Part shown: positions 1-64,000 of the stretch, in pieces
Numbering within the stretch: position 1 is the first letter of the stretch
Layout: every line of letters starts with the position of its first letter
NCBI RefSeq assembly: GCF_004114915.1
Contig: NZ_CP022219.1
Span: forward strand, 3,254,501-3,318,500
DNA: 64,000 nucleotides
Reading direction: 5' to 3'
Source of the DNA: Bradyrhizobium guangxiense
GTDB taxonomy: Bacteria > Pseudomonadota > Alphaproteobacteria > Rhizobiales > Xanthobacteraceae
The notes under the pieces: generated by a model
Told to the model about the DNA's origin: nothing
Databases searched by the model: none
The model's input: only the letters and a program-made list of their open reading frames with translations
Made by a program: the position numbers and the translations under genes

Positions 1-222
1 GACGTGACCGAGTCCGAGCGAGGACGCGATCGCCACCGGCGCAAGCAGATGCGCGGCATCGAACAGGCCGATATTGAGCTTGTCGCGAACGTTGGACCAG
101 GAGACCTCGCGCACGAGCTCGACATCGAGCCCTTCGGCGGCGGCAAATCCCTTGTCGACGGCGACGATCAGCGCGGCGGCGTCGACCAGCGGAATGAACC
201 CGATGCGAAGGGTGGCGGTCAT
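1..222 (-). CDS. nasS: NasS-type nitrate/nitrite sensor (partial, N-terminal 74 residues)
   Basis: The reverse strand encodes the N-terminus of an NrtA/CmpA-family solute-binding protein, starting MTATLRIGFIPLVDAAALIV and running off the left edge. There is no signal peptide before the binding fold, which suits the cytosolic sensor NasS better than a periplasmic NrtA. In the NasS-NasT system NasS binds nitrate or nitrite and releases NasT, which then prevents transcription termination in assimilation leaders. The start codon overlaps the nasT stop as ATGA, so the two are translationally coupled. The identity depends on the family resemblance and on the nasT neighbour; a transporter binding protein is the alternative. 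Confidence 0.75.
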   Translation of the reverse strand, partial: MTATLRIGFIPLVDAAALIVAVDKGFAAAEGLDVELVREVSWSNVRDKLNIGLFDAAHLLAPVAIASSLGLGHV

Positions 223-809
223 TTCAGCATCTCCGACGCGGTGATGATCGACTGCGCGATCTCGCCGATTTTCTTCTTCTCGCGCATCGCGGTGGAGCGC
301 AGCAGCACATAGGCCTCGTCCTCGGTCAGGCCCTTCACCCTCATCAGGATTCCCTTGGCGCGTTCAATGACCTTGCGGTCCTCGAGCTGCGACTTGGTCC
401 GCTCGAGTTCCTCCTGGAGCTTGGCGAAGGCGTTGAAGCGGGAGACGCAGAGGTCGAGGATCGGCTTGATGCGCTCCTTCTTCAGCCCGTCGACGATGTA
501 GGCCGACACCCCTGCCTCGACCGAGGCTTGGATCGAGGCGGAATCGCTCTGGTCGACGAACATCGCAATCGGCCGCCTCACGGCGCGGCTGACCTGGAAC
601 ATCGCCTCCAGCACGTCGCGGCTGGGGTTCTCCAGGTCGATCAGGATGATGTCGGGGTCGACCGCATAAATACGGGCCAGCAGGCTCTGCATCTCGCTGA
701 TATGGACGACCTGGGTGAACCCGGCTTCGCGCAATCCCTCCTCCAGGATCGCGGCCCGGATCGGGCTTTCGTCGACGATCACGATTTTGGGCGACTGTTC
801 GGCGCTCAT
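219..809 (-). CDS. nasT: ANTAR-domain antiterminator NasT
   Basis: A 196-residue protein with a receiver-like domain (residues about 7-120, opening KIVIVDESP, with a candidate phosphoacceptor Asp58 in the IIDLE-like strand) and a C-terminal ANTAR RNA-binding helical domain (about 135-196, containing VIERAKGILM and DEAYVLLR). ANTAR proteins bind paired hexaloop hairpins in leader RNAs and prevent termination. NasT normally acts with NasS to control nitrate assimilation genes, and the downstream overlapping gene here is a NasS-type protein. ATG at 809 lies directly before MSAEQSPKIV and gives the standard family length. Confidence 0.88.
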   Translation of the reverse strand: MSAEQSPKIVIVDESPIRAAILEEGLREAGFTQVVHISEMQSLLARIYAVDPDIILIDLENPSRDVLEAMFQVSRAVRRPIAMFVDQSDSASIQASVEAGVSAYIVDGLKKERIKPILDLCVSRFNAFAKLQEELERTKSQLEDRKVIERAKGILMRVKGLTEDEAYVLLRSTAMREKKKIGEIAQSIITASEMLK

Positions 810-920
810 GGCTCACTCACGGCAGGTGATTCATCCATAGCACGCCCGAACGCCCTGCAAAGGGTTGTAATTATGGGCAATTGGGACTAGCTCAGGCCGG
901 TCAATCAGGCAGATTTGGAT

Positions 921-2246
921 ATGGATCAGACGGCTGCGCCCAAGGTCAGCTTCGTGTCACTCGGGTGTCCCAAGGCATTGGTGGATTCCGAGCGCATCAT
1001 CACGCGCCTGCGCGCGGAGGGCTACGAGCTCGCCCGCAAGCATGACGGGGCCGACATTGTCATCGTCAACACCTGCGGCTTCCTCGACAGCGCCAAGCAG
1101 GAATCGCTGTCGGCGATCGGCCAGGCCATGGCCGAGAACGGCAAGGTAATCGTGACCGGCTGTATGGGCGCCGAGCCCGAGCAGATCGAGCAGGCCTATC
1201 CCGGCGTGCTCTCCATCACCGGCCCGCAGCAATATGAGAGCGTGCTCGACGCCGTGCACCGCGCGCTGCCGCCCGCGCACAATCCGCATGTGGACCTGGT
1301 GCCGCCGCACGGCATCAAGCTGACGCCGCGCCACTACGCCTATTTGAAGATCTCCGAGGGCTGCAACAACCGCTGCACCTTCTGCATCATCCCGAAGCTG
1401 CGCGGCGATCTGGTCTCGCGCCCCGCCAATGACGTGCTGCGCGAGGCCGAGCGCCTGGTCGGCGCCGGCGTCAAGGAGCTGTTGGTGATCTCGCAGGACA
1501 CCTCGGCCTATGGCGTCGATCTCAAATATGCCGAGAGCCCGTGGAAGGACCACCAGGTCCGCGCCAAATTCCTCGACCTCGCGCGCGAGCTCGGCGAGCT
1601 GGGAGCCTGGGTCCGGCTGCAATATGTCTATCCCTACCCGCATGTCGACGAGGTCATCGCGCTGATGAACGCGGGCAAGGTGCTGCCCTATCTCGACATC
1701 CCGTTCCAGCATGCGAGCCCCGAGGTGCTGAAGGCGATGAAGCGTCCGGCCGCGCAGGATAAGACGCTGGCGCGCATCAAGCGCTGGCGCGAGGAATGCC
1801 CCGACCTCGCCTTGCGCTCGACCTTCATCGTCGGCTTCCCCGGCGAGACCGATTCAGATTTCGCTTATCTGCTCGACTGGCTGGACGAGGCCGAGATCGA
1901 CCGCGTCGGCTGCTTCAAGTACGAGCCGGTCGCCGGCGCCACCTCGAACGCGATCGAGAACCCTGTGCCCGAAGAGGTCAAGCAGGAGCGCTACAACGCG
2001 CTGATGGCCCGCCAGCAGAAGATCTCCTCGCGCCGGCTCAAGCGCAAGGTCGGCACGCGCCAGCAGATCATCATCGACGAGGTCGGCCCGACCGTCGCCA
2101 AGGGCCGCTCCAAGGCCGATGCGCCGGAGATCGACGGCGCGGTGTATCTGACGAGCCGCCGCCCCTTGCGTGTCGGCGAGATCGTCACCGCCAAGATCGA
2201 GCGCGCCGATGCATACGATCTGCACGGCAGCGTCGCGGGGTTCTAG
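921..2246 (+). CDS. rimO: Ribosomal protein S12 methylthiotransferase RimO
   Basis: Radical-SAM methylthiotransferase that adds a methylthio group to an aspartate of ribosomal protein S12. Counting from ATG 921 (441 residues), the N-terminal UPF0004 cluster cysteines are Cys16 ([10 protein letters not shown]), Cys52 (VNTCGF) and Cys81 (VTGCMGAEP). The radical-SAM motif CxxxCxxC is Cys148, Cys152 and Cys155 (GCNNRCTFC). A TRAM domain ends the protein at DLHGSVAGF. The full length matches the family. An in-frame TTG lies two codons upstream at 915, but the ATG gives the usual MDQ... start. It stands alone, divergent from nasT. Confidence 0.95.
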
Positions 2247-2319
2247 AGCCGGCCCTGCTGCCGATTGCGAAGACATCTCCGCCGGGGTAAGCCTTCAGCT
2301 TTCCGGCAGGGATATATTC

Positions 2320-2514
2320 ATGCGGACATTTGCTTTTGCAGTTGTCGTCGGTGTGGCCGTTAGCAGCCCGACGTTGGCTCAACAAAAAACGTCGCAGCCA
2401 AAAACAAAGGGCAAGACGTGCACCTACGACCAATGTGTCTCTGTCAACAAGGCCCGTGGCTGGGATAGTGCCGCGGTCAGTCGCTGGTGCAACCCCGGCA
2501 AATGCGACAATTAG
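2320..2514 (+). CDS. Small secreted cysteine-containing protein, function unknown
   Basis: A 64-residue product. Residues 1-20 form a signal peptide (MRTFAFAVVVGVAVSSPTLA, cleavage expected after the final Ala). The mature part is short, basic and carries three cysteines (CTYDQC and RWCNPGKC, the last two bracketing CNPGKC). A purine-rich GGCAGGGAT precedes the ATG. The cysteine-bearing tail with WDSAAVSRWC is reminiscent of small periplasmic proteins common in Bradyrhizobium, but I cannot name a function. It lies 73 bases after rimO on the same strand. Confidence 0.6.
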   Translation: MRTFAFAVVVGVAVSSPTLAQQKTSQPKTKGKTCTYDQCVSVNKARGWDSAAVSRWCNPGKCDN

Positions 2515-2526
2515 GAATACTGGTCG

Positions 2527-3552
2527 CTACGCCAGCCATTTCGGCACCCAGCGCTCCGGGCGCGGGGCGCGGGCAAGATCGGCTTTCGCCTCCGACAGTT
2601 CAGCCGGCTCGCCGTCGATGGTCGGGCGCACATCGTATTCGAAGCTCGGCATGACCCGGCCGTCGGCATAGAGACCGAATTTCATCGCATACCAAAGCCC
2701 GAGCTCCGGCTGCGCACGGCGCATTTCCTCGCGCAGATCGCGTAGCAGGGATTCGATCGAGCCTGCTTCCTCGAACGGCTGCGGCCCGCGCGTCAGCACG
2801 CGGGCCTGGTATTGGGTCCCGACGATCGCGATCTCGAAACGCGTCTTGTCCCAAGCATTCCTGCCCTTGGGCAGATGCGCGGCGAGCCGCCAGCCAAGCT
2901 CGGCCATCAGGCGGTGATTGGCCCAGTAGTCCTCGCGATCCCGGCTCCATTTTTCCACGAAGCCGCGGAAGTCGGGCAGATCCGCCGCGCCATCCTCACA
3001 CGCCGCCTTGTCGCCGACCGGCTGTCCGGCGAGCCATTGCGCCAGCTCGACTGTTTGGGGCTCGACTTCCTGATGCGGTTTCAGATCATTCCAGGCCCGG
3101 TCGAATTGCTGCGATGTCAGCCTCGTCAGCAGCGCGTCGAGAGACGGTGCCAGCAGCTCGTAATCGCCCTCCGATCCCAGTCCGACGATCGGCGGGTTGT
3201 CGCGGTCAAGACCCGCGCCATACCAGCCGCCGACGGCCGAGCCGTCAGGCAGGCGCATGAACAGCGAGAACCGGTCGCGCAAGGAACTGCCGTCGACGAT
3301 CGGCGCTGAATCGGAGAACTGGCCTTGCAGCGAGAAGCAGCCGACGCTGCCCCAGGGGCGCCCCTTGAGCCAGCCGGCGAAATCGACCAATAGCGATGGC
3401 GCCTCGATACCCGGCGGAAATGCACCGCGAATGCTGTCGAGGTCGATTGGGTAAGGCGTGTCGGACAAGGCTGAAGCTGTCTGGTTGGTCCCGTCCCTTT
3501 TGGTCTCAACCGTCCGGCGGCCGGTTCGAACCAAACTATGTCCCTTGATCAC
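2527..3552 (-). CDS. Hypothetical protein with SMI1/KNR4-like features
   Basis: A 341-residue reading frame with coding character over its whole length. The middle part (GLGSEGDYELLAPSLDALLT) resembles the end of SMI1/KNR4 (SUKH) domains, which often serve as toxin immunity proteins, and the C-terminal third (LWYAMKFGLYADGRVMPSFE) resembles immunity-type folds. This is inference from pattern only. The start is uncertain: GTG at 3552 gives the longest form, but the first 28 residues look non-conserved and TTG at 3468 is a reasonable alternative. No recognisable toxin gene is adjacent, so a stand-alone immunity or unrelated role is equally possible. Confidence 0.6.
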   Translation of the reverse strand: MIKGHSLVRTGRRTVETKRDGTNQTASALSDTPYPIDLDSIRGAFPPGIEAPSLLVDFAGWLKGRPWGSVGCFSLQGQFSDSAPIVDGSSLRDRFSLFMRLPDGSAVGGWYGAGLDRDNPPIVGLGSEGDYELLAPSLDALLTRLTSQQFDRAWNDLKPHQEVEPQTVELAQWLAGQPVGDKAACEDGAADLPDFRGFVEKWSRDREDYWANHRLMAELGWRLAAHLPKGRNAWDKTRFEIAIVGTQYQARVLTRGPQPFEEAGSIESLLRDLREEMRRAQPELGLWYAMKFGLYADGRVMPSFEYDVRPTIDGEPAELSEAKADLARAPRPERWVPKWLA

Positions 3553-3832
3553 AAACGCGCTAGAGGCTCAATGGTTTCTGCGCTGCATTCGGCGAAATAC
3601 AATCACAAGGTTGGTATCGGCTCAGCGCTGGGCGCAATCGGCACGATAGGCCGAAGGCGCGGAGCGCGACATCGCGGCGGCCAAGGCGATCACTGCCGGC
3701 ATCGCCGATAGCGTCGCGCATCATCGCGTTCAGTAGGCCCTCGGCCGCAATGTGACACTATAATGCATTCACGCAGAGGTCACGGACTCGGCCTAACTCT
3801 GCCCGCGCTTTCAACGCGAGCGAGGAACGAGG

Positions 3833-4474
3833 ATGAGCCGCCTCTCGGACATGCTGCGCACGCAGCGCTTCGACGATTACCGCTTCTACCACCAGAGCAC
3901 CGTCAACCAGACGCTGCACCTGATCAGTGCTGTGATCTTCCTCGGCTGCTACGCTCTGCTGTTCAAGGACCCCGCCATCGCCGGCATCGTCGGCTGGCTC
4001 GCGATGCTGACGCGGCAGACCGGGCATTTCTTCTTCGAGCCGAACGGCTATGACGCCGTCAACGACGTCAGCAACGAACACAAGGAAGCGATCAAGGTCG
4101 GCTACAACCAGACCCGCAAGATCATCCTGCTGCTGGTCTGGGGCAGCGCGCCGCTTGCGCTGTATGCCTTTCCGACGCTGTTCGGGCTGTTCGATGCGCC
4201 AGCTGACCGCCTCGATTTCGTCCGGCATGTCGGCACGCTCTGGCTCGCCATCGGTGTCGGCGGCGGACTTGCGCGCATGCTGCAGCTGTTCGCGACGCGC
4301 GATGTCACGATGGGCCTCGTCTGGGTGTTCAAGGTGCTGACCGATCCCTTCCACAACATCGCGCTGTACTGGAATTCGCCGCTCAAGCTGCTGCGCGGTG
4401 AGGTGATCGACACCGCTATCGCGGACGCTGATTGGGGCGATGAAGAGGCCGAGGAAGCCGCGCACCCGACGTGA
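3833..4474 (+). CDS. Integral membrane protein, Mpo1/DUF962-like
   Basis: A 213-residue protein with about four hydrophobic segments (near residues 28-45, 50-62, 92-112 and 132-150). The motifs HQSTVNQTLHLISAV and QTGHFFFEPNG resemble the conserved His-containing N-terminus and the GHxxFE signature of the Mpo1/YGL010w family, where the histidines bind iron in 2-hydroxy fatty acid alpha-oxidation. This assignment is an inference. The acidic tail (DADWGDEEAEE) is cytoplasmic-looking. It is monocistronic, between a convergent-side gap and the argD leader. Confidence 0.6.
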   Translation: MSRLSDMLRTQRFDDYRFYHQSTVNQTLHLISAVIFLGCYALLFKDPAIAGIVGWLAMLTRQTGHFFFEPNGYDAVNDVSNEHKEAIKVGYNQTRKIILLLVWGSAPLALYAFPTLFGLFDAPADRLDFVRHVGTLWLAIGVGGGLARMLQLFATRDVTMGLVWVFKVLTDPFHNIALYWNSPLKLLRGEVIDTAIADADWGDEEAEEAAHPT

Positions 4475-4529
4475 CCGACGCACGCTCGGCGAGCATCTTG
4501 CAAAATGCCTGCTTGTTGCAAAAGCCCGC

Positions 4530-4535
4530 TTGACA
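4530..4535 (+). promoter_or_regulatory. Candidate -35 box of the argD leader transcript
   Basis: A perfect TTGACA lies 32 bases before the leader peptide start. A 17-base spacer leads to GTACGG around 4553, which is a poor -10 match, so the box is only suggestive. Its position fits transcription through the leader peptide and attenuator. Confidence 0.4.
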
Positions 4536-4567
4536 AGTCCTGCTATTCGGCTGTACGGACGCGCCCC

Positions 4568-4660
4568 ATGATCAACGCCCGGACCAACCAGCGCACCAAC
4601 ATGCACCGCCGTCGCTCCCGCGACGACGAGAGGGTGCGCCATGTCCGAGGACGCCGCTGA
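4568..4660 (+). CDS. Arginine-rich leader peptide of argD (30 residues)
   Basis: A 30-codon frame, ATG to TGA, with 11 arginine codons. A run of CGC CGT CGC at 4607-4615 is followed by a further CGC at 4619, and AGG, CGC, CGA, CGC, CGC follow. It ends 28 bases before an intrinsic-terminator hairpin and 101 bases before argD, whose pathway makes arginine. The layout is that of a ribosome-mediated attenuator: scarce charged tRNA-Arg would stall translation in the leader. No peptide function is implied. The peptide is too short to be judged by coding statistics; support is the Arg density, the position and the matching RNA segments. Confidence 0.7.
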   Translation: MINARTNQRTNMHRRRSRDDERVRHVRGRR

Positions 4661-4688
4661 ACCACTGAATTCAGCTGAAGTTTTCGAG

Positions 4689-4726
4689 AAGGCCGCACCC
4701 GCAAGGTGCGGCCTTTCTGCTTTTTG
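4689..4726 (+). terminator. Attenuator: intrinsic terminator with competing upstream segments
   Basis: AAGGCCGCACC (4689-4699) pairs perfectly with GGTGCGGCCTT (4705-4715) around a CGCAA loop, followed by TTTCTGCTTTTT. Inside the leader peptide frame, GGTGCGC (4633-4639) is complementary to CGCACC of the terminator's left arm (antiterminator). It is also perfectly complementary to GCGCACC (4591-4597), which gives the 1:2, 2:3, 3:4 exclusion logic of amino-acid attenuators. A ribosome stalled on the Arg run at 4607-4615 would mask segment 1 and free segment 2. Confidence 0.75.
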
Positions 4727-4761
4727 CGCCCCTTTTCCACCCGCCTCCAGAGGAGTTCGAC

Positions 4762-5952
4762 ATGACCACGCATCCGTATGACGCGCTGATGGACATCACC
4801 GCACGGCCGAAGGCCGTGTTCGTCCGCGGCGCCGGCTCCTACCTCTGGGACGACAGCCGCAAGCGCTATCTGGATTTCGTGCAGGGCTGGGCCGTGAACT
4901 GCCTCGGCCACTCCTCGCCCGCGATCGCCGATGCGCTCGCCGCACAGGCCAAGCGGCTATTGACGCCGAGCCCGGCCTTCTACAACGAGCCGAGCCTGAA
5001 GCTGGCGCAGGCGCTGGTCGAGAACAGCGCGTTCGACCAGGTCTTTTTCGCCAATTCAGGCGCGGAAGCCAATGAGGGGGCGATCAAGCTCGCGCGAAAA
5101 TATGGCAGCCTGCACAAAGGCGGCGCGTTCGAGATCATCAGCTTCGAAGGCGGCTTCCACGGCCGGACCCTGGCGACGATGTCGGCCTCGGGCAAGAAGG
5201 CATTCGAGCCGCTGTTCGAGCCGAAGGTCGCGGGCTTCAAGAAAGCGAAGTTGAACGACATCGCCTCGGTCGAAAAGCTGATCAACGCTAACACCGTCGC
5301 TGTGATGCTGGAGCCGATCCAGGGTGAATCCGGCGTATGGCCTGCGACCGATCAGTTTCTGCAGGAGCTTCGCGCGCTGACCGAGGCACACGGCCTGCTG
5401 CTCATTTTCGACGAGATCCAGACCGGCATGGGCCGGACCGGAAAGCTCTTCCACTACGAGCACGCCGGCATCGCCCCCGACATCATGACGCTCGGCAAGG
5501 GCATCGGCGGCGGCGTGCCGCTCGCAGCGCTGCTCGCGACCGAACGCGCCTCCTGCTTCGAGCACGGCGACCAGGGCGGCACGTTCAACGGCAATCCGAT
5601 CATGTGCGCGGCGGGGCTTGCGGTGCTCGAACAGGTCAGCGTGCCCGACTTCCTCAAACAGGTCACCGAGACCGGCCTCCTGCTCGAAAGCGAGCTGCAG
5701 AAGGTCTCGGCCCGGCATGGGCTCGGCGGCGTGCGGGGACGCGGCCTGTTGCTCGCACTCGACCTCAAGCTGCCGATCGCGCTGGGCATCGTCGCGCAGG
5801 CGTTCGAAGCCGGTGTGCTGCTGAACGCCCCGCAGGTCGACACCTTGCGCTTCATACCGGCGCTGAACGTCACGAAGGCAGAGATCGCCGAGATGATCGA
5901 ATGTCTCGACGCGATCTTGACGAAAGCTGGGGCGGCACGGCGCGTCGCGTAG
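4762..5952 (+). CDS. argD: Acetylornithine aminotransferase
   Basis: A 396-residue class-III PLP-dependent aminotransferase. Signatures are [15 protein letters not shown] and [23 protein letters not shown] (phosphate contact), [12 protein letters not shown], and [11 protein letters not shown] with the PLP lysine at Lys246. ArgD converts N-acetylglutamate semialdehyde to N-acetylornithine in arginine synthesis and often also serves in lysine synthesis. GAGGAG before the ATG is a good ribosome site. The Arg-rich leader and attenuator directly upstream support an arginine role over other class-III transaminases. It is followed by a palindromic repeat and a convergent gene, so it is a single-gene unit. 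Confidence 0.88.
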
Positions 5953-5969
5953 GACGTATCCGCACGTTC

Positions 5970-6070
5970 GTCATTCCGGGGCGATGCGCAGCATCGAACT
6001 ATGGTGCGCAATTGCGCACCTGAGAATCTCGAGATTCCGGGTTCGGCTCGTCGAGCCACCCCGGAATGAC
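5970..6070. repeat. Palindromic intergenic repeat (GTCATTCCGGGG type)
   Basis: A roughly 100-base imperfect palindrome bounded by GTCATTCCGGGGCGATGCG on the left and CCACCCCGGAATGAC on the right, with an inner GGTGCGCAATTGCGCACC palindrome. It fills the gap between the convergent argD and quinone oxidoreductase genes. Elements of this shape are widespread in Bradyrhizobium intergenic space and may act as transcription terminators or mRNA-stabilising hairpins; that role is inferred. Confidence 0.75.
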
Positions 6071-6076
6071 AGCCAC

Positions 6077-7051
6077 TCACGGCTTCAAGATCGACGCGCC
6101 GGTGGTCTTGCGGCTTTCGAGGTCGATATGGGCCTTTGCGGCGTCCTTGAGCGCGTAGGCGTGGTTGATCGGCACGTGCAGCTTGCCGTTGATGACGGCT
6201 GCGAACAGCGTGTCGGCGCCTTCCAGCAGCTCCTTGCGCGTGCCGATGTAGTCGTTGAGCTTCGGCCGCGTCGCGAACAGCGAGCCGTGATTGTTGAGCT
6301 CGGCGATCGAGAACGGGGGCACCGGGCCCGAGGCGTTGCCGAACGAGACGAACATGCCGCGCGGCTTCAGGCAGGACAGCGAGCCCGGGAACGTCGCCTT
6401 GCCGACGCCGTCATAGACGACATCGCAGCCTTCGTTGCGGCTGATCTGCTTGACGCGCGCGACGAAGTCCTCCTCGTTGTAGAGGATGACGTGGTCGCAG
6501 CCATTGGCCTCGGCGAGCTCGGCCTTCTCGCGCGAGCCGACCGTGCCGATGACGTGCGCCCCGAGCGCCCTCGCCCATTGGCAGGCGAGCAGGCCGATGC
6601 CGCCGGCGGCGGCATGAATCAGCACGCGGTGATGCGGCTCGACCTTGAAGGGCTTGTGCAGGAGATACCAGACAGTCAGCCCCTTCAGCATCAGCACGGC
6701 ACCCTGCTCGTGGGTGATGTGGTCGGGCAGCTTGACCAGCTTCTCCCAGGGGATGTTGCGCTCGCCGGTATACGCACCGAGATTGTGGTAGTAGGCGACG
6801 CGGTCGCCGGGATGGAAATTCGTCACGCCGGGCCCGACCGCCATGACCTCGCCCGAGGCCTCGTTGCCGGCAATGAAGGGCAGCCCCGGCGCCTTGTAGA
6901 GACCGGTGCGGTAATAGACGTCGATGAAGTTCAGGCCGACCGCATGCTGACGAATGCGCACCTCGCCGGGACCGGGTGCCGGCACCTCGACACTCTCATA
7001 GACCAGGGCCTCGGGGCCTCCGACCTTGTGCACACGGACCGCTTTGGTCAT
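6077..7051 (-). CDS. Zinc-independent quinone oxidoreductase (NADPH)
   Basis: A 324-residue medium-chain dehydrogenase of the quinone oxidoreductase branch. The sequence opens MTKAVRVHKVGGPEAL. A GroES-like domain carries GLNFIDVYYRTGLY and AGNEASGEV, followed by the Rossmann motif AAAGGIGLLACQWARALGA and VGSREKAELA for NADPH binding. The catalytic-zinc cysteines are absent, as expected for this branch. The start at 7051 matches family length; the frame remains open further upstream but without family-like sequence. It likely reduces quinones or enones in the cytoplasm. Single gene, convergent with argD. Confidence 0.88.
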   Translation of the reverse strand: MTKAVRVHKVGGPEALVYESVEVPAPGPGEVRIRQHAVGLNFIDVYYRTGLYKAPGLPFIAGNEASGEVMAVGPGVTNFHPGDRVAYYHNLGAYTGERNIPWEKLVKLPDHITHEQGAVLMLKGLTVWYLLHKPFKVEPHHRVLIHAAAGGIGLLACQWARALGAHVIGTVGSREKAELAEANGCDHVILYNEEDFVARVKQISRNEGCDVVYDGVGKATFPGSLSCLKPRGMFVSFGNASGPVPPFSIAELNNHGSLFATRPKLNDYIGTRKELLEGADTLFAAVINGKLHVPINHAYALKDAAKAHIDLESRKTTGASILKP

Positions 7052-7128
7052 CACCTGGCCTCCTCTTCTCCCGGGCTTGAGCGAAAGACATCGCGCCCGC
7101 CTTGTCAACTTGACGCTCGCCGCAGCCG

Positions 7129-7863
7129 CTAGGCGGCGGGCTTGCCGGTTTTCCTGCGGTTGCGCTTCGCCAGCACATTGAAGAATTCGACCGCCGCGGA
7201 GAACGCAATTGCGAAATAGATATAGCCGCGGGGAATGTGGAATTGGAATCCGTCCGCGACCAGCGCGACCCCGATCAGCACCAGGAAGGCCAGCGCCAGC
7301 ATCTTCGTCGTCGGATGCTCCGCGACGAAGCGCGACACCGGCCCTGCCGAAATGTACATGATCAGGCATGCGATCACGACCGCCGCGACCATGATCTCGA
7401 TGTCCTGCGCCATGCCGATCGCGGTGATGATCGAATCCAGCGAGAACACGATGTCGATGATCACGATCTGGACGATCACCCAGAAGAAGGCGCTACGGCC
7501 GGAGCTCGCCTCGCCCTCGCCGTCCTCGGCTTCGACCTCGCCGTGAATCTCATGCGTCGCCTTGGCGATCAGGAACAGGCCGCCACCGATCAGGATAAGG
7601 TCGCGCCAGGAGAAGTCGTAGCCCTTGACGGCGAACACCGGCGCGGTCAGGCCGATCAGCCAGACCAGGAGGCTGAGCAGGATGATGCGGAACACCAGCG
7701 CCAGCGCGAGGCCGATCTGGCGGGCGCGATGCGCCTGCCGCGCCGGGATGCGCGAGACGATCACCGACAGGAAGATGACGTTGTCGATGCCGAGCACGAT
7801 CTCGAGCGACGTCAAGGTGAGCAGCGCCGCCCAGGCTTCGGGGCTGGTCAGCAGGTGCATCAT
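7129..7863 (-). CDS. TerC-family integral membrane protein
   Basis: A 244-residue polytopic protein with seven predicted membrane segments. It has the TerC signatures SLEIVLGIDNVIFLSV and DIVFSLDSIITAIG, whose buried acidic residues are typical of the family and are linked to metal-ion handling. The cytoplasmic loop is acidic (EVEAEDGEGEASS). The start ATGATG at 7863 overlaps the stop of the phosphatidylcholine synthase gene as ATGA, so the two form a translationally coupled pair. Members of this family have been tied to tellurite resistance and to metalation of exoenzymes; the substrate here is unknown. Confidence 0.9.
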   Translation of the reverse strand: MMHLLTSPEAWAALLTLTSLEIVLGIDNVIFLSVIVSRIPARQAHRARQIGLALALVFRIILLSLLVWLIGLTAPVFAVKGYDFSWRDLILIGGGLFLIAKATHEIHGEVEAEDGEGEASSGRSAFFWVIVQIVIIDIVFSLDSIITAIGMAQDIEIMVAAVVIACLIMYISAGPVSRFVAEHPTTKMLALAFLVLIGVALVADGFQFHIPRGYIYFAIAFSAAVEFFNVLAKRNRRKTGKPAA

Positions 7864-8585
7864 GCGAACGATCTTGCCAGGCGGATCAAGGCGTCGCTGA
7901 AGCTGATCCAGAGCGCGATGGCGCAGAGCACGATGGTGACGGAGGTGCCGACGTGGAAGTCCATCTCCAGCACGTAGAGGCCGAGCACCGCCCAGAGCGC
8001 GATCAGCGACATCGTCAGCCAGCGCAGCCGCACGACGCGGACCGGATGCAGCACGTGGAACGGCACGAAGGTCAGCACCACGAGCGCGGCCACCAGCAGC
8101 GTCGACCACAGCGGCGGCCAATGCAGCAGGAACAGGTAGAACGCCGCCGCATTCCACAGCGCCGGGAAGCCGCGGAAATGATTGTCGTCCGCCTTCATGC
8201 GCAGATCGGCGAAATATAATGCGCTGGTGACGATGATGGCGACGCCGAGCAAGGGAGCTGCGACGGGCAGCAACAGCCCGCTGGCCACGATCGCGTAGGC
8301 CGGCACGAAGACATAGGTGACGAAGTCGACCACGAGATCGAGCACGTCGCCCGACCAGTTCGGCTGCACGTTCTTGACGTCGAGCCGGCGCGCGATCGGA
8401 CCGTCGATCGCGTCGATGATCAGGGCGACGCCCAGCCATTGAAACATCGCCGCCCAGTGCTCGCGGACGGCTTCAAGCATCGCCAGCAGCGCGATCGCCG
8501 CGCCGAACGCGGTGAAGATGTGCACCGAGAAGGCCGCGGCGCGGATCACGGGCGTGGGCTTCAGGGAATCCTCTTGGCTATCCAT
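7860..8585 (-). CDS. pcs: Phosphatidylcholine synthase
   Basis: A CDP-alcohol phosphatidyltransferase of about 241 residues. It condenses CDP-diacylglycerol with choline to phosphatidylcholine, a pathway known from rhizobia and other symbiont or pathogen bacteria. The catalytic signature is DGPIARRLDVKN...GDVLDLVVD, a family variant of DGx2ARx8Gx3Dx3D. About eight membrane segments follow. I chose ATG 8585 (MDSQEDSLKPTPV) over a longer frame from 8645 because it matches the usual start of rhizobial Pcs. It is translationally coupled to the terC-like gene downstream. Confidence 0.88.
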   Translation of the reverse strand: MDSQEDSLKPTPVIRAAAFSVHIFTAFGAAIALLAMLEAVREHWAAMFQWLGVALIIDAIDGPIARRLDVKNVQPNWSGDVLDLVVDFVTYVFVPAYAIVASGLLLPVAAPLLGVAIIVTSALYFADLRMKADDNHFRGFPALWNAAAFYLFLLHWPPLWSTLLVAALVVLTFVPFHVLHPVRVVRLRWLTMSLIALWAVLGLYVLEMDFHVGTSVTIVLCAIALWISFSDALIRLARSFA

Positions 8586-8713
8586 GGCTTCTGCTATCAG
8601 AACGAGGCCGATTTGCACATCCGCCATGGCGTCGCCCGGCCGCACAATTCGTCGAAAAACCGGGCAAAATCAGCGGACTTGAATTTGCCGCCGAGCGTGT
8701 CATTTGTCGTTCC

Positions 8714-9898
8714 ATGACAGACGCATCGACACTCCATGACACCGCCGTGATCGGCGGCGGACCGGCGGGCCTTGCCGCGGCGATCGCGCTGGCTCAGGCG
8801 GGTGCCCGGACCGCACTGGTGGCGCGCCGCGTTCCCTATGCCGACAATCGCACCACCGCGTTGCTCGGCGCATCCGTCGACCTCCTGGAGACGCTCGATG
8901 TCTGGTCGCGCTGCAAGGACAAGGCAGCCGCGCTCGAGGTCATGCGCCTGGTCGACGACACCGGCCGGCTGTTCCGCAGCCCGGAGGTCAGGTTCTCCTG
9001 TCACGAGATCGCCCTCGACGCCTTCGGCTACAATATCGACAATCGCTCGCTGATGCTGGCGTTGGAACAGCGTGCGGCTGAGCTGCCCAATCTCGTCCGT
9101 TTCGACGACGAGGCCGAAAGCGTCATCATCGAAGCCGACGACGTCGCGATCCGCACGGCTTCCGCACAGTTTCTCTCAGCCCGTCTCGTGGTCGGCGCCG
9201 ACGGCCGGCATTCGCTGTGCCGGGAGGCCGCCGGCATCGAGGTGACGCGGCGTGAGCTGAACCAGACGGCGCTGACCTTCAACGTCGGGCACGTGCGGCC
9301 GCATCGCAACGTCTCCACCGAGTTCCACACCCCGCACGGGCCTTGCGTGTTCGTGCCCCTGCCCGGCGACCGCTCCAGTGTCGTCTGGGTCTCGGCACCG
9401 GCGGAAGCCGAACGGCTCCGCAGCTTGAGCGATGAGGAGCTGTCCGCAGCGGTCGAGAAGCAGTCACATTCGATCCTGGGACGCATGACGGTCGAGCCCG
9501 GGCGCAACCTGTTCCCGCTGGCCATCGAACGTCCAAAATCCTTCGGCCGCGACCGCATCGCGCTCGTCGGCGAAGCCGCCCATGTGGTTCCGCCGATCGG
9601 CGCGCAGGGCCTCAATCTCGGCCTGCGTGATGCCGCCGACATCGCGCGGCTTGCCGGCGAAGCCATCGCCGCGGGCCAGGATCCCGGCGCGGACGAGGTG
9701 CTGAAGCGCTACGATCGTGCCCGGCGCCCGGACATCCTGAGCCGGACGTTTGCGATCGACATCGCCAACCGCTCCCTGCTCAATGATTTCCTGCCGCTGC
9801 AGCCGGTTCGCGCCGTCGGGATGCACCTGCTCGGCGCCATCGGCCCGCTTCGCCGCTTTGCGATGCGCGAGGGCCTGACGCCAACCTGGCGACGTTAG
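8714..9898 (+). CDS. FAD-dependent monooxygenase, UbiH/UbiF family
   Basis: A 394-residue flavoprotein hydroxylase. An FAD-binding motif sits near the N-terminus (AVIGGGPAGLAAAIALAQAG). The second FAD signature GRDRIALVGEAAHVVPPIGAQGLNLGLRD lies near residue 280, and VVGADGRHSLCRE gives the DG motif. This pattern is that of aromatic-ring hydroxylases of ubiquinone synthesis (UbiH, UbiF, UbiL). Which ring position is oxidised cannot be told from the sequence. Alphaproteobacteria often carry one or two broad-specificity members. It diverges from pcs. Confidence 0.85.
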   Translation: MTDASTLHDTAVIGGGPAGLAAAIALAQAGARTALVARRVPYADNRTTALLGASVDLLETLDVWSRCKDKAAALEVMRLVDDTGRLFRSPEVRFSCHEIALDAFGYNIDNRSLMLALEQRAAELPNLVRFDDEAESVIIEADDVAIRTASAQFLSARLVVGADGRHSLCREAAGIEVTRRELNQTALTFNVGHVRPHRNVSTEFHTPHGPCVFVPLPGDRSSVVWVSAPAEAERLRSLSDEELSAAVEKQSHSILGRMTVEPGRNLFPLAIERPKSFGRDRIALVGEAAHVVPPIGAQGLNLGLRDAADIARLAGEAIAAGQDPGADEVLKRYDRARRPDILSRTFAIDIANRSLLNDFLPLQPVRAVGMHLLGAIGPLRRFAMREGLTPTWRR

Positions 9899-9918
9899 GC
9901 TTGGCGGCGGACAAGCCG

Positions 9919-10872
9919 CTACGGAAACGCCAGCCGTCCCGTCTGGATCGCCCACATCACGCTGGTCAATGTGACCACCGACGCGAAGGTTCCGAGCAGC
10001 ACGGCGACGGAGGCGGATTCGATCCAGGCCTCGTTCTGCCGGGCGATCACGAACACGTTCAGCGCGGGCGGCAGCGATGCCATCAACACCGCGGTCGCGG
10101 CCCAGGGCTGCGCGAACGGCCCGAACACCAGCATCAGGCCGAATGCAGCGAGCGGATGGACCAGCAGCTTGATCGCGATCACGCCCGGCACCTCCCATGG
10201 GACGCGGTCGAACGGGCGCAGCGCCACGGTCACGCCGAGCACGAACAGCGCGGTTGGGGCCGCGGCGTTCTGCAGGAAGGTGATGATGCGGTCGAGCGCG
10301 ACGGGCATTTCGATATGCAGCGCCGCGACCGCCGCACCAAAGCAGGCCGACATGATCAGCGGATTGAGCACGATCTGCTTCAGCACGACGCCGAAGGCGT
10401 GCACGATCGAGGGATGGTCGCGGTCGGATAGCTCGATCAGCAGCGGCACGATGGTGAACAGGAAGATGCTGTCGCAGCAGAAGATCAGCGCGGTCGGCGC
10501 CGCAGCCTTGGTCCCGAGCACGGCGAGCGCCAGCCCGGGCCCCATGTAGCCGATATTACCGTAGCCACCCGAGAGGCCGGCGAGCGTCGCCTCGCGCAGT
10601 GTCAGCCGGCCGAAAACCTTGCCGACCACCAGCGCCAGCGTGAATGCAGCGACGGTGGACAGCGTGGTCGCGATCAGGAACGGCGGGTTGTTCAATTCCG
10701 AGAACGGCGTCTTGGACATGATCGCAAACAGCAGCGCCGGCAGCGACACGTAGAGCAGGAAGAAGTTCATCCAGGCGAGGCCCGATTCCGGCAGCGATTT
10801 GACCTTGCCGCACGCAAAGCCGACGAAGATCAAGCCGAAATAAGGTAGTGCCAAATTGAGGATATCGACCAT
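9919..10872 (-). CDS. AEC-family transporter (auxin efflux carrier-like)
   Basis: A 317-residue membrane protein with about ten helices, starting MVDILNLALPYFGLIFVGFA at ATG 10872. It belongs to the auxin efflux carrier/malonate-type permease family (AEC). It has the central NIGYMGPGLALAVLG segment and the C-terminal SLPPALNVFVIARQ signature near residues 265-285. Substrates in the family are carboxylates or auxin-like acids; none can be assigned here. The start lies in the leader of the divergent hspQ gene. Confidence 0.85.
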   Translation of the reverse strand: MVDILNLALPYFGLIFVGFACGKVKSLPESGLAWMNFFLLYVSLPALLFAIMSKTPFSELNNPPFLIATTLSTVAAFTLALVVGKVFGRLTLREATLAGLSGGYGNIGYMGPGLALAVLGTKAAAPTALIFCCDSIFLFTIVPLLIELSDRDHPSIVHAFGVVLKQIVLNPLIMSACFGAAVAALHIEMPVALDRIITFLQNAAAPTALFVLGVTVALRPFDRVPWEVPGVIAIKLLVHPLAAFGLMLVFGPFAQPWAATAVLMASLPPALNVFVIARQNEAWIESASVAVLLGTFASVVTLTSVMWAIQTGRLAFP

Positions 10873-10978
10873 TGATGAAGTGTTTTCTGAAGATTTTGGG
10901 GCTATCCGCCCAGCAAGCGCAGGTGAATTCCAGATCAGGGCACTAGCATCGGCCACAATCCTGGTCTATCGACGAGAG

Positions 10979-11311
10979 ATGATTAAAGCGCGGACCGCCA
11001 AATTCCAGATCGGACAGGTCGTGCGCCACCGGATCTTCTCATTCCGGGGCGTGATCTTCGACATCGATCCGGAATTCAACAACACCGAGGAGTGGTGGCT
11101 GTCGATCCCCGAGGAGGTGCGGCCCCACAAGGACCAGCCGTTCTACCACCTGCTCGCGGAGAACGCTGAGTCCGAGTACGTCGCCTATGTGTCCGAGCAG
11201 AACCTGCTGCCGGACGAGTCCGGCGAGCCGATCCGGCATTCCCAGGTCGCCGAGATATTCATCAAGAACAAGGATGGCGGCTACCGCCCGCGCAATCCCT
11301 CGCTGAACTAG
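10979..11311 (+). CDS. hspQ: Heat shock protein HspQ
   Basis: A 110-residue YccV-like domain protein. MIKARTAKFQIGQVVRHR is followed by FSFRGVIFDIDPEFNNTEEWW, HKDQPFYHLLAE and YVAYVSEQNLLPDE, all diagnostic of HspQ. In enterics HspQ is a Lon-specificity factor that also binds hemimethylated DNA. An AGAG stretch lies just before the ATG. The C-terminal tail after GEPIRHSQV is slightly extended. The gene has its own transcript between two divergent or convergent neighbours. Confidence 0.92.
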   Translation: MIKARTAKFQIGQVVRHRIFSFRGVIFDIDPEFNNTEEWWLSIPEEVRPHKDQPFYHLLAENAESEYVAYVSEQNLLPDESGEPIRHSQVAEIFIKNKDGGYRPRNPSLN

Positions 11312-11371
11312 AACGCGGCGAAGGCTTCACGCGGCGAGGGCTTCGTTCACCTCTCGACGTGCGGGCAGCAA

Positions 11372-11398
11372 AAAAGGCGCTCGAGATGAGCGCCTTTT
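11372..11398. terminator. Bidirectional intrinsic terminator
   Basis: AAAAGGCGCTC (11372-11382) and GAGCGCCTTTT (11388-11398) form a perfect 11-bp stem with a GAGAT loop, flanked by A and T runs on both sides. It lies between the convergent hspQ and IalB-like genes and can end transcription from either direction. Confidence 0.85.
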
Positions 11399-11421
11399 CC
11401 ATGTCCGGGATTTGGTCCCGA

Positions 11422-12237
11422 TTACTTCTGACCAGCCGGTGGTGTGCCGGGAGGCGTACCCTGCTGTTCGAGCTTCTTGCGCTGCTCTTCGGCCTTCTTC
11501 TGCAGCTCTTCCTGGAGCTTCTTCTGGGTTTCCTCGAACACCTTCGGATCGGTCGGCGGACCGTCATAGGCCTTCTGGAATTCGCCGGCGAGCGGCAGCG
11601 GCAGGGGCAGCGGCGCACCGTTGGCATTGATCGCCTGGACGACGAGATTCTGGCCCTTCTTCATGTTGTTGATGAGCTCGGGCGTCGCCTCGTAGTCGGA
11701 CATGCAGCCGTTTTGGAAGCAGATCACATACGGGCTCTGCAGCGGCGCGTTGCTGTCGACGATGATGCGGGTGCCGTGCACGAGCTGCATGCCGAGCGGC
11801 AGCGTCACGCGCAGGATCTTCTTGGGCTCGCCTTCCGGCTCGATGATGACGGCTGCGATGACCGGCTGGCCCGATTCGATGCGGCCGTCCTTGCCGGTGA
11901 AGCAGACCTGCTTGGCGTTGGCGTCCTGGCCCTTGAGGCAGAACTTGGTCCAGGGCGCGTAGATCAGCTGGATCTGCTGGTCAGCCGGCTGAGCCGCACC
12001 CTGCTGCGCCGGAGCGCCCTGGGCGGGAGCCTGCGGGGCCGGCTGCGCCTGGGCCGGCGCCTTGGGAGCGGCCTTCGGAGCCGCCGCTTTCGGGGCCGGG
12101 GCGGCCTTGGGCGCGCCGGGGGCCGGCGCCGGGGTCTGGGCCTCGGCAGCAAACGGAACGGCCAACGCCGTCGCCGTCAACAAGGCGAGAAGTCGCCCGC
12201 GCGGCCGGACGGACGCGGCCAAGTAACGGAAATTCAT
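11422..12237 (-). CDS. Invasion-associated locus B (IalB) family periplasmic protein
   Basis: A 271-residue secreted protein. The signal peptide ends at AAEAQ near residue 34, then follows a Pro/Ala/Lys-rich linker (about 35-85). The IalB domain (about 88-215) contains WTKFCLKG, KQVCFTGKDGRI, LPLGMQL, VICFQNGCMSDYEA and LINNMKKGQNL, with cysteines that would pair in the periplasm. The charged C-terminal tail (KKLQEELQKKAEEQRKK) is probably a coiled coil. Alphaproteobacteria commonly carry several members; Bartonella IalB affects erythrocyte entry, but here the role is unknown. A terminator follows. Confidence 0.9.
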   Translation of the reverse strand: MNFRYLAASVRPRGRLLALLTATALAVPFAAEAQTPAPAPGAPKAAPAPKAAAPKAAPKAPAQAQPAPQAPAQGAPAQQGAAQPADQQIQLIYAPWTKFCLKGQDANAKQVCFTGKDGRIESGQPVIAAVIIEPEGEPKKILRVTLPLGMQLVHGTRIIVDSNAPLQSPYVICFQNGCMSDYEATPELINNMKKGQNLVVQAINANGAPLPLPLPLAGEFQKAYDGPPTDPKVFEETQKKLQEELQKKAEEQRKKLEQQGTPPGTPPAGQK

Positions 12238-12497
12238 TGCGGAAAACCCTTTCTGAACGGGAAGTGCCCGAACCGCTCCGAAGCGCCGAACCTGGCCGCG
12301 TTGGGCGCGGCTCTCTCCCCGTCAATTGAGGCGGATAAGTGACGGGCTCGACGCTCTTGCGCGATCGGGTGCCTTCTTAACGTGGCCGACGAAAAGATCA
12401 ATGCCGACAAGCGCCTTTGACCACATCCGCAGCTGCGCCCGGTGAAATTCCCTGTGATAGGATTCAAACGCGCCGATCCTCGAATCAACGTGTCCTG

Positions 12498-14354
12498 ATG
12501 TTCATGTTCCCACGCCTTTTCGAGGGCCTCGGTGTCCGTCTTTGCGTCCTGGCCTCGGCCGTTGTCTCGGTCCTTGGCGGCGGACTGCCGTCAGGCGCCG
12601 CGCGGGCCGAGGAGGCCCATGCCATCGCCATGCACGGCAAGCCGGCGATGCCGGCCGACTTCACCCACATGCCCTACGTCAATCCGGATGCCCCCAAGCG
12701 CGGCCGCCTGACCTGGGGTGTTCTCGGGACCTTCGACAGCCTCAATCCCTTCATCGTCAAGGGACTGGCCGTGCAGCAGATGCGGAGCTACGTGGTCGAG
12801 AGCCTGCTCGCGCGCGGCAATGACGAGCCATTCACGCTCTATGGCCTGCTCGCCAGAAGCGTCGAGACTGACGACGAGCGAAGCTTCGTCACCTTCCGCC
12901 TCGATCCGCGCGCCCGTTTCTCCGACGGCAAGCCGGTGCTTGCTGAGGACGTGCTGTTCTCCTGGCAGTTGCTGCGCGACCACGGCCGGCCCAACCACCG
13001 GCAATACTACGCCAAGGTCGCCAAGGTCGAGGCGCCCGATCCCCTCACCGTCCGCTTCGATCTCGCAGGCGCCAACGATCGTGAGCTGCCGCTGATCCTC
13101 GGCCTGATGCCGATCCTGCCGAAGCACGCAATCGATGTCGCGACCTTCGAGGAAACGACGCTGACGAGCCCGATCGGGTCCGGCCCCTATCGCGTCACGG
13201 CGGTCAAGCCCGGCGCCAGCGTCACGCTGACCCGCAATCCCGACTATTGGGGCCGCGACCTGCCCATCAACCGCGGGCTCTACAATTTCGACGAGATCCG
13301 GCTCGACTATTTTCGCGAGGCCAACGGCCAGTTCGAAGCCTTCAAGCGCGGTCTCTACGATTTCCGCATCGAGCACGAGCCGCTGCGATGGCATGACGGC
13401 TACGATTTTCCGGCCGCAAGGAGCGGCGAGGTGATCCGCGACACCGTCAAGCCGGGGGTGCCGCAGCCGTCCGAATTCCTGGTCTTCAACACGCGCCGCC
13501 CGATCTTCGCCGACATCCGCGTGCGCCGGGCGCTGACGCTGCTGTTCGATTTCGAGCTGGTCAACCGCAACTACTTCTTCGGACTCTATTCGCGCGTCGC
13601 CGGCTATTTTGCCGGCTCGGACCTCTCGGCCTATGGCCGGCCCGCGGACACGCGCGAGCGCGACCTGCTGAAGCCGTTCGCGGCCCGAATTCCGCCCGAC
13701 ATCATGGAGGGCAGCTACCGCCTGCCGGTCACCGACGGCTCGGGGCACGACCGCACCACGTTGCGCGCGGCGCTGAAATTGTTGTCGGAGGCCGGCTACG
13801 AGCTCAACGGCAATGTGCTGCGCAACCGCACGACCAAGGCTCCGTTCACCTTCGAGATCCTGGTCACGACCCGCGACCAGGAGCGGATCGCGCTCGCGTT
13901 CCAGCGCGACCTCAAGCGCGCCGGAATCGAGCCGAGCGTGCGGTCGGTCGATCCCGTGCAATTCGACCAGCGCCGGCTCGCCTTCGAGTTCGACATGATC
14001 CAGAACCGCTGGGACCAGTCGCTGTCGCCGGGCAACGAGCAATATTTCTACTGGGGCAGCGCTGCCGCGGACAATCCGGGCACCCGCAACTACATGGGCG
14101 CCAAGGATCCGGCGATCGATGCCATGATCGCCACCCTGCTCGAGGCCCGTGAACATACGGATTTCGTCTCGTCGGTGCGGGCGCTCGACCGCGCCTTGAT
14201 CGCAGGCTTCTATACAATCCCGCTGTTTAACGTATCCGAGCAATGGATCGCGCGCTGGAATCGGATAGAACGGCCCAACGACACCTCGCTCTCAGGCTAC
14301 CTGCCGGAGACTTGGTGGTCGAAGGGTGAGCCTCCAGCGACGCAAGCGAAGTAA
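12498..14354 (+). CDS. Peptide/oligopeptide ABC transporter substrate-binding protein (YejA-like)
   Basis: A 618-residue SBP family 5 protein. The signal peptide ends near GAARAEEAHAIAMHG. The body has MPYVNPDAPKRGRLTWGVLGTF near the front, FRLDPRARFSDGKPVLAEDVLFSW, LTRNPDYWGRDLP, and a C-terminal LFNVSEQWIARW, as in microcin/peptide-binding YejA. It would bind peptides in the periplasm for a YejBEF-type importer, but no permease genes are adjacent, so it may serve a transporter elsewhere. ATG 12498 (MFMFPRLFEG) gives a normal signal peptide; the frame remains open upstream to 12417 without family sequence. Confidence 0.85.
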   Translation: MFMFPRLFEGLGVRLCVLASAVVSVLGGGLPSGAARAEEAHAIAMHGKPAMPADFTHMPYVNPDAPKRGRLTWGVLGTFDSLNPFIVKGLAVQQMRSYVVESLLARGNDEPFTLYGLLARSVETDDERSFVTFRLDPRARFSDGKPVLAEDVLFSWQLLRDHGRPNHRQYYAKVAKVEAPDPLTVRFDLAGANDRELPLILGLMPILPKHAIDVATFEETTLTSPIGSGPYRVTAVKPGASVTLTRNPDYWGRDLPINRGLYNFDEIRLDYFREANGQFEAFKRGLYDFRIEHEPLRWHDGYDFPAARSGEVIRDTVKPGVPQPSEFLVFNTRRPIFADIRVRRALTLLFDFELVNRNYFFGLYSRVAGYFAGSDLSAYGRPADTRERDLLKPFAARIPPDIMEGSYRLPVTDGSGHDRTTLRAALKLLSEAGYELNGNVLRNRTTKAPFTFEILVTTRDQERIALAFQRDLKRAGIEPSVRSVDPVQFDQRRLAFEFDMIQNRWDQSLSPGNEQYFYWGSAAADNPGTRNYMGAKDPAIDAMIATLLEAREHTDFVSSVRALDRALIAGFYTIPLFNVSEQWIARWNRIERPNDTSLSGYLPETWWSKGEPPATQAK

Positions 14355-14358
14355 CGCC

Positions 14359-15861
14359 GTGAACCAGCCAGCCGTATCGCCGACGCTCGACACACTGTTT
14401 CAGCGCACGCTGATCCGGCAGCCGCATGCGACCGCCCTGCTCGATCCCTTCAACAAGGCGCGCATCACCGGGCACCAGCCGCGGCGGATGACCTATGCCG
14501 AGGCCGACACGGCTATCGAGGCGCTGTCGGCGCACTTCGTCGAATCGGGCCTGCCGGCCAATTCCGTCATTGCGATCCAGTTGCCCAACACGGTCGAGTT
14601 CGTGCTCACGGTGCTCGCCGCCCATCGCGCCGGCCTCGTCGTCGCCGTACTGCCGCTGCTGTGGCGGCATGCAGAGCTGACCGCGGCGCTCAACCGCACC
14701 GCGGCGCGCGCCATCGTCACCATGAGCACGGTCGACGGCATCGGCTATGCCGACCTCGCGATGCACGCCGCCGCCGAAGCTTTCTCGATCCGTCATGTCT
14801 ACGGCTTCGGAGGCGACCTGCCCGAAGGCATGGCCTCGCTCGACGACGTCCTGGCCCGTCCGCCCGGCACCACGCGTGCCGTGATCCAAGACGGCCGCAA
14901 GGCGGCGATGATCTCCTTCGACGTCACGGCGGAAGGCTTTCGGCCGGTGCCGCGGCCGCATTTCAGCCTGATCGCGGGCGGCCTTGCGATGTCGCTGGAA
15001 GCCGACATCAGGCAGGGCGCGACCGTGATGACGGCGTTCGCGCCGATGTCGTTCGCCGGCCTCGCCTCCTCACTCGCGGTGTGGCTGCTCTCCGGTGGCG
15101 CGCTGGCGCTGCATCATCCGTTCGAGAACGAGGTGCTGGAGCAGCAGATCAACGAGCATGAATGCGAGGTGCTGATCGCGCCGGCGCAGCTTGCCTTGCG
15201 GCTCGGCGATGCCGATCTGGCGGCCCGGATGCCGACCCTGCGCAACGTCATCGGCCTGTGGCGCGCGCCCGAGCAGGTGGCGGCGAGCGATGCCTGGATC
15301 GCTCCCCATGCGCCCCTGACCGACGTCTATCTGTTCGGAGAGGCCGGCCTGTTCGGCGCCCGCCGCGGTGAGGACGGCATGCCGGTCCCGGTGATGCCCG
15401 GGCCGCACGGCGCCCCGCGCGAGCAAGCGGGCTCGTCCATTGCCGGCGAAATCCTGCTGACGCCGAAGGGCACGCTCGGCCTCCGCGGCGCGATGGTGCC
15501 GATCGCGGCCTATGCGCCGCCGCAGCCGGTCGGCGAGACGCTGACGGCGCAGCCGCCGCGCGACTATGTCGACACCGGCTATGCCGCTCGGCTCGACCGT
15601 CCGAGCGGCGCCATCTGCATCACCGCGCCCCCCTCCGGCATTATGGCCGTCGGCGGCTACCGCTTCCTCTCAAACGACCTGCAGGAATGGGCCCGCCGGC
15701 TCGGCCAGGGCGCGCTGCTTACCGCGCTGCCCGACCGGCTCTCGGGCCACCGGCTCGCCGGGCGCGCCCAGGACAATGCCCGCGCCCGCGAGGCGCTCAG
15801 CGAGCTCGGGCTTAACCCCCTGATGGTCGAAGCCTTTCGTGACCGCTCCGGGCCAGTCTAG
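14359..15861 (+). CDS. Adenylate-forming enzyme, AMP-binding (acyl-CoA synthetase) family
   Basis: About 500 residues. The N-terminal part is recognisable as a class-I adenylate-forming enzyme (MTYAEADTAIEALSAHFVESG, VIAIQLPNTVEFVLTVLAAHRAG). The usual P-loop signature TSGTTG is not evident; the equivalent region (ISFDVTAEGFRPVPRPH) is degenerate. The C-terminal lid is also short. It may therefore be inactive or act on an unusual substrate. GTG 14359 (VNQPAVSPTLDTLF) follows the previous stop by four bases; another GTG at 14326 would overlap it. Probably co-transcribed with the YejA-like gene. Confidence 0.7.
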   Translation: MNQPAVSPTLDTLFQRTLIRQPHATALLDPFNKARITGHQPRRMTYAEADTAIEALSAHFVESGLPANSVIAIQLPNTVEFVLTVLAAHRAGLVVAVLPLLWRHAELTAALNRTAARAIVTMSTVDGIGYADLAMHAAAEAFSIRHVYGFGGDLPEGMASLDDVLARPPGTTRAVIQDGRKAAMISFDVTAEGFRPVPRPHFSLIAGGLAMSLEADIRQGATVMTAFAPMSFAGLASSLAVWLLSGGALALHHPFENEVLEQQINEHECEVLIAPAQLALRLGDADLAARMPTLRNVIGLWRAPEQVAASDAWIAPHAPLTDVYLFGEAGLFGARRGEDGMPVPVMPGPHGAPREQAGSSIAGEILLTPKGTLGLRGAMVPIAAYAPPQPVGETLTAQPPRDYVDTGYAARLDRPSGAICITAPPSGIMAVGGYRFLSNDLQEWARRLGQGALLTALPDRLSGHRLAGRAQDNARAREALSELGLNPLMVEAFRDRSGPV

Positions 15862-15947
15862 GCACAGTTTTGCCACCTCCGTTGACGCTGCATTAAGGCG
15901 GCCGAACTAGATTGCGCGGCAAATTGCTGCGCGATCAGAGTTTCCTC

Positions 15948-17171
15948 ATGTCCCAGGCGGGCCCGATCCTGTTTGTGTCCAATGCCGAGCGGCCGCCCTT
16001 CATCGGGGCGCTGGACGAGGCCCGGCTGTTTCCCGTGGTGGACATCGACTGGGCCAGCGCGGCACGCGCGGTCGAGGAGGTGCAGCCGGCGGCAATTCTC
16101 GCCGCGATGCATGGCGGACACGAGCCGCATATCGCGCCGCTCGCAAAGAAGATCGCCGAACAATCGCCTTACCTTCCCTTCGTGGCCGTCGATGCCGCCG
16201 GCACCCTGCCTCACAACGCCCTGCCCTTCTCCTCGCGTGGCGGCAATCCTGACGGCCTGATCGCACGGCTTCGCGCCGCGCTGCGCGTGCGTACGCTCCA
16301 TGCCACGGTGCTGCGCCGGCTGCCCGAAGCGAAGGTCGCGCTGCCGGAAGGCGATCCCGCGCGCGATGCCACTGTGCTCCTGATCGGCCGGGGTGCGGCT
16401 TACCCTGCGCTCTCCGTCGCGCTGGGTGAGCGCGTCGGCGTGGTCGGTGCGCTCTCGATCGAGGCCGCCGCCAAGCATCTCAACACCCGCGACCTCGACG
16501 GCGTCGTGCTCGCCGAAGGTTTTACCGCGCGCGTGACCGATGCCTTTCTCACGGTGCTCGCGGAGGACACCCGATTCCGCAGCCTGCCCGTCGTCGTCAC
16601 CGCGCACCAGCTGACACAGACTTACGACCTGCCCAATCTCGAGCTGATCCCTGGCGAGCCCGCGAGGGTCGCCGCGAACGCGTTGCCCCTGATCCGCCAG
16701 CACGCGATGGAAGCGCAGCTGAGCCGCACCTTGCGCTCGATCGATGCCGGGGGCTGGCTCGATCCGCGCAGCGGCCTGCTCACGGTGGAAGCCTTCGCTC
16801 GCGATTTCGCCAAGGCGGTCGAACAGACCCTCGCCCGCGGCGGTGGTTTGTCGGTCGCGCGCTTCGCCTTCGATCCCGGCAATTCCCGCGCCCAGCTCGA
16901 TGCTGCCCGCATCCTCAGCCGGCTGATGCGGCAGATGGACTTCGGCGCGGCGCAGAAGGACGGCTCGGTGATCGTCGTTTTCGCGGAAACTGACTTCCGC
17001 ACCGCGCACATGATCGCGCGACGCTTATCGGCCGTGATGCGGCACACCTCCAACGGCAAGCACGAGATGCGCAGCGAGCCCGTTGTCAGCGTGGATTCGC
17101 TGTCGCCGTCCGATACCGCCAGGTCCTTGCTGGCGCGGCTGTCGGCGGACGCGTCGAGGGCGGCGTCGTAA
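15948..17171 (+). CDS. Degenerate GGDEF-like protein
   Basis: A 407-residue protein. The N-terminal half has two receiver-like repeats (GPILFVSNAERPPF; ATVLLIGRGAAY), and the C-terminal 150 residues resemble a diguanylate cyclase fold (DPRSGLLTVEAFARDF, GLSVARFAFDP, GSVIVVFAETD). The GGDEF active-site sequence itself is not present, so cyclase activity is unlikely; it may bind c-di-GMP or act structurally. ATG 15948 (MSQAGPILFV) is preferred to TTG at 15912. It is placed after the adenylate-forming enzyme and before a repeat. Confidence 0.65.
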   Translation: MSQAGPILFVSNAERPPFIGALDEARLFPVVDIDWASAARAVEEVQPAAILAAMHGGHEPHIAPLAKKIAEQSPYLPFVAVDAAGTLPHNALPFSSRGGNPDGLIARLRAALRVRTLHATVLRRLPEAKVALPEGDPARDATVLLIGRGAAYPALSVALGERVGVVGALSIEAAAKHLNTRDLDGVVLAEGFTARVTDAFLTVLAEDTRFRSLPVVVTAHQLTQTYDLPNLELIPGEPARVAANALPLIRQHAMEAQLSRTLRSIDAGGWLDPRSGLLTVEAFARDFAKAVEQTLARGGGLSVARFAFDPGNSRAQLDAARILSRLMRQMDFGAAQKDGSVIVVFAETDFRTAHMIARRLSAVMRHTSNGKHEMRSEPVVSVDSLSPSDTARSLLARLSADASRAAS

Positions 17172-17200
17172 CTTTCTCGCGAGCTGCCGCGACAAACACC

Positions 17201-17285
17201 GTCATTGCGAGCGCAGCGAAGCAATCCAGGCTGTCTCCGTGGAAAGATTCTGGATTGCTTCGTCGCAAAGGCTGCTCGCAATGAG
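17201..17285. repeat. Palindromic repeat, copy A (GTCATTGCGAGC type)
   Basis: An 85-base element bounded by GTCATTGCGAGC and GCTCGCAATGAG. The core contains GCAATCCAGGCTGTCTCCGT then GGAAAGATTCTGGATTGCTT. The same core recurs at 24473-24585 with a few substitutions. It lies between the convergent GGDEF-like and mfd genes. Confidence 0.85.
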
Positions 17286-17303
17286 GTGGTGAGACCGGAG
17301 CCT

Positions 17304-20300
17304 TCAAGCCGCCTTCTTGCTCTCGGCGAGCTGCGCCAGCTGCCGCATGATCTCCGTGGTGCCGGCGAGACGCTCTTCCGGCGTCTCCCAGTCTTGCAGG
17401 AACACCACCTTCATGTCGGGCCGCACCTTGGCGGCCTGGCCGTAGCTGCGGATGAAGGTCACGAGGCGATCGGGATAGGCGAAGGAATTGTCGCGGAAGA
17501 CGATGACGGCGCCCTTCGGGCCGGCGTCGATCTTCTCGACATTGGCCCGGCGGCAGAACGCCTTGATCGCGGCGACCTTGAACAGATAGCGCACCTCGTC
17601 CGGCAGCACGCCGAAGCGGTCGCGCATCTCGGCGCCGAAATTCTCGATCTCCTCCTCGGTGTCGAGATCGGCCAGACGCCGGTACAGCGACAGCCGCACC
17701 GAGAGGTCGCTGACGTAATCCTCCGGAATCAGCACGGGCATGCCGATGGTGATCGACGGCGACCAGCGGTCGGCGGCCGGCTCGGAGACGCCGGCCTTGA
17801 GGTTGACGATCGCCTCCTCCAGCATCGATTGATAGAGCTCGAAGCCGACCTCCTTGATGTGGCCGGACTGCTCCTCGCCGAGCAGATTGCCGGCGCCGCG
17901 GATGTCGAGGTCGTGGGACGCAAGCTGGAAGCCGGCGCCCAGCGTCTCCAGCGATTGCAGCACCGTGAGCCGGCGCTCGGCCTGCGCGGTGATCTTCTGC
18001 TGTGCCGGCAGCGTGAACAGCGCATAGGCTCGCAGTTTCGAACGGCCGACGCGGCCGCGGAGCTGATAGAGCTGCGCCAGGCCGAACATGTCGGCGCGGT
18101 GCACGATCAGCGTGTTGGCGTTGGGGATGTCGAGGCCGGACTCGACGATCGTGGTTGACAGCAGGATGTCGAACTTGCCGTCGTAGAATGCGGTCATGAT
18201 GTCTTCGATCACGGCAGGCGGCATCTGGCCGTGCGCAACCGCGACCTTCATCTCCGGCACGTTCTTGTCGAGGAAGTCCTTGACCTCGGCGAGGTCGTCG
18301 ATGCGCGGCACCACGTAGAACGCCTGGCCGCCGCGATAGCGCTCGCGCAAGAGCGCCTCGCGGATCATCAGGGGATCGTGCGGGGCGACGAAGGTGCGCA
18401 CCGCCAAACGATCCACCGGGGGCGAAGCGATGATCGAGAGCTCGCGGACGCCGGTCAGCGCCAGCTGCAGGGTGCGCGGAATCGGCGTCGCCGACAGCGT
18501 CAGCACGTGGACCTCGGCGCGCAGCGCCTTCAGCCGCTCCTTGTGGCTGACGCCGAAATGCTGCTCCTCGTCGACGATGAGCAGGCCAAGGTCGCGGAAT
18601 TTGATGGCCTTGCCGAGCAGCGCGTGGGTGCCGACGACGATGTCGACGGAGCCGTCGGCGAGGCCCTTCTTGACCTCGTTGAGCTGCTTGGTCGGGATCA
18701 GGCGCGAGGCCTGCGCGACGTTGACGGGAAAGCCCTTGAACCGCTCGCTGAAGGTCCTGTAGTGCTGGCGCGCCAGCAGCGTGGTCGGCACCACGACGGC
18801 GACCTGCTTGCCGTCGAGCGCCACCGCGAAGGCGGCGCGCAGCGCCACCTCGGTCTTGCCGAAGCCGACGTCGCCGCAGATCAGCCGGTCCATCGGGCGG
18901 CCCTTTTCGAGGTCCTTCAGCGTGGACTCGATCGCCCCCAGCTGGTCCTCGGTCTCGTCATAGGGGAAGCGCGCGCAGAATTCGTCGTAAAGGCCCTGCT
19001 GCACCGGCAGCTTCGGAGCCTCGTGCAGCATGCGTTCGGCGGCGATCTTGATCAGCTCGCCCGCGATCTCGCGGATCCGGTTCTTCAGCTTCGCCTTGCG
19101 GGTCTGCCAGCCCGAGCCGCCGAGCTTATCCAGCTCGACCGTGGTTTGGTCCGAGCCGTATCGCGACAGCAGCTCGATGTTCTCGACCGGGAGGAACAGC
19201 TTGGTCTCGGCGGCATAATGCAGCTCGAGGCAGTCATGCGGCGCGCCGGCGACGTCCAGCGTCTGCAGGCCGACGAAGCGGCCGATGCCGTGCTCGACAT
19301 GGACGACGATGTCGCCGGCGGCAAGGCTCGTCACCTCCGAGATGAAATTGTCGAGCTTGCGGCTGGCCTTGCGCGGCCGCACCAGGCGGTCGCCGAGGAT
19401 GTCCTGCTCGCTGATCAGCGCGATCTCGTCGGTCTCGAAACCGCTTTCGAGGCCGAGCACGGCCAGCATGGTCTCGTTGCGCGGTGTGGCCTGCACCGTG
19501 CGCCAGGAATTGACGCTGGTGGTGTGGGCCAGCTTGTGGTCGCGCAGCATGGAGGTCATGCGGTCGCGCGAGCCTTCGGTCCACAGTGCGATCACGACCT
19601 TCTTGCGCTGCGCCTGCAACGCCATGACGTGGCTGACGACGGATTCGAACACGTTGACGGTGGTGTCGTTGCGCTCCGGCGCGAAATCGCGGCCCTTGCG
19701 CGCGCCGGCGTCGACGACGCTCGTCCCATCCGTCGGCACCGAGAACGGCGTCAGCCGCGCCAGCGGGATCTCGCCGAGGCGCCTGGTCCACTCCTCCTCG
19801 GTCAGATAGAGCCGATCCGGCGGCAGCGGCTTGTAGATCGCACCGCCGCCGGGATGCTCCATCGCCTCGCGACGGGCCTGGTAGTAATCGAGGATCTGCT
19901 TGAAGCGCTCGCGGACGGCGTCCTCGGCCTGCGGCTCGATCGCGATCGCTGCGCCTTGCAGATAGTCGAACAGCGTGTCCATCCGGTCCTGGAACAGCGG
20001 CAACCAGTGCTCCATGCCGGGATGGCGGCGCCCCTCGCTGACGGCCTCGTACAGCGCATCGTCACGCTCGGGCGCGCCGAACTCGGCGACATAGCCCATG
20101 CGGAAGCGGCGGATGGTGTCGGTGACGAGCTGAAATTCCGAGACCGGCACGAGATCGAGCGAACGCATGTCCAGCAGCGTGCGCTGGGTCTCCGCGTCGA
20201 AGGTGCGGATCGATTCCAGGCTGTCGCCGAAGAAATCGAAGCGGACCGGCTGCTCGAGGCCGGCCGGAAACAGGTCGAGGATGCCGCCGCGCACGGCGTA

Positions 20301-20822
20301 TTCGCCGGGCTCGCGCACGGTCGAGGAGCGGTTGTAGCCGTTGTGCTCGAGCCAGCCGACGATGGTGTCCATCGGTACCACGTTGCCCGGTGCGACCGAC
20401 AGCGCCTGCGCCGCGACGAGCTCGCGCGCGGGCACGCGCTGCACCACCGCGTTCACCGTCGTCAGCACGATCAGCGGCTTGTCGCTGCCGGTGAGCGCCG
20501 CCAGCCGTGCCAGCGTGGTCAGACGCTGGGCCAGGATGCCGCCATGCGGCGAGACGCGGTCATAGGGCTGGCAGTCCCAGGCCGGAAAGGTCAGCACCGG
20601 CAGATCCGGCGCGAAGAATTGCAGCGCGCGTTCGAGCTGCTGCATACGCGGACCGTCGCGGCACACCACGGCAAGGCTGACCGCCGGCTTCTTCGGCCGC
20701 GCCGCGATGGCCCGCGCGAGGTCGGAGACGACCAGCCCCTCGGCGCCTTCCGCGACATTGGCAAGCGTCAGCGCTCGGCCGGGCGCAAGCAGCTCGGCCG
20801 GAGATTTCATCCCCTGCTTCAT
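17304..20822 (-). CDS. mfd: Transcription-repair coupling factor Mfd
   Basis: A 1172-residue SF2 translocase that removes stalled RNA polymerase from DNA lesions and recruits UvrA. Visible parts are the UvrB-like N-terminal module (AQRLTTLARLAALTG...VQRVPARELV), the RNAP-interaction region with DIVVHVEHGIGRFVGLQTL, and Walker A CGDVGFGKTEVALRAAF. Also visible are the DEEQ box (LLIVDEEQHFGVSHKERLK), SATPIPRTLQLALTGVRELS, and the motif VI segment LYQLRGRVGRSKLRAYA. Length fits the family. The start at 20822 overlaps the sdhE stop as ATGA, so it is coupled to sdhE. Confidence 0.96.
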   Translation of the reverse strand: MKQGMKSPAELLAPGRALTLANVAEGAEGLVVSDLARAIAARPKKPAVSLAVVCRDGPRMQQLERALQFFAPDLPVLTFPAWDCQPYDRVSPHGGILAQRLTTLARLAALTGSDKPLIVLTTVNAVVQRVPARELVAAQALSVAPGNVVPMDTIVGWLEHNGYNRSSTVREPGEYAVRGGILDLFPAGLEQPVRFDFFGDSLESIRTFDAETQRTLLDMRSLDLVPVSEFQLVTDTIRRFRMGYVAEFGAPERDDALYEAVSEGRRHPGMEHWLPLFQDRMDTLFDYLQGAAIAIEPQAEDAVRERFKQILDYYQARREAMEHPGGGAIYKPLPPDRLYLTEEEWTRRLGEIPLARLTPFSVPTDGTSVVDAGARKGRDFAPERNDTTVNVFESVVSHVMALQAQRKKVVIALWTEGSRDRMTSMLRDHKLAHTTSVNSWRTVQATPRNETMLAVLGLESGFETDEIALISEQDILGDRLVRPRKASRKLDNFISEVTSLAAGDIVVHVEHGIGRFVGLQTLDVAGAPHDCLELHYAAETKLFLPVENIELLSRYGSDQTTVELDKLGGSGWQTRKAKLKNRIREIAGELIKIAAERMLHEAPKLPVQQGLYDEFCARFPYDETEDQLGAIESTLKDLEKGRPMDRLICGDVGFGKTEVALRAAFAVALDGKQVAVVVPTTLLARQHYRTFSERFKGFPVNVAQASRLIPTKQLNEVKKGLADGSVDIVVGTHALLGKAIKFRDLGLLIVDEEQHFGVSHKERLKALRAEVHVLTLSATPIPRTLQLALTGVRELSIIASPPVDRLAVRTFVAPHDPLMIREALLRERYRGGQAFYVVPRIDDLAEVKDFLDKNVPEMKVAVAHGQMPPAVIEDIMTAFYDGKFDILLSTTIVESGLDIPNANTLIVHRADMFGLAQLYQLRGRVGRSKLRAYALFTLPAQQKITAQAERRLTVLQSLETLGAGFQLASHDLDIRGAGNLLGEEQSGHIKEVGFELYQSMLEEAIVNLKAGVSEPAADRWSPSITIGMPVLIPEDYVSDLSVRLSLYRRLADLDTEEEIENFGAEMRDRFGVLPDEVRYLFKVAAIKAFCRRANVEKIDAGPKGAVIVFRDNSFAYPDRLVTFIRSYGQAAKVRPDMKVVFLQDWETPEERLAGTTEIMRQLAQLAESKKAA

Positions 20823-21109
20823 ACGCCGCCGTCCGCGATCGGATAGGCCTTGATGCGGGCAAACAGCGCGCCGGTGACCTCGGCCGGCAGCACCTTGTCG
20901 CCGGTGATGGCGGCATAGAGATCGGGATCATTGACCTCGAGCAGCGTCTCGAGCTGCCTCAGCTCGTCATCCGACAGATTGCCGATCTCGGCATCCGCGA
21001 AGCGGCCGAGGATCAAATCCATCTCGCGCGTGCCGCGGTGCCAGCAGCGGAACAAAAGCCGCTTGCGGCGGTCGTCCAGCCCGCTGCTCGATCGTGTCGT
21101 TCCCGTCAT
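20819..21109 (-). CDS. sdhE: Succinate dehydrogenase assembly factor SdhE
   Basis: A 96-residue SdhE/Sdh5 protein that promotes covalent FAD attachment to SdhA. The hallmark RGTREMDLILGRFAD contains the RGxxE motif that binds the flavoprotein. LDDRRKRLLFRCWHRG precedes it, and the YAAITG segment follows near residue 66. It is translationally coupled to mfd by a 4-base overlap, an arrangement inferred to reflect operon structure rather than function. The gene diverges from recG. Confidence 0.95.
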   Translation of the reverse strand: MTGTTRSSSGLDDRRKRLLFRCWHRGTREMDLILGRFADAEIGNLSDDELRQLETLLEVNDPDLYAAITGDKVLPAEVTGALFARIKAYPIADGGV

Positions 21110-21216
21110 GTCTCAAATCCAGTCAAACGCAGAAAGCCCGGACGTGCCGGGCCGGGGTGATATAGCCACTCGAGGTGGCCCTGTCAGCCCTTTGTTATTG
21201 CAATTGTTTGGGGACC

Positions 21217-21353
21217 GTCATTGCCGGGCTTGCCGTCTTCGCAAAGCTTCGCCGGCCTGATATCGAGAGCCCGGCGAAGCCGTTTGCGGAGCCGGGACCC
21301 GGCAATCCATCGTCATTGAAAAGATGGATGCGCGGGTCAGGCCCGCGCATGAC
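21217..21353. repeat. Palindromic repeat copy upstream of recG (GTCATTGCCGGG type)
   Basis: About 137 bases with GTCATTGCCGGGCTTG on the left and CGCGGGTCAGGCCCGCGCATGAC on the right (inner inverted GCGGG...CCCGC). An internal CAATCCATCGTCATTGA recalls the other copies. It falls inside the open frame upstream of recG, which shows that the frame upstream of ATG 21367 is not coding. Confidence 0.65.
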
Positions 21354-21366
21354 GAATGTTGCGAGA

Positions 21367-23475
21367 ATGCGCCCCAGCCTGCTCAATCCGCTGTTTGCTG
21401 CCGTGACCAGCCTTCCCGGCGTCGGTCCGAAGCAGGACAAGCTGCTGCAGTACCTGCTCAGCCGCAATGAGACGCCGCGGCTGGTCGACCTCTTGCTGCA
21501 TCTGCCGAGCCAGGTGATCGACCGCCGGGCGCGGCCGAAGATCCGCGACGCGGTCCAGGGAACCATGGTGACGCTGGAGGTCACCGTCGATCGCCACCGC
21601 CCGCCCCCGCCGCGCAACGCGCGCGCGCCGTATCTGGTCTATGCCAGCGACGACACCGGCGACGTCGTGCTGACCTTCTTCCGCGCCAAGCCAGGCTATG
21701 TCGAGAAGCTCTTGCCCGTCGGCGAGAAGCGCTTCGTCTCCGGCACGCTGCAGATGTACGACGGCATCCCGCAGATCGTGCATCCCGACCGCGTGCTCGA
21801 CGAGGAGGCGATCTCGAAACTCTCCGGCATAGACCCGGTCTATCCGCTGACGGAAGGCCTCGCGCTCGGCTCGCTCCGCCGCGCGATCGCGCAGGCGCTG
21901 CAGAAGCTGCCGGCCCTGCCGGAATGGATCAGCCCGGAGGTGATGCGCCGTTGCAATTTCCCGCCGATCGCGGAAGCGCTCACCCGTGTGCACCAGCCGA
22001 TCGAGCTGACGGATATCCTGCCGGACCGGCCGTTCTGGTCGCGGCTCGCCTTCGACGAGCTCTTGGCCGGCCAGCTCGCGTTGGCCCTGATCCGCGCGCA
22101 ACTCCGCCGCCCGGCCGGTGTGCGCAATGCCGGCGACGGACACCTGCGCAGCAAGATCATCGACGCGCTTCCTTACGCGCTGACGCCGTCCCAGCGTAGC
22201 GCCGCGGCCGCCATCGCTGAGGATCTGCAGCAGCCGGTGCGCATGCTGCGGCTGCTCCAGGGCGATGTCGGCTCCGGCAAGACCGTGGTGGCGCTGCTCG
22301 CGGCTGCCGCCGTCGCCGAGGTCGGCAAGCAGGCCGCGCTGATGGCGCCGACGGAAATCTTGGCGCGCCAGCACATCAAGACCATCGCCCCGCTCGCCGA
22401 GCGGGCCGGCATACGAGTCGCGATCCTCACCGGCCGCGAAAAAGGCAAGGAACGGCGCGAGATCATCGCGCAGCTCGCAACAGGTGAGATCGACCTCCTC
22501 GTCGGCACCCATGCCCTGATCCAGGACGATGTGATCTTCCGCGACCTCGCGCTCGCCATCGTCGACGAGCAGCACCGCTTTGGCGTCCGCGAGCGGCTGG
22601 CGCTGACCTCAAAGGGCGAAGCGGTCGACGTGCTGGTGCTCAGCGCCACGCCGATCCCGCGCACACTTGTGCTGACCTATTTCGGCGACATGGACATTTC
22701 CGAGCTGCGCGAAAAGCCGGCCGGTCGCCAGCCGATCGATACCCGCGCGGTGCCGATGAGCCGGATCAGCGAGGTCATGGAGGGAGTCGGCCGCGCGCTC
22801 GATGCCGGCAAGCTGGTCTACTGGATCTGCCCGCTGGTCGAGGAATCCGAGGCCGAGGGCACCGAGCACCTCACCAACGCGACCAAGCGGTTCGAGACCC
22901 TGCAAAAACGTTTCGGCGACCGCGTCGGCCTCGTCCACGGCCAGATGAAGGGCACCGAGAAGGACCGCGTCATGGGCCAGTTCGCCGCCCACGAGATCGG
23001 CCTCCTTGTCGCAACGACCGTGGTCGAGGTCGGCGTCGATGTGCCGGCCGCGACCATCATGGTGATCGAGAACGCCGAACGTTTCGGCCTCGCCCAGCTG
23101 CACCAGCTCCGTGGCCGCATCGGCCGCGGCTCGGAAGCCTCGACCTGCATTCTGCTCTATGGCGAGCCGCTTGGTGAGATGTCGAAGGCGCGGCTGAAAG
23201 TGATCCGCGAGACCACCGACGGCTTCCGTATCGCCGAGGAAGATTTGAAGCTGCGCGGCGAAGGCGACGTGCTCGGCGTGCGTCAGAGCGGACTGCCCGG
23301 CTACCGCATCGCGCGCCCGGAGGTGCACGGCCAGCTCATCGCCCAGGCCAGAGACGAGGCGCTGCGCATCCTCAAGGAGGATCCGAAGCTGAAAGGCGAG
23401 CGCGGCGAGGCGCTGCGCTGCCTGCTATATCTGTACGAGCGGGACGAGGCGATCCCGTTGATCGGCGCGGGTTAA
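21367..23475 (+). CDS. recG: ATP-dependent DNA helicase RecG
   Basis: A 702-residue branch-migration helicase that processes stalled forks and Holliday junctions. The start MRPSLLNPLFAAVTSLPGV and PGVGPKQDKLL match RecG. The wedge/OB domain is seen at GDVVLTFFRAKPGYVEKLLPVGEKR, Walker A at LLQGDVGSGKTVVALLAA, the DEQH box at AIVDEQHRFGVRERL, and LSATPIPRTLVLTYFGDM follows. The motif VI segment QLHQLRGRIGRG is present. ATG 21367 gives family length; the frame is open to 21175 but is occupied by a repeat. Divergent from sdhE. Confidence 0.95.
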   Translation: MRPSLLNPLFAAVTSLPGVGPKQDKLLQYLLSRNETPRLVDLLLHLPSQVIDRRARPKIRDAVQGTMVTLEVTVDRHRPPPPRNARAPYLVYASDDTGDVVLTFFRAKPGYVEKLLPVGEKRFVSGTLQMYDGIPQIVHPDRVLDEEAISKLSGIDPVYPLTEGLALGSLRRAIAQALQKLPALPEWISPEVMRRCNFPPIAEALTRVHQPIELTDILPDRPFWSRLAFDELLAGQLALALIRAQLRRPAGVRNAGDGHLRSKIIDALPYALTPSQRSAAAAIAEDLQQPVRMLRLLQGDVGSGKTVVALLAAAAVAEVGKQAALMAPTEILARQHIKTIAPLAERAGIRVAILTGREKGKERREIIAQLATGEIDLLVGTHALIQDDVIFRDLALAIVDEQHRFGVRERLALTSKGEAVDVLVLSATPIPRTLVLTYFGDMDISELREKPAGRQPIDTRAVPMSRISEVMEGVGRALDAGKLVYWICPLVEESEAEGTEHLTNATKRFETLQKRFGDRVGLVHGQMKGTEKDRVMGQFAAHEIGLLVATTVVEVGVDVPAATIMVIENAERFGLAQLHQLRGRIGRGSEASTCILLYGEPLGEMSKARLKVIRETTDGFRIAEEDLKLRGEGDVLGVRQSGLPGYRIARPEVHGQLIAQARDEALRILKEDPKLKGERGEALRCLLYLYERDEAIPLIGAG

Positions 23476-24401
23476 CGCTCGGCCCTCTGCCGCCCCACCT
23501 CGTAAGCCGCCACATGCGCGCGGGCGAGGTCCAGCAGCGGCGTGTCGATGCCGAGGATGCGGGCCCGATTAGCCATGTCGCCCAGAATATGCTCCGCCTC
23601 CGTGATCGAGCCGCGCTCGATGTCGCGCAGCATCGAGGCCTTGAGCGGCGAGTCCAGGGTCGTAAACAGTTTTCGGTCGAATTCGATGAACGGCGCGCGT
23701 GGTTCAAAACCGGAAGCCGTCGCAATGGCGCAGCATTCGGCGAACAGGCGGAAGATGGATTGCTCCCCGTTGGGGACGGCCAGGATGTCTCCGATGCTCG
23801 CGCGCATCAGGCAGGTGATGCCGGCGAGCGTCGAGAGCTGGACGAACTTCTCCCACATGTCCTGCATGATCGCTTCGCTGGCGCGCACGTCGATACCGGG
23901 GACCTGGAGCAGCTTTTCCAGGGCGAGCACACGTTCGCTCAGTGCGCCCTCGATCTCGCCGAAGACGATGGTCTGATTGGCCATGAAGTGAACCACCCGG
24001 CCCTCCGCATCGAGCCCGGCGCTGACATTCGCGAGCCCGCCGAGGACACGAGCAGCGCCGAACCTGGCGGTGAGGGCGTCGAGATGTTTCAACCCGTTCA
24101 GGATCGGCAGGATCATCGTGTCGGGCCCGACAGCGGGCGCAAACTGGCTCATCGCGTCATCCAGCGAATAGGCCTTCACGCCGACGAGCACGACGTCGAA
24201 CGGCGCCTTGAGTTCACCGGCCACAAGAAGCTTCGGCTGCACGGCGAAGTCGCCGTGTGGGCTGGCGACCTTAAGGCCGTTCCGCTGCAGTTGATCGGCC
24301 CGCTTCCCGCGCACCAGAAAGGTCACGTCGCGGCCTGCTCGGACGAGGCAAGCCCCGTAATAGCCGCCCAGCGCGCCCGCGCCGATCACCAGCACTCTCA
24401 T
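23472..24401 (-). CDS. 2-dehydropantoate 2-reductase family protein
   Basis: A 309-residue PanE/ApbA-family oxidoreductase. The N-terminal Rossmann motif is MRVLVIGAGALGGYYGACLV (GxGxxG). Lys174-type and catalytic segments VLVGVKAYSLDDAM and ILNGLKHLDALTARFGAARVLGG follow, and the C-terminal helical domain contains SIGDILAVP. PanE reduces ketopantoate to pantoate with NADPH for CoA synthesis, but bacteria carry several family members with other keto-acid substrates, so panE itself is not assigned. Convergent with recG, overlapping its stop by 4 bases. Confidence 0.85.
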   Translation of the reverse strand: MRVLVIGAGALGGYYGACLVRAGRDVTFLVRGKRADQLQRNGLKVASPHGDFAVQPKLLVAGELKAPFDVVLVGVKAYSLDDAMSQFAPAVGPDTMILPILNGLKHLDALTARFGAARVLGGLANVSAGLDAEGRVVHFMANQTIVFGEIEGALSERVLALEKLLQVPGIDVRASEAIMQDMWEKFVQLSTLAGITCLMRASIGDILAVPNGEQSIFRLFAECCAIATASGFEPRAPFIEFDRKLFTTLDSPLKASMLRDIERGSITEAEHILGDMANRARILGIDTPLLDLARAHVAAYEVGRQRAER

Positions 24402-24472
24402 TCAAGCTCCCATTGCAGAGGAACTGCATCCGCAGAAACAATAACAGATGGGCCTCGCGTCGTCTCCTCCCG

Positions 24473-24585
24473 GTCATTGCGAGCGAAGCGAAGCAATCCA
24501 GACTGTCTCTGTGGAAAGATTCTGGATTGTTTCGCTGAGCCCGTCATCGGGCCGCGCTATGCGCGGACCCGTTGGCTCGCAATGA
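24473..24585. repeat. Palindromic repeat, copy B (GTCATTGCGAGC type)
   Basis: 113 bases bounded by GTCATTGCGAGCGAAGCG and GGCTCGCAATGAC. It shares its core (GCAATCCAG, TGTCTCTGTGG, AAGATTCTGGATTG) with copy A at 17201. It also carries an extra insertion of CCGTCATCGGGCCGCGC type that forms a second hairpin. It lies between the PanE-like gene and the divergent P-loop kinase-like gene. Confidence 0.8.
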
Positions 24586-24654
24586 CGCCGTGGGGAGAGC
24601 CGGGTCAGAAGACTGACCCTTCCGCAGAGCCTGTTTTCGTGAAACCTTGCCACC

Positions 24655-25176
24655 ATGCGCCGGATCATCGTCGTTGGCTCCCAGGGAAGCGGAAAGACGA
24701 GCCTTGCCCTCAATCTCGGGCGAAAGCTCGACCTGCCCGTGGTGCATCTCGACGTGCTCTATTGGCAACCGGGCTGGACGCCATCCGACAAAGCCAGCTT
24801 TCGCTCGCGAGTCACTGAAGCGATCGCGGGCGATGCATGGGTCGTCGACGGCAGCTTCTCGGGCCTCGCCTTCGATCTCACGATCGCACGCGCCGATATT
24901 CTCGTCGTTATCGACCGTCCGCGCTGGCTCTGCCAGTGGCGCATTCTCTGGCGCTCGGCCTTCGACCGCGACATGAGCCGGCCCGATTTGCCCGAGGGAT
25001 GTCCGGAACAGTTCGACTGGAAGCTGATGCAGGAGGCGTGGCGCTACGATACCGAGCGCGTGCCGGTCATCGACGCCGAGCGCCGCCAACATGGCCCCGA
25101 CGTCCCGGTCGTGCGGTTGAGACGCGACCGGGACATTCAGGGCTTTCTGGACTCGGTTTCAGTGGAAGGCGAGTGA
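24655..25176 (+). CDS. P-loop adenylate kinase-like protein
   Basis: A 173-residue AAA-type/kinase fold. Walker A is GSQGSGKTSLALNLG at residues 8-22, and DLTIARADILVVIDRPRWLCQWRILWRS supplies the Walker B-like strand and lid. Family members are annotated as FlaR or topology-modulation proteins, with no firmly known substrate. It has a good length for the family. It is a single gene, ATG 24655, between a repeat and a convergent neighbour. Confidence 0.8.
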   Translation: MRRIIVVGSQGSGKTSLALNLGRKLDLPVVHLDVLYWQPGWTPSDKASFRSRVTEAIAGDAWVVDGSFSGLAFDLTIARADILVVIDRPRWLCQWRILWRSAFDRDMSRPDLPEGCPEQFDWKLMQEAWRYDTERVPVIDAERRQHGPDVPVVRLRRDRDIQGFLDSVSVEGE

Positions 25177-25187
25177 GCACGGGCCGG

Positions 25188-26060
25188 TCAGGATGTCTTC
25201 CGCGCGATGCTTGCGGCAAACGTCTTCATCAGCTCGGCGTCGATCGCCTCGCCCTTCGCATCTTCCGCCAGATGTTCGAACCACCGTGCAAGGCCCTCAT
25301 AGATCTGGCTGGCGGGATGATCAGGCCCGAGGAAACCTGAAATCTCCCGCATCTCGGCGACCCAGCGATAGGCCTTCGGAATCATGTCCGGCAGCGCGAT
25401 CTCGAGCCGTGCCAGGATCGCGGGCTGGCTCAAAGCCAGCTCGTCGCGCAGCGCGTCGGCCGCGCCCGCTTTCGTTGCCGCGACCACCATGGCCGAGCCG
25501 ATGCCGGCGAGGCCCTTGACGATGCCGGCATAGGACATTTTCAGAGCGGAGGCCGCGCCGACCGGGCCTTCGACGATCCGCACGTCGAGGCCGAAATCCC
25601 TGAGCACCGCAACGTCCTTAGCGTACTCGCCGGACATGTAGAAGGCCGGGCTCTTGCCGCCAGGCTGCGGCGGAAATCCAATGATGCCGGCATCGACGAA
25701 CGGCGCCTGGGCTGAGCCGATGATCTCTTCAATCCTTTGCACGGTGTCGACATTGACGGCGTTGCAATCGACCACGATCGGCTTGTTCTGGCGCCTGACG
25801 ATCAGCGCGGCCAGCCGTTCGGCCAGCGCAACGGCTTCGCCTGGCGGCACGATCGAGAGAATGATGTCGGCGGCGGCGATCGCATCGTCATCTGCGCCGA
25901 CCATGCCGGCGTCTGCTGCGCGCTTCAGCGTCGCCTCGCTGCGGCCCTTCAAGGAGGTCAGCACGCGCGCGCCGTTTTCGCTGAGGCGACGGGCGATGGC
26001 GCTGCCCATGGCGCCGGGTGCGAGGATCGCAATGGTCTTGGACGCAATGGTCTTGGACAT
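25188..26060 (-). CDS. NAD(P)-dependent oxidoreductase, DUF1932 family
   Basis: A 290-residue beta-hydroxyacid dehydrogenase-like protein. The Rossmann motif IAILAPGAMGSAIARRL sits near residue 9, IILSIVPPGEAVALAERL near 75, VDAGIIGFPPQPGG near 125 and ALKMSYAGIVKGLAGIGSAM near 175. The C-terminal DUF1932 domain includes WVAEMREISGFLG. Substrate unknown. The start at 26060 (MSKTIASKTIAIL) contains a 15-bp tandem duplication that repeats the five residues SKTIA. The duplication does not shift the frame. Confidence 0.85.
   Translation of the reverse strand: MSKTIASKTIAILAPGAMGSAIARRLSENGARVLTSLKGRSEATLKRAADAGMVGADDDAIAAADIILSIVPPGEAVALAERLAALIVRRQNKPIVVDCNAVNVDTVQRIEEIIGSAQAPFVDAGIIGFPPQPGGKSPAFYMSGEYAKDVAVLRDFGLDVRIVEGPVGAASALKMSYAGIVKGLAGIGSAMVVAATKAGAADALRDELALSQPAILARLEIALPDMIPKAYRWVAEMREISGFLGPDHPASQIYEGLARWFEHLAEDAKGEAIDAELMKTFAASIARKTS
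26029..26058. repeat. 15-bp tandem duplication at the start of the DUF1932 gene
   Basis: GCAATGGTCTTGGAC occurs twice in direct succession (26029-26043 and 26044-26058). It encodes the SKTIA-SKTIA-type repeat in the extreme N-terminus. In-frame slippage product; no function is claimed. Confidence 0.8.
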
Positions 26061-26165
26061 CGTGCACTCCAGGTCGAATTGCGAGCGAGGCGCTCGATTC
26101 AACCGGAACACTAGCAGAGGACGAAAGTGCTTGTGTGAACGCGGCCATCCCGCGAGGGAATGGCC

Positions 26166-26936
26166 CTACTCCACCTTCGCAGGCTCGGGCTGAAGCGCCG
26201 ACGCATTGGCGATCCGCGCGGCATTCGCCACGCCGGCAAGCGCCGCCGCCTTCTTCGGATCGGGTGCCGAGCCCGGCTGCACCACGCCGGCCGACATGAT
26301 CAGCGTCGCCGCGTCCTCGGCCGTGAGATCGACCTCGATGACCTTGCTCTTCGGGACATAGAAGAAGAAGCCGGTGGTCGGGTTCGGCGAGCATGGCAGG
26401 AACACCGAGACGTGCTCCTCCTGCCCCGGCAGGCTGCGCGCGATGTCCTCGTTCGGCGATTGCGAGATCAGCACGATCGACCACATGCCCGGCGACGGAA
26501 ATTCGACCAGGCCCACTTTCCGGAAGCTCGATCCCTTGCCCGAGAACAACGTCTCGAACACCTGCTTCAGGCCGCGATAGATCGCGCGCACGGCCGGGAT
26601 CCGGCCGAGGAAGGTCTCGCCGACGTCGACCAGCGTCTTCCCGATCAGGTTGGCGGCGAGGAATCCGACCAGGGTCAGCGTGAAGAATGCGACAACCAGT
26701 CCCCAGCCGGGAATGACGTAGGGCAGATAGGTCTCGGGCCGATAGGCAAGCGGCACGAATGGCCGCACCACGCCGTCGACCCAGGTGACGAACCACCAGA
26801 CCAGGTACAGGGTGATTGCGATCGGTCCTGTGACGACGAGGCCGGTCAGAAAATAATTGCGGAAGCGGCCCATCAGGCCGGTATGCGGTTCCGGGACGGG
26901 ATCAAGAGGCGCAGGCGCGTCGTCGCGGGGGGTCAT
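26166..26936 (-). CDS. DUF502 membrane protein
   Basis: A 256-residue protein with two membrane segments (LTGLVVTGPIAITLYLVWWF near residue 31; LVVAFFTLTLVGFLAANLIG near 82) and the DUF502 signatures RIPAVRAIYRGLKQVFETL, LVEFPSPGMWSI and FLPCSPNPTTGFFFYVPKS. The family's function is not established. The start MTPRDDAPAPLDP at 26936 is preferred; the frame is open to 26963. It lies downstream of glmS on the same strand, with a short gap, and may share its transcript. Confidence 0.85.
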   Translation of the reverse strand: MTPRDDAPAPLDPVPEPHTGLMGRFRNYFLTGLVVTGPIAITLYLVWWFVTWVDGVVRPFVPLAYRPETYLPYVIPGWGLVVAFFTLTLVGFLAANLIGKTLVDVGETFLGRIPAVRAIYRGLKQVFETLFSGKGSSFRKVGLVEFPSPGMWSIVLISQSPNEDIARSLPGQEEHVSVFLPCSPNPTTGFFFYVPKSKVIEVDLTAEDAATLIMSAGVVQPGSAPDPKKAAALAGVANAARIANASALQPEPAKVE

Positions 26937-27020
26937 TCGGGTTCCAGGTCGGTCGCAGCACACAAGCTAGGGTCTTCTAGCAGGTTTTGGAAGACCGCGA
27001 CCGATCGATATCCCGTCTGC

Positions 27021-28847
27021 CTATTCCACAGTCACCGATTTCGCGAGGTTGCGCGGCTGGTCGACGTCGGTGCCCATGACGACGGCGGTGTGATAGGCGA
27101 GCAGCTGCACGGGAACGGCATAGACCATCGGCGTGAAAGCCGCCGCCATGTCGGGCATGACGATGGTGACGAGGGACTCGACGGTCGCCTCTTCCGCGCC
27201 CTTGGCGTCCGTCATCAGGATGATGTTGCCGCCGCGGGCCGCGACCTCCTGCATGTTGGAGACGGTCTTTTCGAACACCCGGTCGTAGGGCGCGATGACG
27301 ACAACCGGCATGGTCTCGTCGATCAGCGCGATCGGCCCATGCTTGAGCTCGCCGGCCGCATAGCCCTCGGCGTGGATGTAGGAGATCTCCTTCAGCTTCA
27401 GCGCGCCTTCGAGTGCGAGCGGGAAGCTGGTGCCGCGGCCGAGATAGAGCACGTCGCGCGACTTGGCGATCCGGTGCGCCAGCTTCTCGATCTGGAGCTC
27501 GGTGGTGAGCGCAGCCGCCATCAAGCGCGGCACCTCCACGAGACCGTGGACCAGCTTGGTCTCGTCCTCGTCGGACAATTCGCCGCGCGCCTTGCCGGCC
27601 GCGATCGCAAGGTTGGCCAGCACCATCAGCTGGCAGGTGAAAGCCTTGGTCGAGGCGACGCCGATCTCGGGGCCGGCCAGCGTCTGCAGGACGGTCTCGC
27701 TCTCGCGTGCGATGGTCGAGGTCGGCACGTTGACGACGGCGACCGTGTGCACGCCCTCGGCCTTGGCATAGCGCAACGCCGCCAGCGTGTCGGCGGTCTC
27801 GCCCGACTGCGAGATGAAGATGGCGAGATCGCCCTTGCGCAAAGGCGCCTCGCGGTAGCGGAATTCGGAGGCGACATCGACCTCGACCGGCAGGCGCGCA
27901 AAGCGCTCGAACCAGTATTTTGCGACGTAGCCCGCATAGCTCGCAGTGCCGCAGGCGGTGATATTGATGCGCTGGACGGTCTTGAAGTCGAAGGGAAGCT
28001 TGACCGGCAGCGCGACGCGCTCGGTCGCCATGTCGACGTAGCGCGCCAGCGTGTGGCCGACCACTTCCGGCTGCTCGTGGATCTCCTTGGCCATGAAGTG
28101 GCGGTAATTGGCCTTGTCGACCAGCGAGGTCGAGGCCGCGTGCTTGATCTTGTCGCGCTGGACGGCATTGCCGTCCTTGTCGAAGATATCGGCGCTCTTG
28201 CGGGTCAGCACCACCCAGTCGCCGTCCTCGAGATAGCTGATCGTGTCGGTGAACGGGCCAAGCGCGATCGCGTCCGAGCCGAGATACATCTCGCCGTCGC
28301 CATAGCCGATCGCCAGCGGCGGGCCGTTGCGGGCGCCGATCATGAGGTCGTCGTCGCCGGCGAAGATGAAGCCGAGCGCGAAAGCGCCGCGCAAGCGTCC
28401 CAGCGCCAGCTTGACGGCTTCGACCGGCTTGTTGCCGCGCGTCAGCAGATCGTCGACGAGGTGCAGCACGATCTCGGTGTCGGTCTCAGTGTTGAACACC
28501 GTGCCCTTCTTCTCGAGCTCCTCGCGCAGCTCGCGGAAATTCTCGATGATGCCGTTGTGGACCACGGCGACGCGCTCGGTCGCGTGCGGATGGGCGTTGT
28601 TGACGGTCGGCTTGCCGTGGGTGGCCCAGCGGGTGTGACCGATGCCGGTCGTGCCCTTGAGCGGCTCGGCCTCCAGCCGCTTCTCGAGGTTCTTCAGCTT
28701 GCCTTCGGCGCGGCGGCGCTCGAGGTGCTTGCCTTCGAGCGTGGCAACCCCCGCCGAGTCGTAACCGCGATATTCAAGACGTTTGAGCGAATCCACCAGC
28801 TGCTCCGCAACCGGCTCGCGCCCGAGAATGCCGACAATCCCGCACAT
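27021..28847 (-). CDS. glmS: Glutamine-fructose-6-phosphate aminotransferase
   Basis: A 608-residue enzyme making glucosamine-6-phosphate from fructose-6-phosphate and glutamine. MCGIVGILG puts the catalytic Cys at residue 2 after Met removal. The glutaminase domain has GIGHTRWATHGKP and VVHNGIIENFRELR. The two SIS isomerase domains carry TACGTASYAGYV and SQSGETADTLAALR, then YLGRGTSFPLALEGALKLKE. The C-terminus ends DVDQPRNLAKSVTVE. It supplies GlmM and GlmU (glmU is at 29528-30883), with two small genes between. No ribozyme is evident upstream. Confidence 0.96.
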   Translation of the reverse strand: MCGIVGILGREPVAEQLVDSLKRLEYRGYDSAGVATLEGKHLERRRAEGKLKNLEKRLEAEPLKGTTGIGHTRWATHGKPTVNNAHPHATERVAVVHNGIIENFRELREELEKKGTVFNTETDTEIVLHLVDDLLTRGNKPVEAVKLALGRLRGAFALGFIFAGDDDLMIGARNGPPLAIGYGDGEMYLGSDAIALGPFTDTISYLEDGDWVVLTRKSADIFDKDGNAVQRDKIKHAASTSLVDKANYRHFMAKEIHEQPEVVGHTLARYVDMATERVALPVKLPFDFKTVQRINITACGTASYAGYVAKYWFERFARLPVEVDVASEFRYREAPLRKGDLAIFISQSGETADTLAALRYAKAEGVHTVAVVNVPTSTIARESETVLQTLAGPEIGVASTKAFTCQLMVLANLAIAAGKARGELSDEDETKLVHGLVEVPRLMAAALTTELQIEKLAHRIAKSRDVLYLGRGTSFPLALEGALKLKEISYIHAEGYAAGELKHGPIALIDETMPVVVIAPYDRVFEKTVSNMQEVAARGGNIILMTDAKGAEEATVESLVTIVMPDMAAAFTPMVYAVPVQLLAYHTAVVMGTDVDQPRNLAKSVTVE

Positions 28848-29068
28848 GCGGATCACTATCCCCCAAATCGTCGAAAAATCGCCTAAACGACGCGTTCGGT
28901 TTTTAGCGAAATTCCCAGGGAACCATATACTCAATAATTATTGCGGATTGAGACAGCATGGACCGCAACCTGAGCTTCGCCTGCGTCGAATTGGCCGGCC
29001 TTAAACCGCGCGCGTTAACCCGTTGTCAACATGTTTGGCCAACGATTCCGCTCCAGGAGAGTAAGGCC

Positions 29069-29287
29069 ATGAAGGGCTCGTCCGACCGCAAAGGTCTGTC
29101 ATCGATGTATTTGCGTGCCAGCGAGACCACGGGCACGCATCTGGCGCATTGGCCACCGCCCCAGCGCGGCAAGGAAAGCAAGCCCGTCTTCATGAAGCAT
29201 CCGGAAGGCGAGCCGGTCAAGCGCGCCAAGCCGCGCGGCTGGCGCCTGACCCGCGCAATCTTCTCGGAATTCGCCGACGACGAATAA
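29069..29287 (+). CDS. Small basic hypothetical protein
   Basis: A 72-residue protein (MKGSSDRKGLSSMYLRASET...) rich in Lys and Arg, preceded by CAGGAGAGTAAGGCC, a good ribosome site. No membrane segment or recognisable domain. The frame is open further up to 28958, but the stretch between lacks a ribosome site and codes poorly. Function unknown; conserved small proteins of this type occur in Bradyrhizobium. Confidence 0.55.
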   Translation: MKGSSDRKGLSSMYLRASETTGTHLAHWPPPQRGKESKPVFMKHPEGEPVKRAKPRGWRLTRAIFSEFADDE

Positions 29288-29294
29288 CGAGGCG

Positions 29295-29480
29295 TCACCA
29301 CCCCAGCACCAGGGCGAACACGAGAAACACGACGAACGCCCAGAACGCCAATCCGGTGACCAGGGACGCGATCTCGGTTGGGTTGGGTTCGCCGACCTGC
29401 TCCAAGACCCATCGTCCGGGTGGCATGATGACACGCTTGACGATGAATGCGAACGCGTCGTCGACGAAGTCCTCGTCCAT
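29295..29480 (-). CDS. Small membrane protein, function unknown
   Basis: A 61-residue protein. Residues 1-35 are amphipathic (MDEDFVDDAFAFIVKRVIMPPGR), and residues 40-60 form one membrane helix (SLVTGLAFWAFVVFLVFALVLGW). ATG 29480 is the only reasonable start. It lies between the small basic gene and glmU on the glmU strand. No family could be named. Confidence 0.5.
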   Translation of the reverse strand: MDEDFVDDAFAFIVKRVIMPPGRWVLEQVGEPNPTEIASLVTGLAFWAFVVFLVFALVLGW

Positions 29481-29527
29481 GAGCGCGTAGCCCTAGCAAG
29501 ACCGGATAGGAATCGGCACGCAGCCGC

Positions 29528-30883
29528 TCATTTCTCCGGCTTCTTGCCGCCCGTCTTCATCTCGCGATAGCGCGCCGCGCCGCCGTCCCGGATGGTCTGC
29601 TGATTGCGCTCCAGCGCCATGGCATCGTCGGGCACGTCACGGGTGATCACGGAGCCCGAGCCGATATAGGCGCCGTTGCCTATTCTGACCGGTGCCACCA
29701 GCGAGGAGTTGGTGCCGACGAAGGCACCCTGCCCGATCACCGTCTTGTGCTTCTTGAAGCCGTCGTAGTTGCAGGTGATGGTGCCGGCGCCGATGTTGGA
29801 ATTGGCGCCGACGGTGGCATCGCCGATATAGGAGAGATGATTGACCTTGACGCCGGCCTCCAGCGTCGCCGCCTTGGTCTCCACGAAATTGCCGATGCGC
29901 GCGCCGTCGCCGAGCGAGGTGCCGGGACGCAGCCGCGCATAGGGCCCGATCGAGACGTTCTTGCCGAGCGTCGTCTGCACGATGTGCGAAAAGGAATGGA
30001 TCACCGTGCCGTCGGCGATCGAGACGCCGGGGCCGATCACCACGAACGGCTCGATGGTCACGTCCTTGCCGAACACGGTGTCGGCGGCAAGATAGACGGT
30101 CTCCGGCGCGATCAGCGTGACGCCGACCTCCATCGCCGCCTTGCGCAAGCGCGCCTGCATCACGGCTTCTGCTTCGGCGAGCTGCGCCTTGGTGTTGATG
30201 CCGCGCACCTCGTCCTCGCCGGTCTCGATCACCACGGACTCCCATCCCTGCTTGCGGACAATCTCGACCGCGTCCGTCAGATAATATTCGCCCTTGGAAT
30301 TGGCATTGCCGATCTGTCCGAGGATCTCGAGCGCCCGGCGACCGTCGATCGCCATCACGCCGGCATTGCACAGATCGATCTTGCGCTCCTCGGCGCTGGC
30401 ATCGGCCTGCTCGCGGATCGCGACCAGGCGGTCGCCCTCGACGATGAAGCGGCCGTAGCCGGTGGGGTCAGCGGCGCGAAAACCGAGCGCTGCGATCGCG
30501 GCGCCCTTCGCGAGCGGCGCACGCAGCCGCGCGAAGGTCTCGGCCGAGATCAGCGGCGTATCGCCGAAGGCGATCAGGAGGTCATCGACGCCGCGTGCGA
30601 TGGCCTCGCGCGCTGCCAGCACCGCATGCGCGGTGCGGAGCCGCTCGGCCTGCACGAAGGTGAGCGCGTCGGGCCTGATGCGCCTTGCCTCATTCGCGAC
30701 CGCCTGATGGTCGGGACCGATCACGATAGCAAGTGTGCTGCCGGTTCCCGGGGGGGCAGCGGCGAGCACATGGGCAAGCAGCGTCTGACTTGCGACCGGA
30801 TGCAGAACTTTCGGCAGGCTCGATCGCATGCGCGTGCCTTCGCCGGCGGCGAGCACGATCGTGAGGCTGGAACGGGCGGTCAT
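29528..30883 (-). CDS. glmU: Bifunctional GlcN-1-P acetyltransferase/GlcNAc-1-P uridylyltransferase
   Basis: A 451-residue enzyme producing UDP-GlcNAc. The uridylyltransferase domain opens [23 protein letters not shown] (GxGTRM-K pattern). [11 protein letters not shown] and [13 protein letters not shown] follow. The C-terminal left-handed beta-helix has hexapeptide repeats from about residue 255, with [28 protein letters not shown] motifs and [18 protein letters not shown] 30883 is the standard start; the open frame upstream (to 30997) does not match. Together with glmS it covers both ends of the amino-sugar route. Confidence 0.95.
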
Positions 30884-31058
30884 CGAGATCCTGTCAGATA
30901 TGGCCGAATCGATTGGCGCGACGGGCGGCGAGCCACCCTCAAAAAGGTCCTGCTTTGCTACCCCCGCAAACGCCCGGAATTCAAGTGCGACACGCATTTC
31001 CTGTTAATGTTCCCTGATTGATTCGGGGAAGCCGGACAGGGCTGGGCACTTAACGTTC

Positions 31059-32420
31059 ATGGCAAAGGATTCCGACCCACTGGCGGATGCCTTCGGCACC
31101 AAGGAGACCAGCGGGCTGTTCTCCGGACTTGTGGCCGAGGAAAGCGCGCTCGACCGCCGCCTGATGTGGCGGCTCGGCTCGTGGGGCGTGGCGGCCGTCG
31201 GCGCCGTCACCATCGCGGTGATGGCCAATCAGGCTCAGCTCGGCTGGCGCCGTGACCAGGTCGCCTCCGCCGACCTTGCGCGCCAGGCCGACCGGCTCCA
31301 GGTGCTGACCAGGGAAAGCCAAAACGAGGCGCGCCGGCTCGCAGCCGCCATCGAGACGCTGAACACGGATCGCGACCGGCTTTATTCGCGCGTCACCGTG
31401 CTGGAGCAAGGGCTCGATTCCGTCACCGGCGCCATCGCCAAGCAGATCACGCCGCCGCAGGCCGGCAAGCCGCAGGATGCCGTGCCCGCGGTCCCCAGTG
31501 TTGCGCCGGTCGCCTCGACGCCAGCCTCCGCCGCGGACAAGCCGCGCACGGATGCGGCCAAGGACACGCCCAAAGAAACGGCCAAGGAAGCAGTAAAGGA
31601 AACGGCCAAGGAGCCATCGAGCCCGCCGCCGCAGACCGCGGCGGCTGCCTCGCTGGTGCAGCAGTCGCCCGCCATGACTTCGGCATTGCCGACGCTTGCG
31701 CTGGTGCCGTCCAAGTCGATCATGGCGCCACCCGATCCGGCCGCGTCGAAATTGGTGCAGCCCGAGGCAAACGAGAAGGCCGCCGAGAAGAAGACCGAGG
31801 CCGCCCCGACCGAAGTCGCGACAGCCGCCAAGCCGCCGGACGCGGCCGAGAGCGAGTCCCCCGCGATCGCGGTTCAGCAGACGCGTTTTGCGATCGATCT
31901 CGGCAGCGCCAATTCGATCGACGGCCTGCGCGCGCTCTGGCGCGGCGTGACCAAGTCCAATCCGGAAATCGCGGCGCTGCGGCCGATCATCATGATCAAG
32001 GAAGGCACCAGCGGGCTCGGCATGCAGCTCCGCCTCGGGGCCGGCCCGCTGGTCAACGCGGCCGCCGCCGCAAAATTCTGCGCGACCCTCGCCGAGAACG
32101 ATCGTCACTGCGAGACCACCGTCTTCGACGGCCAGCGCCTGTCGATGCGCGGCTCGGAAAAGGGACAGGAGAAGTCTCAGGACAGGGTTCAAGAGAAGAG
32201 CCCGGAGAAGACCCAGGACGCGGCACCGCAAGCCGAAACCGCGCCCGCGCCGAGCGCAAAGCCGGAGAAGCCGCAGCGCCGCCGCAGCTACTCCTCCAAA
32301 CGCACCAAGCGCGAGGAGCCGCCGCCTGCGCCTGCCGCGCAGCCCGCGCCGGCCAAACCGGAGACCGCATCGGCGTCGGCAACCGCGACATCGACGCTGT
32401 CGTCGTTCTTCAGGCGATAG
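31059..32420 (+). CDS. Membrane-anchored coiled-coil protein with SPOR-like C-terminus
   Basis: A 453-residue protein. One membrane segment (GSWGVAAVGAVTIAVMANQA, residues about 40-60) is followed by a coiled coil (residues about 65-125, ADLARQADRLQVLTRES...), a long Pro/Ala/Lys-rich linker, and a globular part near 275-360 (FAIDLGSANSIDGLRALWRG, MQLRLGAGPLVNAAAAAKFC). The globular part resembles a SPOR domain that binds denuded peptidoglycan at division sites. The tail is Lys/Pro/Ala-rich. SPOR assignment is an inference. Located on the opposite strand from glmU. Confidence 0.65.
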   Translation: MAKDSDPLADAFGTKETSGLFSGLVAEESALDRRLMWRLGSWGVAAVGAVTIAVMANQAQLGWRRDQVASADLARQADRLQVLTRESQNEARRLAAAIETLNTDRDRLYSRVTVLEQGLDSVTGAIAKQITPPQAGKPQDAVPAVPSVAPVASTPASAADKPRTDAAKDTPKETAKEAVKETAKEPSSPPPQTAAAASLVQQSPAMTSALPTLALVPSKSIMAPPDPAASKLVQPEANEKAAEKKTEAAPTEVATAAKPPDAAESESPAIAVQQTRFAIDLGSANSIDGLRALWRGVTKSNPEIAALRPIIMIKEGTSGLGMQLRLGAGPLVNAAAAAKFCATLAENDRHCETTVFDGQRLSMRGSEKGQEKSQDRVQEKSPEKTQDAAPQAETAPAPSAKPEKPQRRRSYSSKRTKREEPPPAPAAQPAPAKPETASASATATSTLSSFFRR

Positions 32421-32633
32421 CACGCGCCATCCGCGACAGCCGCCGCTAGCGTGCGGCGATCGGACGCTTGGACCTGAGCTGCCTTCACATTGCTTGTGCT
32501 GTTCGTCCTCGGCTGGGTCGAGCGCCGGCTCGGATCGAAATGGCCATCATGCTGGTCGGCGAACATACCAAATGATAGCGAAGCGCTCGGCTCAAGAAGG
32601 CACTATCCGCGACGAATGTGATTCGGAGCGGAG

Positions 32634-32789
32634 ATGACGGACGCGAATTTCTTGCGGGAGCAACTCGCGTTGATCCGCGAGCTTGCAGACCAGGCAGATC
32701 CCCATATCAGGAAACGACTGCTCGCATTGGCCGAAAAATACGAGCGCCGGCTCGCCGAGCAGAACCGGAAGATTCCGGGTCGATCCTGA
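32634..32789 (+). CDS. Small hypothetical protein (51 residues)
   Basis: ATG at 32634, after GAGCGGAG, encodes MTDANFLREQLALIRELADQ... and ends KIPGRS. The sequence is strongly helical, with alternating hydrophobic and charged residues. The type is found widely in Bradyrhizobium. No function can be given. Confidence 0.5.
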   Translation: MTDANFLREQLALIRELADQADPHIRKRLLALAEKYERRLAEQNRKIPGRS

Positions 32790-32810
32790 TGTTTTCTTGC
32801 GCGCACGCGA

Positions 32811-32957
32811 CTACTCGATGCGTGCCTTCTCCTTGAGATCGCGAATGCGCATCTCGGCTTCGTCTCTGGACTGGACGATCTCCGACCAATCCTCGACCCG
32901 CGCCTCCTTACTCAGCCGCTTCAGTTCGTTGAGCTGCTCCTGTGTCGGCTTGTCCAT
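32811..32957 (-). CDS. Small protein (48 residues), DUF3072-like
   Basis: Reads MDKPTQEQLNELKRLSKEAR...EMRIRDLKEKARIE and is preceded by AAGGAGCGAGC, a strong ribosome site. The helical pattern of QEQLNELKRL followed by DEAEMRIRDL resembles DUF3072 proteins, which are short and of unknown function. It converges with the small gene at 32634, 21 bases away. Confidence 0.55.
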   Translation of the reverse strand: MDKPTQEQLNELKRLSKEARVEDWSEIVQSRDEAEMRIRDLKEKARIE

Positions 32958-33106
32958 GCTCGCTCCTTGACCGGAAGATGCACCATCACACCGTCCAGAA
33001 CGAGCCTGATCCCAGCCTGTTCCTCGCGGGGCCTGGGGCGAGCCAAATCGCCGGAAACATCACCTGCCCTGTTGCCTGCCCGCGCCATCCCGACCATATT
33101 GCCCCC

Positions 33107-33487
33107 ATGACAAAGAAGCCCTTCCGCCTCACGCCCTACCAGGTGCAGTTCCTGCTCGTCGTCGGTTTCGTCACCGTCGGCTGTGCGCTCTACGTGCGCT
33201 ATCTCGCGATCGAGTTTTCGCAGGTCGCGCTCGCCTGCGATGCCGGGCTTCAGACGCTGATCTGCAAGTCGCGGTCGGTCTCGACCGTGCTGTTCAAGAA
33301 CTCGGTGTTCGGCATCGTCGCGCTGGTGGTTGCGACGTTGAACCTGATGCGGCCCTCGATCGTGCTGCTCACGGTCGGCCTCGTCGCGGCCGGCCTCGGC
33401 ATCGTGCTCTACAATGTCGTGCTGTCGGGCCTTGCGATCGGCCTGTTCATTCTCGGGTTTGCTCGGCCCGCGCCCGCCACAGCGTGA
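33107..33487 (+). CDS. Integral membrane protein, function unknown
   Basis: A 126-residue protein with three or four membrane segments (near residues 12-32, 62-80, 84-98 and 100-118). It has two Cys (VGCALYVRYL, LACDAGLQTLIC) and the start MTKKPFRLTPYQVQF at ATG 33107. No recognised family. Its last 40 bases overlap the end of the divergently placed ndvC gene, so the two are convergent with overlapping 3' ends. Confidence 0.6.
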   Translation: MTKKPFRLTPYQVQFLLVVGFVTVGCALYVRYLAIEFSQVALACDAGLQTLICKSRSVSTVLFKNSVFGIVALVVATLNLMRPSIVLLTVGLVAAGLGIVLYNVVLSGLAIGLFILGFARPAPATA

Positions 33488-35024
33488 GCGCGAGCAACAG
33501 ATAGATCGTGCAGGTCCACAGCGACTGCCAATTGTCGCGGCCTTCGTTGACGAGCACGAAGGCGGCCGACAGCGCCAGCACGCCCGCGAATACCGCTTCG
33601 GCGATCGGACGCTGGCCGATCTGCGGCCGGTTCAGCATCAAGAGCGCAAACGGCACCACCGCCATCGTCAGCGCGGCGTAGGGAAAATCCTTGTAGCGCG
33701 GATCGAACACGAAGCCGAGCGCGGTGGCGGCCGCGATCACCGCGGTCACCGCGAGCGTCAGGCCGAGCACGGCGGTCAGCTTCGACCATTTCCGCCCCTC
33801 GCGCGGTCCGAGCAGATCGAGGAAGGTCGGAAGGCTGCGGCCGATCACCATGGCCTGGGCACAGAAGATCGGCGACAGGATGCCGGCCAGCAGCAGCGCG
33901 CCCCAGAGCAGCCAGCCGCCGATGCCGTAGCTCTCGTAATACATCTTGTCGGCGCCGATCCCGAGCAGGCTCCCCGCCGTCGTCGCCGAGATGGCAACGC
34001 CGAGCCAGGCCGAGAAGCGCGGCGTCCACGGCCGCCGGCGCAGCGTGATGAGGGCGACCGCGAACACCAGCACGGAAAGGCCCATGCCCGCGCCCATGTA
34101 CCATTTCCAGTACGGGAAATTGCTGATCGGCTGGCCCGGCGGATATTTCAGGCTCCGGCGAACCCCGTCATACAGGCCCCAATAGCCGCCGACCGTGCCT
34201 TCCAGCCTGCGCTTCCACGGCTGGTCGTAGGATTCGATCAGGTTGACGCGGAACTTCTGCGCCTTTGCCAGGCTCAGGATTTCCGAGACCACCCGCGCCT
34301 GGTTGGTGCGCGAGGGCAGCGCCGCGTCGCGCATGCGCCCCTCGCTCGGCCAGCCGGTTTCGCCGATCAGGATCTCCTTGCCGGGAAAGGCCACCGCCAT
34401 GCGTTCGCGGATCTGTTCGACATGGGCTGCGGCGAATTTCGCCTTGACCGGGAAATCCTCCCAATAAGGCAGGATGTGGATCGTGACGAAGTCGACGCTG
34501 TCATAGACCTCGCGGTTCTTCAGCCAGTATTCCCAGACGTCGGCATAGGTGACGGGCACGCTGACCTGCGTCTTCACCAGGCGGATGATGGAGACGAGGT
34601 CCGCCGTCGTCATCTCGCCGCGCAGCAGCACCTCGTTGCCGACGATGAGCGTGGTGATGACCTCTGGGAATTGCTTGGTAAGGCGGATGGCGAGCCCGGC
34701 CTGCTCGTAGTTCTTGGCACGGTTGCTGGAGAGCCAGATGCCCTGCAGCACTTTCAACCCGCCAACCTTGGCGGCGATCGCCGGCACCTGGTCCAGCCCA
34801 TTCTCCATCGAATAGGTGCGGACGCAGTCGGTGATCTCCTTGAGCTGACGCAGATCCTGCTCGATCTGCTCGGCGTCGATATGGGTCCACGCGTTCAGTG
34901 GCGTCTGCTCGCCGCGGAACGGCGCGTAGGAGACGCATTGGACCTTCTCGGCGGGATCGATCGGGGCACGCGCGAGCGTAATCGGCGTCGCCAACCACCA
35001 CCACACGGCAGCAATCGCACCCAA
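33447..35024 (-). CDS. ndvC: Beta-glucan synthesis protein, GH17-like (NdvC-type)
   Basis: A 525-residue membrane protein. The N-terminal region has a signal-anchor (ALLLVSLGAIAAVWWWL, partly upstream of the chosen start), then a GH17-like TIM barrel (VQCVSYAPF, IVGNEVLLRGEM, ILIGETGWPSEG). About nine C-terminal membrane helices follow. It fits the Bradyrhizobium cyclic beta-(1,3),(1,6)-glucan gene ndvC, which lies near ndvD and ndvB as here. There is no ATG or GTG: the upstream frame opens after a TAA at 35094-35096, and TTG 35024 is the first conventional start. The sequence upstream (RRTEPISLRTPLALLL) still looks coding, so the true start is likely non-standard. Confidence 0.72.
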   Translation of the reverse strand: MGAIAAVWWWLATPITLARAPIDPAEKVQCVSYAPFRGEQTPLNAWTHIDAEQIEQDLRQLKEITDCVRTYSMENGLDQVPAIAAKVGGLKVLQGIWLSSNRAKNYEQAGLAIRLTKQFPEVITTLIVGNEVLLRGEMTTADLVSIIRLVKTQVSVPVTYADVWEYWLKNREVYDSVDFVTIHILPYWEDFPVKAKFAAAHVEQIRERMAVAFPGKEILIGETGWPSEGRMRDAALPSRTNQARVVSEILSLAKAQKFRVNLIESYDQPWKRRLEGTVGGYWGLYDGVRRSLKYPPGQPISNFPYWKWYMGAGMGLSVLVFAVALITLRRRPWTPRFSAWLGVAISATTAGSLLGIGADKMYYESYGIGGWLLWGALLLAGILSPIFCAQAMVIGRSLPTFLDLLGPREGRKWSKLTAVLGLTLAVTAVIAAATALGFVFDPRYKDFPYAALTMAVVPFALLMLNRPQIGQRPIAEAVFAGVLALSAAFVLVNEGRDNWQSLWTCTIYLLLALTLWRARAEQTRE

Positions 35025-35350
35025 TGAAACGAGCAGAAGCGCCAGTGGCGTACGAAGAGAAATCGGTTCCGTCCTCCGCGAAGGGTCCGTCGATTACCTG
35101 CTTGCACGCCGTCTGCCAAGGGGGTGTCCAAATGCCGGTCGCACTGCGCTGATCCGCGCCTCCCCTCGGAGGAATCGGACTGCGGCTGTTCGACCGGGGC
35201 CTAGCATCGTGACTTTGCTGGACAAAATTCCAAATACAGGTCATGGACTCCGAAAGACTTTTCCGCCGCATTGGAGACCCATTTGGACGCCATCACCGGC
35301 GCGTCCGCGGGATCCTGACGCGGACGGCCAGCGGATACATTGGGGAATTC

Positions 35351-35944
35351 ATGCGGCAACGGGTGTTCGAGTCACGAAATGCGGTCCTGCGGCAGTTCGC
35401 CGCCACCTTGGCCGTCTCCTCCCTTCTCGTTTTCGCCGGTCTCGGTGGCGCCGCCGCCCAGAGCGGCACGCCCGCCCCCGACCAGGGCAAGGCCGCTGCC
35501 CAGCCCGCCGACGCGGCCAAGGATGCCGCTCAGAATCAGCGCCGCACCGACGAGTTCGCCGAAGCGGCCCAGGTCATCAACGGCCCGGCCGGCAATCCCG
35601 AATGCGTCTGGCTCGGCCGGCGCGTGGTGCGGCTGATGTGGCGGGATGACCTCGATACCGCGTTCCGCCATCTCGACCTCTACGATCGGTTCGGCTGCCC
35701 CGGCGGCCACATCCAGGCCGCGTTCCGCTGCCTGACCCGGTTCGGCGGCCAGATCGATCCCAAGGTCGCCGAGACCCTGGACAGCCGTGTGCACGCCTGC
35801 TGGATCAACCCGGCGGCCCAGCCGCAGCAGGCGGCCGCGAGCGCCGCTCAGCCCGCAGCACCGGCGTCAGGCAATCCGCCGGCACCGCAGCCGGCCGCGA
35901 GCCCCTCGCCGGCGGCAAGCCCGAGCCCCGCGCCCCCGAAATAA
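35351..35944 (+). CDS. ndvD: Beta-1,3/1,6-glucan biosynthesis protein (NdvD-type)
   Basis: A 197-residue secreted protein from ATG 35351 (MRQRVFESRNAVLRQF), or 233 from ATG 35243. After a signal peptide ending at GAAAQSG, a conserved middle carries four Cys in pairs (GNPECVWLGRRVV, RFGCPGG, AFRCLTRFGG, HACWINP). The Ala/Pro-rich tail is low complexity. Position between the ndvC-type and ndvB-type genes matches the known third gene of the Bradyrhizobium glucan locus, which is required for glucan synthesis; its biochemical role is not known. Confidence 0.65.
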   Translation: MRQRVFESRNAVLRQFAATLAVSSLLVFAGLGGAAAQSGTPAPDQGKAAAQPADAAKDAAQNQRRTDEFAEAAQVINGPAGNPECVWLGRRVVRLMWRDDLDTAFRHLDLYDRFGCPGGHIQAAFRCLTRFGGQIDPKVAETLDSRVHACWINPAAQPQQAAASAAQPAAPASGNPPAPQPAASPSPAASPSPAPPK

Positions 35945-36162
35945 CCGCGGATCGTTTCAGCTGTCGTTCAGGAACGATCGGCCATAGACGGGGTTGGCAC
36001 TGCCGCGCGTCTTCCAGAAAAGGCCATGCCCTCATAAGGACATGAGGCCATGACAGTTGTGAAACCGCGCGGCAGAGGTATGCTTCCTTTGCCGCGGACA
36101 CGGTCGGATCTCGGGGTCGGATCCGCTTCCCTGCCACCTCAGCCCCTATTGGTTTAGCCGCG

Positions 36163-38832
36163 ATGCGCGTTGTCGCCGCCGTTCTATTGCTCGTGTCCGC
36201 GCTTCACGCCGGCATCTGGGGAGTCTTGCGCGACAGGGAACCCGCGCCCGACTTCAAGGGCCTGCTGCCCAGCGTCTCCTACGCGCCGTTCGAGGGCTCG
36301 GCCCACCCGGACATCGACAACATCCCGACCGTCGAGAAAATCCGCGCCGACCTGAAGACGCTGTCGACCATGACGCGCGCGATCCGCCTCTATTCGTCCA
36401 CCGGCGGCGTGGAGCTGGTGCCGCCGATCGCCGCCGAGTTCGGCCTCAAGGTCACCGTCGGCGCCTGGATCGACAAGGACAAGGATCGCAACGAGCGCGA
36501 GATCAAGGCCGCCATCGAGCTCGCCCGCAAGAACAGCAACGTGGTCGGCGTCGTCGTCGGCAACGAGGTGATCTACCGCGGCGAGCAGAAGGTCGAAGAC
36601 CTCATCGACATGATCAAGAAGGTGAAGGGCTCGGTGCGCGTGCCCGTCACCACCGGCGAGATCTGGAACATCTGGCGCGACAATCCCGACCTCGGCTCCA
36701 GCGTCGATTTCATCGCCGCCCACGTGCTGCCCTATTGGGAAAACTTCCGCTCCGACCAGGCGGTCGACCAGGCCGTCGACCGCTACAACCTGTTGCGCAA
36801 CCTGTTCCCCGGCAAGCGCATCGTGATTGCCGAGTTCGGCTGGCCGAGCCAGGGCTACAATTTGCGCAACGCCGATCCGGGCCCGTTCCAGCAGGCCCTG
36901 ATCCTGCGCAACTTCGTCACCCGCGCCGAAGCCATCGGCATGGAATACAACATCGTCGAAGCCATCGATCAGCCCTGGAAGTTCTTCGAAGGCGGCGTCG
37001 GTCCGTATTGGGGCATCCTCAACGCCAACCGCGAGCCGAAATTCGCCTGGACCGGCCCGGTCGAGAATCCCGACTATTGGAAGCTGATGGGCATCGCGCT
37101 GCTGGTCGGCGTCCTGCTGTCGCTGCCGATCCTGCGGATCGAGAAAGCGACCGCGAAGCAGGCCTTCCTGCTCTCGGCGACCGCCAACGGCGTCGGCGCC
37201 TGGGCCGCGACCGTGTTCGCGTTCTGGAACAGCCATTACTTCATCTTCGGCTCCGCCTTCGCGCTGACGCTCGGCATGATCCTGCTTGTTCCCCTCGTCC
37301 TGATCGCGATGGCGCGCATCGACGAGATCGCCGCCGTCGCCTTCGGCCGGCCGCCGCAGCGGCTGATCACCAAGGACAAGCCGGTCGAGAACGTTCCCGA
37401 AGGTTTCTGCCCGAAGGTCTCGATCCACATCCCCGCCTATTTCGAGCCGGTCGACATGCTCAAGCAGACGCTCGATGCGCTGTCGCGGCTCAACTATCCG
37501 AACTACGAATGCGTGGTCATCATCAACAACACGCCCGATCCCGCCTTCTGGCAGCCGATCCAGGATCATTGCCGCGCGCTCGGTGAACGCTTCAAGTTCA
37601 TCAACGCCGAGAAGGTGCAGGGCTTCAAGGCCGGCGCGCTCCGGATCGCGATGGATCGCACCGCGGCCGATGCCGAGATCATCGGCATCCTGGATGCCGA
37701 CTATGTCGTCGAGCCCGACTGGCTGAAGGATCTCGTGCCCGCCTTCGCCGATCCGCGTGTCGGCCTCGTGCAGGCGCCGCAGGAGCACCGCGATGGCGAT
37801 CTGTCGATCATGCACTACATCATGAACGGCGAATATGCCGGCTTCTTCGACATCGGCATGGTCCAGCGCAACGAGCTCAACGCCGTCATCGTGCACGGCA
37901 CGATGTGCCTGATCCGCCGCGCCGCGATGGACATGGCGGGCGGCTGGTCGTCCGACACGATCTGCGAGGACTCAGATCTCGGTCTTGCGATCCAGGAGCT
38001 CGGCTGGACCACGCACTACACCAACACCCGCTACGGCGCGGGCCTGCTGCCGGACACCTACGAGGCTTTCAAGAAGCAGCGGCATCGCTGGGCCTATGGC
38101 GGCCTGCAGATCGTGAAGAAGCATTGGCGCCGCTTCCTGCCGGGCGCGAGCCGGCTGACCGCCGACCAGAAGCGCGAATACGGCCTCGGCTGGCTGAACT
38201 GGCTGGGCGCCGAGAGCCTCGGCGTGGTGGTGGCGCTGCTCAACCTCGTCTGGGTGCCGATCGTCGCCTTCGCCGACATCGCCATCCCCGACAAGATCCT
38301 GACGCTGCCGATCATCGGCGCCTTCGTCGTCTCGCTGGTGCACTTCCTGTCGATGTACCGCGCCCGCGTCGCCATCAAGCCTGGCCAGATGCTGGGTGCC
38401 ATGATCGCGGCGATGAGCGTGCAGTGGACGGTGTCGCGCGCGGTGGCGCAGGGCCTCATCACCGAGCACATCGCGTTCGCGCGCACCTCCAAGGGCGGCC
38501 TGTCCCGGATGTCGATCGAGTTCCAGGCGTTCTGGGAGGCCGTGATCGGCACCCTGCTCCTGGTCGGCGCCGGCGTCCTGATCGCCTCCAACAGCTTCCG
38601 CCAGATCACCGAGATCTACATCTTCGCCGGTGTCCTCGTGCTGCAGAGCCTTCCGTTCCTGGCGGCCGTCGCCATCGCCATCCTCGAGCTCAGCCGCATC
38701 AACTCGTTCCAGTTCTGGCGCGACAGCGCGATCCGCACCGCCGAGCTGATCGGGCTGCGCCCGGTCGCCCTGCCCCACCCGGGCGGCACGCCGCAGCCGG
38801 TGCCGAGCGAGGTGCGGCGGGAGACGAACTGA
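36163..38832 (+). CDS. ndvB: Cyclic beta-glucan synthase, GH17-GT2 (NdvB-type)
   Basis: An 889-residue inner-membrane protein. The signal-anchor is followed by a GH17-like domain (residues about 40-300: VSYAPFEG, GNEVIYRGE, VIAEFGWPSQGYN). Membrane helices come next, and a GT2 glycosyltransferase domain (about 400-680) with VSIHIPAYFEP, ILDADY (D,D), ICEDSDLG and the QKRHRWAYGG motif QxxRW-like. C-terminal helices complete it. The enzyme polymerises beta-1,3 (and 1,6) glucose for periplasmic cyclic glucans that matter for osmotic adaptation and nodulation. It runs divergently from ndvC. Confidence 0.85.
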   Translation: MRVVAAVLLLVSALHAGIWGVLRDREPAPDFKGLLPSVSYAPFEGSAHPDIDNIPTVEKIRADLKTLSTMTRAIRLYSSTGGVELVPPIAAEFGLKVTVGAWIDKDKDRNEREIKAAIELARKNSNVVGVVVGNEVIYRGEQKVEDLIDMIKKVKGSVRVPVTTGEIWNIWRDNPDLGSSVDFIAAHVLPYWENFRSDQAVDQAVDRYNLLRNLFPGKRIVIAEFGWPSQGYNLRNADPGPFQQALILRNFVTRAEAIGMEYNIVEAIDQPWKFFEGGVGPYWGILNANREPKFAWTGPVENPDYWKLMGIALLVGVLLSLPILRIEKATAKQAFLLSATANGVGAWAATVFAFWNSHYFIFGSAFALTLGMILLVPLVLIAMARIDEIAAVAFGRPPQRLITKDKPVENVPEGFCPKVSIHIPAYFEPVDMLKQTLDALSRLNYPNYECVVIINNTPDPAFWQPIQDHCRALGERFKFINAEKVQGFKAGALRIAMDRTAADAEIIGILDADYVVEPDWLKDLVPAFADPRVGLVQAPQEHRDGDLSIMHYIMNGEYAGFFDIGMVQRNELNAVIVHGTMCLIRRAAMDMAGGWSSDTICEDSDLGLAIQELGWTTHYTNTRYGAGLLPDTYEAFKKQRHRWAYGGLQIVKKHWRRFLPGASRLTADQKREYGLGWLNWLGAESLGVVVALLNLVWVPIVAFADIAIPDKILTLPIIGAFVVSLVHFLSMYRARVAIKPGQMLGAMIAAMSVQWTVSRAVAQGLITEHIAFARTSKGGLSRMSIEFQAFWEAVIGTLLLVGAGVLIASNSFRQITEIYIFAGVLVLQSLPFLAAVAIAILELSRINSFQFWRDSAIRTAELIGLRPVALPHPGGTPQPVPSEVRRETN

Positions 38833-38865
38833 CCGACGAAAGCTCACCTAGTGGCCAGCCTTCGA

Positions 38866-38965
38866 GACGCCCGCCGGGGCCAGGAAGAGGTATGGTGTCT
38901 GCGGCAAGCCCTTAGACCCTCATGGTGAGGAGCCCGCCAAAGCCGGCGTCTCGAACCATAAAGGC
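38866..38965. repeat. Intergenic palindromic repeat (CTTCGAGACGC / GCGTCTCGAAC type)
   Basis: Two related hairpin arms, CCTTCGAGACGCCCGCCGGG (38870s) and CATGGTGAGGAGCCC ... GGCGTCTCGAACCAT (38919-38960). This is a repeat type common between Bradyrhizobium genes. The gap 38833-39258 holds this repeat and then about 300 bases with no ORF or RNA I can support before the tRNA. Confidence 0.55.
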
Positions 38966-39258
38966 CGAGCTCCGTCGGCGTCCCTCTGCAGTTCGGCGTG
39001 GATGACGGCCCGCCAATCAGGTTGAAATTCCCGGCCTAACCAGCGGAGGCAGCGAGCGAATCCCCGCCCCTGCCAGGACTTTCGGCAGCCACGCCCGCTA
39101 TTGACCTCCGCAGCCACTCCCCCTACACAGCCCGGGCCGAAGGCATGATCCGGAAACAGCCGGTTTTCCCCGCGACGCAAATTGGGCGGAGCGGCAAGAC
39201 ATGCTTCTCGAATGTCCGACAACGATGGCCATCTCGTCAAAGCCATCAGCGGCCATGG

Positions 39259-39334
39259 GAGCGCGTAGCTCAGCCGGTAGAGCACGTGACTTTTAATCAC
39301 GGGGTCCTGGGTTCGAGCCCCAGCGCGCTCACCA
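39259..39334 (+). tRNA. tRNA-Lys (anticodon TTT)
   Basis: Acceptor GAGCGCG (39259-39265) pairs with CGCGCTC (39324-39330), and discriminator A is followed by an encoded CCA. The D-arm GCTC-AGCCGGTA-GAGC, anticodon arm CGTGA-CTTTTAA-TCACG and T-arm CTGGG-TTCGAGC-CCCAG are all intact. The TTT anticodon reads AAA and AAG. The sequence to the right is accessory in character, so its 3' end is the likely integration site of the element; the other attachment copy is not within the window. Confidence 0.97.
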
Positions 39335-39393
39335 ACTAACCAATTGCCAATAAACAAATCTCCCAGTTCGCGGGCCTGTCAGGAAGTAGGCGC

Positions 39394-39426
39394 GGGTACA
39401 AACTGGGCTCGCCGGGGTACAAACTC
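39394..39426. repeat. Two direct repeats GGGTACAAACT near the tRNA
   Basis: GGGTACAAACTG (39394-39405) and GGGTACAAACTC (39415-39426) are spaced 21 bases apart, about two helical turns, within the 298-base ORF-free stretch between tRNA-Lys and the small ORF at 39633. Possible recombinase arm or regulator sites; no function shown. Confidence 0.4.
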
Positions 39427-39632
39427 AGTTCATCGCCTGTTCTGGACGCGCGCGAAGTGGCAGTGCGCCCCTCCTTCTGAGGGCACCCTTTGTACAGCTC
39501 CCGGCCGCCGCGCGGGCGGGGCTGGCAATGGCCTTGCTGTGCAGGCGAGAGCGCCGGACGGCGTCCAATTTCCGGGGGCGCCATGATCAAGAAAGACCGC
39601 GCGAATCGCGCCGGCTGATGGCGGTAAATTAA

Positions 39633-39818
39633 TCAGCCGGCCTTAGTTTCATCGACGGCCGAACTAATCTCCTTGCGCCGATAGAGGGCAGCAGCACGCT
39701 CGCGCTGTTCATTCGACCATGATGCGTACCAAGAATCGATGATCAATTGATGGGCGCGGAGCAACTCGTCCGAGTGCTGCAGGACAGCATCATTTGCATG
39801 TTGAATCTTGAGATTCAT
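39633..39818 (-). CDS. Small hypothetical protein divergent from the dCTP deaminase gene
   Basis: A 61-residue basic helical protein starting MNLKIQHANDAVLQHSDELL at ATG 39818. A longer form (83 residues, from 39884) would read into the dCTP deaminase leader and is less likely. It has a WYASWSNEQRERAAALYRR segment that looks amphipathic. AvcD systems elsewhere have an RNA or small partner encoded upstream that restrains the deaminase; whether this ORF has such a role is unknown. Confidence 0.45.
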   Translation of the reverse strand: MNLKIQHANDAVLQHSDELLRAHQLIIDSWYASWSNEQRERAAALYRRKEISSAVDETKAG

Positions 39819-39884
39819 AGCGGAATCATCCTGCTTCGCGTGTAGATAGCAAACTACCATCGTATTAACGGGGAGTAAATTCAC

Positions 39885-41462
39885 TTGTGCGCCGCATTTT
39901 CTCGAATTGACTTCCCAGAAATTTTCCTAGGATTCGTCGCTCCGGTCGGCGTTGAAATGATCTCGTCGTTGAAGCACTTCCGCACTCACTTTGAAAGGTT
40001 TGGATACAACGTCATCCCCATCAAAGTCACAGATGTCTTCAAGGAACTTCAGACAGTCGTTAAGCCGCGCGAGGAACTGGTTCCTAGCCCTCCGCATATT
40101 CGCCTTGAGCGATACATAAAATACGGCAACCAACTCAGAGAATTTTTTGAAGACGATGCAATCTTGGCTGGGCTCACGATTGCGAGCATTGTCAGAGAAC
40201 GAGTGAAGCAAGCTACTGACAAAGTATCCACGCCCAACAAGACCGTCTTTTTCCTCTATCAATTCAAGCGACGCGAGGAAGTTGATCTACTGAGATCGAT
40301 TTATGGCAGAGTGTTCTTCCAGGTATCAATTTATTCTCGATATGGTGCTCGAGTAGAGCACCTGGCCAAGTCTTTCGCGCGAGCAGAGAACTCTGGCACA
40401 AGCGACCCATTTCGTTCAAAAGCCGAGGCTATCGTCCAGACCGATCAGAACGAAGCCGACAATACGCATGGACAACGCGTGTCAGCGATCTTCCATAACG
40501 GAGACTTGATCCTCAACTCCGATGCGAGCGATCAGGCTTTAGAGGACCAGATCTGTCGTTTCGTAAATCTGCTGTTTGGATCGAACAAGATTTCGCCTAC
40601 GCGCGATGAATATGGAATGTTTGTTGCCAAATCGGCTGCATTGCGAACACTTGATCTATCTCGCCAGGTCGGAGCCGCCGTCTTCTCCAGCGACGGTGAA
40701 ATTCTCTCGATGGGATCCAATGAAGTACCGAAGGCACATGGCGGAACGTATTGGTCGGATGATCCCAAGAAAATTGATGATCGAGACTACGTGCGTGAAT
40801 ACGACAGCAACGATCTCCGGAAACGCGAACTTCTATCCGAACTAACAAAAGCTCTTGATGTCAAAACCGAAGCCGCGACCTTGCCGGCAGTTAAAAACAC
40901 CCAGTTCATGGATGCGCTAGAGTATGGCAGAATCATCCATGCCGAAATGTCGGCAATTTGCGACGCCGCAAGGCTTGGCCGTGCGTTGGGCGGCGCGACT
41001 CTCTACTCAACAACATTCCCATGCCACATGTGCGCCAAGCACGTCGTCGCTGCAGGAATCGCCAAGGTCGTATTTCTTGAGCCCTATCCGAAGAGTTTGA
41101 CGGCTTCATTGCACGGAGATTCTGTGCGGATCGAAGGAGCTGATAGAGGTCGGTATCAGGATTACCCGGCCGTGGATTTTGTTCATTTCCATGGCATCTC
41201 ACATCGGCGCTATCGTGAACTTTTTGAAAGAACAAAACGAAAGGATCCGAGCGGCCATTTTCTGGAGTGGCATAATCCGTTTGTTGACGAACATGGCACC
41301 AAGACTCCAAGGCCGCTCATTGACCTACAATTCCCGTTCTATCTCGAGCTCGAAAAGATCACTGTCGAGGCATACAAAAATCTCATATCGCCGCCCAAAG
41401 TGACGGATGGTTTAGTGGCAGCCGCCTCTCCTGAAGCGGCGCAGAAGACGACAGAGAACTGA
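39885..41462 (+). CDS. avcD: Anti-phage dCTP deaminase (AvcD family)
   Basis: A 525-residue protein. The C-terminal half holds a zinc deaminase motif, His352-Ala-Glu354 (IIHAEMSAICDAA) and PCHMC with Cys380 and Cys383. The N-terminal half has a kinase-like fold whose P-loop position (LGFVAPVGVEMIS) lacks the usual GKS/T. AvcD enzymes convert dCTP to dUTP, depleting dNTPs on phage attack. The start is TTG 39885 after GGGAG. The codons are AT-richer than the core genome, and the gene sits just right of tRNA-Lys, a common spot for imported defence genes. The AvcD assignment rests on the two-domain layout, length and motifs. Confidence 0.8.
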   Translation: MCAAFSRIDFPEIFLGFVAPVGVEMISSLKHFRTHFERFGYNVIPIKVTDVFKELQTVVKPREELVPSPPHIRLERYIKYGNQLREFFEDDAILAGLTIASIVRERVKQATDKVSTPNKTVFFLYQFKRREEVDLLRSIYGRVFFQVSIYSRYGARVEHLAKSFARAENSGTSDPFRSKAEAIVQTDQNEADNTHGQRVSAIFHNGDLILNSDASDQALEDQICRFVNLLFGSNKISPTRDEYGMFVAKSAALRTLDLSRQVGAAVFSSDGEILSMGSNEVPKAHGGTYWSDDPKKIDDRDYVREYDSNDLRKRELLSELTKALDVKTEAATLPAVKNTQFMDALEYGRIIHAEMSAICDAARLGRALGGATLYSTTFPCHMCAKHVVAAGIAKVVFLEPYPKSLTASLHGDSVRIEGADRGRYQDYPAVDFVHFHGISHRRYRELFERTKRKDPSGHFLEWHNPFVDEHGTKTPRPLIDLQFPFYLELEKITVEAYKNLISPPKVTDGLVAAASPEAAQKTTEN

Positions 41463-41502
41463 CACCACAGGACTGTATCGCCACTAGCAACGACCATACC
41501 CG

Positions 41503-41997
41503 TCAGTAGCCGTACGTTCCTCGCATGCTCGAGCCAATCCAACCAGCGGCTCCGTAGAACATCCCATAGCTGATCCAGAACCAAAGATAATATCCGATCC
41601 CGAGAAGCGTCTTTCGAAAGCCGCCCCACTCTGACCAGAACGTCGTGTCGCGCACATAAGTGTTGACGTCTTCGGTCGCAGCTCGCGTGCCCTCCTTCGT
41701 GATTTGTTGAAAATCGATGTGCTCACGGTCGCGGAAGCGATCGAGCAGCTTTTCAAAGATCATTCGATCGGCCAGCGTGCTGTGCCACTGTTGGTTTGAC
41801 GATGCTGCGACGACCGTCACCATTACCTCGCTGAGGTTCCACGACACGACGTCGATTAGAAAGACGAGCGTCGCCAGGATCGTCCCTGTTTTTTCGTCTC
41901 GCTGGGCAAAAGCCGCTATGGCGACGAAGAAGAACACCGTCCAGCGGAAGGCTCCTACGGCCGACGCCCTGTGAAGTGCGATTGGTGTAACGCTCAT
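41503..41997 (-). CDS. Membrane protein, function unknown
   Basis: A 164-residue protein with two N-terminal helices (FRWTVFFFVAIAAFAQ, ILATLVFLIDVVSW) and two near the C-terminus (TLLGIGYYLWFWIS, YGMFYGAAGW). The central part is charged (DRMIFEKLLDRFRDREHID), plausibly a cytoplasmic helical loop. No family recognised. It converges with the dCTP deaminase gene, with 40 bases between stops. Confidence 0.6.
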   Translation of the reverse strand: MSVTPIALHRASAVGAFRWTVFFFVAIAAFAQRDEKTGTILATLVFLIDVVSWNLSEVMVTVVAASSNQQWHSTLADRMIFEKLLDRFRDREHIDFQQITKEGTRAATEDVNTYVRDTTFWSEWGGFRKTLLGIGYYLWFWISYGMFYGAAGWIGSSMRGTYGY

Positions 41998-42155
41998 GCG
42001 ATTTGTCCCCCTTTGACCTTTATTAGGGTCCCAAGGCCGGAATCGTCACGCGATTTTTCTATCCCTTGTGGTTCAGACAAAAGAGGAGGCACAGCACACG
42101 GTGTCTGGACAACCCCCCGCAAGCGAAGGCACCCTGCCCTGACAGGGAGACGGGC

Positions 42156-42782
42156 ATGTCCTTCAAAGTCATCGACGGCGGCGGGCCGAGCAAGGAAGAA
42201 CGCGACAAAGTTCAAGCGCATGAGGAGCAAGTTCGCAGGCGCGAGTGGGCAAAGGGGGATATCTCATGGGCCGTCCGGGAGTGCGCAGCCAATTTGCTCA
42301 GAATCGTCCGTGGAGCGGGCAAGCCACATGAGCTGCTGCTCCAAATGAAGAAAGTCATCGATAGCGCCGTCAAGTTTCAAGAGGTGCACGGCTACTGGCC
42401 CGATGATGTGATTGCCGCGGAGCTGCATCTAGATGATGAAAGGCAAGAGATTCTTGAGCGGTGCCGCGCTGGCAACTTAAGTCAGGCGGACATTGACCGT
42501 TGGCGAAACGATGGGACGCTTGACGAAATGTCGGCTGAGTACATCACTTTTTGCGGTGCACTCCAGGTAATCGCATCGCGCATGATCGGTCAGAAGACTC
42601 AGGAGAGTGCGGGCGACAGCGAATTTCATCGGGGCCTCCGGGAACTGGAAGAGGTTCGAGAAGGGCGGCGGCGGAGAGCCCTGCAGGAGATGCGCGCTAG
42701 TCGCGCAGCACCCGCTCGTCGCAAGACCATCAAGAAGCGAAAGCTGAAGCCGCGCACCCCTCCCGGAGGAATTGTGCTGTAG
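42156..42782 (+). CDS. Hypothetical protein
   Basis: A 208-residue helical protein, MSFKVIDGGGPSKEERDKVQ..., after CAGGGAGACGGGC. The C-terminal 30 residues are very basic (RAAPARRKTIKKRKLKPRTP), suggesting nucleic-acid contact. The reading frame is open from 42066, but ATG 42156 has the best ribosome site. No domain recognised. Confidence 0.6.
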   Translation: MSFKVIDGGGPSKEERDKVQAHEEQVRRREWAKGDISWAVRECAANLLRIVRGAGKPHELLLQMKKVIDSAVKFQEVHGYWPDDVIAAELHLDDERQEILERCRAGNLSQADIDRWRNDGTLDEMSAEYITFCGALQVIASRMIGQKTQESAGDSEFHRGLRELEEVREGRRRRALQEMRASRAAPARRKTIKKRKLKPRTPPGGIVL

Positions 42783-42882
42783 GAGAGATCTCCACACCCA
42801 CGACCCGCAGTAGCCCGACGCCATCCCGACCTACTGGGAATCGTCAATTTGACTCAGCTCTGGTCAGGCCATTCTTGGCGGG

Positions 42883-43164
42883 ATGCCTCGCCCGACCAGA
42901 CGCATCACCCCCGCCCTGCCAGATGGCCGCCCGGTCAAGATTACCCTTGGCCAGATGCGCGAGACCGGCGCGCGCGGCGTCATCGTGTTCTGCGAGGACT
43001 ACCGCTGTAGCCATAACGTGAAGCTGGCGCCGGACGTGGTCGATCAATGGCCGGATGAACTCCGCATCTCCGATCTGGAGCCTCGATTCGTCTGTGGGGT
43101 CTGCGGCAGGCGAGGCGCCATCGTCCGGAGGGATGATCCACCGCCTCGGATGGGAACGGGGTAG
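42883..43164 (+). CDS. Small zinc-ribbon-like protein
   Basis: A 93-residue protein with FCEDYRCSHNV near residue 38 and FVCGVCGRRG near 72, a CxxxxC/CxxC arrangement that could bind zinc. ATG 42883. Common in Bradyrhizobium accessory regions, function unknown. Confidence 0.55.
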   Translation: MPRPTRRITPALPDGRPVKITLGQMRETGARGVIVFCEDYRCSHNVKLAPDVVDQWPDELRISDLEPRFVCGVCGRRGAIVRRDDPPPRMGTG

Positions 43165-43247
43165 CTCGGTGGATAAGAAAAATCGGCGCTGTCAACCGAT
43201 CTCGGCAAGCGGCAGCATACCCTATCCCCGATTCGGACCTGACTGCG

Positions 43248-43853
43248 ATGCCAGCGAGCGCAAGTGCAACCAAAGACGACATTGCGCGAAAGGCGAAGCA
43301 ACTCGTCGACCTTCACCACGAAACCAGCCTTGTGATCACGATCCTAAGGTTTGCGCGGAGTGGACACGCCACGGACGTGATGGTTGAGCAAGCGATTGCG
43401 CTGGTCGAGCGGCATATCGCCGTCGCCCGCGATCAGGGGGACGACGGTATGCTCAGGTCGGCGGTCGATCTCAAGGCAGGTCTTGAGGAAGCGCTCAAAA
43501 ATGGCGTCGAGTCGTTGCGATCGAAGTTAGGTCCCACCAACGAAGCACTTAAGGTTGAAGAGCCGTTGGCGCGTGCACGGCGGGCACTTGGACATGAAAT
43601 ACGTCGCCAGCACCGGTGTGCGGGTGGAATTGTCGATATCTTCGATCTGACGGCGGATGAGCTGATCGAGTGCAAGTTCCGAGGGTCGAGCGCGGCCCTC
43701 GGTGAAGCGGCAGGACAGCTAAAGCGCTACTCGAAATCGTTTCCGGGAACGTCTTTGAGCATTGCTGTCCGCAGCATCGAACCTGAGGCGAGTTGGCTTG
43801 CCGATGTTCTGCGCCGTCAGGGTATCGTCATCATCGAAATCGAGCCTGGCTGA
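43248..43853 (+). CDS. Putative PD-(D/E)XK nuclease-fold protein
   Basis: A 201-residue protein. The helical N-terminus (residues 1-100) has no known domain. The C-terminal part has Asp130 (GGIVDIFDLTADE) and Glu141-Cys-Lys143 (LIECKFR), followed by GEAAGQLKRYSKSF. This Asp...Glu-x-Lys...Gln pattern is that of restriction-endonuclease-like folds. The substrate and any methyltransferase partner are unknown; none lies nearby. ATG 43248; a poor ribosome site precedes it. Confidence 0.55.
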   Translation: MPASASATKDDIARKAKQLVDLHHETSLVITILRFARSGHATDVMVEQAIALVERHIAVARDQGDDGMLRSAVDLKAGLEEALKNGVESLRSKLGPTNEALKVEEPLARARRALGHEIRRQHRCAGGIVDIFDLTADELIECKFRGSSAALGEAAGQLKRYSKSFPGTSLSIAVRSIEPEASWLADVLRRQGIVIIEIEPG

Positions 43854-43934
43854 AGAAGGCCAGGGTCTGTACAGTGATCCGCTGAATTGAGAATCGCCTA
43901 TAGCTCGGCGGCAATTGCGGCTGAGGATAGATCC

Positions 43935-44198
43935 ATGAAATTGATAAGCGAGCGCCCCTACTCCGATCCAGAGGCCGCGGCGCGCAAGCTGATCGAGCTC
44001 GCCATGGGCATCGAGGCGGTTCAGGACGGCCGCATTCATATCGAAAAGATCAACGCGCCGTTCCTCTCGAAGCTCAAGGCATCAGGCCCAGAGTTCGGTG
44101 CCGGCATCAAGCATGCGATCAATCAGGGCTGGCTTGAGCTTCATGAGAGCGGGACTTACGTGCGGCTATTGACGCCCGGGAGCCTTCTCGGAGGCTGA
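43935..44198 (+). CDS. Hypothetical protein (87 residues)
   Basis: Starts MKLISERPYSDPEAAARKLI at ATG 43935. The middle reads AFLSKLKASGPEFGAGIKHA-type helices and the end WLELHESGTYVRLLTPG, resembling small winged-helix proteins. No confident function. It lies 81 bases after the nuclease-like gene on the same strand. Confidence 0.5.
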   Translation: MKLISERPYSDPEAAARKLIELAMGIEAVQDGRIHIEKINAPFLSKLKASGPEFGAGIKHAINQGWLELHESGTYVRLLTPGSLLGG

Positions 44199-44321
44199 CA
44201 ACCCGTAAATTTCCCAAGTTCTAGCGCGTGAGCTGGCGTGTCCTCATCCATTGGTCGGACTCGACACCGTTGGGCGGCCCATGGTTGCATCCCACGTTTC
44301 ATAAAACCATGGGGGGACCAA

Positions 44322-44567
44322 ATGAGAATTATCGCACTCGCCTTCGCACTTGCACTCGTCGCGACCGCAGCTAAGGCGCAATACACCAGCGGCACCGGCT
44401 CCAATCCGAATAGCCACACCACTTCGGGCTACACCAGGAGCAACGGCACCTACGTGCAGCCTTACACCGCTACGAACCCGAACGGCACCCAGAGGGATAA
44501 TTACGGCACGTCGGGCAACTACAATCCAAACAACGGAACATTCGGCACGCGCACGCCGCGGTACTGA
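44322..44567 (+). CDS. Small secreted Asn/Thr/Gly-rich protein
   Basis: An 81-residue protein with a signal peptide (MRIIALAFALALVATAAKA) after GGGGGGACCAAATG. The mature part is Tyr/Asn/Thr/Gly-rich (YTSGTGSNPNSHTTSGY). Such low-complexity exported proteins are frequent in Bradyrhizobium. Function unknown. Confidence 0.65.
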   Translation: MRIIALAFALALVATAAKAQYTSGTGSNPNSHTTSGYTRSNGTYVQPYTATNPNGTQRDNYGTSGNYNPNNGTFGTRTPRY

Positions 44568-44572
44568 GTCCG

Positions 44573-44866
44573 ATGTCCGTGTACCGGCTGGCGCCCATCG
44601 ACATCAGAGCAAACGATGAGAAATGGGCAGCCTCCAACCTCAAGGAAGCAGTCTGGGTCGAAGCGCCAGACGAGATGGCCGCACGCCATTTCGTCGAGAG
44701 TGCCACTTTGAGGATGGTTGATTTCAAGCCGGGGCGACCATTGATCTTCTCGCCTTGGCTTGATGATGTTGTGACGTCGTGTCACCGCGATCTGGAGGCC
44801 GAGACTGTCCCACCAGGACATCTTCGCACCCAGGCCGGGAAGCTGGTCGCCCTTCCCGCGGCCTGA
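44573..44866 (+). CDS. Hypothetical protein (97 residues)
   Basis: Starts MSVYRLAPIDIRANDEKW at ATG 44573, five bases after the previous stop, so likely in one transcript. Sequence ATLRMVDFKPGRPLIFSPW and EAPDEMAARHFV indicates a small alpha/beta fold; no family named. Confidence 0.55.
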   Translation: MSVYRLAPIDIRANDEKWAASNLKEAVWVEAPDEMAARHFVESATLRMVDFKPGRPLIFSPWLDDVVTSCHRDLEAETVPPGHLRTQAGKLVALPAA

Positions 44867-44954
44867 CTTACGATAATGGGTATTATTGAAAATTAGACCC
44901 GGAACTCGCTGACCGACGCGCCGTTCCGAGTTCGGGCAGCCTCGGGCCGCATTT

Positions 44955-44991
44955 ACAAATTTGTGCTAGAATCGACTAGAAATTGGTCTAG
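44955..44991. promoter_or_regulatory. Candidate autoregulatory operator of the toxin-antitoxin-like operon
   Basis: A perfect ten-base palindrome ACAAATTTGT (44955-44964) is followed by CTAGA (44966-44970), CTAGA (44976-44980) and TCTAG (44987-44991), giving direct and inverted half-sites within 37 bases. All lie just before the ribosome site GGAAGGAGGC of the antitoxin-like gene. Repeated half-sites like this suit a dimeric regulator, here probably the MerR-type protein. Confidence 0.4.
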
Positions 44992-45004
44992 GAAGGAGGC
45001 GCCG

Positions 45005-45649
45005 ATGACGGAAATTACCAACATCACTAGCGCCTTCACCGCTGACCAGGTCGTGCGGCTAACTGGCCTCTCGATGGGGCAGCTTGCCTATTGGGACAAG
45101 CTTGGCTTTTTTCAGCCGCAGTACGGGTCGGAAGATCGGAAGACGCCTTATTCCCGAATTTACTCTTTCAAAGACGTAGTCGGGTTGCGAACACTGAGCA
45201 TTCTGAAGAGCAAGTATAAATGCTCGCTGCCTCATCTGCAGACAGTCGCAAAGGAGCTCGCGTCCTACAGCATGGCGCCGTGGGCCGAGATCACGCTTTA
45301 CGTGCTGAAAAAGAAGGTCCAGTTCAAAGAACCGGACACCGGCCGAGTTCGCGGCGTCGTTGACGGTCAATACGCCCTTCTGCCCATTGCCAGTGTCATG
45401 GAAGATGTCAGGAAGGCCGCCGAGCAACTGCGTCAGCGCGAGCCTGGGCAAATCGGCCAAGTCGAAAAGCACCGTTACGTATCGCACCATGCGGCCGTTA
45501 TTTCCGGCACGCGCATTCGGGTAGCGACAATTCTGCGATTTATCGAAGCTGGCTATTCGACTGCCAGTATTCTCAAGGAATACCCGAGCCTGACGGAAGC
45601 GGACGTTGAGGCCGCGAAACGGCACGGGAAAGACGGCTTGGCTGCCTGA
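45005..45649 (+). CDS. MerR-type HTH plus DUF433 antitoxin-like protein
   Basis: A 214-residue protein. The N-terminal MerR-like helix-turn-helix (FTADQVVRLTGLSMGQLAYW) precedes about 100 residues of helices. The C-terminal DUF433-like region (residues about 157-205: VISGTRIRVATILRFIEAGYS, YPSLTEADVEAAKRHG) follows. DUF433 proteins are typical antitoxins paired with PIN-like DUF5615 proteins, and the next gene is one. The stop TGA overlaps the next start as TGATG. A strong ribosome site (GGAAGGAGGC) precedes the ATG. Confidence 0.75.
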   Translation: MTEITNITSAFTADQVVRLTGLSMGQLAYWDKLGFFQPQYGSEDRKTPYSRIYSFKDVVGLRTLSILKSKYKCSLPHLQTVAKELASYSMAPWAEITLYVLKKKVQFKEPDTGRVRGVVDGQYALLPIASVMEDVRKAAEQLRQREPGQIGQVEKHRYVSHHAAVISGTRIRVATILRFIEAGYSTASILKEYPSLTEADVEAAKRHGKDGLAA

Positions 45650-46047
45650 TGGCCGATCGACCGTCATTGAGATTATTTCTCGATGAAGGTGTCCCGGATT
45701 CTGTAGGCCATGCTTTCATGGAGCATGGCCATCAGGTAGCTTTCCTGAACAAGGAACTGGTTCGAGGATCGCCAGATCACCTTGTCTGTGCGATCGCGGA
45801 CATCAACAATGCGGTCCTTGTCGCTCTCGATGGCGACATGAAGCGGATAGCGCAGGGACACGGCGTAGGTTCTGGCAAGTACCTAAGGCTAGGCCTCATC
45901 AAGCTGTCTTGCTTCGAACCAGATGCTGCTGCGCGCGTTCGCGAAGCCATGTCGCTAATTGAACACGAATGGAACGTCACCGCCGGCAAGGAAGGCCGGC
46001 GAATATTCGTCGAGATCAGCGACAAAGTCATCAGGTCGTTTAGGTAA
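45649..46047 (+). CDS. DUF5615 PIN-like putative toxin
   Basis: A 132-residue PIN-like fold. The N-terminal FLDEGVPDS has Asp12 and Glu13, with Asp61 and Asp63 in LVALDGDMKRIA, a pattern like acidic nuclease sites of the DUF5615 family. These proteins are usual toxin-like partners of DUF433 antitoxins. RNase activity is not shown here. It overlaps the antitoxin-like gene at its start. Confidence 0.7.
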   Translation: MADRPSLRLFLDEGVPDSVGHAFMEHGHQVAFLNKELVRGSPDHLVCAIADINNAVLVALDGDMKRIAQGHGVGSGKYLRLGLIKLSCFEPDAAARVREAMSLIEHEWNVTAGKEGRRIFVEISDKVIRSFR

Positions 46048-46052
46048 TTCAG

Positions 46053-46460
46053 ATGTGGGCCGGTGATAAACTGACGCGCCGCGCCATAGAGGTCATCCGT
46101 CGCCTACCGACCGAAGCCGAATACGCTCGGTTTATGCCGATCAAGCTGGAAGGAGCCGGCACGTCCTGGGTGCCGAGGCAGCACAACTGCCACGCAAACG
46201 TCGCCACAGTCGTCAATTGGTATGAAGGCTTGAAGCACGTTTTCGGTTATCTGGTTCTATCTCCTCAGATGACCGGCCTGTCGCACTGGATCGTTATGGC
46301 TCATTCACTTGTCGAGCCGCCAGAGGGCGGCCTCTTGGAGGTCACGCCTGATGCCGGCACCGAAGATGTGCCGTTCATCCATCATCGCGACGATCTCTCA
46401 TTGCACGAAGAGTTCAGGAAGGTCGTCAAAGTTTTTGTGCGTCCCTCCGACATAAAATAG
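46053..46460 (+). CDS. Hypothetical third gene of the toxin-antitoxin-like operon
   Basis: A 135-residue protein starting MWAGDKLTRRAIEV at 46053, five bases after the PIN-like gene. A Cys-His pair (HNCHANVATVV, Cys46 and His47) and further histidines (LSHWIVMAH) with LLEVTPD resemble a papain-like or transglutaminase-like catalytic arrangement, but this is inference only. An intrinsic terminator follows directly. Confidence 0.55.
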   Translation: MWAGDKLTRRAIEVIRRLPTEAEYARFMPIKLEGAGTSWVPRQHNCHANVATVVNWYEGLKHVFGYLVLSPQMTGLSHWIVMAHSLVEPPEGGLLEVTPDAGTEDVPFIHHRDDLSLHEEFRKVVKVFVRPSDIK

Positions 46461-46487
46461 GGGCCAAGGCTGGTTAGCCTTGGCCCC
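46460..46487 (+). terminator. Intrinsic terminator
   Basis: GGGGCCAAGGCT (46460-46471) and AGCCTTGGCCCC (46476-46487) form a 12-bp stem with a GGTT loop, starting at the stop codon of the last gene in the operon. No long T run follows, only CTCGTCC. The convergent gene begins at 46511, so it may serve both strands. Confidence 0.7.
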
Positions 46488-46510
46488 CTCGTCCTAGCGA
46501 CAGGCGAGCA

Positions 46511-47818
46511 TCACATATGCAGGTGCCGTTTCAGGCAGTCTCCTGTTGAGACGATGACGTTCATCAGGCTGTCCTCGTCGAACGCGGCATCCGGATTGCC
46601 GTTCGGAGAGTACTTTCCGTTGCTAACATCCTCAACGTAGGTCAGGACGGCCAGCGCTCCCGAGAGCGTTGTAGGAACGGTTGTCGTCAAATCCCATCGG
46701 GCATCGCTCTCCTGCTCCCCAAAGGTTTTTTCCTTCTCCGGATCGGGGCTGACAGTTCCGGGAACGAGCACTTTCAGCGCTTGGTCGTATTCCGTGTTGG
46801 CGGTCTTATGAGCCTCGATCAGCCCGAAAATCGGATCGGACCCGACATTGGAAGGCGCCACACGTTCTACTTGCTGCATGCCCACAGGCTGCCGCAGCAG
46901 CCCCGCAACGATGCTACGGAGCAGGTCGTCCACTTCCGCATCTTCATCGTCGATCCCTTTGCGCCAATCGTAGGCTAACAGAATGGTCGCCTTCGCGCGC
47001 AGACCTTCAAGTGACGCCGTTTGGATCTCGGTAGCTTCGCGATAAAGCGAATAGAGCCGGTCCGCAGAATCGTCGCTCAGTTCTAATAGCCGATCAATGC
47101 CAAGTTCCGCTTCCAGCGCGGAACAAGCGCTCTTGTGTTCGTCGTAGGCGGCAATGATCTCCTTGGAGCGCTCTACGTCCGCGTCCCGCGTGACTGGCTT
47201 GTAAAGATGCGCAATGTGCGGCTTGGGGGCATAGGGGTTTTGCGTGTCGTCGAAGTCATCATCCTTGATGTTGTCATCGCCTCCCTCCGGCCCGACGTAT
47301 TCATAGTAGGAGACCAGTCTTGTGTCCTCGCGTCGAGCGCGGTTTATGTCGATAGCGGAGCACCACAGCAGACACTTGTTGTTCGGAAGCCGCTCCATGT
47401 CGTAGCCGATCCAGACCGGATCGGTGGGTGTCCATCGCAGGGCAGCCGGCCGTTGAGGTGCTAAAGCGTCATATTCTTCTCGGGCGGCAGCATACTTAGC
47501 ATCCAGGGCCTTATCGGCTTCAACAGCCTCAGGGATCAGTCTTGCAAGCTCCTTCAGGCGCGCATCAGCTTCACAGCTTGCGGAAGCCTCAGGTGCGAGC
47601 CCGAGATTGACGGTGCTTCCCACGATTGCAGAGCTGACGAGCATGTTCATGGCTACTCTCCTGTTGATCCGCGCCCCGGAGTTGGGAATGTCCATGAGAG
47701 CGGATGGTTCTGGCCGTCCTGATACGGGCTGACATGCATCCCGCCCGCTTTCCCGATTTGAGGAGGCTGTTAAGAATTGTCCGGCGCCCGTGGCGCCTTT
47801 AGCTACCGCGTTGCTCAT
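46511..47818 (-). CDS. Hypothetical phage/element protein
   Basis: A 435-residue protein starting MSNAVAKGATGAGQFL at 47818. A twin-arginine-like segment (RINRRVAMNMLVSSA) sits at about residues 50-65, and helical stretches (EADARLKELARLIPEAVEA) follow. The C-terminus has DLTTTVPTTLSGALAVLTYVED, a motif I have seen in element-encoded proteins. Not a named family. Possibly exported or a virion-associated protein; no further inference. Confidence 0.55.
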   Translation of the reverse strand: MSNAVAKGATGAGQFLTASSNRESGRDACQPVSGRPEPSALMDIPNSGARINRRVAMNMLVSSAIVGSTVNLGLAPEASASCEADARLKELARLIPEAVEADKALDAKYAAAREEYDALAPQRPAALRWTPTDPVWIGYDMERLPNNKCLLWCSAIDINRARREDTRLVSYYEYVGPEGGDDNIKDDDFDDTQNPYAPKPHIAHLYKPVTRDADVERSKEIIAAYDEHKSACSALEAELGIDRLLELSDDSADRLYSLYREATEIQTASLEGLRAKATILLAYDWRKGIDDEDAEVDDLLRSIVAGLLRQPVGMQQVERVAPSNVGSDPIFGLIEAHKTANTEYDQALKVLVPGTVSPDPEKEKTFGEQESDARWDLTTTVPTTLSGALAVLTYVEDVSNGKYSPNGNPDAAFDEDSLMNVIVSTGDCLKRHLHM

Positions 47819-47892
47819 GTCAGTTCTCGGATTTGATGATTGATGATGACTGCGCACCGCCCGTGAACAGTCTGTTGTGATGTCCGGCGAGC

Positions 47893-48495
47893 CTATGGTT
47901 GCTTCACCTCCCTTCCGGCTTGCCAATCGAACAGTTGGGGCCAAAGGGGATCGAAGTGTTCGCAGAGAGCTTCGAAGGCAGCGCGGGCTGCGCTCTCAAC
48001 TAGATCGATTTGCAGTCGCGGCCAAACGGCCGTTGCCTGGACTTGCGGAGTCCAATGGCTTGAGGAGAAGCCTGCGCGCACGGCTTCGATGGTTTCGTGG
48101 AAGTACCCCTCGCACTGACCAACGGTGCCGAACCTGAGGGCGAGTACGCCAATTTCGCGCTGCTGCTCTGGTGACAACTGATCCCAAGCCTTGCCGGCAT
48201 CGAACGAGGCAAGTTCGTGAAACGTGGGAAGCCGATCCGAGAGAGGTATTTCAGGCTCTGGCGCGATGTCCGCAGGAGCATCGCTGCCGCGGCGCACGCC
48301 GATAATTGTGCGCGCATTCCAGATGGCAGCGCGCTTGCGCTCGCCTTTCTGCAGGAGAACATCGACCATGCCGCGGGGCGTCTTGGCGCCAGCGCTAACG
48401 CTAAGCACGACTTCTCCGGAGCCGGTCACGTCACCACGCAGAAGGTGGCGCGCCGGGACCTTGACGAGTGAGTTTTGGTTGGACGGGGCGAGCAT
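47893..48495 (-). CDS. Hypothetical protein
   Basis: A 200-residue protein, MLAPSNQNSLVKVPARHLLR..., with a beta-rich N-terminus (GDVTGSGEVVLSVSAGAK) and a helical rest (FDAGKAWDQLSPEQQREIGVLALRF). No family recognised. It is 12 bases downstream of the gene at 48508 on the same strand. Confidence 0.55.
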   Translation of the reverse strand: MLAPSNQNSLVKVPARHLLRGDVTGSGEVVLSVSAGAKTPRGMVDVLLQKGERKRAAIWNARTIIGVRRGSDAPADIAPEPEIPLSDRLPTFHELASFDAGKAWDQLSPEQQREIGVLALRFGTVGQCEGYFHETIEAVRAGFSSSHWTPQVQATAVWPRLQIDLVESAARAAFEALCEHFDPLWPQLFDWQAGREVKQP

Positions 48496-48507
48496 GTTGG
48501 TAGCTCC

Positions 48508-48786
48508 TCAGAAGGCCGAACGGCGCACGCCATCAGCATGGATGCCAAAGGCCGACACGAATGTGGTTTCGACGGTCAGACCGCTGCGCTGGCGCCAAGC
48601 TGTCACCTGCATCGCCACGTGATCGCGATAGAGTTTGGAGGCCTGACGGATGTAGCGGGGAGCGCAGGAGCCGAAGGTCCGCATCGCCTCGCGGCGAACC
48701 AGCGCCTCATAGACCTCGCGGTTGAGCTTGCCGGTGACCGGGTCAGTGAGGTTCGCCACCGTGAGGATTGCATTGCTAGTTGCCAT
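48508..48786 (-). CDS. Hypothetical protein (92 residues)
   Basis: Starts MATSNAILTVANLTDPVTGK at 48786 (longer to 48831 possible). REVYEALVRREAMRTFGS and RQASKLYRDHVAMQVTAW indicate helices. First gene of a three-gene leftward transcript, divergent from the XRE regulator. Function unknown. Confidence 0.5.
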   Translation of the reverse strand: MATSNAILTVANLTDPVTGKLNREVYEALVRREAMRTFGSCAPRYIRQASKLYRDHVAMQVTAWRQRSGLTVETTFVSAFGIHADGVRRSAF

Positions 48787-48805
48787 CGCCGCCTCTATGT
48801 GGTTA

Positions 48806-48878
48806 ATACCCATCCCGATAGGTATAAACACTAATTGGCTCCGATGGTGATGTCAACCAGTTTGTTGGGTATAAAACC
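48806..48878. promoter_or_regulatory. Candidate operator between divergent genes
   Basis: Half-sites GGTATAAAC (48821-48829) and GGTATAAAACC (48868-48878), with inverted ATACC at 48806-48810, lie in the 125-base gap between the leftward operon and the rightward XRE regulator. TATAAA elements here can also serve as -10 boxes. Binding is not shown. Confidence 0.4.
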
Positions 48879-48911
48879 TATTTTTGTGAGTTCAGCCCAC
48901 AGGGAAATCTG

Positions 48912-49148
48912 ATGCTGTCGACTGGAAATCAGCTACGGGCCGCGCGCGCCTTAGCGGACATGGATCAGGGCGCGCTGGCTGAGGCGGCGGGAGTCAACGT
49001 CAACACCATCCGCAATATGGAAGCTTCCAAGGACGAGACGATCAAAGCGAACAATCAGACCGTCGTCGCTGTGCAGAAGGCTCTAGAACAAGCCGGCATA
49101 GAGTTTCTGAATCACGGACAGCCAGGTGTGCGATTGAAAGCCAAGTAG
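48912..49148 (+). CDS. XRE-family transcriptional regulator
   Basis: A 78-residue protein. The helix-turn-helix segment LRAARALADMDQGALAEAAGVNVNTI is typical of XRE/Cro-type DNA binding at residues 8-40, then a short helical tail. It faces a leftward operon across the operator-like gap, as phage repressors do. Confidence 0.85.
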   Translation: MLSTGNQLRAARALADMDQGALAEAAGVNVNTIRNMEASKDETIKANNQTVVAVQKALEQAGIEFLNHGQPGVRLKAK

Positions 49149-49387
49149 TCTTCCCTTGCTGAATGTCGAAGACGCCGAGCCCCTTCCCTTTGAGGGCCTT
49201 CTTGGCCCCTCGCCGAGCCCCTACGCCTTCTGTTGGCGCAGCCACCGCGCCCATTGAAAGCCGAGCTCTTCCGGATTAGATTCTGGTCACTCGCCGATTT
49301 GGTTGAACCGTGATGGTTCACTTCGTCGTGCAGTCTTACCCCTGATGCGGCTTGGGCACCGCAGGTACGACAGCACGGATCGGTCCC

Positions 49388-49540
49388 ATGGCGGGTGCCA
49401 TCAAAACCATCAAGCTCTTGTTGACCGCTGCGTGCTTGGCGCTCTGTGCCGGCGCGTGGCTGCGCTCGCCGGCCAACACTGCCGGCACAGTCCCCGGTTT
49501 CATTGAAGCTGCGCCCGCGCCGGAGAAGGCCAATGGCTGA
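49388..49540 (+). CDS. Small single-helix membrane protein
   Basis: A 50-residue product from ATG 49388, MAGAIKTIKLLLTAACLALC..., with one membrane segment and a Cys-containing signal. It could be a lipoprotein (LALCAGAW) or a phage lysis or spanin-like component; not settled. Its TGA overlaps the start of the next gene by 8 bases. Confidence 0.45.
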   Translation: MAGAIKTIKLLLTAACLALCAGAWLRSPANTAGTVPGFIEAAPAPEKANG

Positions 49541-51257
49541 ATCCGACTACATGCCGTACTTGATCGCGAATAGCGGCAAGACGGATGCAAATTTCCTATC
49601 CGGCGCCGACAGCATCCTGAAGTCGTATCGCGAGGGAAAGGACTTCGCGTATCAGCAAAAGTTGCGCGGCGCGTTTAGTGATGAAAACGGCGGGGTGCCC
49701 CGCGATCCCAAAACGGGAGATGTTGATTGGGGAAAGACATACGAACGCCTCCTGCAACTCGGCGGGGTCGGGGCCATCGACCAGGCGTCAAAGCTGGCTG
49801 AAACCGGTTTCCAGCAGGACCGCTATCGAAATGCGCCTACCGTCCAAGCCATTCTCCAGCCGCCTACCACTTCGCAGCCGGCGCCGAATTTCCCGCCCTC
49901 GGCATCGCGCAACGCGCCGGCCGTTGTTGCGCCTCCCCTCGCGCGCGGCGGCGTAGTACCGTCGTCCGGACCTGCGGCGCCCCAGGGTACTCCAGCCCCC
50001 GTCTCCACCGCGTCAGGACCTGTTGCGGCGGCGCCTGATGGATCTTGGCGCGGTGGTGATGCCAAGGGATCGCTGATCGGCTTCTTGTCCGCTAACGGCG
50101 TACCCGAGCAAGATCAGGGATCGGCCGCGAACATTCTTGGCGGTCAGCTCGCTGCCGTAACCGGCCGGCGTATCGACCCGAACGCGCCGCTCGACATGAA
50201 TAACATGCAGGTCCGGCAGGTGCTCGCTAACTTCAGGCGCGGAGGACTGCAGCAGAATGCTGCTCCCGCCGTAGCGAGACCAACCGCTCAGCCGCAGATG
50301 CCCCCAGTTGGAGCGCCGGCCGGCTTGCCGGCTGCAAGCGCTCCTCAGCCTCAGATGGCCGCAAGGCCAGCCATGGCGCCGAGCGCGGGCCCGGCCCAGC
50401 CAACCCAGCCGGCTGACCCGACCTTAGGCGGATTGATCCCGGCCGGCTATCCCGACCCCGCCGCGTACGTGCAGCGATTGGAAGCTGTGGCTGGTAGCGG
50501 CCGCGTGCTGCCCGACCAGCTCAAGGTATTGGAAGGCCGCATCCAAGCCATTCACAAGGCTCTGGAGCCCACGCCGGATATGAAGAACGCGCGCGCGGCC
50601 GGCATGAGCGTACGCGAATATATCGATCGCAACGACAACGCCAACACTGAGCGAGCGATCCTCAGCGGCAGCATTTTGCCAAAGCTCGACAAGTCCCAAG
50701 ACACCGCGTCGGCAGCGCGCGACGAAATCCTGGCCATCCACCGTTCGCGAGAACAGCTCGACGCACCTGGCGGCATCTTTTCCGGCACGGCAGCAGATAC
50801 ACGCCTGAAGCTGGCGAAGGTTGCGGAGTTCATGGGCGTCCCGAACGCGGACAAGATCGCGAACACTGAAGCTTTCGGTAGCGCCATCGGCTCTCGCACG
50901 CTTTCACTGGTGAAGGGCCTTGGTGCCGGGGCCGGCATTTCCAACGCTGACCGCGACTTCGCTGCGGCTATGGCCGGCGGAAACATCAAACTAGACGAGA
51001 AATCGATCCGCCGGATCCTCGACATCGGTGAACGGGCTGCTCGAGCCCGCATTGATCAACACAACAACCTTGCTGAGCGCACCCTGAGCTCGTCGGATGC
51101 CCTCAAGGACTACGGGACGGTCTATCGTGTCGAGCAGCCAGGCCAGTACCAGGCGCGCCAGCAGGCTATGCCCGCCCCGCGGGCCGGGACTGTCTTCAAC
51201 GGCTTCAGATATCTCGGCGGAGACCCGAAAGACCAACGGTCGTGGGGGCGCATCTGA
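49533..51257 (+). CDS. Phage ejection-type internal virion protein, putative (first of two)
   Basis: A 574-residue protein with start MAESDYMPYLIANSGKTDANF after GGAGAAGGCC. The centre (about 100-330) is rich in Pro, Ala and Gln (PTAQPQMPPVGAP). The C-terminal helical part (LGAGAGISNADRDFAAAMAGG, DEKSIRRILDIGERAARARI) is the kind of sequence seen in phage internal/ejection proteins. No enzymatic domain is visible. It is coupled to the next gene as TGATG. Function is inferred from composition and neighbours only. Confidence 0.55.
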   Translation: MAESDYMPYLIANSGKTDANFLSGADSILKSYREGKDFAYQQKLRGAFSDENGGVPRDPKTGDVDWGKTYERLLQLGGVGAIDQASKLAETGFQQDRYRNAPTVQAILQPPTTSQPAPNFPPSASRNAPAVVAPPLARGGVVPSSGPAAPQGTPAPVSTASGPVAAAPDGSWRGGDAKGSLIGFLSANGVPEQDQGSAANILGGQLAAVTGRRIDPNAPLDMNNMQVRQVLANFRRGGLQQNAAPAVARPTAQPQMPPVGAPAGLPAASAPQPQMAARPAMAPSAGPAQPTQPADPTLGGLIPAGYPDPAAYVQRLEAVAGSGRVLPDQLKVLEGRIQAIHKALEPTPDMKNARAAGMSVREYIDRNDNANTERAILSGSILPKLDKSQDTASAARDEILAIHRSREQLDAPGGIFSGTAADTRLKLAKVAEFMGVPNADKIANTEAFGSAIGSRTLSLVKGLGAGAGISNADRDFAAAMAGGNIKLDEKSIRRILDIGERAARARIDQHNNLAERTLSSSDALKDYGTVYRVEQPGQYQARQQAMPAPRAGTVFNGFRYLGGDPKDQRSWGRI

Positions 51258-53245
51258 TGGCTAATCCCTGGGAGATGAACTGGGCGCCGGCATCCCCGGA
51301 AGCCTCCTCCTCGTCGGCGGAAACGCCACCTTGGGAGATGGACTGGTCAGCGTCTCAGGAGCCGCAGACGCCCAAGACCAGCACCAGCGAAGCCGTCCTG
51401 CAAGGCGCGCTGACGGGCGCCGGTGCAGGCTGGCGAGACGAGGTTTATGGCGCCTCGAAAGCATCGGGGCTGCCGGAATGGATGGGAGGATTCCGCGCAC
51501 CGTTTGGTGCCGCTAGGCTTGCCGCGGAACATTTCAGCGGAGAGCCCGGCGAAGCCACGAAAACCTACGACGAAGCCGTGGCCAGAATCCGCGAGCGTCA
51601 AAAGAACGCCGCGGAAGATCATCCGATTGCGTACAACGCCTCGCAGATCGGCGGCTCGTTCCTGCCGGCAAGCAAGATCGTGAAAGGCGTCGGGACGGGC
51701 GCCACCCTTGCTGGGGCGGTCGTTCGTTCCGCCGCAGCCGGCGGCATCATCGGCGGGATAACAGGCGCCGGCGACGCCAACGGCGATCTCACCGACCGGG
51801 CGATTGGCGCGGCCGAGGGCGCGCCCGTCGGTGTTGTACTTGGCGGTGCCGCTCCCGTCGTCGGGCATGCTGTCGGCAAAGGCATCAGCGCTGTGATGAA
51901 CCGCGAGGGCACGGCCGGCACCGCGGCCGGAAAGGTGCTGAACGCACTGGAGCGTGACGGCGTGACACCAGCAAATCTGCAAAGTCGGCTTGATGCGATC
52001 GGCCCCCAGGCAATGATTGCAGACGTCGGTCCAAACGCGACGCAGCAGGCTGCCGTGATCGCAGCATCTCCCGGTGCTGGTCAGCAAACTATCCGCGCGG
52101 CAATTGAAGCACGCAATGCTGGTGCGTCGGGACGTGTGACAAATGCCGTCAACGGGGCCATGGGCGGGCCGGTCAATTACGGGCAGATCGAGAGCTCCAT
52201 CATTCAGCGGCGTAGCAACGCAGCTCGGCCTCTCTACGACCAAGCCTATCAGACACCCCTGCCCCCGATCCCAGAGGTTCAGGAGGTTCTGAATACACCC
52301 ACCGGCCGAGCTGCGGCTGCACGGGCCGCGCGCCTGTCCAGGGACGAAGGAATCCCGTTTGATCCCAACTCCGTGCGCGGCGTCGATCTTATCAAGCGCA
52401 CGCTGGATGACGTCGTTTCAATGGGCCAGCGGACCGGCCGCAACAACGAGGCTCGCATCATTGCGAACCTGCGGGATAGACTCGTCGATGCGGTGGACAA
52501 CCACGTCCCCGAATACGCGATGGCTCGCGATGCCTACGCTGGCGAAAGCGCGATCCGCGACGCCTTGCAAGCCGGCCGCAACCTCTTCGGTGACAACATC
52601 TCGCCCCAGCAAATTGGGGATCAGCTCGTCGGGATGACGGCCGGCGAGCGAGACGCGTTCTTGCAAGGAGCGCGTGCGCAGATCCAAACCATCATGGGTA
52701 CCGCGCGAAATGACGCATCGCGGGTGCGCCAATTGCTTCAGAAGGGGTTCAATCAGGAAAAGCTCGAGATGGTGCTGGGACCACAGGCCGCCAACGATCT
52801 CATGCGACAAGTTGGCTTTGAGACGACCGCGGCGAATACCTCGCATCGCGTGATCGGCAACAGCGAGACCGCGGCCCGCGTGGCCGGTCGCGAGGATCTA
52901 ACGCCCGGCAGCAACGGCTTGGGTATCAGGGATAGCTTCGCTGCCGGCGGCATGATGGGCGCAGCCCGCGGTGTGGGCCTAAAGCTCCTAGATCGCGCCA
53001 TTGAAGCCGTACAAACCGGCCGTCAGAAGGCCATCGAAGGTGCAATGGCAGACATCCTCACCCTGCAAGGTCCGGATAGGCAGCGGGCCATTGATGCCGT
53101 TATCCGCGCGGCCCAGCAGCGCGATCGCTCCGGTACGCTTGCCCGGCAGGTTCGTAACCTAGCATCGGGCGCGGCTCTGTCTGGAAGCGCTCCGTATGAT
53201 CGTCCTGTGGGTGCGGCCGCTCTTGACCTGATTGGGGCGCAGTGA
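51257..53245 (+). CDS. Phage ejection-type internal virion protein, putative (second of two)
   Basis: A 662-residue protein. N-terminal tryptophan repeats (NPWEMNWAP, PPWEMDWSAS) are followed by Gly-rich hydrophobic segments (GGSFLPASKIVKGVGTGATLAG; AAAGGIIGGITGAG) that could enter a membrane, and a long helical rest. This is a pattern seen in large phage internal proteins. Start ATG 51257 (MANPWEMNWAP) lies one base over the previous stop. No head, portal or tail genes flank it. A GTG 15 bases upstream is not favoured. Confidence 0.55.
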   Translation: MANPWEMNWAPASPEASSSSAETPPWEMDWSASQEPQTPKTSTSEAVLQGALTGAGAGWRDEVYGASKASGLPEWMGGFRAPFGAARLAAEHFSGEPGEATKTYDEAVARIRERQKNAAEDHPIAYNASQIGGSFLPASKIVKGVGTGATLAGAVVRSAAAGGIIGGITGAGDANGDLTDRAIGAAEGAPVGVVLGGAAPVVGHAVGKGISAVMNREGTAGTAAGKVLNALERDGVTPANLQSRLDAIGPQAMIADVGPNATQQAAVIAASPGAGQQTIRAAIEARNAGASGRVTNAVNGAMGGPVNYGQIESSIIQRRSNAARPLYDQAYQTPLPPIPEVQEVLNTPTGRAAAARAARLSRDEGIPFDPNSVRGVDLIKRTLDDVVSMGQRTGRNNEARIIANLRDRLVDAVDNHVPEYAMARDAYAGESAIRDALQAGRNLFGDNISPQQIGDQLVGMTAGERDAFLQGARAQIQTIMGTARNDASRVRQLLQKGFNQEKLEMVLGPQAANDLMRQVGFETTAANTSHRVIGNSETAARVAGREDLTPGSNGLGIRDSFAAGGMMGAARGVGLKLLDRAIEAVQTGRQKAIEGAMADILTLQGPDRQRAIDAVIRAAQQRDRSGTLARQVRNLASGAALSGSAPYDRPVGAAALDLIGAQ

Positions 53246-53492
53246 GCCGATGAACTCCATAGTACCACTCGGCATAGAACAGACCGGCGATGAACCCTGC
53301 TGGAAGGCAAATCATCACCAAGTATGGATCCCAGTGCAGATAGAGGCCGCCTGCGAGGCAGGCCGCCAAGAATAGCAGGCCGGCAAGGCGCAAAATCGTG
53401 CCGCCCTTCCTTGAGGCAAAAAGCCAGATCACGATCGCCCAGAATACGACCGTGAAGGCAATTCCAACTGCAAGCGTCGCATTTTCGGTCAA
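53100..53492 (-). CDS. Three-helix membrane protein (holin-like), putative
   Basis: A 130-residue protein with three hydrophobic helices (VGIAFTVVFWAIVIWLF; RLAGLLFLAACLAGGLYL; VMICLPAGFIAGLFY) and a polar tail. A holin or an accessory membrane protein would fit. It starts at TTG 53492, and its 3' end overlaps the end of the ejection-like gene by 146 bases in antisense, so part of the tail may not be real. Confidence 0.5.
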   Translation of the reverse strand: MTENATLAVGIAFTVVFWAIVIWLFASRKGGTILRLAGLLFLAACLAGGLYLHWDPYLVMICLPAGFIAGLFYAEWYYGVHRLTAPQSGQERPHPQDDHTERFQTEPRPMLGYEPAGQAYRSDRAAGPRG

Positions 53493-53515
53493 TTTTCACA
53501 GCCGAGCAGGATCAG

Positions 53516-53842
53516 ATGTCGCACACCCTAGCCGAAGCCCGGACTCCGGAACAGAGCGAAGAAGTGCCGCCGCCGTTCATGAGAGCGCTGGAGAGCGGCT
53601 GGACCGACTTCTGGACCCCTCCGAAGCCAGAAGGCAGCTACGCGGCGAATGTCGCATTGGGTGAATCGTACGCCGAGATGGCCGTAATGCACGCCCGGGC
53701 TCGAAACGACCCCCTGGTGCTGGAGCTGATTGTCAGCACGATCACGTCCAAGGCCGCCAGCGGAAAGCTCGCTATTGGGCCGATTGAGCTCGGTTTCTTT
53801 CACAAACTATCGTCGCTCGCTTACGTGGGGTCGTTGAATTGA
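53516..53842 (+). CDS. Hypothetical protein (108 residues)
   Basis: ATG 53516, MSHTLAEARTPEQSEEV.... Helical in the second half (AEMAVMHARARNDPLVLELI). Stop overlaps the TTG of the next gene (TTGA). Function unknown. Confidence 0.5.
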   Translation: MSHTLAEARTPEQSEEVPPPFMRALESGWTDFWTPPKPEGSYAANVALGESYAEMAVMHARARNDPLVLELIVSTITSKAASGKLAIGPIELGFFHKLSSLAYVGSLN

Positions 53843-54282
53843 CGGGCAAGAGTTCCAGCCAGCAGGGCCGTTCGACTAGGTTTAAACCCGGCCAAAGCGG
53901 AAACCCGGCAGGCAAGCCGCGCGGCACCCGCAACACGACTACCATCGCGCTAGAGGCGCTGCTCGATGGTCAGGCGAAGGCATTGACGCAAAAGGCCATC
54001 GATCTTGCACTGGCGGGCGACATTCCCGCCCTCCGCATCTGCCTCGATCGCATCATGCCGCCTCGGAAGGATCGGCCCGTGACCTTCGCGCTGCCGCCTA
54101 TCAACACGGCGCACGATGCGGCGAAGGTGTCTTCAGCGGTGCTGTCAGCAGTGGCCGCGGGCGAACTCACCCCTTCGGAGGCCGGAGAGATCAGTAAACT
54201 CATCGACACTTGGGTGAAGGCCTATGAGACCGCTGAACTGACGGAGCGGCTCGAGCGGCTGGAAAGGATGACCAGTCAATGA
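53839..54282 (+). CDS. DUF5681-family protein
   Basis: A 147-residue protein with an N-terminal KPGQSGNPAGKPRGTRN motif near residues 15-33, characteristic of DUF5681. A helical rest follows (DGQAKALTQKAIDLALAGD). The family is often found near phage packaging genes and may be a terminase-associated DNA-binding protein; that is an inference. Starts at TTG 53839, coupled to the previous gene. Confidence 0.7.
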   Translation: MTGKSSSQQGRSTRFKPGQSGNPAGKPRGTRNTTTIALEALLDGQAKALTQKAIDLALAGDIPALRICLDRIMPPRKDRPVTFALPPINTAHDAAKVSSAVLSAVAAGELTPSEAGEISKLIDTWVKAYETAELTERLERLERMTSQ

Positions 54283-54506
54283 TTGGACGAAATCTCAAAA
54301 CACGGGTCACCAAACTTGAAGATCGCCGAAAAGCTACGAACCGCCTGCCCTACGTCTATCACGTGAGTGAACCTGCAACGGCGGACGAATTGGCAGCTAT
54401 CGAGGCAGCCAAATCAGCCGGACATTGCTTCATGGTTGGCCCGTGGCCCTGCGCGACGGTCGAAGAGTGGATCGCGATCTACGGCCGGCCGGAGATCCTG
54501 CAATGA
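54279..54506 (+). CDS. Small hypothetical protein (75 residues)
   Basis: MIGRNLKTRVTKLEDRRKAT... then YVYHVSEPATADELAAIEAA. The N-terminal helix resembles that of the following two genes. Overlaps both neighbours by four bases, so translationally coupled. Confidence 0.5.
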   Translation: MIGRNLKTRVTKLEDRRKATNRLPYVYHVSEPATADELAAIEAAKSAGHCFMVGPWPCATVEEWIAIYGRPEILQ

Positions 54507-54889
54507 AAGCCCGCAATCTCGAATCCCGGATCATTAAGCTAGAAGGCCGCGCGAGGCACGCGGGCGAGATGCTGCTGATTTGGAGCAGATCAAATGAAAG
54601 AGCCGAGGCGGTTCTCGAAAAACATCGCCACCTCTTCGATCCGTTCGATCGTGTGGGTATCGCGCCCTGGCCCGCGGTCGACGAGCCGCCAGCACCTGCT
54701 TGGTATGGCAATTTCCCCATAGGAATCTCAGAACGAGAGTGGACCGCGCTCGGCAAGCTACTTCAAGAGGCCGCCGGACAAGCGACCGATCAACTTGAAT
54801 ACAAGCGATTGTCAGAATGGAGCGACGCCGACCTTTGGTATGAGTTGTTGAGAGTAGATCGGAGAGCCGGCCATGAGATCCGCCATTAG
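54503..54889 (+). CDS. Hypothetical protein (128 residues)
   Basis: MKARNLESRIIKLEGRARHA at the N-terminus repeats the NLxxRxxKLExR pattern of the preceding gene. The rest (PAPAWYGNFPIGISEREWTAL) has no named family. Confidence 0.5.
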   Translation: MKARNLESRIIKLEGRARHAGEMLLIWSRSNERAEAVLEKHRHLFDPFDRVGIAPWPAVDEPPAPAWYGNFPIGISEREWTALGKLLQEAAGQATDQLEYKRLSEWSDADLWYELLRVDRRAGHEIRH

Positions 54890-55082
54890 GCGCCGCCTCA
54901 TTGCGATCGAGCGCCAGCGAAAAGACAACCGCCGGCGAGTCCATATCCTCAAGGTCGCGAGCCAGGATGACGGATCACGCCAGATCGCTGTCATGCTGGC
55001 CTCGGGCGCCGCCGAGGCCGATGATGGATTTTTGTGCCTCTCAGGTCAGCAGTTGACAATAGCGACCGACGTCCGAGTCTAA
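54873..55082 (+). CDS. Small hypothetical protein (69 residues)
   Basis: MRSAIRRRLIAIERQRKDNR starts with another basic helix, then VHILKVASQDDGSRQIAVML. Overlaps the previous gene by 17 bases. Third in a row of small genes with related N-termini. Confidence 0.45.
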   Translation: MRSAIRRRLIAIERQRKDNRRRVHILKVASQDDGSRQIAVMLASGAAEADDGFLCLSGQQLTIATDVRV

Positions 55083-55111
55083 TGTCCAGCCCCACACGAC
55101 AGTGCTACTGG

Positions 55112-55834
55112 CTAGAGAACGGCACCGTCCGGCGGCGGAATATTGGGCCACCGCTCCGCGATGGACTGGCAGGCAGCCTTCATGTTCGCGAACATGCTCA
55201 CCGCGGCGCCCAACGCAGGGTAAGTCTCGCCGGTGTGGCAATCGATCGTGACGCAGAGCGCCTTTTCAGGCTCAGCCCCATCTTCGTCCGCGTGCTCACC
55301 AAGCATGCCGAGAATGGCCGCCGATTGCCATCCCGCGGTCGCCTCGCTGAGCCCTTTCCCCTTTGCGTACCGGAGCATCACTGCACCGCGCTTCAGCTTG
55401 TTGGTCTTGGTTTTGCGGCGCAGCAACAGGTCCGGCGAGAATCTGATATTGACGCCATTCACGGGGATCACCGGGAAACTTTTGCCCGGCAAAATCTCCG
55501 CCTCCGGCAATTCGACCTTCGCCAAAACAGAACTGAACTGCTTCACGTAGTCGGCGTTTGTCTCATTCGTCAACGCGTCAAAGTCGTCCGTGGCGATCTT
55601 GTTTCGGATCGATTCAGCTTTGTCCTTAAGGACTTGCGGGTCTGTCTCATGCTTGCGCAGAGCGCTTGCAACGGTGATCCGAGCCTCCCGGTGCTGGAGC
55701 AACCTGGCGATGGGCCGAAACTTGCAACCCTCAATGATCGAACGGCGCTTCCTCTCGGAAGCAGCCATGTAGTCGGCAAGATTCCGGACGTCAATTTCCG
55801 GTGCCTTGACCTCAACGTGAGTCTTTTTGGTCAC
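55112..55834 (-). CDS. Hypothetical protein (240 residues)
   Basis: MTKKTHVEVKAPEIDVRNLADY, helical N-terminus, then VNGVNIRFSPDLLLRRKTKTN and KRGAVMLRYAKGKGLSEATAGW, and a C-terminus LCVTIDCHTGETYPALGAAV. The Asp-Leu-Leu...Gly-Ala-Val-x-Leu layout is faintly like nuclease-like folds, but I would not assign one. It lies on the opposite strand from its neighbours. Confidence 0.55.
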   Translation of the reverse strand: MTKKTHVEVKAPEIDVRNLADYMAASERKRRSIIEGCKFRPIARLLQHREARITVASALRKHETDPQVLKDKAESIRNKIATDDFDALTNETNADYVKQFSSVLAKVELPEAEILPGKSFPVIPVNGVNIRFSPDLLLRRKTKTNKLKRGAVMLRYAKGKGLSEATAGWQSAAILGMLGEHADEDGAEPEKALCVTIDCHTGETYPALGAAVSMFANMKAACQSIAERWPNIPPPDGAVL

Positions 55835-55857
55835 GATCCCCTCCGTGGAGAATAAGC

Positions 55858-56085
55858 ATGTCGGATTTCTATTTCAGCGCAGACATCGGAAACGACACCA
55901 CCCTCTGCATCGCCCCGATAACTGATCGGCGGCTTGAGCTTTCCGGAGAGACCATCGACGACAAGAGCGGCTACTTTCTCTTCGAGACGAAAGGCGGTGC
56001 AGAACCCAGCGAGGTTCAGATTCTTGCCCGCGTCACCTCGGAAGAAGCGGCTCTGCGGCTCAAGCGAATGCTTTCGCTCGAATGA
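55858..56085 (+). CDS. Small hypothetical protein (75 residues)
   Basis: MSDFYFSADIGNDTTLCIAP..., beta-rich, ATG after GGAGAATAAGC. No named family. A terminator hairpin follows at 56115. Divergent from the 55112 gene. Confidence 0.5.
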   Translation: MSDFYFSADIGNDTTLCIAPITDRRLELSGETIDDKSGYFLFETKGGAEPSEVQILARVTSEEAALRLKRMLSLE

Positions 56086-56114
56086 TCCATTTCGCAATCA
56101 TTTGACTTGGTGGC

Positions 56115-56153
56115 TGGCCGCAACTTGGCAAGGAAGTTGCGGCCAAAATTTTT
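56115..56153 (+). terminator. Intrinsic terminator
   Basis: TGGCCGCAACTT (56115-56126) pairs with AAGTTGCGGCCA (56134-56145) around GGCAAGG, followed by AAATTTTT. It ends the small gene at 55858. Confidence 0.75.
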
Positions 56154-56222
56154 ACACCTAAAGCACGTTAAGAACGCGATTTTTCTATTGCATTCCAGCG
56201 AATCGATCAGCGCTCGCGCCGG

Positions 56223-58022
56223 CTATTTCGGTCCGCGCGGCCCGTTCGAGGAGTAGTCTTCATCTTCTGCCGGCCTGGGCTGGGGGTCGCCGTAGCGCGA
56301 CATGCCCAACGCGAGGATGGCTTCGGGGCCATACTGAACGAGGCGCGGGAAGCGCTTCACGGTAGCCAGCGCGGACGCCGCGACCGCCAGCCACTTGCGG
56401 GCAAGCTCATCCATCTTCGCATCCCAGCGGCCCTGACGTGCAGCCAGGTCGTCTTCGTAGATGCGCGCCTGATCCTGATGCGCCTTGTAAGCGTCAGCGG
56501 CGGCCTTCTGAGCCGTAACCGCCTCGTCATACTCCTTCTGCGCCTCAGCCATGCGCTGCTTGTGAACCTTAGCGCCGACCGTTGGCGCCCCCGGCACCCC
56601 CAGCATTCTGCTGATCTGGCTGCTTGCCTCCAACACAGCAACGTTGCACTTGCCGAGCTGGGACCTGAGCTCATCGCCTTCAGCGCGGATGCCTTCGAGC
56701 ATCATGCTGACAGCGGGGCGCTGATTGGCATATTTCGTAACGCGTCCGTCGAGCCAGCGGCGTGCCGCCAGCTCGACGTTGCGGAAAAACTTGGCGAATA
56801 CCGCCGCGGTACCAAAACAGAGCGCTTGGGCATCGGCCAGGAGCCGATCCAACGCGCCGGTTTCGGCATCTACGATGCCGAGAGCTTCGACAAAAAGCTG
56901 TTCAGCTCGGCCATCTCCGGGGCGTCCGGGTTCGCGGGATCCACCGGGTTGAGCTGCAGCATCAGGGACAAGCGCAGTCCCTTCTGCATCAACAGCACCC
57001 CGCGGTTGATCGAGTCCAACGTGCTCTGCAGCTTCTGCACCGCGTTCATCGACCGCGCGCGCATTTCCTCGTCCGTCATAGTTCTTCTCCACAATATTGA
57101 TGATGGAATGACGCGGTACGCCCGGGAGGCAGCGCGTCAACAGATTGACGAAGTCACTGTCATCGGGACCGTTGAAAACCGCCCACGCGGGCGACTTTCC
57201 ACGATTAGTGACGCGCAGCTCGAGGCCGATATCGGCGAGCTTCGCGGTAAAGGTCGGATGATCATCGGAGGCGTAAAAGGCCTGCTTTACGGCTTTGCTG
57301 ATCGCGCGCAAATCGATCCCAGCAGCACGTGCCGGCTGTTCGATCTCCAAGGGAGCAGTGCGACCTTCGGGCTGTGCGTACGGAGCGTGCGCCGCCTCGA
57401 TCTTGTCGGCAACGTCGTGCTTACCCTCGCTGCGGAGTTGAGCGATGACCGCAGGCGTGAAACGCCCCTTAAGAATATGCGGACCATCCCAGCCGCGTGC
57501 CTCGGCTTCCCGCGAAACGCGCTCGCACTTGGCGTGGCTCATCCGCCATCCGGGGCTCACCTTACCCGTAATGGGATCTACGTATGACACGCAAATATGC
57601 CAGTGACGCAGGCTCCCCCCGTTTTTCCGGTCTTCGGGACGCTTAACGTGTTCAAAAACGACGCAGCGGAGCTGTGCGAAGCCGAACACCATCGCTATCA
57701 GGGGTAGCAGGAAGGTGAAGAAATCAGCGCGGGACATGTCCCAGTTCGGCGCCACGATGAACTGCATCATCGAATACTTTTTGCCGCCTCCGCGCGCCTG
57801 ATTGACCATATCGATCAGATCACGCGGGCTGCCCTGGATGCATTCTGCGATCTCGTTGTCGTCGGCATTCAGGAGGTGCTGCACGGCATGGTTGGCGCCG
57901 CTCACAGTCGCGGCCAGCCGATTGGAGATGATCATGGGCAGTGCGGTCGTAGATATGAACGCGGACGTGTCATAGCAATCCTCGATGAGGTCGCGTTCCG
58001 TCATGCGGGCGTGCACGAACAT
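56223..58022 (-). CDS. Relaxase/mobilization nuclease-like protein
   Basis: A 599-residue protein. The N-terminal third has ATVSGANHAVQHLLNADDNE, YSMMQFIVAPNWDMSRAD, FEHVKRPEDRK and RHWHICVSYVDPITGKV. The last is a histidine-rich motif like the metal-binding third motif of MOBP-type relaxases. EAEARGW follows. The C-terminal part is helical (RMAEAQKEYDEAVTAQKAA). Such enzymes nick at oriT and lead transfer. The gene lies directly after a MobC-like gene on the same strand, and the integrase is upstream. Assignment is by motif; a start at 58004 is also possible. Confidence 0.65.
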   Translation of the reverse strand: MFVHARMTERDLIEDCYDTSAFISTTALPMIISNRLAATVSGANHAVQHLLNADDNEIAECIQGSPRDLIDMVNQARGGGKKYSMMQFIVAPNWDMSRADFFTFLLPLIAMVFGFAQLRCVVFEHVKRPEDRKNGGSLRHWHICVSYVDPITGKVSPGWRMSHAKCERVSREAEARGWDGPHILKGRFTPAVIAQLRSEGKHDVADKIEAAHAPYAQPEGRTAPLEIEQPARAAGIDLRAISKAVKQAFYASDDHPTFTAKLADIGLELRVTNRGKSPAWAVFNGPDDSDFVNLLTRCLPGVPRHSIINIVEKNYDGRGNARAVDERGAEAAEHVGLDQPRGAVDAEGTALVPDAAAQPGGSREPGRPGDGRAEQLFVEALGIVDAETGALDRLLADAQALCFGTAAVFAKFFRNVELAARRWLDGRVTKYANQRPAVSMMLEGIRAEGDELRSQLGKCNVAVLEASSQISRMLGVPGAPTVGAKVHKQRMAEAQKEYDEAVTAQKAAADAYKAHQDQARIYEDDLAARQGRWDAKMDELARKWLAVAASALATVKRFPRLVQYGPEAILALGMSRYGDPQPRPAEDEDYSSNGPRGPK

Positions 58023-58388
58023 CTACATGGACTCCAGGAGATCGTTGATGATGTCCAGCGCGTCCTCGATGCGGAGGTTCTTCATGTCCGCCGTGCGCAC
58101 GTGCGTCGCGAGGTTGAGGGCCGAGCGCACCTTGAGCAACTCATCCTTCAGGGCCGTGCCGAACAGGATGTCCGCGGCAGCCGCACCTGCGGCCAAGCGG
58201 ATGTATTCGGAGAGCGTCATGCCGTTCTTGCGGGCACGGCGATGCCAAGCAGCAACTTGGCGCGGATCAGCGCGCAAGCGGATCAGTTCGGACTTGATCA
58301 TTACTTGCTTGTTAGCTGAGGGGGGGGTCGGGGGTGTTCTTGCACCGCCCGGCTGTTGGCGTGTGGCCCTTGTGGTCACAAACGCCAT
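58023..58388 (-). CDS. MobC-like relaxosome accessory protein
   Basis: 121 residues from ATG 58388, or 92 from ATG 58301 (MIKSELIRLRADPRQVAAWH). The segment VAAWHRRARKNGMTLSEYIRLAA is typical of MobC/ribbon-helix-helix-type relaxosome proteins. It is immediately before the relaxase-like gene, ending one base from its start. The longer start has a GAGGAC ribosome-like site; the shorter one begins at the conserved part. Confidence 0.6.
   Translation of the reverse strand: MAFVTTRATRQQPGGARTPPTPPSANKQVMIKSELIRLRADPRQVAAWHRRARKNGMTLSEYIRLAAGAAAADILFGTALKDELLKVRSALNLATHVRTADMKNLRIEDALDIINDLLESM
58356..58388. other. Candidate oriT inverted repeat
   Basis: TTGGCGTGTG (58356-58365) and CACAAACGCCA (58377-58387) form an imperfect inverted repeat at the 5' end of the MobC-like gene, where oriT usually lies in mob modules. 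Not proven; the segment also falls in the alternative N-terminus of MobC. The stretch 58389-58659 holds no gene I can support. Confidence 0.3.
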
Positions 58389-58659
58389 GCCTTGATGTCC
58401 TCAACTTCTCCTTTCTGTAGCCTCATGCTGGCTCAGGTCGGAGTTTCACGAAACAGCTTTGAAAGCGGGGAATTTTGCGATTTTCGAAGGCTCGCTGCAC
58501 AAGGGTTTGTCAACAAGGTTTGCGCGTCACTCATCGAAATTCCAGACGAAGTTGCGACGTGATCGCCACGCAGCGCGCAGAGAGTTTGATGACACAACAA
58601 TCACTTACGACCAACGCATGATCGATATGATGGCAACTTGTACCAGTTGGTCCGTGTAG

Positions 58660-59688
58660 CTACAGCCCGACCATTCCGGCGGCGTTCTTGCGCAGCAGCT
58701 CCGCGTCCTGGATGTAGCCGCTCGTCGTCTCATATTTTTTGTGCCGTAGCTGGCGCTGTATCAAGTGGCCTGCGACTTCGTGCACCGCTGCCGATGTGGC
58801 GAGGCCGCTGCGCAACGAGTGGCCGGCGAAGCGCCTTGCTGTGGCGGCTGCCTCGGATTTGGCCGCACCGTTAGCGATTTCTCCGGCCACGATGGCGCGC
58901 TTGATGACGAGCGCCACAGAATGATCGCAGAGAGCGTCACCGCCGAGGGTTCCATGGCGGTTGATTGAGCGAAACGCCGGGCCTTCCGTGATCCCAGCCG
59001 CTTGCAGCCAAGCCCGGTAAGCCCGCACAGGGCAAGTGCTTGGGTTCGAGCCGAATGGGATACCGATCCTCTGCCCCGCGCCTTCCTGATCCCCTTTCGA
59101 TCGGGCGAGGTGAACAGTCAGGCCGTCGGCACCTTCCTCGATCCAGTTTGCGCCATCACGCGGCGAAACTTCCACCGCAGCCAGTTCGGTCCGCCGCATC
59201 GCTCCAGCAAATCCGACCAGTAGCAGCGCACGGTCCCGGATGCCGGTCAAGCTGTCCGGCATCGCATTGACGGCATTCCGCAGCGCAGGCGTGAGAAACG
59301 CGGCCTTTTTTACTGGCGGCCGGCCGTGGGTGCGCCTGACGCCAGCCCATACTTTACGGAATGCGCCGCCGCTGAGATCCAGGTGATGGCCTGCCTGCTT
59401 GTGCATGTCCTGGATGGCGCTGATACGACGTCTCTGCGTCGTCACCGCTACCTTGCCGGCGGTATCGATGATCCACGCCGTGACCGTCGCGGGCGATGCC
59501 GGGAGGGCTTCCACCTGCTGCACCCGGCACCAGTCCGTGAATACCAGCCAGTCGGAGGCGTAGGCTTTCCTGGTGTTGTCGCTCTGGCTGGCCTCGGCAT
59601 AGGAGGCCGCCTTCTGAGCAATCTCGGAGGGATTGACCAGTGTTCCGGTCGGGGTGACAGGAACGGGAAGCTGGTGACCGTCGGTCAT
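58660..59688 (-). CDS. Tyrosine recombinase/integrase
   Basis: A 342-residue phage-integrase-family recombinase. The N-terminal SAM-like domain (residues about 20-110: NTRKAYASDWLVFTDWC) precedes a catalytic domain with an arginine in GAMRRTELAAVEVS, then His290-x-x-Arg293 (GHSLRSG), His316 (RHKKYET) and Tyr325 (SGYIQDAEL). The C-terminal tail is short. It belongs to XerC/D-like integrases of mobile elements. Placed some 19 kb from tRNA-Lys and beside the mobilization module, so its att site is not obvious in this window. Confidence 0.88.
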   Translation of the reverse strand: MTDGHQLPVPVTPTGTLVNPSEIAQKAASYAEASQSDNTRKAYASDWLVFTDWCRVQQVEALPASPATVTAWIIDTAGKVAVTTQRRRISAIQDMHKQAGHHLDLSGGAFRKVWAGVRRTHGRPPVKKAAFLTPALRNAVNAMPDSLTGIRDRALLLVGFAGAMRRTELAAVEVSPRDGANWIEEGADGLTVHLARSKGDQEGAGQRIGIPFGSNPSTCPVRAYRAWLQAAGITEGPAFRSINRHGTLGGDALCDHSVALVIKRAIVAGEIANGAAKSEAAATARRFAGHSLRSGLATSAAVHEVAGHLIQRQLRHKKYETTSGYIQDAELLRKNAAGMVGL

Positions 59689-59747
59689 GACCTAGCTTTC
59701 AATAAATACCATTATCGTAAGCTTGAAAAATAGACGAATCAGAGAAT

Positions 59748-59777
59748 GGGTGCAAGGGTGCATTTACCCACGCACCC
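59748..59777. promoter_or_regulatory. Candidate operator between integrase and RHH gene
   Basis: GGGTGC at 59748-59753 and again at 59756-59761, with the inverted GCACCC at 59772-59777, form a 30-base palindrome-like site in the gap between the leftward integrase and the rightward ribbon-helix-helix gene. Suggests autoregulation by the RHH protein; not shown. Confidence 0.45.
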
Positions 59778-59821
59778 GTTTCGTGCTTTACTGAGCCGGC
59801 TGGTCCGGCATGGGGCCATCC

Positions 59822-60040
59822 ATGGCGAAAAAGACCAACGCGAAATCGAGCGGCAAGAGCAGCAGCGGCATGAAGTACGTTCAGACCCGCCTCACCCAGG
59901 ATTCATGGCGCGACCTTCAGACGTTGCGCATCGAAAAAGGCGAGTCGCTGCAAAGCCTTATCGTTGAGGCTCTGAACGATCTCATGGCCAAGAACGGAAA
60001 GAAGCGCAGTATCGTCGGCGCCAACGACGACGAGGCCTAA
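59822..60040 (+). CDS. Ribbon-helix-helix type DNA-binding protein
   Basis: A 72-residue protein from ATG 59822 (MAKKTNAKSSGKSSSGMK). A Lys/Ser-rich arm, then KYVQTRLTQDSWRDLQTLRIEKGESLQSLIVEALNDLM, a strand-helix-helix arrangement like ParG or CopG-type regulators. It faces the operator-like repeats upstream. It could control integrase or replication genes. Confidence 0.65.
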   Translation: MAKKTNAKSSGKSSSGMKYVQTRLTQDSWRDLQTLRIEKGESLQSLIVEALNDLMAKNGKKRSIVGANDDEA

Positions 60041-60130
60041 CAGTTCGGTACGGCTAGGGTAGCTCCCGAAAAGCTGGTCCGCACCAGCCTGCCGTACCGT
60101 CACCTTGCGGATGCACCGTGCGGAGGTGCC

Positions 60131-61027
60131 ATGGCTGACGAAGACGACCTTCCGGAAGGATGGCAGGAAGCCGCGCGAGTTCGCCGGCTCTTGCGTGAAG
60201 CCGAACCAAATGGTGGCGACGTCACAGACGACGCCACCGAGATTTTCTCGACGTTGACCCATAAGATTGAAGAGCAGCCAGGCGTGCCGGGGACGCCTCT
60301 GGCAAAGACTGTTGTCGAAAGCCGCGGGATCCGTAGATCGCGTCGGCGTGTTTGGTCATCACCGCCCGAAAAGACGCTGGAAGACCTTTACGCCGAGTGG
60401 GGCCCGGATGATACGGCCGCTACCTTGTTCATGGCGGCCAACCGGCACCTGCGAGCCAAGGGCGAGTGGGACTTTTTCAAGATCATCGGCGAGGCTGATA
60501 ACCGCGCCAATCGTCAAGGCCGCGATGTTGCCGAACCTGAAGAAGCAACGACGTATTTTGAAGCCGTGGCCGACGACGTCGAGGCCCGCACTGGCTCCCT
60601 TTCGATCGAGACTGCAGCCACCCGGTTCATCCAGGCTCGCGATAGGCTCTTCATGTTGCTGAGCGAGACACCAGAAATGCAGGCAGCGGCGAATGCCTAC
60701 GCCGACGCGTGGCACTGGTTACATCTAGAATGGAGCGGCGAGCACGAAAGCGCGGCGGCAGGTCTGTCGGCCGAAAAAGGACTCGAAGGTCTGCGCTCCG
60801 GCCCACAGATTTCAAAGCAACGAGGCGAAGCACGGAAGGATGTCGTCCGCCGCGAGTACGATAAACTTAGGAAGAAGGAAGGAGCAGCGCCGAAGATGAA
60901 GAGCTCGAAGCACGTCGCTGGCGTGCTTCTCCCTCTCGTTAATGCGGCTCTCGATCAGCATGGTCTCGGGCAGTACACCGAGGCAACTCTCGAGCGATAT
61001 CTGAGAGACATCATCAAGGCTGGATAG
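60131..61027 (+). CDS. Hypothetical protein (298 residues)
   Basis: MADEDDLPEGWQEAARVRR... Acidic and helical throughout (TAATLFMAANRHLRAKGEWDFF, QAAANAYADAWHWLHLEW). The C-terminus has a basic stretch (KDVVRREYDKLRKKEG) and LERYLRDIIKAG. No domain recognised. It is the last gene before the TTGGCCAA repeats. Confidence 0.55.
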   Translation: MADEDDLPEGWQEAARVRRLLREAEPNGGDVTDDATEIFSTLTHKIEEQPGVPGTPLAKTVVESRGIRRSRRRVWSSPPEKTLEDLYAEWGPDDTAATLFMAANRHLRAKGEWDFFKIIGEADNRANRQGRDVAEPEEATTYFEAVADDVEARTGSLSIETAATRFIQARDRLFMLLSETPEMQAAANAYADAWHWLHLEWSGEHESAAAGLSAEKGLEGLRSGPQISKQRGEARKDVVRREYDKLRKKEGAAPKMKSSKHVAGVLLPLVNAALDQHGLGQYTEATLERYLRDIIKAG

Positions 61028-61028
61028 C

Positions 61029-61075
61029 TTGGCCAAGTTTTCCGACGTGACGGGATAAGTTGGCCAAGTCTTCCG
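61029..61075. repeat. Two TTGGCCAAGT palindromic direct repeats (iteron or operator-like)
   Basis: TTGGCCAAGTTTTCCG (61029-61044) and TTGGCCAAGTCTTCCG (61060-61075) are 31 bases apart (three helical turns), each centred on a TTGGCCAA palindrome. A shorter ATCGGCCAGAAA occurs near 61090. They sit directly ahead of the replication operon and could bind its regulator or initiator. Confidence 0.55.
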
Positions 61076-61158
61076 GCGGATTCTTTGCGAAATCGGCCAG
61101 AAACCCAGATTTTCACTCTCGTAAACCGGCCTTGACCGGACTTAACCGAGGGTGACCG

Positions 61159-61401
61159 ATGACCACCGTTCGTTTTCTCAATCGCTCCGACGCAGCGCTC
61201 TATCTGCGTGACAAGCATGGCCTCAAGCGCTCGCCGAAGACGCTGGCCAAGCTGGGCAGCCAGGGCACGGGCCCCGCGTTCCACAAGGCGGGCCGTGACG
61301 TCCTCTACTCGCCGACCGACCTCGACGCCTGGGCCTTGAAGATCATCGGCGCCGGCGCTTTCTCGGCGATCGAGCACAAGCTGGCGGCGATCGCTGCGTG
61401 A
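61159..61401 (+). CDS. AlpA/excisionase-like small DNA-binding protein
   Basis: An 80-residue MerR-type winged helix, RFLNRSDAALYLRDKHGL and LAKLGSQGTGPAFHKAGRDV, then YSPTDLDAWALK. This is the pattern of AlpA or excisionase-like regulators often encoded next to element replication genes. ATG 61159. Its stop overlaps the next gene as GTGA. Confidence 0.7.
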   Translation: MTTVRFLNRSDAALYLRDKHGLKRSPKTLAKLGSQGTGPAFHKAGRDVLYSPTDLDAWALKIIGAGAFSAIEHKLAAIAA

Positions 61402-61598
61402 GGACCGCTGATGCACGAAGCCCGCGCACTGTTGCAGCCAGTACGCGGGCGGGTCGCAAAGTTCTCGTTACCAAGTTCGACGACGATACCGAAGCGCTGG
61501 CGCTCCGGCAAGCGATGCTGCTGCGTCGCCACTATCCGATGTCGCTCGACATGGCGCTGACCGTCGCTCGGATGGCCTACACGCGGAGGCACTCATGA
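61398..61598 (+). CDS. Small hypothetical protein (66 residues)
   Basis: GTG 61398, overlapping the previous stop, reads MRTADARSPRTVAAS..., then KFDDDTEALALRQAMLLRRHYPM. Stop overlaps the next ATG as ATGA. Function unknown; retained because of the tight coupling. Confidence 0.4.
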   Translation: MRTADARSPRTVAASTRAGRKVLVTKFDDDTEALALRQAMLLRRHYPMSLDMALTVARMAYTRRHS

Positions 61599-61861
61599 CC
61601 CCCGCAACCGAGTATCCCTTGAACAGGCATGAACTGTTCCGGGCCGAGATCACCGAGCGCGCTGCTGGTGTGCAGGTCGTGAGCATCGGCCGCTGGAAGG
61701 TGGCGGCGGACGGAACCCGCCGCCGTGCCGGTCCGGCGCTCGAGGTCGGATGCCACCGGCTCGCCGGTCTCGTCCGCCTTGTCGCCGATTTGCAGCGCCT
61801 CGTCGAGGAGCATCAGAAAGAGATCGACGACGCGTCGGCCGCGCGGAGGGCGTCGGCATGA
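61595..61861 (+). CDS. Hypothetical protein (88 residues)
   Basis: MTPATEYPLNRHELFRAEIT... and VSIGRWKVAADGTRRRAG, then a coiled C-terminal helix LVADLQRLVEEHQKEIDDA. Coupled to both neighbours. No family named. Confidence 0.5.
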   Translation: MTPATEYPLNRHELFRAEITERAAGVQVVSIGRWKVAADGTRRRAGPALEVGCHRLAGLVRLVADLQRLVEEHQKEIDDASAARRASA

Positions 61862-62112
61862 CCTACCGCCCCGACGAGAAGAACGGCTACTGCACGGTCG
61901 CGGAAACCTACGACGAGATCCAGCTCGGCGGAAGCGTGCACATCAAGCCCGTTGGCTGGATGTGGGTTCACTGGCTCCCCGGCGTCGGCATTAATGGCGC
62001 GTACGTGAATAGCTTGGCTGATGCGCAGGCCCAAGCTCAGGCCGAAGCGCGCCGACTGAACGCGGTGTACGTCCCCCATTGCTCCGACTTGAAAATGGGG
62101 CCGCGCGAATGA
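61858..62112 (+). CDS. Hypothetical protein (84 residues)
   Basis: ATG 61858, MTYRPDEKNGYCTVAETYDE... and GWMWVHWLPGVGINGAYV. Mixed alpha/beta pattern. Stop overlaps the next ATG as ATGA. Function unknown. Confidence 0.5.
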   Translation: MTYRPDEKNGYCTVAETYDEIQLGGSVHIKPVGWMWVHWLPGVGINGAYVNSLADAQAQAQAEARRLNAVYVPHCSDLKMGPRE

Positions 62113-62444
62113 AGGGCTCGTCGTCAGACATCGGCTACCCCGACGCGCCGGGCTTCAAAGCCAAGGGCCCCTCCGAGCAGGCCGCGACCTTGATGGCCGC
62201 GACCGCCAAGACTTTGCGCGAGCGTGTGCGCGCCACGATCGCGGCTTCGCCGTCGGGTCTCACAGCCGACGAGGTCGCGGCCAAGCTGAACAAGTCGATC
62301 CTCAGCGTCCGTCCGCGGGTCGCGGAACTTCACCGTCAGGGCGAGATCCGGCCGGCTCCGAACCGCGGCACGAACGCGTCCGGCATGACGGCGAGCATCT
62401 GGATCGTGAGCCCGCCCCTGCCGGCGTCGGAGGGGCAGTCTTGA
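62109..62444 (+). CDS. Winged-helix-like protein
   Basis: A 111-residue protein from ATG 62109. LRERVRATIAASPSGLTADEVAAKLNKSI...VRPRVAELHRQGEIRPAPN is typical of winged-helix (MarR/PhnF-like) folds. Likely a small regulator within the replication operon. Confidence 0.6.
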   Translation: MKGSSSDIGYPDAPGFKAKGPSEQAATLMAATAKTLRERVRATIAASPSGLTADEVAAKLNKSILSVRPRVAELHRQGEIRPAPNRGTNASGMTASIWIVSPPLPASEGQS

Positions 62445-62641
62445 AGCCGATGCAGCCTACCGCGCTTGCAATCATCTGTCAGGTTCGGGCGATCACTCAT
62501 CTGGTCGAAACGTCGAGTTCCGAACTTCAGCGGCATGAGCTGATGGAGATCGGTCGTGCTCTGAGCGACGCCTCCGAGACCGTTGTTGAGCGGACGATGT
62601 CGCCCGACATCATCGGGCCGGGTAGCGGGAGGGCGGCATAA
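62441..62641 (+). CDS. Small hypothetical protein (66 residues)
   Basis: TTG 62441 (or ATG 62450) reads MQPTALAIICQVRAITHLVE..., helical. It overlaps the previous stop and abuts the primase start (TAATG). Function unknown. Confidence 0.45.
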   Translation: MKPMQPTALAIICQVRAITHLVETSSSELQRHELMEIGRALSDASETVVERTMSPDIIGPGSGRAA

Positions 62642-64000
62642 TGGGAGCCGTCCTCAATACCATTAACGGGCACGTTGATTTCGCCGCCGTCAAAGCCGCT
62701 TCCCTTGGCTCGGTCGAGACGCTGGCCGGCAGGTGGTTGCCTCACGGCAAGCGCCTGGGCAACGAATGGGTCGCCACCAATCCGACGCGCAATGATGGGC
62801 GGCCGGGCTCTTTCAAGGTCAACGTCATTACCGGCGTTTGGTCCGATTTCGCCACGGGAGAATCCGGCGGCGACATGATGGATCTCTGGGTATATCTTTT
62901 TGGTGGCGATCCGCTCGACGCCGCAAGGGAAGTTGGCGATCTGCTCGGCGTGCCCCGCGCGTCGAACATCGCGCGCTTGAACCTCGGTCCGCGCGCCAGC
63001 GTCGTGCCGGCGGTGACCACATCGGCCGCGGGCGTGTTGCCTCCCGGTCAAAGCCTCCGTGATCCGTCTAACTTCCCGCCCAGGACGCCGCCAAATGCCG
63101 AGGGGAAGCCTCGGTTCGTGATCGCTGGCGCTGAGGGGCCGCGGGTCTACGGCGATGAGAAGCGCCGCCACGTCTACAAGTGCGGCACGGTGCCCATCAA
63201 GATCAAGGTGATGCGGAAGGCAGGCGATGCGCTGATCTGGTATCGCGTCTCCGACGGCGACGCTTCGGGCTGGCAGCTTCAGAAGCCGGCTGGATTCAAG
63301 GAAGTCGTCTTTTTCGGCAGCTTGGATTGGAGCGATACTGAGCGGCAGGACGATTTTCTCTTCTGGCCCGAGGGCGAGAAGGATGCCGAAAGTGTCACCG
63401 CCCGTGGCGAGCTCGCCGTGACTTTCGGTGGTGTTGGCGACGGCCTTCCCGCTGGGTGCGAAGAGTATGTCCGCGGCCGGCACGTCGTGATCCTGGCGGA
63501 CAACGATGCCCCCGGCCGTGACCACGCTGCCAAGAAGGCGGCCCTCGCCTACCCCGTCGCCGCTTCAGTCCGCGTCGTGCACTTCACCGAGGTCCCGCAC
63601 AAAGGCGACGTGTCGGACTATTTCCAGATGGGCAATACGATCGGCGCGTTGTTGCAGATCTCCAAGATGGAGGAATCGTACAAGCCGCGTGTCGCGCCTG
63701 ACGTCAGCTCTCCGGCCTCCGCAGAGGCGCTCACGAAAGCCTCCGTTCTAAAGGCAACGCCCTACACCTGGATGGATCCGACCATCATCCCGCGCCGAGA
63801 CTTCGTGTACGGCCGGCATCTGATCCGAAAATTCGTGAGCGCCACGATCGCTCCCGGTGGTGTCGGCAAATCGAGCCTGATCGTTTCGGAAACGCTGTCG
63901 ATGGTGTCGGGGAAGGCCCTGCTCGGGGTCCAGCCGACGTCCCGCCTCCGCGTCTGGCTCTGGAATCTTGAGGACCCGCAGGAAGAGATCGCCCGCCACG
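62641..64000 (+). CDS. Toprim primase-helicase (partial, runs off the window)
   Basis: ATG 62641, 453 residues visible. The N-terminal part (NTINGHVDFAAVKAA, WLPHGKRLGNEWVATNPTRND, SDFATGESGGDMMDLW) resembles the start of plasmid/phage primase-helicases. A Toprim domain follows with Glu244 (EGEKDAESV) and Asp287/Asp289 (LADNDAPGRDHA). A RepA-type ATPase Walker A ends the visible part (IAPGGVGKSSLIV, Lys410). The C-terminus lies beyond the right edge. It would initiate and unwind replication of the element. Last gene of a coupled operon. Confidence 0.8.
   Translation, partial: MGAVLNTINGHVDFAAVKAASLGSVETLAGRWLPHGKRLGNEWVATNPTRNDGRPGSFKVNVITGVWSDFATGESGGDMMDLWVYLFGGDPLDAAREVGDLLGVPRASNIARLNLGPRASVVPAVTTSAAGVLPPGQSLRDPSNFPPRTPPNAEGKPRFVIAGAEGPRVYGDEKRRHVYKCGTVPIKIKVMRKAGDALIWYRVSDGDASGWQLQKPAGFKEVVFFGSLDWSDTERQDDFLFWPEGEKDAESVTARGELAVTFGGVGDGLPAGCEEYVRGRHVVILADNDAPGRDHAAKKAALAYPVAASVRVVHFTEVPHKGDVSDYFQMGNTIGALLQISKMEESYKPRVAPDVSSPASAEALTKASVLKATPYTWMDPTIIPRRDFVYGRHLIRKFVSATIAPGGVGKSSLIVSETLSMVSGKALLGVQPTSRLRVWLWNLEDPQEEIARH

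Follow-up and report, generated by a model that had tools for sequence, protein, structure and literature searches.

The 64,000-nt stretch of Bradyrhizobium guangxiense DNA analysed here (the window) carries at 4762..5952, on the forward strand like all window features given below, an acetylornithine transaminase gene, argD, of the NF002985/PRK03715 type (647.8 bits, cut-off 568), preceded by the ribosome-binding site AGAGGAG (4749..4755), which is largely conserved in the alignment. An earlier note on this DNA had likewise named the gene downstream argD, and had placed before it a 30-residue frame at 4568-4660 with 11 Arg codons, including CGC CGT CGC, and an intrinsic terminator at 4689-4726. 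The gene assignment holds, the re-derived coordinates of the frame were correct and the terminator was found again, with a 12-bp stem at 4688-4716, a loop of 5 and a U-rich tail to 4726. The leader open reading frame (ORF; 4568..4660, sequence MINARTNQRTNMHRRRSRDDERVRHVRGRR) is single-copy: a second leader in the source genome was looked for and rejected, only one covariance-model match being present. This argD is also the only copy above the NF002985 cut-off in its genome. The other argD (minus strand, near 6344165 of G000:C1) was found to have TTGACA and, close behind it, a hairpin formed by GTGCCGCC..GGCGGCAC whose tail is T-rich; no Arg-run leader ORF was detected before this gene, which is followed by an argF-like ORF, which we take to be ornithine carbamoyltransferase.

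At 106 relatives' loci the leader ORF is 87, 90 or 93 nt long including the stop codon, thus stepping by codons, and encodes 9-13 Arg, and the spacer between stop codon and terminator is 26-32 nt, in single-base steps. The filter by which these loci were selected required an open ORF, but none was excluded by it because of a frameshift. In L018, L019 and L059 the ORF start was moved upstream to a neighbouring ATG. The three consecutive Arg encoded by the control codons CGC CGT CGC (4607..4615) are retained in 101 of the 106 leaders, the other five reading RRH, RRC or QRR. Within the genus this Arg conservation is inseparable from RNA constraint, because many of the Arg codons fall in paired, nucleotide-conserved segments. 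Arg richness alone was ruled out as evidence, since the window contains, on both strands, 8 ORFs of 15-40 codons with at least 10 Arg, compared with a mean of 6.5 (sd 2.4) in 30 dinucleotide shuffles. The combination of an ORF with at least 8 Arg and a T-tailed hairpin at most 80 nt later occurred in none of 30 shuffled windows and at two distinct stop positions in the real one. The other of these two cases (ORF 11187-11306, 9 Arg of 39 residues, hairpin near 11374) is weaker and unrelated.

Segment 1 (4580..4597) is made up of CGGAC (4580-4584) and GCGCACC (4591-4597), and segment 2 (4632..4647) of GGGTGCG, which can pair with segment 3 or 1, and GTCCG, which can pair with 4580-4584. The 1:2 hairpin is built of two stems, CGGAC:GTCCG outside and GCGCACC:GGTGCGC inside, and of a nested hairpin, supported by conservation and covariation, with the control codons as its 5' arm and 4620-4628 as its 3' arm. 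The antiterminator (4632..4700) pairs 4632-4638 with 4694-4700, 4639-4640 with 4691-4692, 4644-4652 with 4680-4689 and 4656-4661 with 4670-4675, the last being a GCUGA:UCAGC helix across the leader stop codon that occurs in 98 of 99 unique leaders. Segments 3 and 4 form the terminator (4688..4726). The earlier note had GGTGCGC (4633-4639) pairing with either GCGCACC (4591-4597) or CGCACC (4694-4699), in 1:2, 2:3, 3:4 competition; both pairings were confirmed and three mutually exclusive pairings were found by computation, with an antiterminator longer than previously described (MFE z-scores of the window's leader against 300 shuffles: 1:2 -3.1, 2:3 -4.4, 3:4 -5.0). Some leader Arg codons lie close to the stop codon, 3' of segment 2, and stalling at these should not antiterminate.

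Covariation was evaluated in 52 distinct rows. For hairpin and terminator, 97.7% of cells are paired, with 6 pairs and 19 cells doubly changed; none of 500 shuffles scored as high in these measures or in the covariation score, while the further-types measure was unexceptional (243 of 500 shuffles as high). The outer stem gives no covariation evidence, because it is invariant in 52/52 rows. In nine sequences a terminator pair is G-C instead of A-U; six of them have C for the usual U in segment 2 and three keep G-U, a three-way change that would fit competing pairings. For the antiterminator, 94.9% of cells are paired, with a single covarying pair; the signal is modest, and weaker in a divergent set, in which 25 of 500 shuffles reach the observed score. 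The mean 2:3 duplex energy differs little between cognate and mismatched segments (-9.9 vs -9.4 kcal/mol, 24 types). Exact GGTGCGC:CGCACC pairing was rejected as a universal feature, as it is exact in the window's clade, L087 and L097 having altered letters, and the majority of the rest need a bulge or mismatch. Joint change of the complementary segments is thus clear for hairpin and terminator and modest for the antiterminator. Rows with a gap misplaced by MAFFT (L020, L021, L024, L025) were retained in alignment A1; alignment A3 comprised 20 of the 53 A1 rows, hand-picked for divergence, plus 10 new ones.

A -35 box TTGACA (4530..4535) is present in 106/106 leader loci, 32 nt from the leader ATG in 98 of them, 31 nt in six and 30 nt in two. 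The probable -10 box is CTGTAC (4551..4556), with a TGTA motif 3' of the -35 box in 104/106 loci and the reading CTATAT in the divergent locus L140. A promoter scan based on the E. coli-type consensus detected no promoter at the leader. With the usual promoter geometry, the TTGACA spacing would put the start site 0-5 nt 5' of the AUG, with no space for a Shine-Dalgarno sequence, so that the leader ORF is probably translated from a leaderless mRNA. Mean pairwise identity among 53 representatives is 0.60-0.61 within the 38 nt 5' of the leader ATG and falls to 0.35 and then 0.29 further out; with this drop lying 5' of the -35 box, promoter, leader and gene seem to be conserved together as a unit.

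The leader, filtered for 26-31 codons and at least 8 Arg, was found at 106 of 110 argD loci. These loci are not independent of one another, as L001 represents the window and the two collections share some contigs; there are 99 unique leaders and 83 unique ORFs. Among the four misses, L078 is cut by a contig end, L094 carries an insertion, L109 has a different Arg leader and L110 has none. Of 265 genomes in the genus, 256 gave a match to a covariance model of the leader; in the nine without a match, five of them only 67-81% complete, there is no argD of the NF002985 type at E<=1e-90. One genome (G035) carries only a C-terminal argD fragment, and a 75%-complete assembly (G234) has a leader match with argD not found. 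Of the 296 genomes drawn from the family, 37 have argD, 36 of these have a leader match below E 1e-26, and every genome with such a match has argD; nine of the leader-bearing genomes lie outside the genus, with a 72-79% identical argD directly downstream. Weaker matches (E 1e-6 to 1e-3) occur elsewhere. The weak match in G175 is explained by its truncated upstream region (L151, 144 nt). Leader and complementary segments, whose conservation the earlier note had proposed to check, are thus kept nearly wherever relatives keep argD of this type.

Several loci deserve separate mention. At L094 and L154 the leader has been replaced by DNA encoding what we take to be a transposase-like C-terminus, a natural disruption in which the terminator end remains; in G203, with a locus like L094, likewise only the terminator end is left before argD. 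The best covariance-model match of G203 (E 1.5e-24) is stronger than this remnant and may be the leader's front part, displaced to a different contig. Three records labelled Frankia, Reyranella and Acetobacteraceae (L044, L078, L103) contain an argD resembling that of Bradyrhizobium, accompanied in L044 and L103 by the leader, and are probably mislabelled or misbinned.

Leaders of unrelated sequence were found before the same argD subfamily. Genome G324 (argD 63%), the one argD-bearing member of the family draw that lacks such a leader match, has the leader MQYASTNARRRRRARRFSAGAWDMRTR after TTGACA and before a terminator-like hairpin, and the gammaproteobacterium Oceanospirillum beijerinckii (L109; argD 60%) has the leader MNTFTNAQNTACFIAHTLRRRVSNACACLGVGSRRR and a terminator. 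For a wider search, 62 argD upstream regions from outside the family (L189-L248, L109 and L110) were subjected to a fixed rule, namely an ORF of 8-60 codons with at least 3 consecutive Arg codons and a terminator 15-160 nt later; 91 of the 128 argD genomes of one collection lie outside this set, as do G609 and G890. The rule, drawn up after some of these leaders were known, matched 31 of the 62 regions, some of which are close relatives and hence not independent, compared with 0/620 shuffles and 0/874 other windows of the same loci. The choice of ORF is doubtful in two matches (L212, L218). The other 31 regions are without the design by this rule, several having only RR and a terminator (L194, L196, L197, L203, L228, L234, L236, L239). 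By eye, most rule-matching leaders begin a few bases 3' of a TA-rich -10 box. Their Arg runs are 3-4 codons long and contain 109 codons (CGC 59, CGA 31, CGT 19) and no other Arg codons; by standard decoding, every codon of these runs would be read by a single tRNA-Arg(ICG). Complementarity to segment 3 is mildly above chance (median p 0.115; p<=0.05 in 8/31), and by eye GTCTGTG in the leaders of L196, L197 and L206 can pair with CACAG(A/G)C of the terminator. As these leaders look dissimilar in sequence to that of Bradyrhizobium, RNA pairing in the latter element does not by itself account for the recurring Arg run. In L211, a strong manganese (yybP-ykoY) riboswitch match (2777-2953, 106 bits) was observed 3' of argD.

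Three of these loci (L205, L208, L223) match the Rfam family RF02884, BcKCsr7, at the leader with 143, 92.6 and 89 bits (gathering threshold 59), the other seven of the 10 loci scanned being below the threshold; in the family consensus, CGA CGC CGC CGC comes after an AUG and in its frame. Within 4000-5300 of the window no Rfam match was obtained at E<=1, including RF02884, T-box and known riboswitches. The available part of PMC10987360 gives Bc_KC_sr7 the aliases nc5U30 and RIT34, places it at 2,967,641-2,967,787 of J2315 chromosome 1 and describes it as expressed. Short 5'UTRs arising through processing or attenuation are described in the available part of PMC5688073, the text of which does not contain the word arginine, and argD is absent from the main text of PMC4603805, PMC4842269 and PMC2965389. 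In its available part, PMC1262725 names T-boxes for arginine and no arginine attenuator, and the available parts of PMC3110155, PMC6321483, PMC7011215 and PMC8632094 contain nothing on arginine leader attenuation; a terminator-based arginine leader was not found described in the open-licence literature. An ArgR domain (PF01316) over the cut-off was detected in 0/40 genomes of the genus (one weak match) and in 0/60 from a second family, very small genomes among them, with 9 of 14 control genomes positive, 8 above the cut-off.

The element before argD very probably controls transcription by ribosome-mediated attenuation with specificity for arginine, as judged from its computed parts, their conservation, mutual exclusivity and partial covariation, the close linkage to argD and the recurrence of the design. 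It combines what ribosome-mediated amino-acid attenuators have: a short ORF in which end-product codons cluster (11 of 30 Arg), a 1:2 hairpin (4580-4647) competing with an antiterminator, its nested part covarying and its outer stem invariant, an intrinsic terminator between leader and gene that covaries among relatives, and a downstream gene whose product makes the sensed amino acid. From this we infer the start site, translation, stalling and direction of response as follows. RNA polymerase would start at or just 5' of the leader AUG, and a ribosome would load on the leaderless mRNA and trail the polymerase. When charged tRNA-Arg is scarce, the ribosome would stall at CGC CGT CGC, its footprint would mask segment 1, and segment 2 would be free for segment 3, allowing argD to be transcribed. 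With plentiful arginine, the ribosome would reach the stop codon and depart, 1:2 would pair, 3:4 would form and transcription would terminate before argD. The mechanism is best explained as the earlier note had it: all the parts named there are present, although that reading was incomplete, lacking the promoter, the probable leaderless start, the outer stem, the nested hairpin, the full length of the antiterminator and the unrelated leaders of the same design.

The wider spread of the Arg-leader design is the newer result. We consider it likely that arginine attenuators form a class which is widespread, has gone unrecognised and is tied to the NF002985 argD subfamily in Alpha- and Gammaproteobacteria and Burkholderia-type bacteria, its members being mostly leaderless, read through CGA/CGC/CGU and acting as a stand-in for ArgR in bacteria that lack it. 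Within this class, the Bradyrhizobium element would be one lineage and BcKCsr7 another, mislabelled as a free-standing sRNA.

Two other readings turn on what the leader ORF is for. The leader peptide might arrest the ribosome by binding arginine or ornithine inside its tunnel, independently of codon starvation, nascent-chain arrest having precedents in the fungal AAP and the enterobacterial SpeFL. An Arg-rich peptide with conserved DD and VRRxR residues would suit such a sensor, as would the SPLP or SLLP that follows RRRR in several unrelated leaders; the DD codons, however, make up the 3' side of a hairpin that covaries, most non-Arg residues (codons 2, 3, 4, 7, 10, 12 and 13) vary freely among relatives, and the sequence around the Arg run differs between lineages, which makes this reading unlikely. 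Alternatively, the ORF could be a by-product of GC-rich paired segments, the element being a ligand-binding riboswitch or the plain terminator of the upstream gene. That would account for Arg codons that are nucleotide-conserved inside stems, and Arg-rich ORFs are common in the window, but a conserved promoter-like site stands between the upstream gene and the terminator, and the drop in identity upstream of it, the codon-sized steps in ORF length, the Arg runs of unrelated leaders and the lack of an Rfam match within 4000-5300 all speak against this explanation, which we regard as very improbable.

Attenuation in cis is also to be weighed against a terminated leader RNA or peptide acting mainly in trans, with argD control secondary. 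Such a role has a precedent in Sinorhizobium rnTrpL/peTrpL (available parts of PMC10117765 and PMC7298713), and the counterpart in Burkholderia has been catalogued among expressed small RNAs. Against it, the leader stays closely linked to a single downstream gene from genome to genome, which favours a cis role, and we think it highly unlikely that trans action predominates. If arginine attenuation is the true function, arginine joins the amino acids sensed by classical attenuation, bacteria without detectable ArgR gain a candidate arginine switch, and an orphan Rfam small-RNA family is explained.

Leader-peptide attenuators of his, trp, leu, thr, ilv and phe operons in Proteobacteria are said to have been described by Vitreschak and colleagues in 2004; to our knowledge, arginine is not among the specificities of these classical systems. 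They share with the argD leader a run of end-product codons, an intrinsic terminator, 1:2/2:3/3:4 competition and a biosynthetic gene downstream, whereas the argD leader is predicted to sense arginine and has its control codons in a nested hairpin. Closest in host is trpL (rnTrpL) of Sinorhizobium meliloti, also an alphaproteobacterial attenuator with a leaderless ORF at the mRNA 5' end, experimentally established there and probable for argD, but with tryptophan specificity and a 14-residue peptide (PMC10117765, available part). Salmonella speF orf34 also contains consecutive Arg codons and senses arginine, but as described in the available part of PMC6386406 it works through Rho-dependent termination and RNase G decay, with no intrinsic terminator found, and precedes a polyamine gene and not one of arginine synthesis; before argD there is a strong intrinsic terminator. 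In Staphylococcus aureus, rbfL senses arginine limitation through leader-peptide Arg codons, but these are the rare AGA/AGG, and it blocks translation initiation of a biofilm regulator without a terminator switch (PMC13009471, available part). The Pseudomonas aeruginosa carAB leader has a leader peptide before an arginine-pathway gene, but there arginine control is at transcription, with possible pyrimidine attenuation (PMC4997734, available part, describing Kwon 1994). BcKCsr7 (Burkholderia sRNA 7) differs in being catalogued as an sRNA (PMC10987360, available part) and in a model that the window element does not match, but it lies 5' of the same argD subfamily and, like the argD leader, combines an AUG and consecutive Arg codons, four in its case, with a terminator hairpin at its end.
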